DNA of 39,117 nt, from NCBI GenBank assembly GCA_035703895.1, contig DASSXJ010000187.1, positions 1 through 39,117 of the forward strand, given 5' to 3'. Positions 1-39,117 of the stretch are shown piece after piece. The notes under the pieces are model-generated. The model did not search any database. It was not told where the DNA came from and worked only from the letters and a program-made list of their open reading frames with translations. The DNA comes from a bacterium (lineage in GTDB: Bacteria; Sysuimicrobiota; Sysuimicrobiia; Sysuimicrobiales; Segetimicrobiaceae). Both the position numbers and the translations under genes were made by a program. Within the stretch, counting starts at the first letter, position 1. Each line of letters begins with the position of its first letter.

Positions 1-327
1 CCCCTGATCAACAGCGGCACGGGCATGCGCATCCCAACCGCGCAACGGGGAGGCGAGATTGTCGTCAGTCCGGTGAACAGCTACCTCCAAGCGACGAAGC
101 TGGTGACCGCGGTGTCGCGAGTGAGGGGGGTGAGAACGGCACGGCTCCGGACGTACTCGAAGGGGAGTATTACCATCGACGTCCTGACCGGGGAGGACGC
201 GTTCGCGGCACTCGACCCGCATCTCATCGACGGGTTCCCCCTGGCGATCGTCGAGGCAACCGATCGCCGGCTGGTCCTCCGCATCGGGAATGGGGGATCC
301 CGCCCTGTGAACATTGACGCGACATAA
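1..327 (+). CDS. C-terminal end of an unidentified protein (cut by window edge)
   Basis: The frame is open from the first base of the window to a TAA at 325-327, so this is the tail of a gene that starts outside. An ATG at 25 exists, but no ribosome binding site precedes it, which favours a partial gene. The visible ~108 residues alternate predicted beta strands and helices. A stretch reading VSRVRGVRTARLR followed by a short beta hairpin resembles the small alpha/beta modules that end some secreted or regulatory proteins, but I do not recognise the family. The next gene lies about 180 bp downstream on the same strand, so the two are probably separate units. Confidence 0.5.
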   Translation, partial: PLINSGTGMRIPTAQRGGEIVVSPVNSYLQATKLVTAVSRVRGVRTARLRTYSKGSITIDVLTGEDAFAALDPHLIDGFPLAIVEATDRRLVLRIGNGGSRPVNIDAT

Positions 328-509
328 AAAGAGTTTTACAGTACTCTTCAGGTGGAATAGATAAGATACAAGGAAGGGACTCTCCGGACGCGCCCGCAAG
401 TCACGAACCAACCCGTCCGCACCCCCGTATTTAGTAGGTGAAACTGGGTTAGACGTTTGGCGTCACCTTGCGGCCACTGCGGCCGGCATGTTGGTTGGAG
501 GGTATAGTC

Positions 510-989
510 ATGTCTTCTCAATTAGATCGGATCGAATCGATGCTGCGTGCCCTGTGCACCCACCTCGGTGTTCAATCGATCGATCGGTCCGGCAACGGGG
601 CACAAGCCACGGTCGACGGAGACGACGGCCACAGGTACACCGGCATGGTGTCGAGGTTCGAGCACGGCTGGGGGTTCATCGAGTGCGAGTCGATGAATCG
701 CAACTTTTTCGTCCATTACAGTGATATCGAAGGGACGGGAATGCGGTCGCTGGAGCCGGGCGAAGTCGTGTCGTTTGATCTCGCACCGGGCAAGGACGGG
801 CGCCCCAAGGCGGTTCGGGTGCGGCGTCAGGCGTCCGGCCGCCCCGCGCCGCGGCCCATCAGAGCCCAGGGGTTCGTTCGAAGCGATAGCGGTGAAGGGA
901 TTCCGGTGGAAGAGCCGGAGGCCGGTGAGGGCGCCCCGGAAGAGGGCGCCGTTCCGGGGCCCGAGGAGACACCCGAGGGGGAGCCGTAA
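510..989 (+). CDS. Cold-shock-domain (CSD) protein with N- and C-terminal extensions
   Basis: The 159-residue product has a single cold-shock domain at about residues 43-104. It shows the RNP1-like stretch GWGFIEC and the RNP2-like stretch NFFVHYSDI, followed by EPGEVVSFDL and a basic strand. Such domains bind single-stranded RNA or DNA. Free-standing cold-shock proteins are about 67 residues; here a ~40-residue N-terminal region that could form a short helix precedes the domain, and a ~55-residue tail rich in Glu, Gly and Pro follows. The ATG at 510 is chosen because GGAGGG lies 7 bp upstream (497-502); an in-frame GTG/TTG-type start further upstream has no such site. The gene converges on rtcB with only 3 bp between the stop codons. 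An RNA-chaperone role is inferred from the domain. Confidence 0.85.
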   Translation: MSSQLDRIESMLRALCTHLGVQSIDRSGNGAQATVDGDDGHRYTGMVSRFEHGWGFIECESMNRNFFVHYSDIEGTGMRSLEPGEVVSFDLAPGKDGRPKAVRVRRQASGRPAPRPIRAQGFVRSDSGEGIPVEEPEAGEGAPEEGAVPGPEETPEGEP

Positions 990-992
990 GCC

Positions 993-2450
993 TCACCCTT
1001 TGACGACCGCGAGCGGCTGAAGCCGCGCGACGGTGCGTGTGAGCCCCGCTCCGTTACTCGCCCGCACGACGTCCGCGACATCCTTGTAGGCTTCGGACGC
1101 CTCCTCCGCAAGGAGATCACGGCTCGCCGCTCGGACGAGGATCCCGCGTCTCGCGAGCGCGTCCACCAGATCGACCCCACGAAGAAGCCGCTTGGCCGCG
1201 CCGCGGCTGCGCAGCCGTCCTGCTCCGTGCGGGGTCGATCCAAACGTTTCGGCCATTGCCACGGGTGTGCCGACCAGCACGTAAGAGTAGCGCCCCATGT
1301 CGCCCGGGACCAGTACCGGATGGCCAACGCTCCGGTACTCGAGGGGGACGTCCGGATGTCCGGCGGGGAACCCGCGCGTGGCCCCTTTCCGGTGCACGCA
1401 GACGCGCATCGGGGTTCCATCGACAGTGTGTTCTTCCATCTTTGCCATGTTGTGCGCGACGTCGTACACGGTGTCGAGCCCGATCGTCTCGGCGCTCTGC
1501 TTCAGGATCTCCTCGAAGGACTCACGCACCCAGTGGGTGATCACCTGGCGGTTGGCAAACGCAAAGTTTGCCGCGGCGGCCATGACGCCAAGGTACGCCT
1601 GACCTTCGGGAGCGGAGATCGGGGCGCAGGCGAGTTGGCGATCGGGAAGCGTGATCCCGTAGCGGGGGAGCGAACGGCCGCAGATCTCCAGATAGTCGTC
1701 GCACACCTGGTGTCCCAGCCCGCGCGATCCGCAGTGCATCAGCACGGTCACTTGACCAGGATGATGCAAGCCGAAGACCCGAGCGGCGTGGGGGTCGTGG
1801 ATCTCTTCCACCCGCTGAATCTCCAAGAAGTGGTTGCCCGATCCGAGCGTTCCGAGCTGGTCCAGTCCGCGGGAGAGGGCCTTCCGGCTCACCTCGTCCG
1901 GCTGCGCCCCCGGGATGGTCCCATGGGATTCGATGCGCCCAAGGTCGGGTGGTCGACCGTATCCTCGGCCGACTGCCCAAGCAGCCCCACTCCGCAAAAC
2001 CTCCGGGATCTCTGTGAGCGTCAGCCGTAACCGTCCGTGCGCGCCGACGCCGGAGGGGATGTTCCGAAACAGGCGCTCGGCCAGCGCCTCCAATCTCGGG
2101 CGGACGTCCTCGTCCGTGAGGTGTGTGGTCAGGAGCCTGACTCCACAATTGATGTCGTACCCGACAGCCCCCGGCGAGACGACGCCGTCCTCCGGGCGCA
2201 TCGCCGCGACGCCGCCGATCGGGAAGCCGTAACCCCAATGGATGTCCGGCATCGCAATCGCCCATCGCACAACGCCTGGGAGTGTGGCCGCGTTGGCGAC
2301 CTGCTCGAGGGCCTGGTCTTCCTCGATCTGCTCGATCAAGTGTTCATCCGCGTAAATGACCCCCGGCACGCGCATTCCAGGTCTGTACGTTGTCGGGATC
2401 TCCCACCGGTAGGCGTCCCGGCGTTGCAAGACCTGACCGTGTTGGGCCAT
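993..2450 (-). CDS. rtcB: tRNA-splicing/RNA-repair ligase RtcB
   Basis: RtcB joins 2',3'-cyclic-phosphate (or 3'-phosphate) and 5'-OH RNA ends using GTP and Mn2+. The 485-residue product has the full family length and its motifs: the metal-site region around YDINCGVR (Asp99, Cys102), GSGNHFLEIQ, MHCGSRGLGHQ, DVAHNMAK, HRKGATRGF, and near the C-terminus STPHGAGR, whose His (about 408) corresponds to the guanylylated histidine. The ATG at 2450 is preceded by GGGAGGA (2456-2462 on the minus strand); the longer open frame upstream runs into archease and is not used. Archease, the RtcB activator, ends 16 bp upstream, so the two form an operon. In bacteria the pair is generally linked to RNA repair; the substrate here cannot be read from the sequence. 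Confidence 0.95.
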   Translation of the reverse strand: MAQHGQVLQRRDAYRWEIPTTYRPGMRVPGVIYADEHLIEQIEEDQALEQVANAATLPGVVRWAIAMPDIHWGYGFPIGGVAAMRPEDGVVSPGAVGYDINCGVRLLTTHLTDEDVRPRLEALAERLFRNIPSGVGAHGRLRLTLTEIPEVLRSGAAWAVGRGYGRPPDLGRIESHGTIPGAQPDEVSRKALSRGLDQLGTLGSGNHFLEIQRVEEIHDPHAARVFGLHHPGQVTVLMHCGSRGLGHQVCDDYLEICGRSLPRYGITLPDRQLACAPISAPEGQAYLGVMAAAANFAFANRQVITHWVRESFEEILKQSAETIGLDTVYDVAHNMAKMEEHTVDGTPMRVCVHRKGATRGFPAGHPDVPLEYRSVGHPVLVPGDMGRYSYVLVGTPVAMAETFGSTPHGAGRLRSRGAAKRLLRGVDLVDALARRGILVRAASRDLLAEEASEAYKDVADVVRASNGAGLTRTVARLQPLAVVKG

Positions 2451-2466
2451 CGATGTCCTCCCGGCG

Positions 2467-2883
2467 TTAGAGGTCCAGGATGACGCGGGCTTCCCACACG
2501 CCGTCAACGTGGCGGAGCGACAGGCCGTGATACGTGGCCGCCTTGATCATCCGCCGCACAGTGTGGCGCGCGGGGTCGACGGTGTCGCCAAGGAGGGCCG
2601 CGGCCAGATGCGTGTCGCTGATGTGGGTGATCTGGCTTTGACGGGGAAGGAATCGCTGCGTGTCCAGCAGGTACAGGAGTTCGTTGAGCCAGGCCACCAA
2701 GAGCGCCTCCCGATCTCGCGCCGAGACGGTGGTCTCTATCCGGATCTCCCCCCGGAGTCCCCCGGGGTCGACTGAAAGGTCGATCAGGCCGCGCGCCGCG
2801 TTCTCAAACAATTCCGCGAGGGTCCCACCGCGGGCAAGAAGCCCGATGTCCGCTGTGTGATCAAACGTCTCGAATCCCTGCAT
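2467..2883 (-). CDS. Archease, RtcB activator
   Basis: The 138-residue product matches archease in length and motifs: DHTADIGL near the N-terminus, a central LVAWLNELLYLLDT helix, KAATYHGL, and a C-terminal strand ending VILDL with the terminal acidic residue that helps bind the metal. Archease accelerates RtcB guanylylation and multiple turnover. The ATG at 2883 has GAGGAA 9 bp upstream and gives the usual archease N-terminus; an in-frame ATG at 2904 and a GTG/TTG-type start at 2964 would add residues with no family counterpart. The gene lies directly upstream of rtcB in the same operon. Confidence 0.92.
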   Translation of the reverse strand: MQGFETFDHTADIGLLARGGTLAELFENAARGLIDLSVDPGGLRGEIRIETTVSARDREALLVAWLNELLYLLDTQRFLPRQSQITHISDTHLAAALLGDTVDPARHTVRRMIKAATYHGLSLRHVDGVWEARVILDL

Positions 2884-2946
2884 CGACCGGTTCCTCGGCC
2901 TCATCCGTCCGATCGCCTGGCAACGCCGAAACAGATCCCTAGATGT

Positions 2947-2966
2947 ACTATAGCGTGTTTTCACGC
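2947..2966 (-). promoter_or_regulatory. Candidate promoter -10 and adjacent palindrome upstream of archease-rtcB
   Basis: On the minus strand a TATAGT hexamer (2947-2952) sits about 64 bp upstream of the archease start. A perfect palindrome GCGTG-TTTT-CACGC (2953-2966) directly abuts it in the -10/-35 spacer. No good -35 hexamer is present. The palindrome could be an operator or could simply be chance in GC-rich DNA. Confidence 0.3.
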
Positions 2967-3059
2967 CCGCGCATCGCGGGAAGGGAAGATTGGTAGGGAG
3001 GCGGAAGAGTAGCCCCCACGCGAGAGGCGCTCAATCGCAAGTGAAGGCGGTGACGGTTC

Positions 3060-3179
3060 ATGAGCAGGCCGATGGTCTGGCTGGCGGGGGTGTTGTTCGT
3101 TCTCCTCGTCGCAGGAAGCGGTTCCTCAAACGCCGGTGTTGCGCAGTCTTCGACGACGGGTTCCCCAAATATCCACTGA
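3060..3179 (+). CDS. Possible 39-residue secreted or membrane small protein
   Basis: An ATG at 3060 opens a 39-codon frame with a charged start (MSRPM), a hydrophobic stretch rich in Leu/Val (WLAGVLLFVLLVAGSG) and a polar tail rich in Ser and Thr, the pattern of a signal peptide or single membrane anchor. A weak GAAGG lies about 10 bp upstream. No family is recognised. It may be a small protein, or the surviving N-terminus of a decayed secreted gene. It precedes another secreted-protein gene by about 120 bp on the same strand. Confidence 0.3.
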   Translation: MSRPMVWLAGVLFVLLVAGSGSSNAGVAQSSTTGSPNIH

Positions 3180-3201
3180 TTGAGCTGTTGGCAAACCCAT
3201 C

Positions 3202-3260
3202 GACTGGAGGTATTCGAACGATTGGAGGTTCAGGAACCGATTGGCTGGAGGGATTCAGGA
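3202..3260 (+). repeat. Three degenerate ~18-bp tandem copies upstream of the SPOR gene
   Basis: The short phrase GAYTGGAGG followed by a TTC-containing stretch recurs at about 3202-3218, 3220-3236 and 3239-3260. The copies are imperfect and the spacing is 18-19 bp. They lie 40-100 bp upstream of the ATG at 3298, so they could be regulator sites or decayed slippage repeats. Confidence 0.35.
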
Positions 3261-3297
3261 CCTGACATGGAAATCCCGCGTCACAGGAGAGGTGGTG

Positions 3298-4806
3298 ATG
3301 CCCGTGGTTCCGCGGCGTTCAGATAACGGAGTGCTCGCGAAGCCGGTCCTCTGGTGGGCGGGGAGCTTGATCGTCGTCCTCATTGGAGTGTCGGCTGCGA
3401 ACGCAAGCCCCGCACCGTCGCCCGCAGCGCCTTCGGCAACTGCTGGCATCACGGTGACGGGTATCGCCGGTGGACGTGTTCGCGTGGCCATCATTGAAAT
3501 GGGGGGGCAATCGTACGTTGTCGGCGTTGGCGATCGCATCCGAGACTTCACCGTGAAGGCCATCGCACCGAACGAAGTCGTCCTCGGGCGCGACAATCGG
3601 ACCTTCAGGCTGCCGGTGTCACGGGCCAACACCTCTCAGACGACCCTGGCGGAAGCGCCTGCCGTCGCCATTCCCGCGGCGGCCACCCCCGCGCCGGCCG
3701 GAACATCAGCGATCGGCGCGCCGCCGGTGACGGAACAACCGGCAGCCGCCCCGACGGTGCTGAGGCCGCCCGCCGCCCCGGCGGCACCGCAGCCGCCAAC
3801 CGTGCCCATCACATCGCTGAACTTGGGGTCGACCGGGTACCCACCACAGACCGCAGTCCCGGTGTGGGGGGTGCCGCTCACCCCTGCGCCGCCGAACCCG
3901 CAGGCGATCCCGCCCGCCGCGACGCTATACACGCCGTCCGGTACCTCCGTGTACGGGTTCGCGACCGCGCCGATCACCACGCAGAGCACGGTCACGCAGC
4001 GGGGGGTTACGGTTCTTCCGGTCGCGTCTAATCAAGTGCAACCGGACACACGAGCGCTTCCCCCGGGAGCGACCTTGTACACGCCGTCGGGGACCTCCCT
4101 GTACGGGATCGCGAGCGCGCCCATCACGACGCAGAGCGAGGTCACGCTGCTTGGAGCCACGGGCCTCCCGGTTGCCGCCAACCAGGCGCAAACGGTCACG
4201 CAGGTGTTGCCCTGGCCACTCTACCGGGTCGAGGTGGGTCCGTTCTCAGATCAGCAGGGTGCCCTGGACACCGCCGAAAGCCTGGCCAAGGCGGGGTTCA
4301 CGGCCAGAGTTGATGCCAACACGGCTGGCCAGTACACGGTGACGCTGACCCCCCCGCCGCAGGCGACGGTCGCCCAGGGGCTCACTGTTCTCAAGTCCAT
4401 TGGAGCGGACTTGCCGATCAGAATCCAACTGGTGCCGGGGATCTCACCGTCTCAGCCCGCGGTGGGCCCCGCCCCACAGCAGCCGGCGATCGCGCCGGGA
4501 CCTGCCGCGGCGCCCGGAACAGTCGTGCCTCCGGCCTCGCCGTCCGCGGCCTCATCGCAGGCGACGCCTTCTAGAGGTTACGTGCAATTGTACCTGGTCA
4601 AAGTGGGCCCGATCTCCAATCGGCATCGCGCCGAAGAGATCGCGAACCGTTTGATCAAGGCAGGCTTTGCCGCCAGGGTCAGCGTCACCGGGACTCAGTT
4701 CACGATCACCTTGAAACCTTCGACCCAACAGGCGGTGGGTTTGAGCCTCGCGATTGTGCAGTCTGTTCAGGCGGACGTGCCGGTCAAGATCGAACTCAGC
4801 CCATAA
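3298..4806 (+). CDS. Secreted PilP/GspC-like and double SPOR-domain protein
   Basis: The 502-residue product begins with a signal peptide or membrane anchor (residues ~17-36, VLWWAGSLIVVLIGV). Residues ~51-107 form a compact beta domain starting ITVTGIAGG and containing VGVGDRI and a VVLGR strand, like the PilP/GspC family domain; the same domain occurs three times in the protein at 11874-12695. A long Pro/Ala linker follows, with two 44-residue repeats beginning PPxATLYTPSGTS (residues ~205-248 and 255-298). Two SPOR domains come next, at ~308-352 (YRVEVGPFSD) and ~431-474 (YLVKVGPISN), separated by a second Pro-rich linker. SPOR domains bind glycan strands stripped of stem peptides, so a periplasmic, peptidoglycan-associated role is likely. 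The ATG at 3298 follows AGGAGAGGT; an in-frame TTG at 3241 is not needed. Confidence 0.8.
   Translation: MPVVPRRSDNGVLAKPVLWWAGSLIVVLIGVSAANASPAPSPAAPSATAGITVTGIAGGRVRVAIIEMGGQSYVVGVGDRIRDFTVKAIAPNEVVLGRDNRTFRLPVSRANTSQTTLAEAPAVAIPAAATPAPAGTSAIGAPPVTEQPAAAPTVLRPPAAPAAPQPPTVPITSLNLGSTGYPPQTAVPVWGVPLTPAPPNPQAIPPAATLYTPSGTSVYGFATAPITTQSTVTQRGVTVLPVASNQVQPDTRALPPGATLYTPSGTSLYGIASAPITTQSEVTLLGATGLPVAANQAQTVTQVLPWPLYRVEVGPFSDQQGALDTAESLAKAGFTARVDANTAGQYTVTLTPPPQATVAQGLTVLKSIGADLPIRIQLVPGISPSQPAVGPAPQQPAIAPGPAAAPGTVVPPASPSAASSQATPSRGYVQLYLVKVGPISNRHRAEEIANRLIKAGFAARVSVTGTQFTITLKPSTQQAVGLSLAIVQSVQADVPVKIELSP
3910..4191 (+). repeat. Internal 150-bp-period direct repeat in the SPOR protein gene
   Basis: Two copies, 3910-4041 and 4060-4191, encode closely matching 44-residue segments that share YTPSGTS, APITTQS and LPVA. 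They sit in the linker between the PilP-like and SPOR domains, which suggests linker growth by duplication. Confidence 0.75.
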
Positions 4807-4855
4807 GCTTCCGGGGGGGCGCCTGGCAGGCTGCCGGATTGAGCGCGCAGGTGCG

Positions 4856-4864
4856 TGGTATAAT
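4856..4864 (+). promoter_or_regulatory. Extended -10 promoter of the tRNA-Arg gene
   Basis: The sequence TGGTATAAT is a perfect extended -10 element (TGnTATAAT) ending 29 bp before the tRNA. No -35 hexamer at normal spacing stands out; TTGAGC occurs 14 bp upstream, which is too close. Transcription would start near 4871. Confidence 0.6.
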
Positions 4865-4893
4865 CGTGTGTCGGTAGAATGTTCCCCGAACTG

Positions 4894-4969
4894 GGGCCCG
4901 TAGCTCAGTGGATAGAGCGACCGCCTCCTAAGCGGTAGGCCGTGGGTTCAACTCCCGCCGGGCCCGCCA
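4894..4969 (+). tRNA. tRNA-Arg (anticodon CCU)
   Basis: A complete cloverleaf folds here. The acceptor stem is GGGCCCG/CGGGCCC, followed by a D-arm with GCTC/GAGC, and an anticodon stem ACCGC/GCGGT enclosing loop CTCCTAA with anticodon CCT. The T-arm is GTGGG/CCCGC with loop TTCAACT, the discriminator base is G, and CCA (4967-4969) is encoded. It reads AGG. The gene is intact and keeps its own promoter, while its 3' part is duplicated at 8182-8227, as expected for a tRNA used as an integration site. Confidence 0.97.
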
Positions 4970-4970
4970 G
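4925..4970 (+). repeat. attL-type 46-bp direct repeat inside tRNA-Arg
   Basis: Bases 4925-4970 are identical to 8182-8227. The repeat begins at the first base of the anticodon loop and ends one base after the encoded CCA. Upstream of it the two sites diverge, apart from scattered matches. This is the shape of an attachment site used by tRNA-targeting tyrosine recombinases. Confidence 0.88.
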
Positions 4971-5015
4971 ATTACCAAGGCTTTCCGCATGATCCTCCTC
5001 GGTGTGATCCTGGCT

Positions 5016-5038
5016 ACTGTAGCCTAACTGTAGCCAAT
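5016..5038 (+). repeat. Paired 11-bp direct repeats near the left att site
   Basis: Two adjacent 11-mers, ACTGTAGCCTA and ACTGTAGCCAA, start 46 bp inside the left end. The same 23-bp block, with one mismatch, is at 8029-8051 near the right end. Short direct repeats placed at both ends of an integrated element fit arm-type binding sites of a tyrosine recombinase; this is inference. Confidence 0.6.
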
Positions 5039-5061
5039 CGCATTCCCCAACGCAGGTTTCG

Positions 5062-5075
5062 CGAACGTTTGGTCG
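5062..5075. promoter_or_regulatory. LexA/SOS-box-like palindrome
   Basis: CGAACGTTTGGTCG differs by one base from the symmetric form CGAAC-N4-GTTCG used by LexA in Gram-positive and several other phyla. It lies ~40-50 bp upstream of a TATAAT and possible start codons at the left end of the integrated element, where SOS control would be natural. No lexA gene is in the window to confirm it. Confidence 0.35.
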
Positions 5076-5222
5076 AGGAGTGTATGATGCCTAATGAGCA
5101 CCGAAGGAGCGCGATATAATGGCGACTCTCCCTCAACCTCCAGCTGGCGGCGGACAAACGATGTTGCCGTTCGTTCCCAGGCTAGGGTTGGGGCGACGTC
5201 GCGATCGTGAGGTGAGGTGCGA

Positions 5223-5534
5223 ATGGCAAATGGCGGTGGTGCCTTCAACGGATTCCCTGGCGGGACGTTTCTCCCACAGCCGAATGTGGCGCTCGATCCC
5301 GAATTGCCTCTGCCCCAGCCCGATATGCACGCGATACGGGACGTCGAGGTTCGCCGTGCCGCTGAATCACGTCGGACTCGGCAGGGGGCGGGCCGACCCG
5401 ACGAACCGTGCGGGCCTCGCCGTACCCCGGTGCCGGCAACCGTCCCTTCGTCTCTTCCGCGTCCCGGATCTACCTTTTGGTTGAAACACGTTATACCCTA
5501 TGGCGGATTGCGAAACCCCATTGATCGCGCCTAA
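5223..5534 (+). CDS. Uncertain hypothetical ORF in the element
   Basis: The 103-codon frame starts at ATG 5223 after a GAGGTGAGG stretch. The first ~45 residues are Gly/Pro-rich (FNGFPGGTFLPQP) and look protein-like; the rest is Arg/Pro-rich, as in frames read by chance from GC-rich DNA. No family is recognised. It may be the start of a broken gene. Confidence 0.25.
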   Translation: MANGGGAFNGFPGGTFLPQPNVALDPELPLPQPDMHAIRDVEVRRAAESRRTRQGAGRPDEPCGPRRTPVPATVPSSLPRPGSTFWLKHVIPYGGLRNPIDRA

Positions 5535-5720
5535 ATATAGGGTACCGGTTGTGTCTACCCACACAGTCGCCGCCGACATCCCCGCAAATATCCTCTAGAC
5601 ACGGTCATCGGACTGTACATCGCGCGCGGGTGGAATCAACGTGAGTTGCACTAGGTCTTCATCCAAGATCCTCTTGAGTCGCGCCGACCAACTGAGCCGT
5701 GACCCGGTGCGCCGAAACTC

Positions 5721-6632
5721 ATGCGACTGACGCCGATTGAGATGATCAGCAGGAGGGGGGGGACCGTAAGTCGGAGCGTGGTGGATTTCGTCGTCGCCCT
5801 GCCCCGCAGGGTTCGTCGTGAACCTCCGGACTTGTTGCGAGCGGGTACGGCGTTTGTATTGAGCTTCGTGTTTGTTCTGACAGTCGGTACCATGTTGCTT
5901 CCTGATCCGGGGCGCAAAGTCAAACCGAAGCTACCGACGAGCCCTGTATCACTCACGCCAAGTTTCCAAATCCCCCCACGTGTGCTTTCGGTCGAGGCGC
6001 CGCGGATTGATGCCCCCTCGACGCACCACGGGGACGCAGCAGGTCTGTCGGCTGTGAACGCAATCACGGAAGCACGAGATTTGAGGGTCAGTCCGGTCTC
6101 GAACGTTTCCATCGGGCCTCGCCAGACGGCCGCCGTGGCCGCTCGGCCAGACAGCAGCGTTCGAGGTGGAATCGCCACGGTCACAGGCATCACGCTCTGG
6201 GGAACGCCCAGCCGGCCGTGGGTCTCGATCTCTGCATCCGGACCCATCCGGTATCGGCTCCGCAACGTCGAACGAGACTGGGTCGTGGTAGACGTCTCCA
6301 GGGCCCAACTGGCCCTCGGGTCGGGGAAGCTACCGGCCGGCCGAGGCATCGTGCGGCAGGTTCGCGCCGGTCAGAATGCCCCGGATGTCGTCCGGGTGGT
6401 CTTGGAGCTCACGGAGCCCATCCCGGTCCACGTCGCCACATCGCTGGACAAGACCACGATCGTCGTGAGCCTCGCCGCGAAGGAACGAGATAAGGGGAGT
6501 GAGCCTTCGACCGGCACTCAACAGCTCACCGCAGCTCGGTCTTCCAGCATTGCTCGGTTCGCGTCCAACATGCTACCTGAAGCCAGCGCGCTGCCAGGCC
6601 CTGCGTCGCTGAACCCACGGGGAAAGCGATGA
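5721..6632 (+). CDS. AMIN-domain membrane-anchored protein
   Basis: The 303-residue product has a basic N-terminus, one membrane segment (about residues 42-61) and, at ~150-252, an AMIN domain: VTGITLWG, then a strand-rich region with YRLRNVERDWVVVDV, GIVRQVRAGQ and VVRVVLELT, ending TTIVVSL. AMIN domains target periplasmic proteins to peptidoglycan or envelope complexes, for example amidases and type IV pilus secretins. There is no amidase or secretin domain here. The stop overlaps the start of the export gene by 4 bp (ATGA at 6629), so translation is coupled. The ATG at 5721 has no clear ribosome binding site; an ATG at 5742 is an alternative. A role in polysaccharide export or envelope assembly is inferred from the neighbour. 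Confidence 0.75.
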   Translation: MRLTPIEMISRRGGTVSRSVVDFVVALPRRVRREPPDLLRAGTAFVLSFVFVLTVGTMLLPDPGRKVKPKLPTSPVSLTPSFQIPPRVLSVEAPRIDAPSTHHGDAAGLSAVNAITEARDLRVSPVSNVSIGPRQTAAVAARPDSSVRGGIATVTGITLWGTPSRPWVSISASGPIRYRLRNVERDWVVVDVSRAQLALGSGKLPAGRGIVRQVRAGQNAPDVVRVVLELTEPIPVHVATSLDKTTIVVSLAAKERDKGSEPSTGTQQLTAARSSSIARFASNMLPEASALPGPASLNPRGKR

Positions 6633-7285
6633 AGCCCAGAATCACGATCCTTGCTGCATTGCTCTTGGTCACAAGTCTCGTCGATGGTTCACCGGCCGCC
6701 CCGGTGCAGCCGCCGCCGACGAATCCTGGGGTGCCAGATAACTACATCCTCGGCCCCGGCGACCAGATCGAGATCAACGTGTTTGGGGAACCAGATCTCA
6801 CCAGAACGGTGACGATCAAACCGGATGGCATTATCGCTCTCCCCCTCATCAACCAAGTAACGGCGACGGGGAAGACGGCGGCACAACTCGAGGCCGAGCT
6901 GACGAGATTGTACTCGAAGTACCTGAAGAAGCCGTCCGTTTCCGTCCTCGTGCGCCAGTTCCGCATGAATCCCATTTATGTGATGGGCGAGGTGTCGAAA
7001 CCGGGACGCTACGACCTGACCTATGAGATGACCTTTCTCGACGCGCTCACGCTCGCGGGAGGCGCGACGGACAAGGCGAATCTGGACGGCTCGCAACTCG
7101 TCCGGGTTGAAAACGGTAAAAACAAGGCGATCCCGATTAAGGCGAACCAGATGATCCAGGGGAAGGCCGCGACGCCAAACCTGAAGCTGCAGCCCGGAGA
7201 CTTGATTTATGTCCCCCGGCGCGGCTTGGGCATCATGGATATCTTGAACAATATCGGTGTTTTAAGAATGATCCTCGGGTTGTAG
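6629..7285 (+). CDS. Polysaccharide export protein, GumB-like (Poly_export + SLBB)
   Basis: The 218-residue protein starts with a signal peptide (about residues 1-24). The Poly_export domain (~37-115) opens with YILGPGDQIEINVFGEPDLT, continues through VTIKPDGIIALPLI and ends in KKPSVSVLV. One SLBB domain (~120-175) shows IYVMGEVSKPGRYDL and TFLDALTLAGGAT. The C-terminus has LKLQPGDLIYVPRR. The length fits the short single-SLBB class typified by GumB rather than full-length Wza (~380 residues). These proteins form the outer-membrane or periplasmic exit for capsule or exopolysaccharide. No glycosyltransferase, Wzx/Wzy or chain-length regulator is nearby, so the gene is an orphan and is carried inside the tRNA-integrated element. 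Confidence 0.88.
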   Translation: MKPRITILAALLLVTSLVDGSPAAPVQPPPTNPGVPDNYILGPGDQIEINVFGEPDLTRTVTIKPDGIIALPLINQVTATGKTAAQLEAELTRLYSKYLKKPSVSVLVRQFRMNPIYVMGEVSKPGRYDLTYEMTFLDALTLAGGATDKANLDGSQLVRVENGKNKAIPIKANQMIQGKAATPNLKLQPGDLIYVPRRGLGIMDILNNIGVLRMILGL

Positions 7286-7301
7286 CGGAAGAGGCGACTT
7301 A

Positions 7302-7330
7302 GCCCCCCTTAACCCACTAGTGATGGGGGC
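7302..7330 (+). terminator. Weak GC hairpin after the export gene
   Basis: GCCCCC (7302-7307) can pair with GGGGGC (7325-7330) across a 17-base loop, 17 bp after the stop codon. No T-tract follows, so terminator function is doubtful. Confidence 0.25.
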
Positions 7331-7501
7331 AGACCGCTTCTTCGCCGCTACCGTCCTCACGGACGCTTGCACCCCGACGGCATCCCCGAGTGGGACCCTG
7401 GGAAGCCTCATCCTTCCATTGCTGGCCGAAGGATCACCTGGACCTAAATAGCCTCCGCGAAAGGCACGCCGCATTTGGGAGCAAATGGGAGGAAATAAGG
7501 A

Positions 7502-8035
7502 ATGACTGGGAGACATGCGAGAATCGCGGGCGGTTTATGGGCGGTAGTCGGAGGCTTCACCCTCATCTACGTGGCTGCGGGATTCTGGGTTATAGTGGTG
7601 GGCGCCTTCCAACGGATAGGCTACAACCTCTTGCCGTTTTTCCTGGCCTTCATCATGCTACCATTTGGCATTGCCGCGCTAGTCAACGGAATCGGTGGCT
7701 TGTCCAGGGGGCATCTTTCCCCAGTGCGGACGATAGTCTTATCGTTGGTCATCATCGTCGGGGGTGGCCTGTATCTTCTACCGGCGGCAACAAGTGCTCT
7801 CAGGTTCAGTCCAATCCCTGATATAAGGACAGCTGCGATGAGGGCTATCGTAGTTTATCACTGCGGCAACGCTCCTTCTGGCGCAGGGCGCTCACCCGAA
7901 GATTGTCCAGGAGCGTCTCGGTCACGCAACCGTGAGTCTGACGCTCGACACGTACTCGCATGTCCTCGGCGGAATGCAGAAGGAGGCGGTGTCCAAGCTC
8001 GACGCCCTTCTCTCACCGGCCTTGGTCAACTGTAG
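7502..8035 (+). CDS. Small three-helix membrane protein with a 3' end fused to integrase DNA
   Basis: GGGAGG lies 9 bp before the ATG at 7502. Residues 1-~105 contain three hydrophobic segments (~8-32, 40-62, 76-98) and look like a genuine small integral membrane protein of unknown function. From about residue 119 the frame reads out of phase through the tyrosine-recombinase remnant, so the Arg/Ser-rich C-terminus to 8035 is an artefact of the junction near 7860. The native protein was either longer and truncated by the rearrangement, or ended near the junction. Confidence 0.55.
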   Translation: MTGRHARIAGGLWAVVGGFTLIYVAAGFWVIVVGAFQRIGYNLLPFFLAFIMLPFGIAALVNGIGGLSRGHLSPVRTIVLSLVIIVGGGLYLLPAATSALRFSPIPDIRTAAMRAIVVYHCGNAPSGAGRSPEDCPGASRSRNRESDARHVLACPRRNAEGGGVQARRPSLTGLGQL

Positions 8036-8075
8036 CCAAACTGTAGCCAATGGGGTGGACGGTGGTGGACGGTGA
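7854..8075 (+). pseudogene. 3' fragment of a tyrosine recombinase (phage-type integrase)
   Basis: From 7860 the frame encodes TAATLLLAQGAHPK, then ERLGHATVSLTLDTYSHV. This is the end of the catalytic domain of XerC/lambda-type integrases: the region after the HxxR motif, the LGH motif, and the catalytic Tyr in DTYSHV. It closes with a 37-residue tail to TGA 8073-8075. The His and Arg of the RHT motif and everything upstream are missing; a TAG at 7851-7853 precedes the homology. It reads toward the right repeat, 106 bp away, the usual position of an integrase beside its att site. The end of the gene contains the paired 11-bp repeats. Confidence 0.88.
8029..8051 (+). repeat. Paired 11-bp direct repeats near the right att site
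   Basis: The block is two 11-mers of ACTGTAGCCAA plus one T. It matches 5016-5038 with a single mismatch and overlaps the last codons of the integrase remnant, 130 bp before the right repeat. Confidence 0.6.
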
Positions 8076-8181
8076 CGGATACGTCTGGAACCCACCCCTT
8101 TCCCGAGAGCCCAAGCAAATGACCTTCTGGCGGACGAGGGAGGATAGGAGTGGACACCTGTGGAAACTGCCACTAAATCGT

Positions 8182-8227
8182 CTCCTAAGCGGTAGGCCGT
8201 GGGTTCAACTCCCGCCGGGCCCGCCAG
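8182..8227 (+). repeat. attR-type 46-bp copy of the tRNA-Arg 3' part
   Basis: This copy is identical to 4925-4970 and covers the anticodon loop through CCA plus one base. The upstream half of the cloverleaf is absent, so it is not a functional tRNA. Confidence 0.88.
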
Positions 8228-8283
8228 GTTTTTCAAACCGTTCCGTGTGGCCCCGCCGGCAACCCTAATGGGGAGGATTGAGC

Positions 8284-8706
8284 ATGGACACGAGTCGCGA
8301 ACTTTCCCCGCCGCTTACCGATCTTCTGTACACGATGGCCGAGGAAGACGCCGATGACGAGACGACCAATCTCGAGGAGGACGTATGGGCAGGGTTGCTT
8401 CGAGACGGCGCTGATGTCACGCGGCGCCTAACTGAGCAGATCGAGCTGAACCGCAATATTGCGCGAGACGAGATTGACGCTGAAGACTGGGCAGCCCTCG
8501 GCGATGCGTTTGGGATCATCGTCAGGCGAGACAACCGTAGAAACACGGTGACCGCCCGCGCCTTTGCCGACGAGGAGGACCTCCTGGCCGAGTGGGAGGC
8601 GACCAAGGCCGAACTGGTGACCACCACGGCGGTGGAGGCTCCCGAGATGGGCGACAACACCGAGGGTCCGTCGTCAGGACCGATGCCCCCGCGCGACGAC
8701 ACCTAA
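8284..8706 (+). CDS. Acidic hypothetical protein
   Basis: The 140-residue product starts at ATG 8284, 8 bp after GGGGAGG. A TTG two codons upstream is in frame but too close to that site. The protein is strongly acidic (EEDADDE near the N-terminus, DEIDAEDW in the middle), predicted mainly helical, and has no signal peptide or membrane segment. I do not recognise a family. The Ser-rich frame on the opposite strand is a mirror of this codon pattern. It is the first gene to the right of the integrated element and ends 36 bp before a strong hairpin. Confidence 0.6.
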   Translation: MDTSRELSPPLTDLLYTMAEEDADDETTNLEEDVWAGLLRDGADVTRRLTEQIELNRNIARDEIDAEDWAALGDAFGIIVRRDNRRNTVTARAFADEEDLLAEWEATKAELVTTTAVEAPEMGDNTEGPSSGPMPPRDDT

Positions 8707-8742
8707 CGCGCGACGACGACAAAAATTAGGCGACCGGTGAGA

Positions 8743-8773
8743 CAAGCCGCGGGCAGCTATCGCCCGCGGCTTG
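8743..8773. terminator. Strong 12-bp stem-loop between convergent genes
   Basis: CAAGCCGCGGGC (8743-8754) pairs perfectly with 8762-8773 around a 7-base loop. It lies between convergent stops at 8706 and 8792. Neither strand has an immediate T-run (on the minus strand TTTTT comes about 20 bp later), so it is a terminator-like structure of non-canonical type. Confidence 0.6.
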
Positions 8774-8791
8774 ACGACGGTGGGCCTTATC

Positions 8792-9334
8792 CTACCGGCA
8801 CCACTGGTTCCAAGAGCCGTCCGCGCACCGGCGATAGGGGCCGTACGAGTAGCCCCGCCCGGAGTAGTCGTCGGGGTTGTAGTCGCGATTATTGTTGTTG
8901 GGATGATGGAGGATCAGATACGCAAGCCCGCCGAGCAGGAGGCCGCCGATCGCTATACCCACGATGGGTGGCGTGCGTGGGGCCAACACGGTCCCCGGGG
9001 CGGGCTGGGCTGGGGTCACGGAAGCGCCAACATCGACCCTCCCCAGCACAAACTGGTTGTCGCTGGGCGCGACAAGAGCCGTTGCGGGCGCCCCGACCAC
9101 CGACCCAAGCGCGCAGAGCGAAGCGGGCGTCCCATTGGCGTAGATCGCGGTCTGGTTTGTGACCTGAAGCGTCGTTGGACCCCCTGAGGTATTCAGGATC
9201 AGCTGCTGAGTCTGGCAGTCAACTGCCTGAATGGTGCCCTGGATCTGCACGGATTGCAACTGGGCGTTCCCGGTTCCGACCAGCCCCAGGCTCCCGAGCA
9301 GAACCATCGTGATGATCGCGATAAGCCGCCGCAT
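8792..9334 (-). CDS. Exported protein with C-terminal membrane segment, unknown function
   Basis: The 180-residue product has a clear signal peptide (residues 1-24, cleavage likely after GNA). A small beta-rich domain (~28-80) follows: VQIQGTIQAVDCQTQQLIL then TTLQVTNQTAIY, resembling the OB-like repeats annotated as DUF5666-type; two Cys residues could form a disulfide. After a Pro-rich linker there is one membrane helix (~123-141, IVGIAIGGLLLGGLAYLIL) and a tail rich in Asn, Tyr and Arg with two more Cys. GAGGGA precedes the ATG. The topology suggests an envelope protein; no enzyme motif is visible. Confidence 0.65.
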   Translation of the reverse strand: MRRLIAIITMVLLGSLGLVGTGNAQLQSVQIQGTIQAVDCQTQQLILNTSGGPTTLQVTNQTAIYANGTPASLCALGSVVGAPATALVAPSDNQFVLGRVDVGASVTPAQPAPGTVLAPRTPPIVGIAIGGLLLGGLAYLILHHPNNNNRDYNPDDYSGRGYSYGPYRRCADGSWNQWCR

Positions 9335-9463
9335 CTTTCATCCCTCGCTCTTCGGGCGAAGACAAGTTGTGCCGCCTCTGCCGATTATTATGCCCGCGGT
9401 ATATCAAGACCCGGTGAATGCGATGTGGAGAAGCTGCGAAGATTCCCGGCGGCGCGCGACGGG

Positions 9464-9880
9464 CTATTTCAGCACGTCATCTTGGCGCGGTAGTTTGGTC
9501 ACGTCACTCACTGACGTCTTGGCGCTCGAATCGGGTGCGGCCAATTTCAGGCCGGTGTCAATAAAGTCGGTCCCGTTCTGGGAGAACCGCAGCGATTCCC
9601 CATGATGGTCGCGGAAGAACTGCTGGTCGAACACCTTGAAATAGATTCCGTCCTTGTATGCCCAGTACTTCGGGATGCGAAAGTCGTTGACGTAAAGCGC
9701 CCAACCCTGCGACGTCGCCTCCGGCATCGTCTCAAAGCGGACCTTGACGAGATAGGTGACTGGGGGCAGCGACTTGCTATCGCGCGCGCTCAGGTGCGCA
9801 ATCGCCGCGCTGTCCGCTTCGGTCGGTCGGGTGGCCACGACCTCGACCGCTGTGGCTTTCGGTGGTGTTGACGGTTGCAT
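9464..9880 (-). CDS. Hypothetical protein, second gene of the riboswitch-controlled operon
   Basis: The 138-residue product starts at ATG 9880, 7 bp after GGGGAGG; a TTG two codons upstream is less likely. There is no signal peptide or membrane helix. The central part (YLVKVRFETMPEATSQGWALYV, DFRIPKYWAYKDGIYFKV) looks like a beta-sandwich or similar strand-rich fold. I do not recognise the family. It begins 27 bp after the stop of the alpha/beta-hydrolase gene and has no promoter of its own that I can see, so it should share the c-di-GMP-controlled transcript. Confidence 0.6.
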   Translation of the reverse strand: MQPSTPPKATAVEVVATRPTEADSAAIAHLSARDSKSLPPVTYLVKVRFETMPEATSQGWALYVNDFRIPKYWAYKDGIYFKVFDQQFFRDHHGESLRFSQNGTDFIDTGLKLAAPDSSAKTSVSDVTKLPRQDDVLK

Positions 9881-9907
9881 AGACAAACCTCCCCCCCAAC
9901 GTAACAG

Positions 9908-11536
9908 TCATTTGGACACTTGCACATCGCCGACGTAGATCGCGCCGGTCGGTCGCCGATCGAAGACAAACGCGATGGACCGGAGGTCGCTGAGCTCCAC
10001 GCCGCGCTCGGCGAGCCGCTTCAACGGGAGGCGCAAAGTCTGCATGACGATCTTTCCGGCGCCAAACACGACGTCGGGATACAGGAGCCGGTGGAGAGAA
10101 CTCGCCGGAATCGCGGCCGTTCGTGAACCGCTGGACACCTCGATGGTGAAATCTTGATCGCGACTGGCGGCATTCTTTGCTTCCGTGGACTGTCCGACGC
10201 GCAGCGACAGCGCCTTGTACCGTTCCGCGGGCAGGGTCGCCGGGTCCACTTTCAAAAGAAATCGCGCCCCGGGTGCGTTCCATTCCAGGCGAAGCGTAAT
10301 CGTCGTTTGTGGAGCGCCTGCGTTGACGAGATCTTTCAGCTGGCGCGCGGCGACAACCGCGTCGGCGGCGACAGCTCCTTGAACGGGTGACGAGATTTGC
10401 GGGGCGGCGAGGCTTTCCTGATTGTGCTGGACGAAGACCCGCTCGGGATCTTGATACTGCGAGACGAAGTCGGTGCCGGCGGGTACCCACGTCACCGCGA
10501 TGGCATGATCTCGGAGCACTTCCAGATTCTCTGAACGGTCGAGCAGTAGGGCCTGCGCCAATGCTCCAAGATGCACCTTGGCGATGAGCTCTTGGTCGGC
10601 ACGGGGCATTGTCGTAGCGGGCGGCGTCTCCGACGGCCAGACGCTGTTGAACTGGTTGTGGTTCGCTCGATACACCCAGAGCAGGGCCTTCAACTTTCCG
10701 TCGGAAACGGTCGGGTTGGCCAGGTCCACGGCGTGCGCGCGATTGTACATATTGTAGCCTTCGAACGTCGAGACATCTCCATCTCGACTGCCGTGAATCA
10801 GAAAGAAGCGATCCGGTACGACGGTTGGCCCGCTGAGGGGTTGGTATTGCCGGTCGGTCGGGGCGATGGCTGCCACGCCGCTCAGGCCAAAGCGATAGGG
10901 ACCGAGCCCTGCGGAGCCGTCCAGCGGAACCACCGGATGGAAGATATCGGGTTGGATCCCCGTGAGACGATTGAAGAATGAGGCATGCCCCACGCCTTCC
11001 CCGCCTCGCGAATGGCCGAGGATCAGAATACGGTTCAAGTCGACCTTGCCGTGGAGCGGGTGGGTCGCCATTCCATCCCACGTCCGAAACTGTTTGAGAT
11101 GCTCTAGATGAACGATCGCCCTGGCGTCGTTCTCACCGAAATTGAAGCCGTTGAGAAAATTCACGTCGATCGTGGCGGCGATGATTCCGTGCGACGCCAA
11201 CAACGCACACAGATACAGGTATCCCGGAGTCGAGTTCTGGAACGGACTGTGATTGCCGTGAGCGAACACAGCTAGTGGAAAGGGGCCACGACCGCGCGGA
11301 ATGCATACGTGCCCGTTGAGAGGCACGTTCGTATTGAGAAACGGCCATGGCGCGGAGCCTAGGTTCGCGAATGCCGACACATTGATCCGCCCGGTCACAT
11401 AGGCGGGGTCGGGCGAATCGTAGATGTTGTATTGCACCAACGACGGTACCGCGGCGTAGTTGAGGCCGGACGAAGCGTATATCACTGTGTCGAACGGGAC
11501 ATCACCAGCCAGGCCAGGGTTGTTCAGCGGTGCCAT
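9908..11536 (-). CDS. Alpha/beta-hydrolase (esterase/lipase-type) under c-di-GMP riboswitch control
   Basis: The 542-residue product has the oxyanion-side motif VFAHGNHSP, the nucleophile elbow ILGHSRGGEG with Ser ~176, a candidate acid in GSRDGDV (Asp ~252/254) and a candidate His ~293 in YRANHNQFN. The hydrolase domain (~75-370) is followed by a ~170-residue C-terminal strand-rich region, possibly a carbohydrate- or protein-binding beta sandwich. No signal peptide is evident, so secretion is not supported. The ATG at 11536 follows GGAGGAG. Upstream lie a sigma70 promoter, a GEMM aptamer and a hairpin (see those entries), so expression should respond to cyclic di-GMP. The substrate is unknown; the overall pattern resembles dienelactone-hydrolase/PET-hydrolase-like families. 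Confidence 0.78.
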   Translation of the reverse strand: MAPLNNPGLAGDVPFDTVIYASSGLNYAAVPSLVQYNIYDSPDPAYVTGRINVSAFANLGSAPWPFLNTNVPLNGHVCIPRGRGPFPLAVFAHGNHSPFQNSTPGYLYLCALLASHGIIAATIDVNFLNGFNFGENDARAIVHLEHLKQFRTWDGMATHPLHGKVDLNRILILGHSRGGEGVGHASFFNRLTGIQPDIFHPVVPLDGSAGLGPYRFGLSGVAAIAPTDRQYQPLSGPTVVPDRFFLIHGSRDGDVSTFEGYNMYNRAHAVDLANPTVSDGKLKALLWVYRANHNQFNSVWPSETPPATTMPRADQELIAKVHLGALAQALLLDRSENLEVLRDHAIAVTWVPAGTDFVSQYQDPERVFVQHNQESLAAPQISSPVQGAVAADAVVAARQLKDLVNAGAPQTTITLRLEWNAPGARFLLKVDPATLPAERYKALSLRVGQSTEAKNAASRDQDFTIEVSSGSRTAAIPASSLHRLLYPDVVFGAGKIVMQTLRLPLKRLAERGVELSDLRSIAFVFDRRPTGAIYVGDVQVSK

Positions 11537-11567
11537 CTTCGCTCCTCCACCGGAAGAGATTTCGCGC

Positions 11568-11602
11568 AACAATATTAAACGCAACCTCGTTGGAGGTTGC
11601 GT
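11568..11602 (-). terminator. Riboswitch expression-platform hairpin
   Basis: On the minus strand a perfect 10-bp stem (11602-11593 with 11588-11579, beginning ACGCAACCTC, loop CAAC) is followed by TTTAATATTGTT. It lies 21 bp downstream of the aptamer and about 43 bp before the ATG. This is the position and shape of a transcription terminator acting as expression platform, although the U-tract is interrupted. Confidence 0.65.
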
Positions 11603-11623
11603 CTCAGCACGTTTTGATAATTC

Positions 11624-11708
11624 TCTCCTCCGGCAACCCGGCCAGCCTCGAGGGCCCCGTCAGGCTTTGCGTCCCCGAATCGCTTCGGGTTTGCTCTTTC
11701 GGATGAGA
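11624..11708 (-). promoter_or_regulatory. Cyclic-di-GMP-I (GEMM) riboswitch aptamer
   Basis: Read on the minus strand, the 85-nt element carries the GEMM-I core motifs in order: GAGCAAACC, GGGACGCAAAGCC, and GGCCGGGTTGCCGG. P1 forms between TCTCATCCG (11708-11700) and CGGAGGAGA (11632-11624) with one mismatch. P2 is CCCGAA/TTCGGG closed by a GCGA (GNRA) tetraloop, the hallmark loop that docks in this class. The element begins about 11 nt after the predicted transcription start and precedes an alpha/beta-hydrolase operon. Known members bind c-di-GMP and switch transcription or translation; whether this one turns expression on or off cannot be told from the sequence. Confidence 0.92.
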
Positions 11709-11725
11709 CACGATCCCTACGTTTA

Positions 11726-11754
11726 ATTATCGGTGGGGTTCACTGGCCTGTCAA
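11726..11754 (-). promoter_or_regulatory. Near-consensus sigma70 promoter for the riboswitch operon
   Basis: On the minus strand TTGACA (11754-11749), a 17-bp spacer and GATAAT (11731-11726) give a perfect -35 and a one-mismatch -10. The start site would be near 11719, immediately upstream of the GEMM aptamer. Confidence 0.85.
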
Positions 11755-11873
11755 AGGCGGCCTATAGCGTGAACGGAAGAAATTTCCGAGTAATACGCCG
11801 TACGTTAGAGTTTGAGCCTGACTATCATTCCCAAGCAACGTGCTGGACCGCGGTTTATCCGTGGAGTGTCGCC

Positions 11874-12695
11874 TTAATGCGTACCTCCCATCGGTAATTG
11901 GAACGTTGCGCCGTTATTTTTCAGCACCACTTTGTCGGCGAGGATCGAGACCACGACCGCGTCCCCGACGTGCTCGCCGACGCCGGCAATGACGGTCTGC
12001 CCTTCGACGCGAATAATCGCCACCCCGGCGCGGCCCCTCAAGATTCCAGTGACTGTCATTCCTGCCCCCGGCGGGAGCGGGGACGGGCCCCCAGGAGGGC
12101 CGACGCCCAACACGAGCGGGGTCCCGACCAGCGCGGCCGGTCCCGGGACCTCGAAGGTCACGCTGCCCTTCTTCAGTACCACCTTGTGGGCAAGGATCGA
12201 GACTACCACCGCGTCCCCGACGTGCTCGCCGACGCCCGCGATGACGGTCTGCCCTTCGGCGCGGATAATCGCGACCGGAGCGCGGCCCCCCAAGATACCG
12301 GTGACCGTCATTCCTGCCCCGGGCGGTAGCGGGGGGGTGCCCGCGGGGGGGCCGACCCCCAACACTAAGGGGGGCCCGACCTCAGCGGCCGGTCCCGGGA
12401 CCTCGAAGGTCACGCTGCCTTTCTTTAGTACGACTTTGTGGCGAAGGATCGAGACTACCACCGCATCGCCGACATGCTCACCGACCCCGACGATGACGGT
12501 CTGCTCTCCGGTGTCAATAATCGCGACAGGAGCGGTGCCCCCCAAAATTCCGGTGACCGTCATACCCGCCCCGGGCGGTGGAGGCGGCGTTCCTGCCGGC
12601 GCAGCGGCCCCCGCAGACCCGTGCGCCAACGGACCGGCGGCCATTACGAACGCAGCCATCACCCACGACAGCCTGCCAGACCGACGCCGGCTCAT
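11874..12695 (-). CDS. Secreted protein of three tandem PilP/GspC-like domains
   Basis: The 273-residue product has a basic start and a signal peptide (about residues 1-31, ending GSAGA). The rest is three copies of one ~57-residue domain at ~44-100, 128-184 and 212-268, joined by ~27-residue linkers rich in Pro and Gly. Each copy begins MTVTGIL.G, continues through VAII, VGVGEHVGDAVVVSIL and KVVLK, and ends TF..P. The same domain occurs once in the SPOR protein at 3298-4806. The fold resembles the small beta domain of PilP and GspC, which contacts secretins in pilus and type II secretion systems; a triple array alone in a periplasmic protein is unusual. A G-rich run precedes the ATG. The function is unknown; a scaffold in the envelope is a guess. 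Confidence 0.75.
   Translation of the reverse strand: MSRRRSGRLSWVMAAFVMAAGPLAHGSAGAAAPAGTPPPPPGAGMTVTGILGGTAPVAIIDTGEQTVIVGVGEHVGDAVVVSILRHKVVLKKGSVTFEVPGPAAEVGPPLVLGVGPPAGTPPLPPGAGMTVTGILGGRAPVAIIRAEGQTVIAGVGEHVGDAVVVSILAHKVVLKKGSVTFEVPGPAALVGTPLVLGVGPPGGPSPLPPGAGMTVTGILRGRAGVAIIRVEGQTVIAGVGEHVGDAVVVSILADKVVLKNNGATFQLPMGGTH
11892..12566 (-). repeat. Three 252-bp-period tandem repeats
   Basis: The domain copies occupy 12566-12396, 12314-12144 and 12062-11892. DNA similarity is high, especially between the second and third copies, so the duplications are recent or kept alike by gene conversion. Confidence 0.85.
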
Positions 12696-12876
12696 TGCCT
12701 ACCCCCCGCTCTCCGACATCACGTATAGGTGAGGACCGGCCGCGCATGTGCTTGGTGCATGGCCGAAAGTGGTTCATGCCTTTCCATGCAGATCTTCCGT
12801 GTCCCTTCCTAGGACTCTGCTGAACGCGACCGTTGTCCGATCGCTGAGATGCTCGATGGACTCGAGCGATGTTGGA

Positions 12877-13332
12877 CTACGAGCCGCCGGTCGTGAGCCC
12901 CGGCACCAGTTCGCCCTTGATCTGGGTGGAGTGACCGCGGAATACGGCGACGAGCTTGCCGGTCTGATCGGACACCGTCACATCGTACACGCCCGACCTT
13001 GTGCCGCGGTGGCGCTCAACGGCTTCGGCGATGAGGATGTCGCCCTCGCGGGCCGCGGCGATGAACGCGATCGAGCAGTTGTTCGCCACCGTCACCCGGT
13101 TGTGCGAGTTGCACGCGAAGGCAAAGGCCGAATCGGCGAGCGTGAAAATCATCCCACCGTGGCAGATGAGGTGGCCGTTGCACATCTCGGGTCGCACCGC
13201 CATGCGGAGCCTGGCGCGGCCCGGGCCGACATCGAGAACTTCCATGCCGAGCGCACGACTTGCCCGGTCCTGCGACCACATGGCGTCGCGGGCGGCTTCG
13301 GCGATCTGTTGCGCGGTCGGCTTCTTGAGCAT
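12877..13332 (-). CDS. paaI: PaaI-type hotdog-fold acyl-CoA thioesterase
   Basis: The 151-residue protein matches PaaI along its length. The catalytic region NGHLICHGGMIFTLADSAFA carries the HGG motif and the acidic residue of the following helix. ACNS, a middle strand ending FIAAAREGD, and SGVYDVTVSD...VAVFRG also correspond. PaaI hydrolyses ring-hydroxylated phenylacetyl-CoA and relieves CoA sequestration in phenylacetate catabolism. No other paa gene is in the window, so a general aryl- or acyl-CoA thioesterase role is equally possible. The start is the ATG at 13332; TTG at 13344 is an alternative, and neither has a strong ribosome binding site. Confidence 0.82.
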   Translation of the reverse strand: MLKKPTAQQIAEAARDAMWSQDRASRALGMEVLDVGPGRARLRMAVRPEMCNGHLICHGGMIFTLADSAFAFACNSHNRVTVANNCSIAFIAAAREGDILIAEAVERHRGTRSGVYDVTVSDQTGKLVAVFRGHSTQIKGELVPGLTTGGS

Positions 13333-13358
13333 CCCCAAAACCAATCATAGCGCATCGT

Positions 13359-13375
13359 GCTCATCTGCGATGAGC
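13359..13375. promoter_or_regulatory. Inverted repeat between divergent paaI-like and M24 genes
   Basis: GCTCATC-TGC-GATGAGC is a perfect 7-bp inverted repeat in the shared upstream region (13333-13477), a plausible operator. No regulator gene is adjacent. Confidence 0.3.
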
Positions 13376-13477
13376 GCACAAGGAGATCCTCGTCACCGGC
13401 GGTAATTGCAGGGGCGAGTCGTGTGCACACCACGTGGCGCCAGGCTGATGGCCAAGCGCGGGCCGGGAGGTAGGCGT

Positions 13478-14587
13478 ATGGCGGGTGCGACCCAAAGGGT
13501 CCAAGAGGAAGTGCAGCGGCGAGAGGCGGTGGCGGCGATCGCGGCTGCTCCGGAGAGCGTGCGCCACCTCGCGGGGGTGTACTTCGCCAGCCAGATCATG
13601 ATCCGCCGGCGGTTCGCGTTTGTCATCGTCCCCGCGAGCGGAGACCCGATCCTGCTCGTGCAGGCTGTCCTTGAAAATACTGCACGATCCCGCGGGACCA
13701 TACCGGAGGTGGCCACCTACATCACCGGTCCGGTGGAGGCTCTTGCCGCCCTCCTCGAGGACCGCGGTCTTCGCCGGGGGGCGCTGCTGCTCGAGACGGA
13801 TTTTCTCCCCGCCGCCGACGCCCGGCACCTCGCCTCGCTGCTCGCCGGCGCTCGGATCGAGGACGCCGGGGACTTGTTTCGGGAGGCTCGGTACTCCCGC
13901 CTGCCTCACGAGGTGGAACAGCACCGCGCTTACAGCCGTGCGGCGGAACGCGCCATTCAGATAGCATTCACGCTGGCCGCCGGTGGGGGCATGACGGAGC
14001 GACAAGTCTACGCCCGAATGCAGGACGCGATGCTGACCCTGGGAGGCGGCGTCATTCCCTTCCTCACGTTGGCCTCGGGGGCTGAGCGGACGCTGGACGT
14101 GCACGCGCACCCGACGGATCGGGTGATCCAGGCCGGCGATCTGCTGCGGGTCGACCTGGTTGGATTCTTTTCCGGGATCTACACAGACATGGCCCGGACG
14201 GTAGTCGTCGGACGCGGCACGCCTGCTCAGCGGGACCTGTATCGAAAAGTGCGTGCCGTGCAGCGAGAAGTCATCGACCTCGTGAAGCCCGGGGTGCCGG
14301 CCGAAGAGGTCTATGAGGGATTCCTCGAGCGGGCCAAACGCCACGGGCTGTCCTTTGTCTATCGCTACGTCGGCCACAGCACCGGGTACGATGTCGTCGA
14401 GGAGCCGGTCATCACGCCCGGCACAACGGCCCGCCTCCTCCCCGGGATGGTCCTCTGCGTCGAAGTCATGGACCGGGTGCCGGGCGTGGGATCGGTCCAC
14501 CTCGAGGACATGTTGCTGCTCACCGACGCCGGCCCGCGGGTCTGGACCGATATCATGGCAGCAGACGAACTTCCTGAGATAGCGTAA
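13478..14587 (+). CDS. M24-family metallopeptidase (Xaa-Pro aminopeptidase-like)
   Basis: The 369-residue product has a creatinase-type N-terminal domain (~1-145) and a pita-bread catalytic domain. All five metal ligands are visible: Asp in LRVDLVG, Asp in IYTDMARTVVVG, His in YVGHSTGYD, Glu in LCVEVMD and Glu in VHLEDMLLLT. In the usual HExP stretch after the GH motif the substrate His is replaced (VVEEP), so specificity may differ from a true prolidase. The ATG at 13478 is chosen because GGGAGGTAGGCGT precedes it; starts at 13448 and 13406 lack such sites. It converges on the AstE/AspA gene (6 bp between stops). This is the only M24 gene of the three in the window on this strand. Confidence 0.85.
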   Translation: MAGATQRVQEEVQRREAVAAIAAAPESVRHLAGVYFASQIMIRRRFAFVIVPASGDPILLVQAVLENTARSRGTIPEVATYITGPVEALAALLEDRGLRRGALLLETDFLPAADARHLASLLAGARIEDAGDLFREARYSRLPHEVEQHRAYSRAAERAIQIAFTLAAGGGMTERQVYARMQDAMLTLGGGVIPFLTLASGAERTLDVHAHPTDRVIQAGDLLRVDLVGFFSGIYTDMARTVVVGRGTPAQRDLYRKVRAVQREVIDLVKPGVPAEEVYEGFLERAKRHGLSFVYRYVGHSTGYDVVEEPVITPGTTARLLPGMVLCVEVMDRVPGVGSVHLEDMLLLTDAGPRVWTDIMAADELPEIA

Positions 14588-14593
14588 CCGGTA

Positions 14594-15583
14594 CTATTCG
14601 GTGCCGAACACGAAGGCGATGCTATCCCCGCTCGCGGCCGTTCGGTTTCCGGTCAACGGATAGGTGATCACCCACCCATCGATCGGGCTTCGAATGGTCT
14701 CGGTCTCGGCTCCGAAGACATCATAGAGGACCGCGACGGCGTCATTCCGCTTCACGGCCGAGCCCAGCGACCTCAGCGGTCGGACGAGCCCGCCCCGGTC
14801 GCAGGTGAGGTACTGTCGATTGGTCAGGCGGCCGGGAATTACCGTGACCTCGTTCTGCGGCTCGGGCGCACCGGTCAGCATCTTGAGCGATTTCATGATG
14901 TTGAGCACCCCCGTCACCCCGGCCCGCACGGACGGCTCCTCCCAGACGTAGCCACCCGAGAGCTCGATGGTCAACGCCGGCTTGCCGGCATCGATCGCGG
15001 CATCCTGCAGCGTCCCGCTGAGCCCGAGCTGCCCTACGGGGCCGACCGAGATGCTGATCCCGAATGCCTCGGCCAGATCCCATTGCGCGTCCCACGCCTT
15101 TCCCGCGCCTCCGGTACGGACGATATTGAAGCTGACTGCGCCGATGGCATTCGAGTGGATGTCCAGCACCGCGTCCGCGCGCATGACACCTTGGTGAAAC
15201 AAGTCGTACGCGATTCGCTGCGTCAGCGTTCCCTTCGGGCTTCCGGGGAACACGCGATTGATGTTCACGCCGTCATGGTCGGTGAGCCGCGTTGACGTCA
15301 GGTACGCCACCGGATGCTGCACGGGCGCGGCGATGAGGGTCCCCCGGAGCTGCCCGGGATCCAGCCGTTCCCGCGTGAGGCGCCGGATGACCTCACACCC
15401 CGGAATCTCATCCCCGTGGATGGTCGAGCCGACCCACAACACCGGGCCGGGCTCGGTACCATGCACGACGATGAGAGGGATCCGCACGCGCGAGGCATCG
15501 CGCAGGTATGCACTCTCGATATAACCCGTCGCCATCGTGCCGGGGCTGACCCTGATGGTCCCGATTTCAAAGATCTCCGCCAT
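14594..15583 (-). CDS. Succinylglutamate desuccinylase/aspartoacylase (AstE/AspA) family zinc deacylase
   Basis: The 329-residue product shows the M14-like zinc site: HGDE in VGSTIHGDEIPG (His and Glu ligands) and His in VLDIHSN. NRVFPG with its preceding N, and a Glu in TIELSGG that may be catalytic, also fit. A C-terminal beta domain (SPIDGWVITYPL) follows, as in AspA. The family removes acyl groups from N-acyl amino acids and includes DoeB/EutE of ectoine catabolism. The ATG at 15583 follows GGGAGGG by 8 bp. It is the last gene of the minus-strand array, 36 bp after the polyamine-type permease, so it probably acts on the imported compound. Confidence 0.83.
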   Translation of the reverse strand: MAEIFEIGTIRVSPGTMATGYIESAYLRDASRVRIPLIVVHGTEPGPVLWVGSTIHGDEIPGCEVIRRLTRERLDPGQLRGTLIAAPVQHPVAYLTSTRLTDHDGVNINRVFPGSPKGTLTQRIAYDLFHQGVMRADAVLDIHSNAIGAVSFNIVRTGGAGKAWDAQWDLAEAFGISISVGPVGQLGLSGTLQDAAIDAGKPALTIELSGGYVWEEPSVRAGVTGVLNIMKSLKMLTGAPEPQNEVTVIPGRLTNRQYLTCDRGGLVRPLRSLGSAVKRNDAVAVLYDVFGAETETIRSPIDGWVITYPLTGNRTAASGDSIAFVFGTE

Positions 15584-15619
15584 GTGCAAGACCCTCCCTG
15601 TGATCTGATTGGACGCCCG

Positions 15620-16435
15620 TCATTGGCGGCGCTCGATCAGCCTGCGATACTCCTGGGTCCTTAAGAGGGAGACGGCCACCAGGACCAGGATCACGGTAAA
15701 CCCGATCAGCACCGTGGAGATGGCCGCGAGCGTCGGATCCTGGTAGTTCTGCTCGTAGTTGAACATGGCAATCGGGAGCGTGTTGTACCTGGGCCGCGTG
15801 AGGAACAAAGAGACTTCGACTTGATCAAAAGAGGTCACGAAGGCGAACAATGCCCCGACCGTCAGGCCGGGCCGGATGGCGGGGATCGTGACCGTAAGGA
15901 AGGTGCGCACCGGGTTGGCGCCGAGATCCATCGCCGCTTCCTCATAGTCGCGGGCGAACGTCAGAAGGCTCGCCGTGACTACCGAGACGACGAAGGGCAG
16001 CCCGAGAAGGGCGTGGCCCAGGATGAGGCCGGCGATCGTTCCATACAGCCCGATTCGAATGTACAGCAGGAACAGCGCCGCGCCGAACACGATCGCCGGC
16101 ACGATAATCGGAAGCAAGAGGAACGACCGAACGAGGTCCCGTTCTCGGAATCGATACCGCGTCAGCCCATACGCGGCGAGGGTGCCCAAGGTGATGGCGA
16201 TCGCTGTGGCGCCGGAAGCGACAATCAGGGAGATCCAGAGGCCCCTTCTGAACTCGGGGACTTGGAAGACGTTTGCGTACCAGCGCACCGTCGCGCCGGT
16301 CAGGGGGAAGATACCATACGTAGAGGGATTGAACGAATCGACGATCACGAACAGGAGCGGGGCGAGCATGTACACGCCCACCAGACCAAGGAAGCCCCAC
16401 AGGATTAGGGTCGGCCAGTCGCGCCTGCCGTTCAT
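15620..16435 (-). CDS. ABC transporter permease, PotC-like
   Basis: The 271-residue protein has six predicted membrane segments and the cytoplasmic EAA loop EEAAMDLGANPVRTF...P that docks with the ATPase. N-terminal features (MLAPLLFVIVDSFNPS) match the PotC/YdcV branch of the spermidine/putrescine type. The start ATG at 16435 overlaps the stop of the upstream permease by 4 bp. It acts with the PotB-like permease, PotA-like ATPase and PotD-like binding protein encoded just upstream. The family imports polyamines, Fe3+, thiosulfate or other small compounds; the substrate is not readable. Confidence 0.88.
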   Translation of the reverse strand: MNGRRDWPTLILWGFLGLVGVYMLAPLLFVIVDSFNPSTYGIFPLTGATVRWYANVFQVPEFRRGLWISLIVASGATAIAITLGTLAAYGLTRYRFRERDLVRSFLLLPIIVPAIVFGAALFLLYIRIGLYGTIAGLILGHALLGLPFVVSVVTASLLTFARDYEEAAMDLGANPVRTFLTVTIPAIRPGLTVGALFAFVTSFDQVEVSLFLTRPRYNTLPIAMFNYEQNYQDPTLAAISTVLIGFTVILVLVAVSLLRTQEYRRLIERRQ

Positions 16436-17343
16436 CCGGAGCGTCCCTCCGCGATCGCGATGGAACGGCGAAACAGGAGGTTCGAGGAGAGGATGATCCC
16501 CCAGACCAGCGCGATGAGCGCGATGGCTTCCACGGCGGCCAGCGGCCAATTGAGGTCGGAGATGTTTTGGTAGATGAGCAGGGGGAGGACCTGCACCCGC
16601 CCGCCCCCCAGGAGTTGTGGTGTCACATAGGCATTCATGGCCAGCACAAATGTCAGTTGGGCGGCGGCATAGAGCCCCGGAAACGAGAGCGGCCACGTCA
16701 CGCGCAAAAACGCCTGCAGACGGTTCGCCCCGAGGTCCGCGGCCGCCTCGCGGAGCGCAGGGTCCAAGCGTAACAGCACACTGAGGATGGGAAACACGGT
16801 GAACGGCAAGAGGACATGCACCAGCGCAATCGTCACTCCGGTGACATTGTACACTAGGAGGACCGGCCCATTGGTCACGTGGAGTTGCGCGAGGAGCCAG
16901 TTCACCAGGCCCCGGCGGGCCAGGATGATCACCCACCCATATGCCCGCACGATGGTGCTGGTCAGCAACGGGGAGAAGATCAAGATGTAAGCGGCGATCA
17001 TCCATCCCGGCCGGCGAATCTTCGCGATGGCATAGGCCGCGGGATAGCCGATCGCCACGCACAGCACAGTCGTGACCACCGCCAGTCGGATCTCCTGCGT
17101 GACGACGTTCCCATAGAACGGATCGGCGAAAAACCGATGGTAGGCCTCGAACGTGAGAACGGGTTGCACGGCCGTCCCGGTGAAATGGTACGCACTGTTG
17201 ACCAGCAAGATGGCCATCGCGGGGGCGAGGAGCGCTAGGATGTATACAACGGCCGGCCCGACGAGACCAACCACGACCGCGCGCGATCGCCAGGTGCCGC
17301 GAGACCGCATCGAGGTCGCGGGGAGGGGCGTCTCGACGGTCAT
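16432..17343 (-). CDS. ABC transporter permease, PotB-like
   Basis: The 303-residue protein has six predicted membrane segments and an EAA loop (REAAADLGANRLQAFLRVTWPLS). Its first external segment (NSAYHF...) and YPAAYAIAK fit the PotB/YdcU branch. The ATG at 17343 overlaps the ATPase stop by 4 bp, and its own stop overlaps the next permease start by 4 bp, so translation is coupled through three genes. An in-frame start at 17361 would overlap the ATPase further and is less likely. Confidence 0.88.
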   Translation of the reverse strand: MTVETPLPATSMRSRGTWRSRAVVVGLVGPAVVYILALLAPAMAILLVNSAYHFTGTAVQPVLTFEAYHRFFADPFYGNVVTQEIRLAVVTTVLCVAIGYPAAYAIAKIRRPGWMIAAYILIFSPLLTSTIVRAYGWVIILARRGLVNWLLAQLHVTNGPVLLVYNVTGVTIALVHVLLPFTVFPILSVLLRLDPALREAAADLGANRLQAFLRVTWPLSFPGLYAAAQLTFVLAMNAYVTPQLLGGGRVQVLPLLIYQNISDLNWPLAAVEAIALIALVWGIILSSNLLFRRSIAIAEGRSG

Positions 17344-18458
17344 TCCGCCATCACCACGCAATCGTCCTTGCGCCAGCCTACCGTGAGCGACTCGTCCTGC
17401 GAAAAAATCGGGCTTCCGTCCGAATGCGTTTGCATCATGAGCGGGTGCCCGGAGGAAGTGGCGAGCCGGTATTCGATCACGGATCCCTTGAAGGTGACGC
17501 TGCGGACCCGTACCGCCGTGGTATTCTCGTACCGCTCATCGCCGGCGGCCGCCCCAACCGCATGGAGGGCGCGCATCCGTTCCGGGCGGACACAGAGCGA
17601 GACCGTGGCCCCGGGAGCCACCCCGGGCTGCGCGGGAGCCAGGACGGTGAGATCCGCCGTTTGGACCTGTACACTGTCCCCGTCCTTCGCCGTGATCCGC
17701 CCCTCGAAGAGGTTGCTGTCGCCGAGGAACATCGCGACGAACCGGGTCCGGGGTCTCTCATACACGTCCCGGCCGGTGCCAACTTGCTCGACCCGCCCAT
17801 CGCGCATCACGGCAATGCGATCCGACATCGTCAGGGCTTCGGCCTGGTCGTGGGTCACATAGATGAACGTTGTCCCGACCCGGTGCTGGATTTCCTTGAG
17901 CTCGATCTGCATCTGCATTCTGAGACGGAGATCCAGCGATCCCAGGGGTTCATCCAGCAGCAACACCGCTGGTTCGTTGACCAGGGCCCTCGCGATGGCG
18001 ACGCGCTGCTGCTGCCCCCCGCTGAGCTGGTGAATGCGCCGCGCACCCAGATCGGCAAGATCGACCAGTTCAAGCGCCCGCGAGACCTTCTGCCGGATGG
18101 TCTCCCGGTCGCGCCGCTTCATTCGCAAACCGAAGGCGATGTTGTCGAAGACATCGAGATGCGGAAACAGCGCGAGGTGCTGGAAGATCAGATTCGTGTC
18201 TCGCCGGTACGGCGGGATGTCGGTGACGCCGCGCCCTTGTAGAAAGACTTCCCCTTCGGTTGGTCGCTCGAACCCGCCGACCATCCTCAAGATCGTCGTC
18301 TTGCCGCAGCCGCTGGGCCCGAGGAGCGAGAAGAACTCGTTTCCCTCGATCTGAAGCGTCACGCCGCGAACGGCTTGGACCTTCCCAAACCATTTCGTGA
18401 CGTGTCGCAGCTCGACCGCCGGGTGAACACCGACCTCACGGCCCGCCGGAACTGCCAC
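17340..18458 (-). CDS. ABC transporter ATPase, PotA-like
   Basis: The 372-residue protein has Walker [10 protein letters not shown]-loop FQH, signature LSGGQQQR, Walker B VLLLDEP, D-loop SLD and switch His in YVTHDQ. A C-terminal TOBE-type regulatory region (~250-370) follows. It belongs to the PotA/FbpC-like group that powers substrate import. The GTG at 18458 is the only usable start because an in-frame TGA lies two codons upstream. It is encoded between the binding-protein gene (30 bp upstream) and the two permeases. It is the only ABC ATPase in the whole window, although four importers are present. Confidence 0.93.
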
Positions 18459-18488
18459 GAGTCAGCGCGTCGGTCCCCTGTTAAGATG

Positions 18489-19628
18489 TTACATCTTCGC
18501 TTTGATTTCCCGATCCCACCGCTGTCTCCAGGCGTTGTTTTGGAGGTTTGCGGTGACCCAATCCGGTTGTATGGCCTTCTCGATGGCGCTTGGTTGGAAC
18601 ACAGGTTCCTTTTGCAGGTCGGATTTCAGGGTGACCCCTTGTACCGCCGGGATCGTCGCCGTCAGGTTGCAATAGCGACCGATCACGGATTTTGACAGAT
18701 AGATGTTAATGACATCCGAGGCGACTTCAGCCTGATCGGCGTTGGACCCCTGGACGATGTTGAAGTAGTACGTGTACGCGATCATCCCCTCCTTGGGGAT
18801 CGCATACCCGAAGGGTCCCTTGCCGTCCGAACTCTCCTGGTTCCAGGTGATGCCGAAGCTGGTGAAGTAGGGGGCGATCAGAGCCTCCCCCCGCGCCAGC
18901 GCATCTTTCACCTGTTCGTTGGTCGTGAAGAGGGCGAGGAATTGCCCGTCTTTGGCGGCCTTGGCGAACATCTCGAATGCGCGGTCGATGTGCTTCGCGT
19001 CCCCGCCGTTCGCGTGGGCGACTCCGAGCACATCGTTGAATCCGCCGCCCGACCCATAGTCGAAGACCATGACCTTGCCCTTGAACCGCGGAGCGAAGAT
19101 GTCATTCCAGGTCGCCGGCGGATCTTTCACGAGCGTTTTATTGTAGAGGAAGGCATACCCGCTGAGCCCCCATCCGATGCCCGTGTTGTTTGGCCGGTGG
19201 TAGTTTGGATAGACGTCGGCCATGTTGGGAACCTTCCTGGGATCGAGGCTGGCCCATAACTGGGCGATCTCGCCCTTGGTCTGGGCATCGACATTGAAGA
19301 ATCCGAAGTTGATGAGGGGCTTGTTCGGGTCGACCTGCCGCTGCGCGACCATTTTGGGGAACGTGAGCGCGTTCGTCCCTTCGTAGAGCTCGATGTTCAC
19401 GTTGGCGTGGTTCTTCTCGAATGCCGACTTGACCTCACGGGGGACGACTCCCTGTCCCCCGCCGATCCAGATGAACTCCGTGACCTGCACCTTCCGGCCA
19501 CCCGCAACCGGCGCCTGCGCCAGGGCCGGCTTTCCCCCCAACATGCCGAGGCCGAGTGCCGCGCCCGCCGCTCCGGTCTTCCGGAGGAGTTGCCTGCGTG
19601 TCAGTGCTCGACCGAACCCCCCACTCAT
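18489..19628 (-). CDS. PotD-like extracellular solute-binding protein, Tat signal
   Basis: The 379-residue protein starts with a twin-arginine signal (TRRQLLRK followed by a small-residue helix and ALAQA). The mature part has the two-lobe pattern of polyamine/iron-type binding proteins: a first strand VTEFIWIGG, a hinge-side GYAFLYNKTLV, PPATWNDIFAPRFKGKV, and the C-terminal helices with SDVINIYLS. The ATG follows GGAGGGA. It is the first gene of the potDABC-like block. Tat export of a binding protein suggests it folds before export. Confidence 0.87.
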   Translation of the reverse strand: MSGGFGRALTRRQLLRKTGAAGAALGLGMLGGKPALAQAPVAGGRKVQVTEFIWIGGGQGVVPREVKSAFEKNHANVNIELYEGTNALTFPKMVAQRQVDPNKPLINFGFFNVDAQTKGEIAQLWASLDPRKVPNMADVYPNYHRPNNTGIGWGLSGYAFLYNKTLVKDPPATWNDIFAPRFKGKVMVFDYGSGGGFNDVLGVAHANGGDAKHIDRAFEMFAKAAKDGQFLALFTTNEQVKDALARGEALIAPYFTSFGITWNQESSDGKGPFGYAIPKEGMIAYTYYFNIVQGSNADQAEVASDVINIYLSKSVIGRYCNLTATIPAVQGVTLKSDLQKEPVFQPSAIEKAIQPDWVTANLQNNAWRQRWDREIKAKM

Positions 19629-19771
19629 CGCTCTCCCTCCTCATCTCATCCCTGCCGAGATGGTGCAGCGCGACGATGCTGTTGATCTGGTCAGCGGATG
19701 CTGCTGTAATTTTAGGCTTCAACGGGTGGTTCCTGCCTGGGGCCCGGTCCCCGCTCGTCCGCGCGACGTCG

Positions 19772-20908
19772 TCAGCTCACGAGCGCGTGATACGCTTCGG
19801 TGAGGCACTCCACGCCGGTGCCGGAGACAAAGAAGCTGTCCTCGATCCGGATGCCGCCGCTCCCGGGGAAATAGAGGCCGGGCTCGATGGTCAGTGTGGC
19901 GTGCATAGGCACCGCCGCCGCGTTGTGGGGCGCGATCACCGGGGCGTCCGGGCCCATCACGCCCAGGCCGTGTCCTGTCGAGTGGATATAGGTGCCATCA
20001 TCGAACCCTGCGTCGCGCAGGACCGCCCGCGCCGCTTCGTCCACGTCTCGGGCCGGGATCCCCGCCTGCAGCACGGTGCGGGCCGCGGTCTGTGCCCGCT
20101 GGACGAGGTCCAGCAGCCGTGCCTGCTCGCGCGTGGGGGTGCCCATCACGAACGTTCGCGCAATCTCAGCCCAGTAGTTGGCCCGGAACACGCCGATGTC
20201 GACGACGATGAAGTCACCGGGCTCAACCGTCCGAGTGGTCGGGAGGGCGTGTGGCAGCGCGCCGCGGGGGCCGCTCGCGACGACCAGGTGGCTGATCGTG
20301 CCGCCGTTGGCCCAGATCACTCGAACCGCTTCCGCGGCGAGGTCGTTCTCGGTGATCTTTGGTCGGAGCGCGTGGAAGATCGCCGCCGCGGCCTTCGCGG
20401 TGATGACGGCGGCGTCGCGGATCGACTGGACCTCCTGCGGATCCTTGCTCGCCCGCATCGCCGCGAGGTGCGATCCGAGGTCGACCACCTCTCGGCCGCG
20501 CAGGCTCTCCTCGAGCATCCGGTACCGGTCGGTGCGGAGGGGGGAGGCGTCGACACCCACCACTGCCCCTGCGGGCAGCGCGTCGAGCGCACGCCGTACG
20601 AGCTGCGGTGTCGTCTGCGCAGGTCGCCGCCCGCCGCGAACGAGGGTCTCTCCGGGGCGGAGATACCGGATGTCGGGGAGGTCGGGACATTGCTCGCGCG
20701 CCAGGGTCTCCTCCAGCCCCGGCACCGCGAGCCAAGGGTGCCCTCGAGCGGGGACCGCGAGCCACTGGTCCGTCCCCGGCATGCCGGAGAGGATCGTCCA
20801 GTATCCGACGAGGTAACAGACGTTGAACGGATCGCCGACGAGCGCGAGTGAGATCCCCTGCGCTTGCAAGTCGGTCTGAAACCGGGTCAATCGGCCGGCG
20901 GATTGCAT
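19772..20908 (-). CDS. M24-family peptidase (Xaa-Pro aminopeptidase-like), Asp-to-Glu in one metal position
   Basis: The 378-residue product has the creatinase N-terminal domain and the pita-bread fold. Ligands visible: Asp in FIVVDIGV, His in STGHGLGV, Glu in LTIEPGLYFP and Glu in IRIEDSFFV. The second Asp (normally in a YxxD-TRT context) is Glu in YWAEIARTF, and the HExP His stretch is replaced by GPDAP. A two-metal site could still form with Glu. The start ATG at 20908 has GGAGG 7 bp upstream; ATG 20914 overlaps the previous stop but lies too close to that site. It follows the metal-site-less M24 homologue directly, so the two may form a hetero-complex. Confidence 0.85.
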   Translation of the reverse strand: MQSAGRLTRFQTDLQAQGISLALVGDPFNVCYLVGYWTILSGMPGTDQWLAVPARGHPWLAVPGLEETLAREQCPDLPDIRYLRPGETLVRGGRRPAQTTPQLVRRALDALPAGAVVGVDASPLRTDRYRMLEESLRGREVVDLGSHLAAMRASKDPQEVQSIRDAAVITAKAAAAIFHALRPKITENDLAAEAVRVIWANGGTISHLVVASGPRGALPHALPTTRTVEPGDFIVVDIGVFRANYWAEIARTFVMGTPTREQARLLDLVQRAQTAARTVLQAGIPARDVDEAARAVLRDAGFDDGTYIHSTGHGLGVMGPDAPVIAPHNAAAVPMHATLTIEPGLYFPGSGGIRIEDSFFVSGTGVECLTEAYHALVS

Positions 20909-20910
20909 CG

Positions 20911-22020
20911 TCATCCCTCCCCTGCGGGGTCACTGACCACCTCTGCCCCGTCGGTGGTGATCAATACGCTGTCTGACCGGCCGACGATGAACTCCGGCAG
21001 TCGAAGGTAGAGCTGCGCACACAGGCACATGCCCGGCCTGAGAATCAGATCCAGGTCTACCGCCCTCGGGCGTTCATCGATCCGGAGCCCGAGGCCGCGG
21101 AAGATGGGGTACGTCTTGCGGTCGGCCAGCCCAGCCGCCCCCAGCACCACATCGGCGGCGCGGACGGCCTCTCCGAGCGGAGCTCCAGGGTGGAGGCGTT
21201 CCACAGCGGCCCGCTGCGCCGCGGCGGCTACGTCGAGGCCAAGGCGCGCCTCGCCCGATGGCGAGCCACCGTACACGAACAGCGTCCGGCCGATGTTTGC
21301 CCAATACCCATTCACGCTCGCGCCGCCCATCACGAACACCATCTCGCCGGGACCGGCGCTCCGGCCCGTGGCGGCATCATGCAGCCGGTTGAGCTTTGCG
21401 CCGCTCACGACATTCGTCTGCGACTGCACAATCGCGTCGGGCCACCGGCGCGCCCCCTCGGTGCAGACGGCGAGATCCATCGCCGCCTTCACCTCGATCT
21501 CCGAGATTCCCGGCCGTACTTTGAGGGCAGTCTGCCGCATCGCGGAGGCGACCAGCGCCGCCGCACACCGGAACGCCGACTGTTCCTCTCGATCTTTGAT
21601 GAGGCGGAGGTCGGTCAGTGCTCCGGCGATGTCGCTCAACCGGAATTGCGAGAGGGTCTCCTCGAGCAGGCGAGCGCGATCGAGCGGCACCGCCCCGAAC
21701 TCTAACCCCAGCACGCCGCCCGCGACATCCGCCCGCGCAAGCGCGCGGTGGGCGAGGTCGGCCGTGGTCCGAAACCCCCCAGGCCCCGGATCGTAGGGTT
21801 CAACGGCCCAGCGGCTGACCGTGCGGGCGAGCGACTCGTCCGCCCGCGGGACGAGCAGCAGCGGCTCGCCGGCCGCCGGGACGACGGCGAGGGCAAACGG
21901 CGTCAAGGCGTTCCAGACGTAGAACCCCGTGAAGTACCGGATGTTCTCCGGTGACGTAATCAGGGCGGCGGCCTCGCCGCGCTCAGACAATACGCGTTGT
22001 AACGCCCTCACACGCTCCAC
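20911..22020 (-). CDS. M24-fold pseudoenzyme (creatinase/prolidase-like without metal ligands)
   Basis: The 369-residue protein aligns by eye with M24/creatinase proteins along its length: an N-terminal creatinase domain with SPENIRYFTGF, then the pita-bread domain. All five metal ligands appear replaced: the first Asp by Met (VFVMGGAS), the second by Asn (YWANIGRT), the His by Arg (FRGLGLRIDERP), the first Glu by Gln (CLCAQLYL) and the second by Ser (GRSDSVLIT). The frame is intact, begins with GTG 8 bp after GGAGG, and overlaps the active homologue's gene, so it is selected rather than decaying. It could be a regulatory or structural partner, or a metal-independent hydrolase as creatinase is. 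Confidence 0.8.
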   Translation of the reverse strand: MERVRALQRVLSERGEAAALITSPENIRYFTGFYVWNALTPFALAVVPAAGEPLLLVPRADESLARTVSRWAVEPYDPGPGGFRTTADLAHRALARADVAGGVLGLEFGAVPLDRARLLEETLSQFRLSDIAGALTDLRLIKDREEQSAFRCAAALVASAMRQTALKVRPGISEIEVKAAMDLAVCTEGARRWPDAIVQSQTNVVSGAKLNRLHDAATGRSAGPGEMVFVMGGASVNGYWANIGRTLFVYGGSPSGEARLGLDVAAAAQRAAVERLHPGAPLGEAVRAADVVLGAAGLADRKTYPIFRGLGLRIDERPRAVDLDLILRPGMCLCAQLYLRLPEFIVGRSDSVLITTDGAEVVSDPAGEG

Positions 22021-22068
22021 GCAGGATCCCTCCAGGCGTCCGTCGCGGCCGATTTCGGCCGCAGGCCG

Positions 22069-22974
22069 TCAGATGTGCCGTTCGCTCCTGATCCCGAACG
22101 TCTCGTACAACGCATCGCCGAACAAACTGAAGACGCCGACGCTGACGAACATCGCCATGCCGGGGCACGTCACCGTCCACCAGTACGAGAGGAAGTAGGG
22201 TCGGGACGTCGCGATCATGCTCCCCCATTCCGGCGTCGGGGGCTTGCCCCCGAGGCCCAGAAAGCTGAGGCTGGCGGTGAGCAGGATCGTATAGCCGACG
22301 TCGACGGTGACGCGAGAGATGACGGTTCCCCAACACTGGGGCAGGACGTGCCGCAGGAGGATCCTCCGATCCGACAACCCAAGGGCGCGCGCCGCCTCGA
22401 CATACAGATCCTCCTTGACGGTCAACACCCGGCTGCGGACGAGGCGCGCGTAGATCGGCCACCAGACCAGGCCGATCGAGATGACGGCGTTTTCGAGGCT
22501 CGGCCCCAGGGCCGCGGTGATCGCGATGGCCAGGATCAATCCGGGAAATGCCAGAAACAGGTCGGTCACCCGCATCAGCGCCTGGTCGACGATCCCGCCC
22601 CGGTAGCCGGAGACCGCTCCGAGAACCACGCCGAGCCCCACGGCGATCAACAGCACCGTCCCGGCGGACACGAGCGAGATGCGCGTCCCCCAGAGGGTGC
22701 GGCTGAGGATGTCCCGCCCCGCCTCGTCCGTCCCAAACCAGACACCCGGCGCGGGTGGACGAAACGCGGCGCCGAGGTTCAGCGCGTTCGGATCCTTGGG
22801 CGCGATCTCCGGCGCGAGGACGCCGATGAAGACGATCGCCGCCGCCGCCGCCCCGAACGCCACGACGGGCAGGTGGCGGGGCCGGAGGCGCCAGGGAAGC
22901 CGCCGGAGGAGCGCCGGCCGCGGCAAGGACGCCGTGCCTTCACGCGTACTTGACACGCGGGTCCATCCACGCAT
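22069..22974 (-). CDS. Peptide/nickel-type ABC permease, DppC-like
   Basis: The 301-residue protein has the DppC/OppC N-terminal signature (PKDPN...RPPAPGVWFGTDEAGRDILSR), six predicted membrane segments and the EAA-type loop VEAARALGLSDRRILLRHVLP. The DppC branch imports di- and oligopeptides, nickel or related compounds. The ATG at 22974 overlaps the end of the dppB-like gene by 35 bp; a GTG at 22956 is an alternative start with a smaller overlap. No DppD or DppF ATPase gene follows. Confidence 0.9.
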   Translation of the reverse strand: MRGWTRVSSTREGTASLPRPALLRRLPWRLRPRHLPVVAFGAAAAAIVFIGVLAPEIAPKDPNALNLGAAFRPPAPGVWFGTDEAGRDILSRTLWGTRISLVSAGTVLLIAVGLGVVLGAVSGYRGGIVDQALMRVTDLFLAFPGLILAIAITAALGPSLENAVISIGLVWWPIYARLVRSRVLTVKEDLYVEAARALGLSDRRILLRHVLPQCWGTVISRVTVDVGYTILLTASLSFLGLGGKPPTPEWGSMIATSRPYFLSYWWTVTCPGMAMFVSVGVFSLFGDALYETFGIRSERHI

Positions 22975-23950
22975 AGAGCATGTCCACGAGCAGGTTGACG
23001 ACGAGGACGATCACGGCGAGCACGACGGTGACGCTCATAATCGCCGGGAAGTCCAACGTCTTGATCGACCCTACTGCGTAGCGCCCGATCCCGGGCCACG
23101 CGAAGACCACCTCGACGATCACGGTGCCCCCCAGGAGGGCGCTGAACTGCATCCCCAGCGCCGTGACGGTCGGGATGAGCGCGTTCCGCAATCCGTGCTT
23201 GAAGACCACCACGACCCCCGCCAGGCCCTTGCTTCGCGCGGTGCGGATATAGTTCTCTCCCAGCACTTCGAGCAGCGAGATCCGCGTGAGTTTGAGCCCC
23301 ACCGCGAGCCGGGAGACCACCGCCGCAGCCACCGGGAGGATGAGGTGCTGGACGGACGAGCCCAGGGCCGGCCAGTTCCCGGTCAGCGCGCTGTCGATGA
23401 CGTAGAACCCCGTCAGCCGGGCCGGCGAGCCGACGAACGGATCGAGACGCCCCGCCGCGGGCAGCCACCCCAGGTGCCGATAGAACGCGATCTGCAGGAG
23501 CAATCCCAGCCAGAACGCGGGCAGCCCAACACCCACGAGTGCCAGGATCCGAATCACGTAGTCGAGCGCGCGTCCCTGGCTGATGGCGGCGACAACCCCC
23601 AACGCGATGGAGATCGTCGTGTACACCAGCATGACCGCAACCGCGAGTTCGGCGGTCGCCGGGAAAAACGCCTCGAGATCCTCGCGCACGAATCGCTGGG
23701 TCTGGATGGAACGGCCAAAATTCAGCGAGACGAGATCCCGCATATACAAGACGTACTGGACCGGCAGCGGGCGGTCCAATCCCATGAGCGTTCTCAAGTT
23801 CTCAACGGCGGCGGCGCTGGCCTCCGGGCCCGCCGCCGCGCGGGCCGGGTCGGCGGGGATGAGGTGGGTGAGGACAAACGTGACCACGGTGACGCCGACG
23901 ATCACGAGCATGGTCCACAGCAGGCGTTCGAGGAGAAACCGCCATGACAT
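22940..23950 (-). CDS. Peptide/nickel-type ABC permease, DppB-like
   Basis: The 336-residue protein shows the DppB/OppB pattern: a first membrane helix, the HLIPADPA motif, LGLDRPLPVQY-like (here MGLDRPLPVQY), NFGRSIQT, then five membrane segments with the loop IRTARSKGL and HGLRNALIPTVT. It pairs with the DppC-like permease overlapping its 3' end and receives substrate from the binding protein encoded 58 bp upstream. Confidence 0.9.
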   Translation of the reverse strand: MSWRFLLERLLWTMLVIVGVTVVTFVLTHLIPADPARAAAGPEASAAAVENLRTLMGLDRPLPVQYVLYMRDLVSLNFGRSIQTQRFVREDLEAFFPATAELAVAVMLVYTTISIALGVVAAISQGRALDYVIRILALVGVGLPAFWLGLLLQIAFYRHLGWLPAAGRLDPFVGSPARLTGFYVIDSALTGNWPALGSSVQHLILPVAAAVVSRLAVGLKLTRISLLEVLGENYIRTARSKGLAGVVVVFKHGLRNALIPTVTALGMQFSALLGGTVIVEVVFAWPGIGRYAVGSIKTLDFPAIMSVTVVLAVIVLVVNLLVDMLYAWMDPRVKYA

Positions 23951-24007
23951 CGCCGGGCTCGCTTCGCGATGGCCGGTCCGGATCAGCTCACTGGATGGCG
24001 GTCGCGC

Positions 24008-25588
24008 TCAGCGCAGGTAGACGTGATAGAACTGAAACACGCCGCTGTAGTCGAGCGGATGGTAGAGGTAGTTCATAACCCGGTCCCGGATCGGCTCGAC
24101 GATCGGCGTCGTGAACGCGGTGAAGATGACGGGCTGATCGTCGATGATGATGGTCTCCGCGCGCCGCCACAACTCGATGCGCTTCTGCTCGTCGGGGGTG
24201 CGCTCGGCCTCGTTCAGGAGCCGGTCCACCTCGGGATTTTGATACCAGGCATGGTTGTAGGGCTTGCCGGCGTTTTCGCTGCCGAAGACCTGGCGAAGGT
24301 ACGAGCCGGCATCGGACGTGAGGGGCGCCATCATCAGGTGGGCCCCGAGGATCGGCGCGGTCTCGAGCTTCTCCATCTGGGCATACGCCACGGCCAGGGG
24401 CGGCGCGTACGTGATATTCACTTTGACGCCGACATCCTTGAGGGCGGACTGGAGGACCAGCCCGAGCTTCCGGCCCTGCTCTTCCTCCTGGAGGACCTGG
24501 GCATCGATCTCAAATCCCGACGCGAGCCCCGCCTCGGCGAGCATCTTCTTGGCGGCGGAGACGTCTCGTGCGAACTTCGGGCGCTTCGGATCGTGGGCGA
24601 CGAAGCCCGGCGGCAGGAATCCGTTCGGGGCGTCCTCGGATCCATAGAAGACGTCCCGCATCGCGTTGTAGTCGAACGCGAGGGCGAGGGCCTTTCGAAC
24701 GCGCTTGTCTCGAAGGGGAGAGTTTGGCTTCTGGACGTTCATGGCGTAAATGAACGTGCGATATGTCGGGCTCTTGACCAGCTTGATGCCCGGCCGCTTC
24801 GCCAGGTTGTCCGGGGGCTCGTCGGGCCCGATCGAGTAGAGGTTCATCATGTCGATCTCGCCGCGCGTGAGCATCAGCTTCTGCGTCCCGATGTCGGGAA
24901 TGATTCGGATCAGCACCCCATCCACGTGCCTGTCGGCCCATCCCCCCCAGTAGGCGGCGTGGCGCTGGAGAACGAGAAACTGATCTTTTTCCATCTGCAC
25001 GGCCTTGAACGGGCCCGTACCGTTGATGTTCGCGGCGAACCAGGCGCGGCCGTCGTCGGCATCGCGCGCGTGCGCCTTCCCGTGGACGTAGATTTTGGAG
25101 AGCCCGAAGGGGAACGTCGCGGACGGCTGGGTGAGCAGGATGCGCACCGTGAGGGGATCGACCGCCTGGATCTCCTTCATCCGCCCCAGGAACGTGGCCG
25201 GCCCCATCCCGAGCTTCTTCACCCGGTCGAATGACAACTTCACCGCTTCGGCGTCCACCGTCGTGCCGTCGTGGAACTTGACATTGGGTCTGAGCTTGAA
25301 GGTGTAGGTCGTCAAGTCGGGCGACGCGGTCCAGGACTGGGCGAGCGCCGGGATGAGCTTGGCGGTCCCGCGTTCATAGCCCACCAGTCCTTCATACGTG
25401 TTCACAAACACGCGGTAGTGAGGGCCCGCCACGCCGATCGCCGGGTCGAGGGTGCTGGGATAGAAGTGAAGCGCCAGGCCGAGGACGTTGCCCTGCCTCT
25501 GTGCCATCGCGGGCAGGCCGCTTCCCAGGGTGACCGCGAGGATCCCGGCCACGACGACCGCCCCGATCCGTCGTGCATCCAACCGCAT
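24008..25588 (-). CDS. Peptide-type ABC solute-binding protein (SBP family 5, DppA/OppA-like)
   Basis: The 526-residue protein has a Sec-type signal peptide (residues ~1-29, ending AMA) and the family-5 hallmarks: the early strand LHFYPSTLDPAIG, LAQSWTASPDLTTYTFKLRPNVKFHDGT split over residues ~70-100, KALALAFDYNAM and a C-terminal HPLDYSG. It delivers peptides or similar solutes to the DppB/C-like permeases downstream. The ATG at 25588 is preceded by AAGGAG with 7-bp spacing; the ATG six bases earlier is too close. It is the first gene of the minus-strand array that runs to 14594. Confidence 0.9.
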   Translation of the reverse strand: MRLDARRIGAVVVAGILAVTLGSGLPAMAQRQGNVLGLALHFYPSTLDPAIGVAGPHYRVFVNTYEGLVGYERGTAKLIPALAQSWTASPDLTTYTFKLRPNVKFHDGTTVDAEAVKLSFDRVKKLGMGPATFLGRMKEIQAVDPLTVRILLTQPSATFPFGLSKIYVHGKAHARDADDGRAWFAANINGTGPFKAVQMEKDQFLVLQRHAAYWGGWADRHVDGVLIRIIPDIGTQKLMLTRGEIDMMNLYSIGPDEPPDNLAKRPGIKLVKSPTYRTFIYAMNVQKPNSPLRDKRVRKALALAFDYNAMRDVFYGSEDAPNGFLPPGFVAHDPKRPKFARDVSAAKKMLAEAGLASGFEIDAQVLQEEEQGRKLGLVLQSALKDVGVKVNITYAPPLAVAYAQMEKLETAPILGAHLMMAPLTSDAGSYLRQVFGSENAGKPYNHAWYQNPEVDRLLNEAERTPDEQKRIELWRRAETIIIDDQPVIFTAFTTPIVEPIRDRVMNYLYHPLDYSGVFQFYHVYLR

Positions 25589-25761
25589 CGCCATGCTCCT
25601 TTGTGTATGCGTGTTTTCTCGCCGTCCCTGCGTCTTTCTCTCGCACGCTCGATCAATCCTCTCCCGCGGGGTCGAAGGGAGGCGCGCGCCCGCGCCCGCC
25701 CGATCTGGCTCGACCACAAGGGCTCTGCGCGCAGCGGGTCGTATTGCCCTGCGTATCTATG

Positions 25762-25771
25762 ACATTAATGT
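25762..25771. promoter_or_regulatory. Small AT-rich palindrome between divergent genes
   Basis: ACATTAATGT is a perfect 10-bp palindrome in the 257-bp region between the binding-protein gene and mutM. This is the most AT-rich spot of that region and may hold the divergent promoters, but I could not assign -35/-10 pairs. Confidence 0.2.
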
Positions 25772-25845
25772 GGAAGGAATGAAGCATGGCATCGTTCTCG
25801 GCGCGAACCGATGGACGCCCTAATCTCGAATGGGAATCGTAGACG

Positions 25846-26631
25846 TTGCCGGAGCTGCCGGACGTCGAAACGGTCGCGCGTACGCTGCGCCGGGAAGCGG
25901 TCGGCCGGCGGATTCGCCGCGTCCGGGTCCTGAGCCCCTCCACCGTGCGATCTCCTGCGCCTGTACGCTTTGCCTCGCGCCTGCGTGGAAAACGGATTGA
26001 ACGGGTCGGCCGCCGCGGCAAGTATCTCCTGATCGACCTCGAAGGGGACCAGACACTGATCGTCCACCTGCGAATGACGGGGGGATTTGCGTCTGCGGGA
26101 CGGACCGACCCGGTCCACCCCCATACCCGCGTGCTTTTCTCCTTCAACGGGGAAGAGTTGCGATTTGTCGACCAGCGGCGCTTCGGTCACATGGACCTGG
26201 TCTCCGCCCGGGACGTCCCCACCTTCCCCGGCCTGCAGCGTCTGGGCGTGGAACCGCTGGAAGACGCATTCACGCTGCGGAAGTTCAGGGCGCTCCTGCA
26301 CGGCCGGCGCGGGACCGTGAAGGGGTTCCTGCTGCGCCAGGATGTCATTGCCGGAATCGGCAATATCTATGCCGACGAGATCCTCTTTCATGCCCGGCTC
26401 CTCCCATGGCGCCCCGTCGAGTCGCTGCGGCCCGCCGAGGCCGCCCGGCTCTATCGCACGATCCGGACCGTACTGCGGCGGGCGACCGCCCGGCTGTCCC
26501 GCTACGGGACGGCGGAAGAGCAGCTTTCCATCCGGAGGGACGGCGGTGCCTGTTCCCGCTGCGGCCGCGCGCTCCGCACGGCGACGGTAGCGGGCCGCAC
26601 GAGCTATTACTGTCCGGCCTGCCAGCGGTGA
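25846..26631 (+). CDS. mutM: Formamidopyrimidine-DNA glycosylase MutM (Fpg)
   Basis: The 261-residue protein removes 8-oxoguanine and other oxidised purines and cuts the abasic site. The N-terminus PELPDVE gives the catalytic Pro (exposed after Met removal) and Glu; the conserved Lys lies in GRRGKYLLIDL. The H2TH region includes GIGNIYADEILF, and a C-terminal zinc finger has CxxC (CSRC) and CxxC (CPAC). The start is a TTG, fixed by the invariant N-terminus. It stands alone between two transport units and shares no visible operon. MutM is preferred over Nei because of the PELPDVE start and GIGNIYADE. Confidence 0.95.
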   Translation: MPELPDVETVARTLRREAVGRRIRRVRVLSPSTVRSPAPVRFASRLRGKRIERVGRRGKYLLIDLEGDQTLIVHLRMTGGFASAGRTDPVHPHTRVLFSFNGEELRFVDQRRFGHMDLVSARDVPTFPGLQRLGVEPLEDAFTLRKFRALLHGRRGTVKGFLLRQDVIAGIGNIYADEILFHARLLPWRPVESLRPAEAARLYRTIRTVLRRATARLSRYGTAEEQLSIRRDGGACSRCGRALRTATVAGRTSYYCPACQR

Positions 26632-26744
26632 GACCCCGGCCGCGGGCGGGTCTACGGCGCACGTTGGAGGGAGGCGCCCGACCGGGGGTGTATTACCTGT
26701 GCACGAGCCGAACCTGATCCACAGTCGAATGCGGGGGGGACTGT

Positions 26745-28109
26745 ATGGGCGCCTCATCACGGTGGACTAAGCGTATGGGCCGGCGGACGTTCCTCCGGCG
26801 GGCCGCGACGGTTGGCATGGGGGTGGCCGCCGCGGGCGGAATGGCCGTTACGCGGCCCAGTCCCCTACCGGCGTCCCCGGCCTTGACCGCTCAGGCCTCG
26901 GGAGGACCGCCCCTCACGCTCGGCTTTCCCAGCTGGATGTTCAGCGAGCCCAGCACCGGCAAGTACTACAAGGAGCTCGCCGCTGAGTATACGGCGGCCC
27001 ATCCCAACCAGAAGATCGATTTGATCTCGCTTCCCCCCGGCCAGTACGTCGAGAAGGTCTTCACCGAAATCTCGGGCGGGCACGTGCCCGATATCCTGCC
27101 GCTGTTCACCACGCAAATGCCGCAGTATATCCACCTGGGATTGCTGGAGCCACTGGACCCGTGGCTGGATAAAGCGCCGTTCAAGAAAAAGATCCTGCCG
27201 CTGCAGAAGTTCGCGCAGAAGGACGGCAAGAACTACGGCGTCGTCCTGACCGCCTCCCCCCAGGGGTTGCTGTACAATCACGAATTGCTGAACAAGGCCG
27301 AGGTGGATGTGCCGACGACCCTCGATGAGTTGTACAAAGCCGCGGAGGCGGTCTTCAAGAAGACCGGCGTGTTCGGATATGGGGTGCACGTCGATCCCTC
27401 GACCATGCTGCTCGCGTACGTCTCGTGCATGCAGTGGGTCCTGGGCCACGGGAGCGACTTCAGCAAGTCCGACGGCACCATCACGTGCAACGCTCCGGGG
27501 ACGGTGGAGGCGTTTACCCACATGATGCGGTTTGTGAACGCGCCCTTTGTCCCCAAGGGCCTCGGGTGGTATCAACTTCGCACGATGTTCGCGGCGGGGA
27601 AAGTCGCGATGCTGTTGGACGGGCCGTGGGATCTGGGGCAGGTCAAGACGGTGAACCCCGCGCTGTATCCGCACATCAGCATGGCGCCGGCCCCGACCCC
27701 GACCCACGCGGCCATCACCGGCGGGGCCTTCTATACGATCTTGAAGAAGGAGCCCAACAAGCAGGCCGTGTGGGACTTCATCGCGTATGCCAGCGGCGAT
27801 CAGTGGCAGCGGCGGTGGATGGAGCTCCTGGTGCAGGTCCCCGGTCTCAATGTCCGGCCGGACCAGGCCTTTCTCAAGACGAATCCCGGATTCCGCTACG
27901 TGACGGAGATCGCCGCAAAATATGCCACGGGGTTCGGCTACCTGCCGCCGGGCTACGAACTGGTCGCGACGACCTTTCAGACGAAGGTCATCGACCACGT
28001 GGCGGACATCTGGTCCGGGGCGAAGCCGCCGCGGGCGGCGCTGGACGAGTGCCAGAAGGAACTGGAGGCCTGGGCGAAAACCGTTCCCGCCAAGGATCGG
28101 AGCATGTAA
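26745..28109 (+). CDS. Sugar-type ABC solute-binding protein (SBP family 1), Tat signal
   Basis: The 454-residue protein has a twin-arginine signal (GRRTFLRRAATVG) and the two-lobe architecture of CUT1 binding proteins: YYKELAAEYTAAHPNQKIDL, EISGGHVPDIL, PQGLLYNHELL, PTTLDELYKAA and KVAMLLDGPWDLG. It is the first gene of a plus-strand unit with two permeases and sugar-acid-type enzymes. The ATG at 26745 follows a G-rich stretch (GGGGGGGA) by 4 bp. Confidence 0.9.
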   Translation: MGASSRWTKRMGRRTFLRRAATVGMGVAAAGGMAVTRPSPLPASPALTAQASGGPPLTLGFPSWMFSEPSTGKYYKELAAEYTAAHPNQKIDLISLPPGQYVEKVFTEISGGHVPDILPLFTTQMPQYIHLGLLEPLDPWLDKAPFKKKILPLQKFAQKDGKNYGVVLTASPQGLLYNHELLNKAEVDVPTTLDELYKAAEAVFKKTGVFGYGVHVDPSTMLLAYVSCMQWVLGHGSDFSKSDGTITCNAPGTVEAFTHMMRFVNAPFVPKGLGWYQLRTMFAAGKVAMLLDGPWDLGQVKTVNPALYPHISMAPAPTPTHAAITGGAFYTILKKEPNKQAVWDFIAYASGDQWQRRWMELLVQVPGLNVRPDQAFLKTNPGFRYVTEIAAKYATGFGYLPPGYELVATTFQTKVIDHVADIWSGAKPPRAALDECQKELEAWAKTVPAKDRSM

Positions 28110-28217
28110 TGGCACGCGGCGGACATCGCATGTCTGTGCGCGGGGTCTGCGTCAGATCTGAGTAACCACGCCCGAGCGGTCACTCCGACGGCCGCCGCCT
28201 TCCGGACCGGTATCGGG

Positions 28218-29102
28218 ATGCGGCGGGAACGCGCCGCGTTCGCCGCCGGAATGATGGCGCCCACCCTCCTGTGGACGGCCGTCGTTCTGATCTACCCGAT
28301 CTGGGTGACCGTTCGGAACAGCTTCTATCAGGTCGGGGCGGGACTCGACCCCCATCCGCCCTTCGTGGGATTCGGGAACTACACCGCGCTTCTTTCCGAT
28401 GGGATCTTCTGGCACTCCGTACGGATCACAGCCGTGTTCACGGCCGGCAACGTGGCCGGGTCATTCGGCCTGGGTCTGCTCACCGCGCTCGTGCTACACC
28501 AGCCCTTCCGCGGACGGCCGCTGGCGCGGGCCGTGCTCTTGCTCCCCTGGGCGCTGCCCCAGGTCGCCGCCGTTGTTGTGTGGAGGTGGCTCCTTCAAGC
28601 CCAGTACGGCGCCGCCAACTATCTCCTGTGGCGTCTCCACCTGATCGCCGCCCCCAGCGTGCCGTGGTTGGTCAGGCCCAACCTCGGTCTCTACGCGGTG
28701 CTGGCCACGACCGTCTGGTGGCAGTACCCGATCGCGGCCACGTTTCTTCAGGCGGGGATCGAGTCGATCCCGCTGGAACTGTTCGAGGCCGCGCGGATGG
28801 ATGGGGCCAACGCCTGGCACCGGTTCCGGCACGTCATCTGGCCGGGCCTGCGGCACGTGCGCAACATCCTGCTGCTCTTGCTGCTCTTCGGGTCGCTGGG
28901 CCAGGTCATCATTATCTGGACGCTGACCGGCGGCGGCCCGGCCCGGGCGACCCAGACGCTGGGCATCCTCGTCTACACCCGGGCGTTCTCGGACTTCCAG
29001 TTCGGAAGCGCGGCTGCGCTTGGGACCATCGTGCTCGCGATCTCCTTGCTCATCGGGGTGGCCTACTATCGACTGACCCTGCGGTCCGTGACGGAGGTGT
29101 AG
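28218..29102 (+). CDS. CUT1-type sugar ABC permease, MalF/UgpA-like
   Basis: The 294-residue protein has six predicted membrane segments and the EAA loop FEAARMDGANAWHRFRHVIWP. Its C-terminal GGGPARATQT and start fit the MalF/UgpA class. The only ATG-type start in the open frame is 28218, with a weak ribosome binding site, 108 bp after the binding-protein gene. It pairs with the permease 6 bp downstream. Confidence 0.9.
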   Translation: MRRERAAFAAGMMAPTLLWTAVVLIYPIWVTVRNSFYQVGAGLDPHPPFVGFGNYTALLSDGIFWHSVRITAVFTAGNVAGSFGLGLLTALVLHQPFRGRPLARAVLLLPWALPQVAAVVVWRWLLQAQYGAANYLLWRLHLIAAPSVPWLVRPNLGLYAVLATTVWWQYPIAATFLQAGIESIPLELFEAARMDGANAWHRFRHVIWPGLRHVRNILLLLLLFGSLGQVIIIWTLTGGGPARATQTLGILVYTRAFSDFQFGSAAALGTIVLAISLLIGVAYYRLTLRSVTEV

Positions 29103-29108
29103 CCGGCG

Positions 29109-29930
29109 GTGCGTCTGGCCAACACGCTTACCCTCTACGTCGGCGTCACCCTCCTATGCGCGATCGTGGCGTTCCCCATCTACTGGATGGTCGTGAGCGC
29201 TTTGGAGCCCGGGAATCTGTTCAATTTCCCCCCACACTTCATCCCCGCCCACCCGAGCCTCGGCAACTTCACGCGGATCTTCGTGGTCAACCCGTTGGCG
29301 CATTGGCTGCTGAACAGCCTGCTGGTCGCAGTCGGGACGATGATCTGCTCCATCCTGCTCAGCGTTCATGCCGCGTACGGGATGTCCCGGTTCAGGACCC
29401 GCGGCACCGACGCGGCGGGGTTCACGATCCTGGTAGGCCAGATGATCCCGGTGACCGTGCTGACGATTCCCTTCTACATTCTGTTTCGCGCGCTGCATCT
29501 GATCAACACGCTCAGCGGCATCGTCATCGCGACCACCACATTCACCATCCCGATGTGCCTGTGGATGCTCAAGGGGTTCTTCGATGGCGTCCCTCGGGAC
29601 CTGGACGAGGCCGCGCAGACCGACGGCTGTACGCGCCTGCAGGCCCTGTATCAAGTCATTCTGCCGACGGCCGCCCCCGGGTTGGTCGCCGCCGCGACCT
29701 TCGCCTTCATGCTGGGATGGAACGAATTTTTCTTCGCCAGCACCTTCCTGAGCACCGAGACGAAATGGGTGGCCACGGTTGGGCTGGTCACCTACATGGG
29801 CGAGTATTTCGTGGAGTGGTCGGCGCTCATGGCCACCGCGTTCGTCATCACCCTGGTCCCGGCGGTCCTCTTCCTGAGGACGCAGCGGTACATGATGGCC
29901 GGCATCACACAGGGAGCGATCAAGGCGTGA
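29109..29930 (+). CDS. CUT1-type sugar ABC permease, MalG/UgpE-like
   Basis: The 273-residue protein starts at GTG 29109, 6 bp after the previous stop. It has the MalG/UgpE pattern: YWMVVSAL, HWLLNSL, YGMSRFR, the EAA loop DEAAQTDGCTRLQALYQVILP, and LGWNEFFFA. Its stop overlaps the GTG of the dehydrogenase by 4 bp. No MalK/MsmK-type ATPase follows, so an ATPase from elsewhere in the genome must energise the importer. Confidence 0.9.
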   Translation: MRLANTLTLYVGVTLLCAIVAFPIYWMVVSALEPGNLFNFPPHFIPAHPSLGNFTRIFVVNPLAHWLLNSLLVAVGTMICSILLSVHAAYGMSRFRTRGTDAAGFTILVGQMIPVTVLTIPFYILFRALHLINTLSGIVIATTTFTIPMCLWMLKGFFDGVPRDLDEAAQTDGCTRLQALYQVILPTAAPGLVAAATFAFMLGWNEFFFASTFLSTETKWVATVGLVTYMGEYFVEWSALMATAFVITLVPAVLFLRTQRYMMAGITQGAIKA

Positions 29931-30946
29931 CGCTCAAGGTCGGCGTCGTGGGTGCGGGCCTGCTCGGCGCCCGGCACGCCCGTGCTTACAGCGAACTGCC
30001 GGAGTGCCATCTGGTCGCCGTGTGCGACCTGGATCTCCGGCGCGCGGAGGAGGTCGCGACCCGATTCGGCGCGAGAGCCTTCACGGATCTCGGCGAGATG
30101 CTCGAGGCAGGTGTGGAGGCGGTGTCGGTGGCCACCCCGGATCACGCCCACTGCGTACCGGTGACCGCCTGCCTCGACGCCGGAGCGCACGTGTTGGTGG
30201 AGAAGCCCCTGACCATCGATCCGGACGAGGCGCGGATGCTGGTCGCCAAGGCCGACGACGTGCGCAGGGTGCTCATGGTCAACTACAGTCAGCGCTGGCT
30301 CCCCGAGCACCGGCGCATCGAAGCGTTGCTCGCCGGCGGCACCCTGGGGGACCTTGCGTTTGTCGAATCCCACCGGTGGGACGCCGCCTGGGTCCCGGGG
30401 CGGATGATCGCGGGGTGGGCGGCCCGCACCACGCCGATTCATTTCATGTCGAGCCACGATATCGACCTCATCCTCCACTGGACCGGCCGGCGCGTCCGCA
30501 GCGTGTATGCCGCCTCGCACCGCGGTGCGCTCTCCCAGGAGGGCGTCATGGACGGGATTGATGCACTATTGTCTTTGGACGGCGGCGCCCGCGTGAGCCT
30601 GCACTCGTCCTGGATCCTCCCGGAGACCTTCCCGGCCGCGGCGGACACGCGGCTGGAGCTGCTGGGCGCCCGCGGGGGGCTGTTTCTGGATGGCAACGCG
30701 CGAATGCTGCGCTTGTACACTCCGGAGCGCGGCGAGTCGATCGTGTTCGCGGGGCCGCGGACGGCGGATGAGGTGCACGGACGTCTCGCCGGGGCGTTCG
30801 TGGAATCGTTGCGGTCGTTCGTGTCGGCGATCTCTGCGGGCGACCTCGAGCCGTCTACGTCGGCGGCGCGCACGCTCCACGTCGTCGAGGTCCAGGCGGC
30901 CATCCTGGCTTCGGCGGCGCGCGGCCGGGTCGTGGAGCTCGCGTGA
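29927..30946 (+). CDS. Gfo/Idh/MocA-family NAD(P)-dependent oxidoreductase
   Basis: The 339-residue protein has an N-terminal Rossmann fold starting GVVGAGLLGARHA, the motif TPDHAH, and VEKPLT with the catalytic-region Lys. The C-terminal (alpha+beta) domain carries SSHDIDLI in the place of the usual catalytic His region. These enzymes oxidise or reduce sugars, inositols and their derivatives. The GTG at 29927 overlaps the permease stop (GTGA). The open frame continues far upstream through the permease genes, but that part is out of phase with them and is not coding. The substrate is presumably the imported sugar or sugar acid. Confidence 0.9.
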   Translation: MTLKVGVVGAGLLGARHARAYSELPECHLVAVCDLDLRRAEEVATRFGARAFTDLGEMLEAGVEAVSVATPDHAHCVPVTACLDAGAHVLVEKPLTIDPDEARMLVAKADDVRRVLMVNYSQRWLPEHRRIEALLAGGTLGDLAFVESHRWDAAWVPGRMIAGWAARTTPIHFMSSHDIDLILHWTGRRVRSVYAASHRGALSQEGVMDGIDALLSLDGGARVSLHSSWILPETFPAAADTRLELLGARGGLFLDGNARMLRLYTPERGESIVFAGPRTADEVHGRLAGAFVESLRSFVSAISAGDLEPSTSAARTLHVVEVQAAILASAARGRVVELA

Positions 30947-30986
30947 TGCAGATCATGAGGCCGGTGATCACGGAGGGCGATGAGCC

Positions 30987-32153
30987 ATGAAGATGTCGGA
31001 TCTGCGAATCGACCTGGTGAACATCCCCTACGTGGAGACGATCTCCTCGGCCTCGTCCAAAGCGGGCGGGGCCACGAAATGTATCGTCCGGCTCAGGACA
31101 GACGAAGATGTGGAGGGGCTCGGCGAAGCTCCAGGGGGCCAGGCGTTGCGGGACGACATTACCCGGGCCTTCCAGAGCGTGCGCGGTGAAGATCCGTTCC
31201 GGATCGAGGCAATCCTGGAACGGTTACCGGGGTCACACCGCGGCCTCTACGGTCCGAGCCCCACGGCCATGTCCGCGATCGAGATGGCGATCTGGGACAT
31301 CATCGGCAAGACGCTCGGCCGTCCGATCAGCGACCTGTGGGGCGGCCGGTACCGGGGGGAGGTCCCCGTCTGCGCGCCGCTCTTCACGCACGAGGAACGC
31401 GAGACCGATTTCTCCTCGGCGACGGTGGCGCTGGCGGACGAGGTCGTGTCCCGGTACGGCTTCGGGGCGGTGAAGGTCAAAGCGGGGGTGTACCGTCCCG
31501 GATCCGAGATCCCGGCGTTGCGCGCCCTGCGGCGCAGGTTCGGCGCCGACCTCGCGATTCGCATTGACCCGAACGGGGTGTGGTCTCCGGAGGAGAGTAT
31601 CCGGATCGGGCACCAGGTGCTGGATCTGGACCTGGAGTGGATGGAGGATCCGACCTGGGGCATCGAAGGGATGCAGCGGGTGCGGGCCAGCGTGGCCATC
31701 CCCCTTGCCACCAACATGTGCGTGCGCAACTTCGACGAGGTGCCGGTCGCCTTCCGGGCCCAGGCCGCCGACGTCGTCCTGGGGGATCCTCGGATCTGGG
31801 GCGGTATCTGGCCGACGCGGAAGTTGGGCGCCCTCTGCGAGGGGCTGAACTGGGGGTTTGGCCTCCACAGTTCGCACGAGCTCGGCATCGCGACCGCCGC
31901 GCGGCTGCACCTCGCCGCGGGCTGCGCACATTTGAGTTATCCCATAGATGTGACCCATTGGTTCCATGCGGAGGACGTGGTCACGGGCGGGCCGTTCCCC
32001 ATCAGGAACGGTCGCATCACCGTCCCCACGGCGCCAGGGCTCGGGGTCGAGCTCGACACGGACGCGCTGGCGCGGGCTACAGCCCGCTGTGAGCGAGAGG
32101 GCGAGTATCCCACGGTCGTGACCAACCCGTCCCGCTACCGGTGGTGGACCTAG
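30987..32153 (+). CDS. Enolase-superfamily sugar-acid dehydratase, glucarate-dehydratase-like
   Basis: The 388-residue protein has the enolase-superfamily barrel with the glucarate-dehydratase set of residues. These are the KxK motif (Lys163, Lys165), metal ligands Asp194 (RIDPNG), Glu220 (EWMEDP) and Asn243 in ATNMC, then Asp267 (GDPRIWGG), His294/297 (LHSSHELG) and Asp321. The Asn third ligand in TNM is typical of glucarate dehydratase rather than mandelate racemase. E. coli GudD is ~446 residues, so this is a shorter homologue. The ATG at 30987 follows GGAGGG by 9 bp. It would dehydrate a hexarate or similar acid to a keto-deoxy acid, with the RraA-like protein as a possible later step. 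Confidence 0.87.
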   Translation: MKMSDLRIDLVNIPYVETISSASSKAGGATKCIVRLRTDEDVEGLGEAPGGQALRDDITRAFQSVRGEDPFRIEAILERLPGSHRGLYGPSPTAMSAIEMAIWDIIGKTLGRPISDLWGGRYRGEVPVCAPLFTHEERETDFSSATVALADEVVSRYGFGAVKVKAGVYRPGSEIPALRALRRRFGADLAIRIDPNGVWSPEESIRIGHQVLDLDLEWMEDPTWGIEGMQRVRASVAIPLATNMCVRNFDEVPVAFRAQAADVVLGDPRIWGGIWPTRKLGALCEGLNWGFGLHSSHELGIATAARLHLAAGCAHLSYPIDVTHWFHAEDVVTGGPFPIRNGRITVPTAPGLGVELDTDALARATARCEREGEYPTVVTNPSRYRWWT

Positions 32154-32264
32154 TGCGGCGTTTCGTGTCATCCGATCCCGGCGATCCTCTGCGTGATTCC
32201 CTAGGGGGTTTCGTGCACGGTCAGCGAGAATGTTGAGCGCGAGCCATGCTCAAAGGGGGAACGT

Positions 32265-33644
32265 ATGACGGACCGCGAGGGAGCCGCCCAGCCGGCATTG
32301 GCGGGTGGCGTCATTGAGAAGTTCAACGCCAGCCTGCACGGTGAACTCATCCGCCCTGACAGCGGCAGCTACGACGAGGCCCGCAAGGTCTGGAACGGGA
32401 TGATCGACCGGCGGCCGGCGCTGATCGTCCGCTGCGCCGCCCTCGAGGATGTGCAGAACGCCATTCGGTTCGCTCGGAGTTATGGGCTGCTCACCGCGGT
32501 GCGCGGCGGGGGCCATAACGCCGCCGGGTTCGCGGTGTGCGACGGTGGCCTGGTCATCGATCTCTCACAGATGAGGGGGATCCGTGTCGATCCGAAGGCG
32601 CGCACGGCGCGCGCCCAAGCCGGCGCCACCTGGGGCGACTTCGATCGCGAGACCCAGGCGTTCGGTCTGGCCACGACGGGGGGCGCCATTTCCACGACCG
32701 GGATCGCCGGGCTCACGCTCGGCGGCGGTCTCGGCTGGCTGATGCGCAGCTACGGGTTGGCCTGCGACAACCTGTTGTCCGTCGAGTTGGTCACCGCCGA
32801 CGGCCGGGTGCTCATGGCCAGTCCGACCGAGAACCCGGACCTGTTCTGGGGCGTGCGTGGCGGAGGCGGCAACTTCGGCGTCGTCACGTCGTTCGAGTAT
32901 CGCCTCCATCCCGTGGGACCGATGCTCGGCGGATTGCTGATCCATCCCCTGGAACGGGCGCGCGAGGTCCTTCAGTATTACCGCGAGGTCAGCCAATCCG
33001 CTCCGGACGAGCTGACGGTCTTCGCCGCCCTGATGACGACGCCCGACGGGGTCCCGGTCATCGGCTTGGCCCTCTGCTACAACGGGCCGGCGGCCGTGGG
33101 GGAGAAAACCCTGCACGCGCTCCGGTCGTTTGGGCCGCCGGTCGCGGATCAGGTCGGGCCGATGCCCTATACCGCCATCCAAAGCATGCTGGATGCGGGG
33201 TTCCCCGCCGGCCTTCAGGTCTATTGGCGGTCGGATTTTCTGAAGGGTCTCGGCGACGAGACCATCGACACGATCCTCACCCGGTTCGCCAAGCGGACCT
33301 CGCCGCTCTCCCTGATGATCATTGAGCAGTTTGGCGGCGCGGTCAGCCGCGTCGGCCGGGAGGACACGGCGTTTGAGTATCGAGACGCACAGTACAATCT
33401 GGCGATCATCTCGAGATGGACGGATCCCCGAGAATCGGACCCGCACATCCGTTGGGCGCGAGAGACGTGGGAAGCCATGCGGCCGTTCGCGACCGGGGTC
33501 TACGTGAACTACCTGGGCGAGGAGGGCGAGAGTCGGATCAGGGCGGCGTACGGCCCGGCCAAGTACGAGCGGTTGGTCGCGTTGAAGAACACGTACGATC
33601 CGGGCAACTTCTTTCGCCTGAACCAGAACATCAAGCCGGCCTAG
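32265..33644 (+). CDS. FAD-linked oxidase, berberine-bridge-enzyme type
   Basis: The 459-residue protein has the PP-loop FAD domain (residues ~50-220) with RGGGHN, whose His84 is the expected covalent FAD attachment. TTGGAISTTGIAGLTLGGGLGWL and the C-terminal BBE motif YDPGNFFRLNQNI are also present. The Cys that makes a second FAD bond in glucooligosaccharide oxidases (in a GTCP-like stretch) appears absent (TTGG here), so single attachment is likely. Family members oxidise sugars, oligosaccharides or alkaloids. The ATG at 32265 follows GGGGG by 5 bp. Its place in a sugar-acid cluster suggests a sugar-type substrate. Confidence 0.87.
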   Translation: MTDREGAAQPALAGGVIEKFNASLHGELIRPDSGSYDEARKVWNGMIDRRPALIVRCAALEDVQNAIRFARSYGLLTAVRGGGHNAAGFAVCDGGLVIDLSQMRGIRVDPKARTARAQAGATWGDFDRETQAFGLATTGGAISTTGIAGLTLGGGLGWLMRSYGLACDNLLSVELVTADGRVLMASPTENPDLFWGVRGGGGNFGVVTSFEYRLHPVGPMLGGLLIHPLERAREVLQYYREVSQSAPDELTVFAALMTTPDGVPVIGLALCYNGPAAVGEKTLHALRSFGPPVADQVGPMPYTAIQSMLDAGFPAGLQVYWRSDFLKGLGDETIDTILTRFAKRTSPLSLMIIEQFGGAVSRVGREDTAFEYRDAQYNLAIISRWTDPRESDPHIRWARETWEAMRPFATGVYVNYLGEEGESRIRAAYGPAKYERLVALKNTYDPGNFFRLNQNIKPA

Positions 33645-33668
33645 GATACGCGTTCAGGAGCGAGCGCG

Positions 33669-34490
33669 ATGCAGGTCTTCGCAAGCCCCGAGACCATCCG
33701 GTCGATGACCCCGCTCAACCCCTTCGACCGGCAGCCCGATGGCCGGCCCCTGGTGCCCGATGCGTTGCTGGAACGAATCTCCAAGGCGGCCACCGAACAG
33801 GTCTGGAGAACCCTGGGCCTGCACGGGTACACGCACCAGTTCGAGGGCGGCTGGTTCCAGTCGCACCCCGGGCGGGTACTGGTGGGGAGGGCGGTCACCG
33901 CCATCTTCATGCCGTTCCGGCCGGATCTCGACCAGGTGGTGATCACCGCGTCCGGCAAGCCCGCGGGCGACCGGCATGGTTCGGGCGGTCAGAATTCATG
34001 GGTCATCGACGGCCTGCTCCCCGGCGACGTCATGGTGGCCGACATGTTTGGCAAGGTCGAGGATGGTCCGTTGGTCGGTGACAACCTGGCCACCACCATC
34101 AGCCGCCGCACCGGCGCCGGCGCCGTGATCGAAGGGACGATCCGCGACTACGACGGCATCAAGCACATCTCGCCGCTGCAGATCTTCTGCCGCGGCGTGC
34201 ACCCCTCTTTCCTCAGGGAGTGCACGCTCGTGGGGGTCAATGTCCCGGTGCGAATCGGAGGGGCCACCGCGCTGCCGGGCGATGTGGTGCTCGGCACCGA
34301 GACCGGCGTCGTCTTTATCCCGCCCCACCTGGCCGAAGAGGTGGCGACCAGTGCTGAGGACATCCGGCTGCGCGACACCTTCAGCAAGCAGCGCCTGGCC
34401 GAAGGGCGCTACAGCGCCCTGGTGATCGACCGCGACTGGACGGAGGAGATCGAGCAAGATTTCCGCCGGTGGCGGGCCGAGCGAACGTAG
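33669..34490 (+). CDS. RraA-like family protein (4-hydroxy-4-methyl-2-oxoglutarate aldolase type)
   Basis: The 273-residue protein has the RraA-fold core: GRAVTA, a GDVMVAD strand, then VGDNLATTISRRTGAGAVIEGTIRD with the Arg-Asp pair that binds metal and substrate in HMG/CHA aldolases. It is longer than RraA (~160 residues) because of an N-terminal ~70-residue extension and a C-terminal helical tail, as in sugar-acid-cluster members. It may be an aldolase or oxaloacetate-type decarboxylase acting on a keto-acid product. The ATG follows AGGAG by 8 bp and lies 24 bp after the FAD oxidase. Confidence 0.83.
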   Translation: MQVFASPETIRSMTPLNPFDRQPDGRPLVPDALLERISKAATEQVWRTLGLHGYTHQFEGGWFQSHPGRVLVGRAVTAIFMPFRPDLDQVVITASGKPAGDRHGSGGQNSWVIDGLLPGDVMVADMFGKVEDGPLVGDNLATTISRRTGAGAVIEGTIRDYDGIKHISPLQIFCRGVHPSFLRECTLVGVNVPVRIGGATALPGDVVLGTETGVVFIPPHLAEEVATSAEDIRLRDTFSKQRLAEGRYSALVIDRDWTEEIEQDFRRWRAERT

Positions 34491-34523
34491 AACGCCGCCC
34501 CCCCACGACGACCGCCGCAGCGC

Positions 34524-35492
34524 TTATCGCTGCTCGTGAGTGACGCCCTCGAGCAGCCCCCTCATGTAGCCGATCGCATACAGCCGGCCCAGCATTTCGT
34601 ACCCGGGCCGTTCGTTCGATTCACCCGCCATCGTGGGGACGTGGTCCGGCCGCAGCACGCCATCAAACCCGGTCTCCCGGTGCGCCCGCATCGCCTCATA
34701 CATGTCCGTCTGGCCATTGTCGTGAAAGGTCTCCACGAAGCGTTCGGGCGTCCCACGGACGTCCCGAAAGTGAACAAAGTGCGTCTTCCCGAGGACGCCG
34801 AACCGTCGGATCGTCGCCGGGATATCCACCCCCATCGTTGAGAACGTGCCCTGGCAAAACGTGATGCCGCTTTGCGGGGAGTCCACCAGCCGCACGGCGC
34901 GCTCCATGGCCTCAGGGGTGCGTAGGATCCTGGCCACCCCCCTGATGGGTGAGATCGGAGGATCGTCGGGGTGCAGGGCGAGTTTCACGCCGGCCTCTTC
35001 GGCGACGGGCACGACCCGCTCGAGGAAGTACGCCAGGTTCTCCCACAGCGGCTCCTCGGCCACCCGTCCCGCGTCGGTCAGGGGCGCGCGCTCCATGAGC
35101 GAGTGGTCGTAACTCGTGACGAGCGCCCCGCCGCGCGCCGGCGTGGTGGTCGACGTGCGCGTCCAGCCGAACACCGCCATCCAATTCCAGCACAGGACCG
35201 GGATGCCCACCGCGCCCATGTTCGTGACGAGCGTGCAGAAGTCGTCGATCTCGCGGTCTCGCTCCGGCCGCCCCAGCCGGGCGTTGTTCATCGGAGGGGA
35301 TGACTCGATCACCGCGGCCGTGATGCCTGCGTCCTCGAACCGCTGCCGCATGTGCAGCACCGGCATGAACTCCCAGGGGCGGAGGTTTGGCTCGGGATTG
35401 GGCAACTGCGTCACCGCGTGGGTGACGCCGAGTTGTCTGGCCAGCGTCCACCGCTCGTTGGGATACGGTGGCAGGATCAGTGCCAGCTTCAT
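34524..35492 (-). CDS. Mannonate dehydratase-like protein (UxuA family)
   Basis: The 322-residue TIM-barrel protein carries UxuA-type motifs: LCWNWMAVFGWTRT, KLALHPDDPP (His/Asp), GITFCQGTFS, HFVHFRDVRGT (His) and LRPDHVPTM. Mannonate dehydratase converts D-mannonate to 2-keto-3-deoxygluconate in hexuronate catabolism. It is shorter than E. coli UxuA (394 residues), so a related sugar-acid substrate is possible. GGAGG lies 8 bp before the ATG. It lies downstream of a CUT1 importer on the same strand and converges on the RraA-like gene of the facing unit (33 bp between stops). Confidence 0.88.
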   Translation of the reverse strand: MKLALILPPYPNERWTLARQLGVTHAVTQLPNPEPNLRPWEFMPVLHMRQRFEDAGITAAVIESSPPMNNARLGRPERDREIDDFCTLVTNMGAVGIPVLCWNWMAVFGWTRTSTTTPARGGALVTSYDHSLMERAPLTDAGRVAEEPLWENLAYFLERVVPVAEEAGVKLALHPDDPPISPIRGVARILRTPEAMERAVRLVDSPQSGITFCQGTFSTMGVDIPATIRRFGVLGKTHFVHFRDVRGTPERFVETFHDNGQTDMYEAMRAHRETGFDGVLRPDHVPTMAGESNERPGYEMLGRLYAIGYMRGLLEGVTHEQR

Positions 35493-35534
35493 CGCTTTGG
35501 CCTCCGGCCTGCGCGCGTGGGGCGCTCGCAGGGC

Positions 35535-36890
35535 CTACTTCCGAACCGCCTCCTGGAATGCCTGTTCCATCCTGACTTGCGCCGCCTTGGCCGCCGCCTC
35601 GGGGGATTTGCCGTTCAAGCAGACATCCTGCACCATGTCGGCGAGGATGAACTTCTGCGACACTGCGCTGAGCTGGGTCAGGAGCTGCGGGGTCGGCGGC
35701 GCAGGGTACCAATTCGGCCTGGCGTGTTCGATGATATCGGGGAACGGATCGAAGAACGGGCGCTTCTTCCAGAACTCCGCTTGGCTCAGGTCCTTGTAGA
35801 CCGGGTACCATCGGCCGCCTACCTTCTCGTACACCGCTTCGAGGGCCTTCGGCTCCATGATGTCCTTGATGAGCGTCTTGGCGGCGGCGACGTTCTTGCT
35901 GGTCGCGGAGACCGCCCACGCCCACGTCCCGGCGCCTTGAGCGGACACCCCCGCTTTCCCTTTCGGGAAGGGCGCCTGGGCCGTCATCTTGAGAAGATCC
36001 GGGTCGTTCTTCTCGAGCCACGCGAAAATCGATGCCGGGTTGAACACGAACGCCGCCCGGTGTGACTGGTAGGCGTTGTTGTTCCACGCATCATCGGCCG
36101 ATGGTGAGTCGGGCTGGATCAGTTTGTCAACCCACCACCGCCTGGCCCGGGTGAGCGCAGAAATCACGCCCGCGTTGTCGAGGTGGGGGCGCCCGTGGCC
36201 ATCGACGAGCGTCCCGCCGTCGGCGTAGATCATGAGCGTCAGGTTGCCGACGGTATCGGGCGTGCGGCCGATCGGCAGGCCGATCCCGTACAGGGTGGGC
36301 GGCGTTTGGACCTTCCGCGCGATCTCCTCGAGTTCGTCGAGGGTTGCGGGCGGCTGGCGCTTCCCCGTCACCTTCTCGCAGAGGTCGAGACGCGCGTACA
36401 TGACGGTGACGTCGGCCTCCATCGGGATCGCGAAGATCTTGCCGTTGACCGTCACGTACGGCAGCAGCGCTTTGTACATGCCGCCGGCGCGCGACTTGAT
36501 GTCGTTGTACACATCGGTGAGATCCACGAGCTTGCCTTGGGTTGCGTAGAAGATTGTCTGCTCCTGCAGCATCATGACCACGTCCGGCAGCGCGCCCGCT
36601 TCGACCGCGGCCGCCACTTTGGCGAAGTAGTCCGAGCCGGGCAGCGGCGAGTACTCGACCTGAACGTTGTGCTGCCGGCCCCACTCGGCCATCTGCTGCC
36701 CCAAGAGCGCATCACCATCCTTGGTGAACGAGACAACGCCCCATGCCGCCAACTTGCCGCTGAACTTCGCCTGTGCGGACAGCGGAGGGGGCGGCGCCCC
36801 GATCAGGTCGAGCGCGGTCGCCGCCGACAGCGCGGCCGTTCCCTTCACGAAGGCCCTTCGGGTAAGCCGATTGTGCGGATCAACACGCAT
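35535..36890 (-). CDS. Sugar-type ABC solute-binding protein (SBP family 1), Tat signal
   Basis: The 451-residue protein starts with a twin-arginine signal (TRRAFVKGTAALS). CUT1 features are EWGRQHNVQVEY, VEAGALPDVVMM, PPATLDELEEIARKV and FNPASIFAWLEKNDP. Two permease genes precede it on the strand (65 bp upstream) and the UxuA-like gene follows (42 bp). The ATG follows GGAGGTGGGGAG. Substrate: probably a sugar, hexuronate or oligosaccharide, inferred from context. Confidence 0.9.
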   Translation of the reverse strand: MRVDPHNRLTRRAFVKGTAALSAATALDLIGAPPPPLSAQAKFSGKLAAWGVVSFTKDGDALLGQQMAEWGRQHNVQVEYSPLPGSDYFAKVAAAVEAGALPDVVMMLQEQTIFYATQGKLVDLTDVYNDIKSRAGGMYKALLPYVTVNGKIFAIPMEADVTVMYARLDLCEKVTGKRQPPATLDELEEIARKVQTPPTLYGIGLPIGRTPDTVGNLTLMIYADGGTLVDGHGRPHLDNAGVISALTRARRWWVDKLIQPDSPSADDAWNNNAYQSHRAAFVFNPASIFAWLEKNDPDLLKMTAQAPFPKGKAGVSAQGAGTWAWAVSATSKNVAAAKTLIKDIMEPKALEAVYEKVGGRWYPVYKDLSQAEFWKKRPFFDPFPDIIEHARPNWYPAPPTPQLLTQLSAVSQKFILADMVQDVCLNGKSPEAAAKAAQVRMEQAFQEAVRK

Positions 36891-36955
36891 ACGCTCCCCA
36901 CCTCCTCATCGTGCACCGTCGAGAGAACCCACGGACTCGATCGCGGTCCCCCCGT

Positions 36956-37831
36956 TTAGCTCTTGGTCGCTCCGGCGGCGAGGCCGGCCACCACCCACCG
37001 CTGGGCCAGCGTGTAGATGAGAACGGGCGGCAGCGACGCCACGAGAACGGCCGCCATCAAGGACCCCCATTGGAACACGTCGCCGATGATAAACTGTGCC
37101 AGTCCAACCGGGATCGTCTTCTGCGAGTCCCGCGCGATGAGCAGGAGCGCGAAGAGGAACTCGTTCCAGGCATTGGTGAACGCGAAGAGCGCGATGACCG
37201 CCAGCGCGGGGAGTGAGAGCGGGAGGAAGATGGAAAGCAGAGATCGCAACCGGGTCGCTCCGTCGACGAGGGCGGCATCTTCCAGCTCGGACGGGACCGT
37301 GCGAAAATATGTGATCGCGAGCCACGTACAGAATGGCGCCGAGAAGATCAGGTAGATCGGGATCAGGCCGAGCGCCTTATCGGTGAGGCGGAACTGGTAC
37401 GCGACCTGGAACAGGGGGATGAAGAGGAGGGCCGGCGGGGCGAGGTAGGTGACGATGGTCGCGTTGGCGACGAAGGTGCGTCCGCGGAACGAGAGTCTCG
37501 TGATCGCATACGCTGCGAGGACGCCAACGATCATCGCGACGATCGTTGTGGACACCGCAACGATCGCGCTGTTCCTGAAATAGGCGAGGAATTCGCTCTG
37601 GTGGAATAGCGCGATATAGTGTTGCAGGCTCACGTGCCGTGGGACGAGGCTGACCTCCACGAAAATGTCCCTGTTGGGCTTTAACGATGTCTCCAGGACC
37701 CACACGAACGGAAAGAGCGTCCAGACGGTGAACACCGCCAGACCGCCGATGAGCACGACCTTACGCAGGGCGCTCCGCAGCCTCCGGGACACCCGCGCAG
37801 TGCCGGGCGGTGGCACGGGTCTCCGCGTCAT
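36956..37831 (-). CDS. CUT1-type sugar ABC permease, MalG-like
   Basis: The 291-residue protein has six predicted membrane segments. MalG-class features are WTLFPFVWVLETSLKP, YFRNSAIVA, YAITRLSF, the EAA loop LEDAALVDGATRLRSLLSIFLP (EDA in place of EAA) and NAWNEFLFAL. Its ATG overlaps the stop of the MalF-like permease by 4 bp. Confidence 0.9.
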   Translation of the reverse strand: MTRRPVPPPGTARVSRRLRSALRKVVLIGGLAVFTVWTLFPFVWVLETSLKPNRDIFVEVSLVPRHVSLQHYIALFHQSEFLAYFRNSAIVAVSTTIVAMIVGVLAAYAITRLSFRGRTFVANATIVTYLAPPALLFIPLFQVAYQFRLTDKALGLIPIYLIFSAPFCTWLAITYFRTVPSELEDAALVDGATRLRSLLSIFLPLSLPALAVIALFAFTNAWNEFLFALLLIARDSQKTIPVGLAQFIIGDVFQWGSLMAAVLVASLPPVLIYTLAQRWVVAGLAAGATKS

Positions 37832-38784
37832 GCCTGGGCCTCCGGCGCGAGCATGCGCTTTGTCAGGAAATAGATGAGGACGACGAAGAGGGGGAAAAAG
37901 ATCACGGAAACCGCTGCGGCCATGCCGAGCTGGCGGGCACCGGCAATGCCGATCTCGTAGGCGAACATCGGGAACGTCATCGTGGCGTTCACGGGACCGC
38001 CGCGTGTGAGGACGTAGACGAAGTTGATGCTGTTGGCGGTCCAGATCGTCGAAAGCAGGACCGTGATGACGATCGTGGACGCCAGTCCGGGGAGCAGGAT
38101 GTACAGGAATCGCTGAAGCACGCCCGCGCCATCGATCGCCGCGGCCTCGTACTGCTCACCGGGGATGGCCTGGAGCCCGGCAAGGAACATCATGGTGTAG
38201 AAAGGCGTTCCCTGCCAGACGACGACCCCGATCACCGACCACAACGCGAGATGGGGATCCGCAAGAAACTGGACCAGGGTTTGGCTGCCAAACATCTGGA
38301 TGCGGATCAGATTCAGCAGGCCGCTCGGCGTGCCGTCGTAGACCCAGCGCCAGGTGAGTGCCACGACGACAGAGGGGACGGTCCAGGGGAGGAAGAAAAT
38401 GCCCCGCATCAATGGCCGGCCCCGGAACCGCTCGTTCAGGAGCAGGGCCGATCCCATGCCCAGGCAGAGCTTTGCCGCGACGGCCGTCCCGGTATAGAGC
38501 AGCGAGATCCAGACCGTCTTCCGGAACAGGGCACCGTATTGATCCCCGAACAGGAGGTCACGGTAGTTTTGCAGACCGACCCAGGTGGCCGGGCCGCCGA
38601 TCACTTTGTGCTGCATGCTCAACACGATGCCGCTGACGAACGGGTACGCAATGAGGGCGACGAGGATGACGATCAGGGGCAGCAGAAAGGGCCAGGCCAT
38701 GCGCCAGTCGCGGCCCAGCACGCGTTCCTTCCAAGGTCGGCCTTGTGCCCCCCCGAGGGGGTGGGTCCCTAGGACGGTCACCAT
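37828..38784 (-). CDS. CUT1-type sugar ABC permease, MalF-like
   Basis: The 318-residue protein (from ATG 38784, after GAGG at 9-bp spacing; a GTG at 38832 would add 16 residues) has the MalF/UgpA pattern. This includes WPFLLPLIVILVALIAYPFV, FLPWTVPSVV, the EAA loop YEAAAIDGAGVLQRFLYILLP and TRGGPVNATMTFP. It is the first gene of the minus-strand sugar unit: permease, permease, binding protein, mannonate-dehydratase-like enzyme. As in the facing unit, no ATPase gene is present. Confidence 0.9.
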   Translation of the reverse strand: MVTVLGTHPLGGAQGRPWKERVLGRDWRMAWPFLLPLIVILVALIAYPFVSGIVLSMQHKVIGGPATWVGLQNYRDLLFGDQYGALFRKTVWISLLYTGTAVAAKLCLGMGSALLLNERFRGRPLMRGIFFLPWTVPSVVVALTWRWVYDGTPSGLLNLIRIQMFGSQTLVQFLADPHLALWSVIGVVVWQGTPFYTMMFLAGLQAIPGEQYEAAAIDGAGVLQRFLYILLPGLASTIVITVLLSTIWTANSINFVYVLTRGGPVNATMTFPMFAYEIGIAGARQLGMAAAVSVIFFPLFVVLIYFLTKRMLAPEAQA

Positions 38785-38946
38785 TGCTGGCGCCTCGCGA
38801 GCCGGACGTCTGCACAAACGCGATCCGCTCACAGCGAAGCCGCGGTCCTGCGAACTGAACGTATCTTACTACGGAACCTGTCGCCGGAAGTCCTGGTCCG
38901 CATCGCGAGCAGGGTTTTCCGCCGGGCCCGGCGTAGACGCCCCCCC

Positions 38947-39117
38947 ATGCGCATCGACGTGGCCGCTCACATCCTGCCCGAGCGATACTTCGCCCGGCTT
39001 CAGCAGATCCCGGGCTTCCTCATGTCCAGACGCGTCAAGGGGGTCCAGTGCCTCTTTGACCTTAGCGTGCGCTTTAGAGTGATGGATGGGTTTCCCGATT
39101 ACAAACAGGTCCTCTCG
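38947..39117 (+). CDS. N-terminus of an ACMSD-type amidohydrolase (cut by window edge)
   Basis: The first 57 codons read MRIDVAAHILPERYF, then IPGFLMSRRVKG, FDLSVRFRVMDGFPDYKQVLS, the typical start of amidohydrolase-2 proteins related to aminocarboxymuconate-semialdehyde decarboxylase. In that family the first strand ends in the metal motif HxH; here it reads AAH, so the first His is Ala. No clear ribosome binding site precedes the ATG. The gene diverges from the permease operon and continues beyond the window. Confidence 0.75.
   Translation, partial: MRIDVAAHILPERYFARLQQIPGFLMSRRVKGVQCLFDLSVRFRVMDGFPDYKQVLS

Follow-up and report, generated by a model that had tools for sequence, protein, structure and literature searches.

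A divergent GEMM-I riboswitch ahead of an alpha/beta-hydrolase operon in a Segetimicrobiaceae genome

Introduction

The closest described relatives of the leader reported here are the GEMM-I (c-di-GMP-I) riboswitches. One of them, Cd1, employs an antiterminator/terminator fold, and its position equivalent to Vc2 G20 acts as a factor in cyclic-dinucleotide selectivity rather than as a hard filter; a G-to-A mutation there did not eliminate c-di-GMP binding (PMC9262584). An engineered Vc2 aptamer carrying the G20A change binds cGAMP (PMC6274999, PMC7288161). On the enzyme side, a Ser residue is the signature of the Hypr GGDEF proteins (PMC6456294).

Here, we describe a member of this class on a contig of 39,117 nucleotides (hereafter the window) from a bacterium of the family Segetimicrobiaceae. 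The original prediction, made from the sequence of the window, proposed a complete c-di-GMP riboswitch control region that drives an alpha/beta-hydrolase operon from the minus strand.

Results

A GEMM-I aptamer with its own promoter lies ahead of the hydrolase operon. The RF01051 covariance model, the search suggested in the original prediction, matches 11705..11629 (-) over its full length (model positions 1-87 of 87) with 51.4 bits and an E value of 2.4e-7, above the gathering score of 35 bits, and the whole-genome search returned the identical score. Upstream, TTGACA (11754-11749), a 17-nt spacer, and GATAAT (11731-11726) form a sigma-70-type promoter (11726..11754, -) that agrees with the consensus at 11 of 12 positions; the promoter scan found this one site against a shuffle mean of 0.2. 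At the other end of the leader, the Shine-Dalgarno (SD) sequence GGAGGAG, read from the sequence at 11548-11542 (-), stands 5 nt ahead of the ATG at 11536. Promoter, SD sequence, and start codon are as originally predicted, and so is the rest of the leader anatomy, apart from corrections to the U-rich tail and to G20 and P3.

The aptamer was said to hold all of the core motifs, and most of them are present. P1 pairs 11708-11700 with 11632-11624 (-) through 8 pairs and one A.G mismatch, P2 (CCCGAA/UUCGGG) is capped by a GCGA loop of the GNRA type (11683-11680), and the ligand-contact bases A47 (11668) and C92 (11633) are kept. The exceptions are a 2-nt insertion in P3 relative to RF01051 and an A at 11695 (-), read directly from the sequence as AGCAAACC against the consensus GGCAAACC. 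We take 11695 to be the equivalent of Vc2 G20, a ligand base contact and selectivity position, in the Vc2 numbering of the crystal construct. The score of 51.4 bits is among the lowest in the host's family, in which 60-76 is typical. The aptamer is thus a divergent GEMM-I and should be labeled “GEMM-I, A20 variant.”

Among 93 family aptamers, position 20 is G in 87 and A in the remaining 6; the count includes 9 unparsed rows and 1 misread row that were read by eye. The A20 form occurs in 3 of the 9 aptamers of this genome, compared with 3 of 84 in the other 11 family genomes. In terms of GEMM-I types, the base at 11695 is that of GEMM-Ib (cGAMP) and not the G of the c-di-GMP type (Ia). The genome, which is 97% complete, has 12 GGDEF matches and one EAL domain. 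The Hypr position is Asp, never Ser, in all of the readable GGDEF domains; two of the 12 (L094 and L096) are degenerate there, and their residue cannot be read with confidence. SMODS, the only CD-NTase model tried, gave no match. With none seen in these searches, a Hypr GGDEF or SMODS cGAMP synthase was rejected.

Twenty-four nucleotides past the aptamer, a terminator-like hairpin of 12 pairs (11604-11577, -) is followed by AATATTGTTG. The hairpin of the original prediction is therefore present, whereas its U-rich tail is weak and interrupted (UUUAAUAUUGUUG). In ensemble folding at increasing transcript lengths, this hairpin is ~98% formed with and without an enforced aptamer, and because it folds in both states, its proposed role as a switching terminator is not established.

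A second element competes with the aptamer. The strand UCUCUUCCGGUGG (11547..11559, -) pairs with 11636-11624 when P1 is open, in a 13-bp helix of -19.2 kcal/mol (helix enumeration) that consumes C92 and the P1 3′ strand (11624..11632). When P1 is closed, the 11558-11552 part of this downstream strand is free to pair with the SD sequence in a 7-bp hairpin, since the SD motif GGAGGAG has a second copy within P1 (11631-11625). In ensemble folding, the probability of P1 drops from ~0.6 to 0.03 once 11550 has been transcribed, as the 13-bp helix forms. The unpaired probability of the SD sequence is ~0.24-0.45 in free transcripts. Under an enforced aptamer, it is 0.02-0.22 for most transcript lengths but climbs to 0.38-0.44 for two of them. 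Support for the switch helix is modest and only modestly better than chance: pairing with the P1 strand was equally good in 132 of 5,000 dinucleotide shuffles (p 0.026), and 340 of 4,598 stretches of the window (7%) did just as well. The model is built on a single sequence, without an orthologue for covariation, and its folding energies take no account of tertiary contacts or transcription kinetics.

In a set of 17 leaders of the same class in the family, a strong hairpin with a U-tract is common, mostly 17-25 nt past the aptamer. These true U-tracts suggest that the ancestor of the class probably attenuated transcription by termination and that the U-tract of the present leader has been degraded. 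In the 17 leaders, the terminator arm pairs with the aptamer no better than in shuffles (mean z -0.3). Statistical support for such pairing was thus rejected, which leaves the termination model, too, a proposal.

GEMM-I aptamers occur in all 12 family genomes, at 4-13 per genome, with 9 in this one. Their targets, given with rough ORF calls, include pilin-like, NusG-like, CAP-domain, glycine-rich, and other exported proteins, in addition to an M64 peptidase with FG-GAP repeats, which looks extracellular, and several large proteins without signal peptides. Six leaders (L048, L052, L104, L106, L108, and L075) precede large proteins without a visible signal peptide, the M64 peptidase among them; the target of L052 is at least 1,524 aa long and has no Pfam match. 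No domain common to the large targets was found by blastp, and a contractile injection system as the carrier of the signal-peptide-less proteins was rejected, no sheath gene (PF04984) having been found. In three genomes, three GEMM-I aptamers lie on one strand within ~1.3 kb (L079, G005:C57; L150, G008:C39; L151, G010:C4), adjoining homologues of a 180-aa exported protein; G005 also has a CAP-like protein there.

The hydrolase (542 aa, 9908..11536, -) has a nucleophile elbow G-H-S176-R-G-G and a C-terminal beta domain. Its Ser-Asp-His catalytic residues (S176, D252/D254, and H293) are invariant in 6 sequences. It is followed by the 138-aa partner protein (9464..9880, -), and neither of the two has a visible signal peptide, as had been proposed for the hydrolase. 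The hydrolase matches the PETase family (PF12740) with 21.8 bits, below the curated 28, and the chlorophyllase family weakly, again below the curated cutoff. In sequence, it matches PET hydrolases in the PDB and the protein-asparaginase 9xg1 (1e-12), to which its C-terminal beta domain can be aligned as well, though weakly. A fold match to PETases (E ~1e-7) comes from a predicted model of low confidence (pLDDT 50). The model of the 138-aa protein is confident (pLDDT 80), but none of its PDB matches, which are mostly immunoglobulin/TIG-like, reaches significance (all at E 0.09 or worse), and no fold was assigned on them.

Since the 138-aa gene follows the hydrolase gene at loci in other phyla too, the two genes form a cassette. 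The pair is kept in L009 (Variovorax), L010, L011, L012/L013 (Scytonema), and L015, its hosts being Variovorax, other proteobacterial MAGs, and Scytonema, in addition to a member of the same order as the present host (L015). The L015 version of the hydrolase looks like a lipoprotein (LAQGC), and its partner there carries a signal peptide, which suggests that the ancestral pair acted outside the cytoplasm. The Variovorax locus also encodes, ahead of the cassette, a 765-aa protein with no signal peptide and no Pfam match (L009:1677-3974).

No RF01051 match lies beside the cassette in the 7 homologous loci searched, and a conserved linkage between riboswitch and hydrolase was therefore rejected. 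The cassette is absent from all 11 other genomes of the host's family. To the right of 13.4 kb, the gene block M24-AstE-15620-17340 is syntenic in G002 and G011, which indicates that the contig belongs to the host lineage and led us to reject a chimeric contig; despite this synteny, the riboswitch-hydrolase side was not found in either genome. Within the genome, the leader most similar to this one is L052 (G000:C30), which is 91% identical over 74 nt and has A47 changed. Together with the absence in G002 and G011, this similarity suggests that the unit consists of a duplicated leader fused to a cassette that was acquired. By these comparisons, the linkage of riboswitch and cassette appears to be one lineage's acquisition, confined to one genome.

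An exported protein of 180 aa is encoded downstream (8792..9334, -). No promoter or terminator was found in the 129-nt gap between its gene and the cassette, so it may be the third gene of the transcript. Distant homologues lie directly behind GEMM-I aptamers in G005:C57, G007:C88, G008:C39, G009:C8, and G010:C4.

Two neighboring features of the window deserve mention. The 3′ end of tRNA-Arg(CCT) recurs as a 52-nt direct repeat (96%) at 4922-4973 and 8179-8230, which resembles the ends of a 3.26-kb integrated element with genes for AMIN-domain and SLBB polysaccharide-export proteins. Between these ends is a 23-nt repeat (5016-5038/8029-8051); no integrase was seen. The gene at 11874-12695 encodes an exported protein that weakly matches GspC of type II secretion (PF11356). 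This gene contains three tandem 252-nt repeats (11892-12647) that are 65-82% identical to the reference copy, and it stops 120 nt short of the riboswitch promoter, which is on the same strand.

Discussion

Our best explanation, to which we give about an even chance, is that a hydrolase cassette gained by lateral transfer has come under a divergent GEMM-I switch, which would turn it OFF chiefly at the initiation of translation. The leader would derive from the family's class of leaders consisting of a promoter, a 75-nt aptamer, and a hairpin. When ligand is absent, the P1 3′ strand would pair with 11559-11547, leaving the SD sequence accessible and the switch ON; when ligand is present, P1 would close, and the freed CUCUUCC would fold onto GGAGGAG and turn translation OFF. 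The hairpin at 11604-11577 would then be a weak constitutive attenuator or a spacer. We infer the sign and level of this regulation from the competing helices that folding shows, and OFF control at translation is predicted because, in the folding, the SD sequence is largely hidden only with the aptamer enforced. Against this explanation, A20 and the P3 insertion could also mean a weakened or dead sensor.

The ligand named in the original prediction, c-di-GMP, fits a GEMM-I aptamer, but it is not established, because the equivalent of Vc2 G20, a known selectivity position, is A. As the searches of the genome turned up no cGAMP synthase, c-di-GMP remains the most likely ligand, with a selectivity altered by A20. 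That the leader is a GEMM-Ib-like sensor of cGAMP, or a dual sensor of both dinucleotides, strikes us as quite unlikely: A20 is the base of the engineered cGAMP-binding Vc2 and a selectivity factor (PMC6274999, PMC7288161, PMC9262584), and it is concentrated in this genome, but neither a Hypr GGDEF nor an SMODS-type CD-NTase was seen in the 97%-complete genome, and the equivalent change in Cd1 did not eliminate c-di-GMP binding (PMC9262584). Such a sensor concerns the ligand and would be compatible with either a translational or a terminating mechanism. A mechanism of the latter type, an OFF switch of the Cd1 kind, is unlikely, though far from negligible. Without ligand, 11639-11633 (GGGUUGC, including C92) and 11600-11594 (GCAACCU) would form an antiterminator; with ligand, the aptamer would be held and the hairpin would terminate transcription. 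The 7-bp helix (-9.4 kcal/mol), the dip of the P1 probability to 0.06-0.15 in transcripts ending at 11595-11585, the strong U-tract hairpins of the relatives at mostly similar distances, and the use of such a fold by Cd1 itself (PMC9262584) all argue for it. However, the U-tract is interrupted here, the hairpin, once complete (-18.4), wins over the 7-bp helix and has a probability of 0.98 with or without the enforced aptamer, and the 17 leaders pair no better than their shuffles. We consider it quite unlikely that the leader is a decaying, ligand-blind product of GEMM-I leader duplication behind which the hydrolase is constitutive. The low aptamer score, A20 with the P3 insertion, the changed A47 of the closest paralogue, and the weak U-tract would all be expected of decay, yet P1, P2, the GNRA loop, A47, and C92 are intact, and a strong promoter, the SD sequence, and the strand that masks it are all kept.

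The original prediction also saw in this target an unrecorded c-di-GMP output. As a general output, this is not established, since no homologous cassette elsewhere has the switch and GEMM-I in the family governs so broad a range of exported or envelope-type proteins that an odd target is unsurprising. The riboswitch is of a known kind; its target is unusual, yet limited to one genome. The locus may illustrate how, within one lineage, GEMM-I leaders are reused to bring acquired enzymes under second-messenger control, and the hydrolase belongs to an uncharacterized, apparently mobile two-gene cassette found across several phyla. Judging by analogy from its PET-hydrolase-like fold and from the lipoprotein form in L015, the hydrolase probably acts on an ester or amide that lies outside the cytoplasm. 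We give little credence to a more far-reaching reading, that an A20 GEMM-I with relaxed selectivity or a preference for cGAMP was recruited, in a genome that has no recognizable cGAMP synthase, to control an acquired signal-peptide-less hydrolase. If true, the hydrolase would be one of a wider GEMM-I-driven set without signal peptides (the M64 peptidase, the 1,524-aa protein, and proteins of 750-980 aa), which would hint that these proteins leave the cell by an undescribed route linked to pilus and cyclic-dinucleotide regulation.

The encoded enzyme resembles PET-hydrolase/dienelactone-hydrolase-like enzymes and 9xg1 in its GHSRGG nucleophile elbow and its DGDVS and ANHNxFNSVW motifs, and differs from them in its subthreshold PETase match, its lack of a signal peptide, and its 138-aa partner. 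With the GEMM-Ib riboswitches of Geobacter (pilM and pgcA/Gs1761), the leader shares the A at the Vc2 G20 equivalent. Those are ON switches acting on terminators, whereas translational OFF control is predicted here; moreover, J1/2 is otherwise of the c-di-GMP type, and the searches of the genome gave neither a Hypr GGDEF nor an SMODS CD-NTase. With c-di-GMP-I riboswitches such as Vc2 and Cd1, the leader shares the three-helix aptamer, the GNRA-capped P2, A47 and C92, and a place in the 5′ leader behind its own promoter. It departs from them in carrying A rather than G at position 20 and a 2-nt insertion in P3, in the predicted use of SD masking as the switch, and in having a hydrolase cassette as its target.
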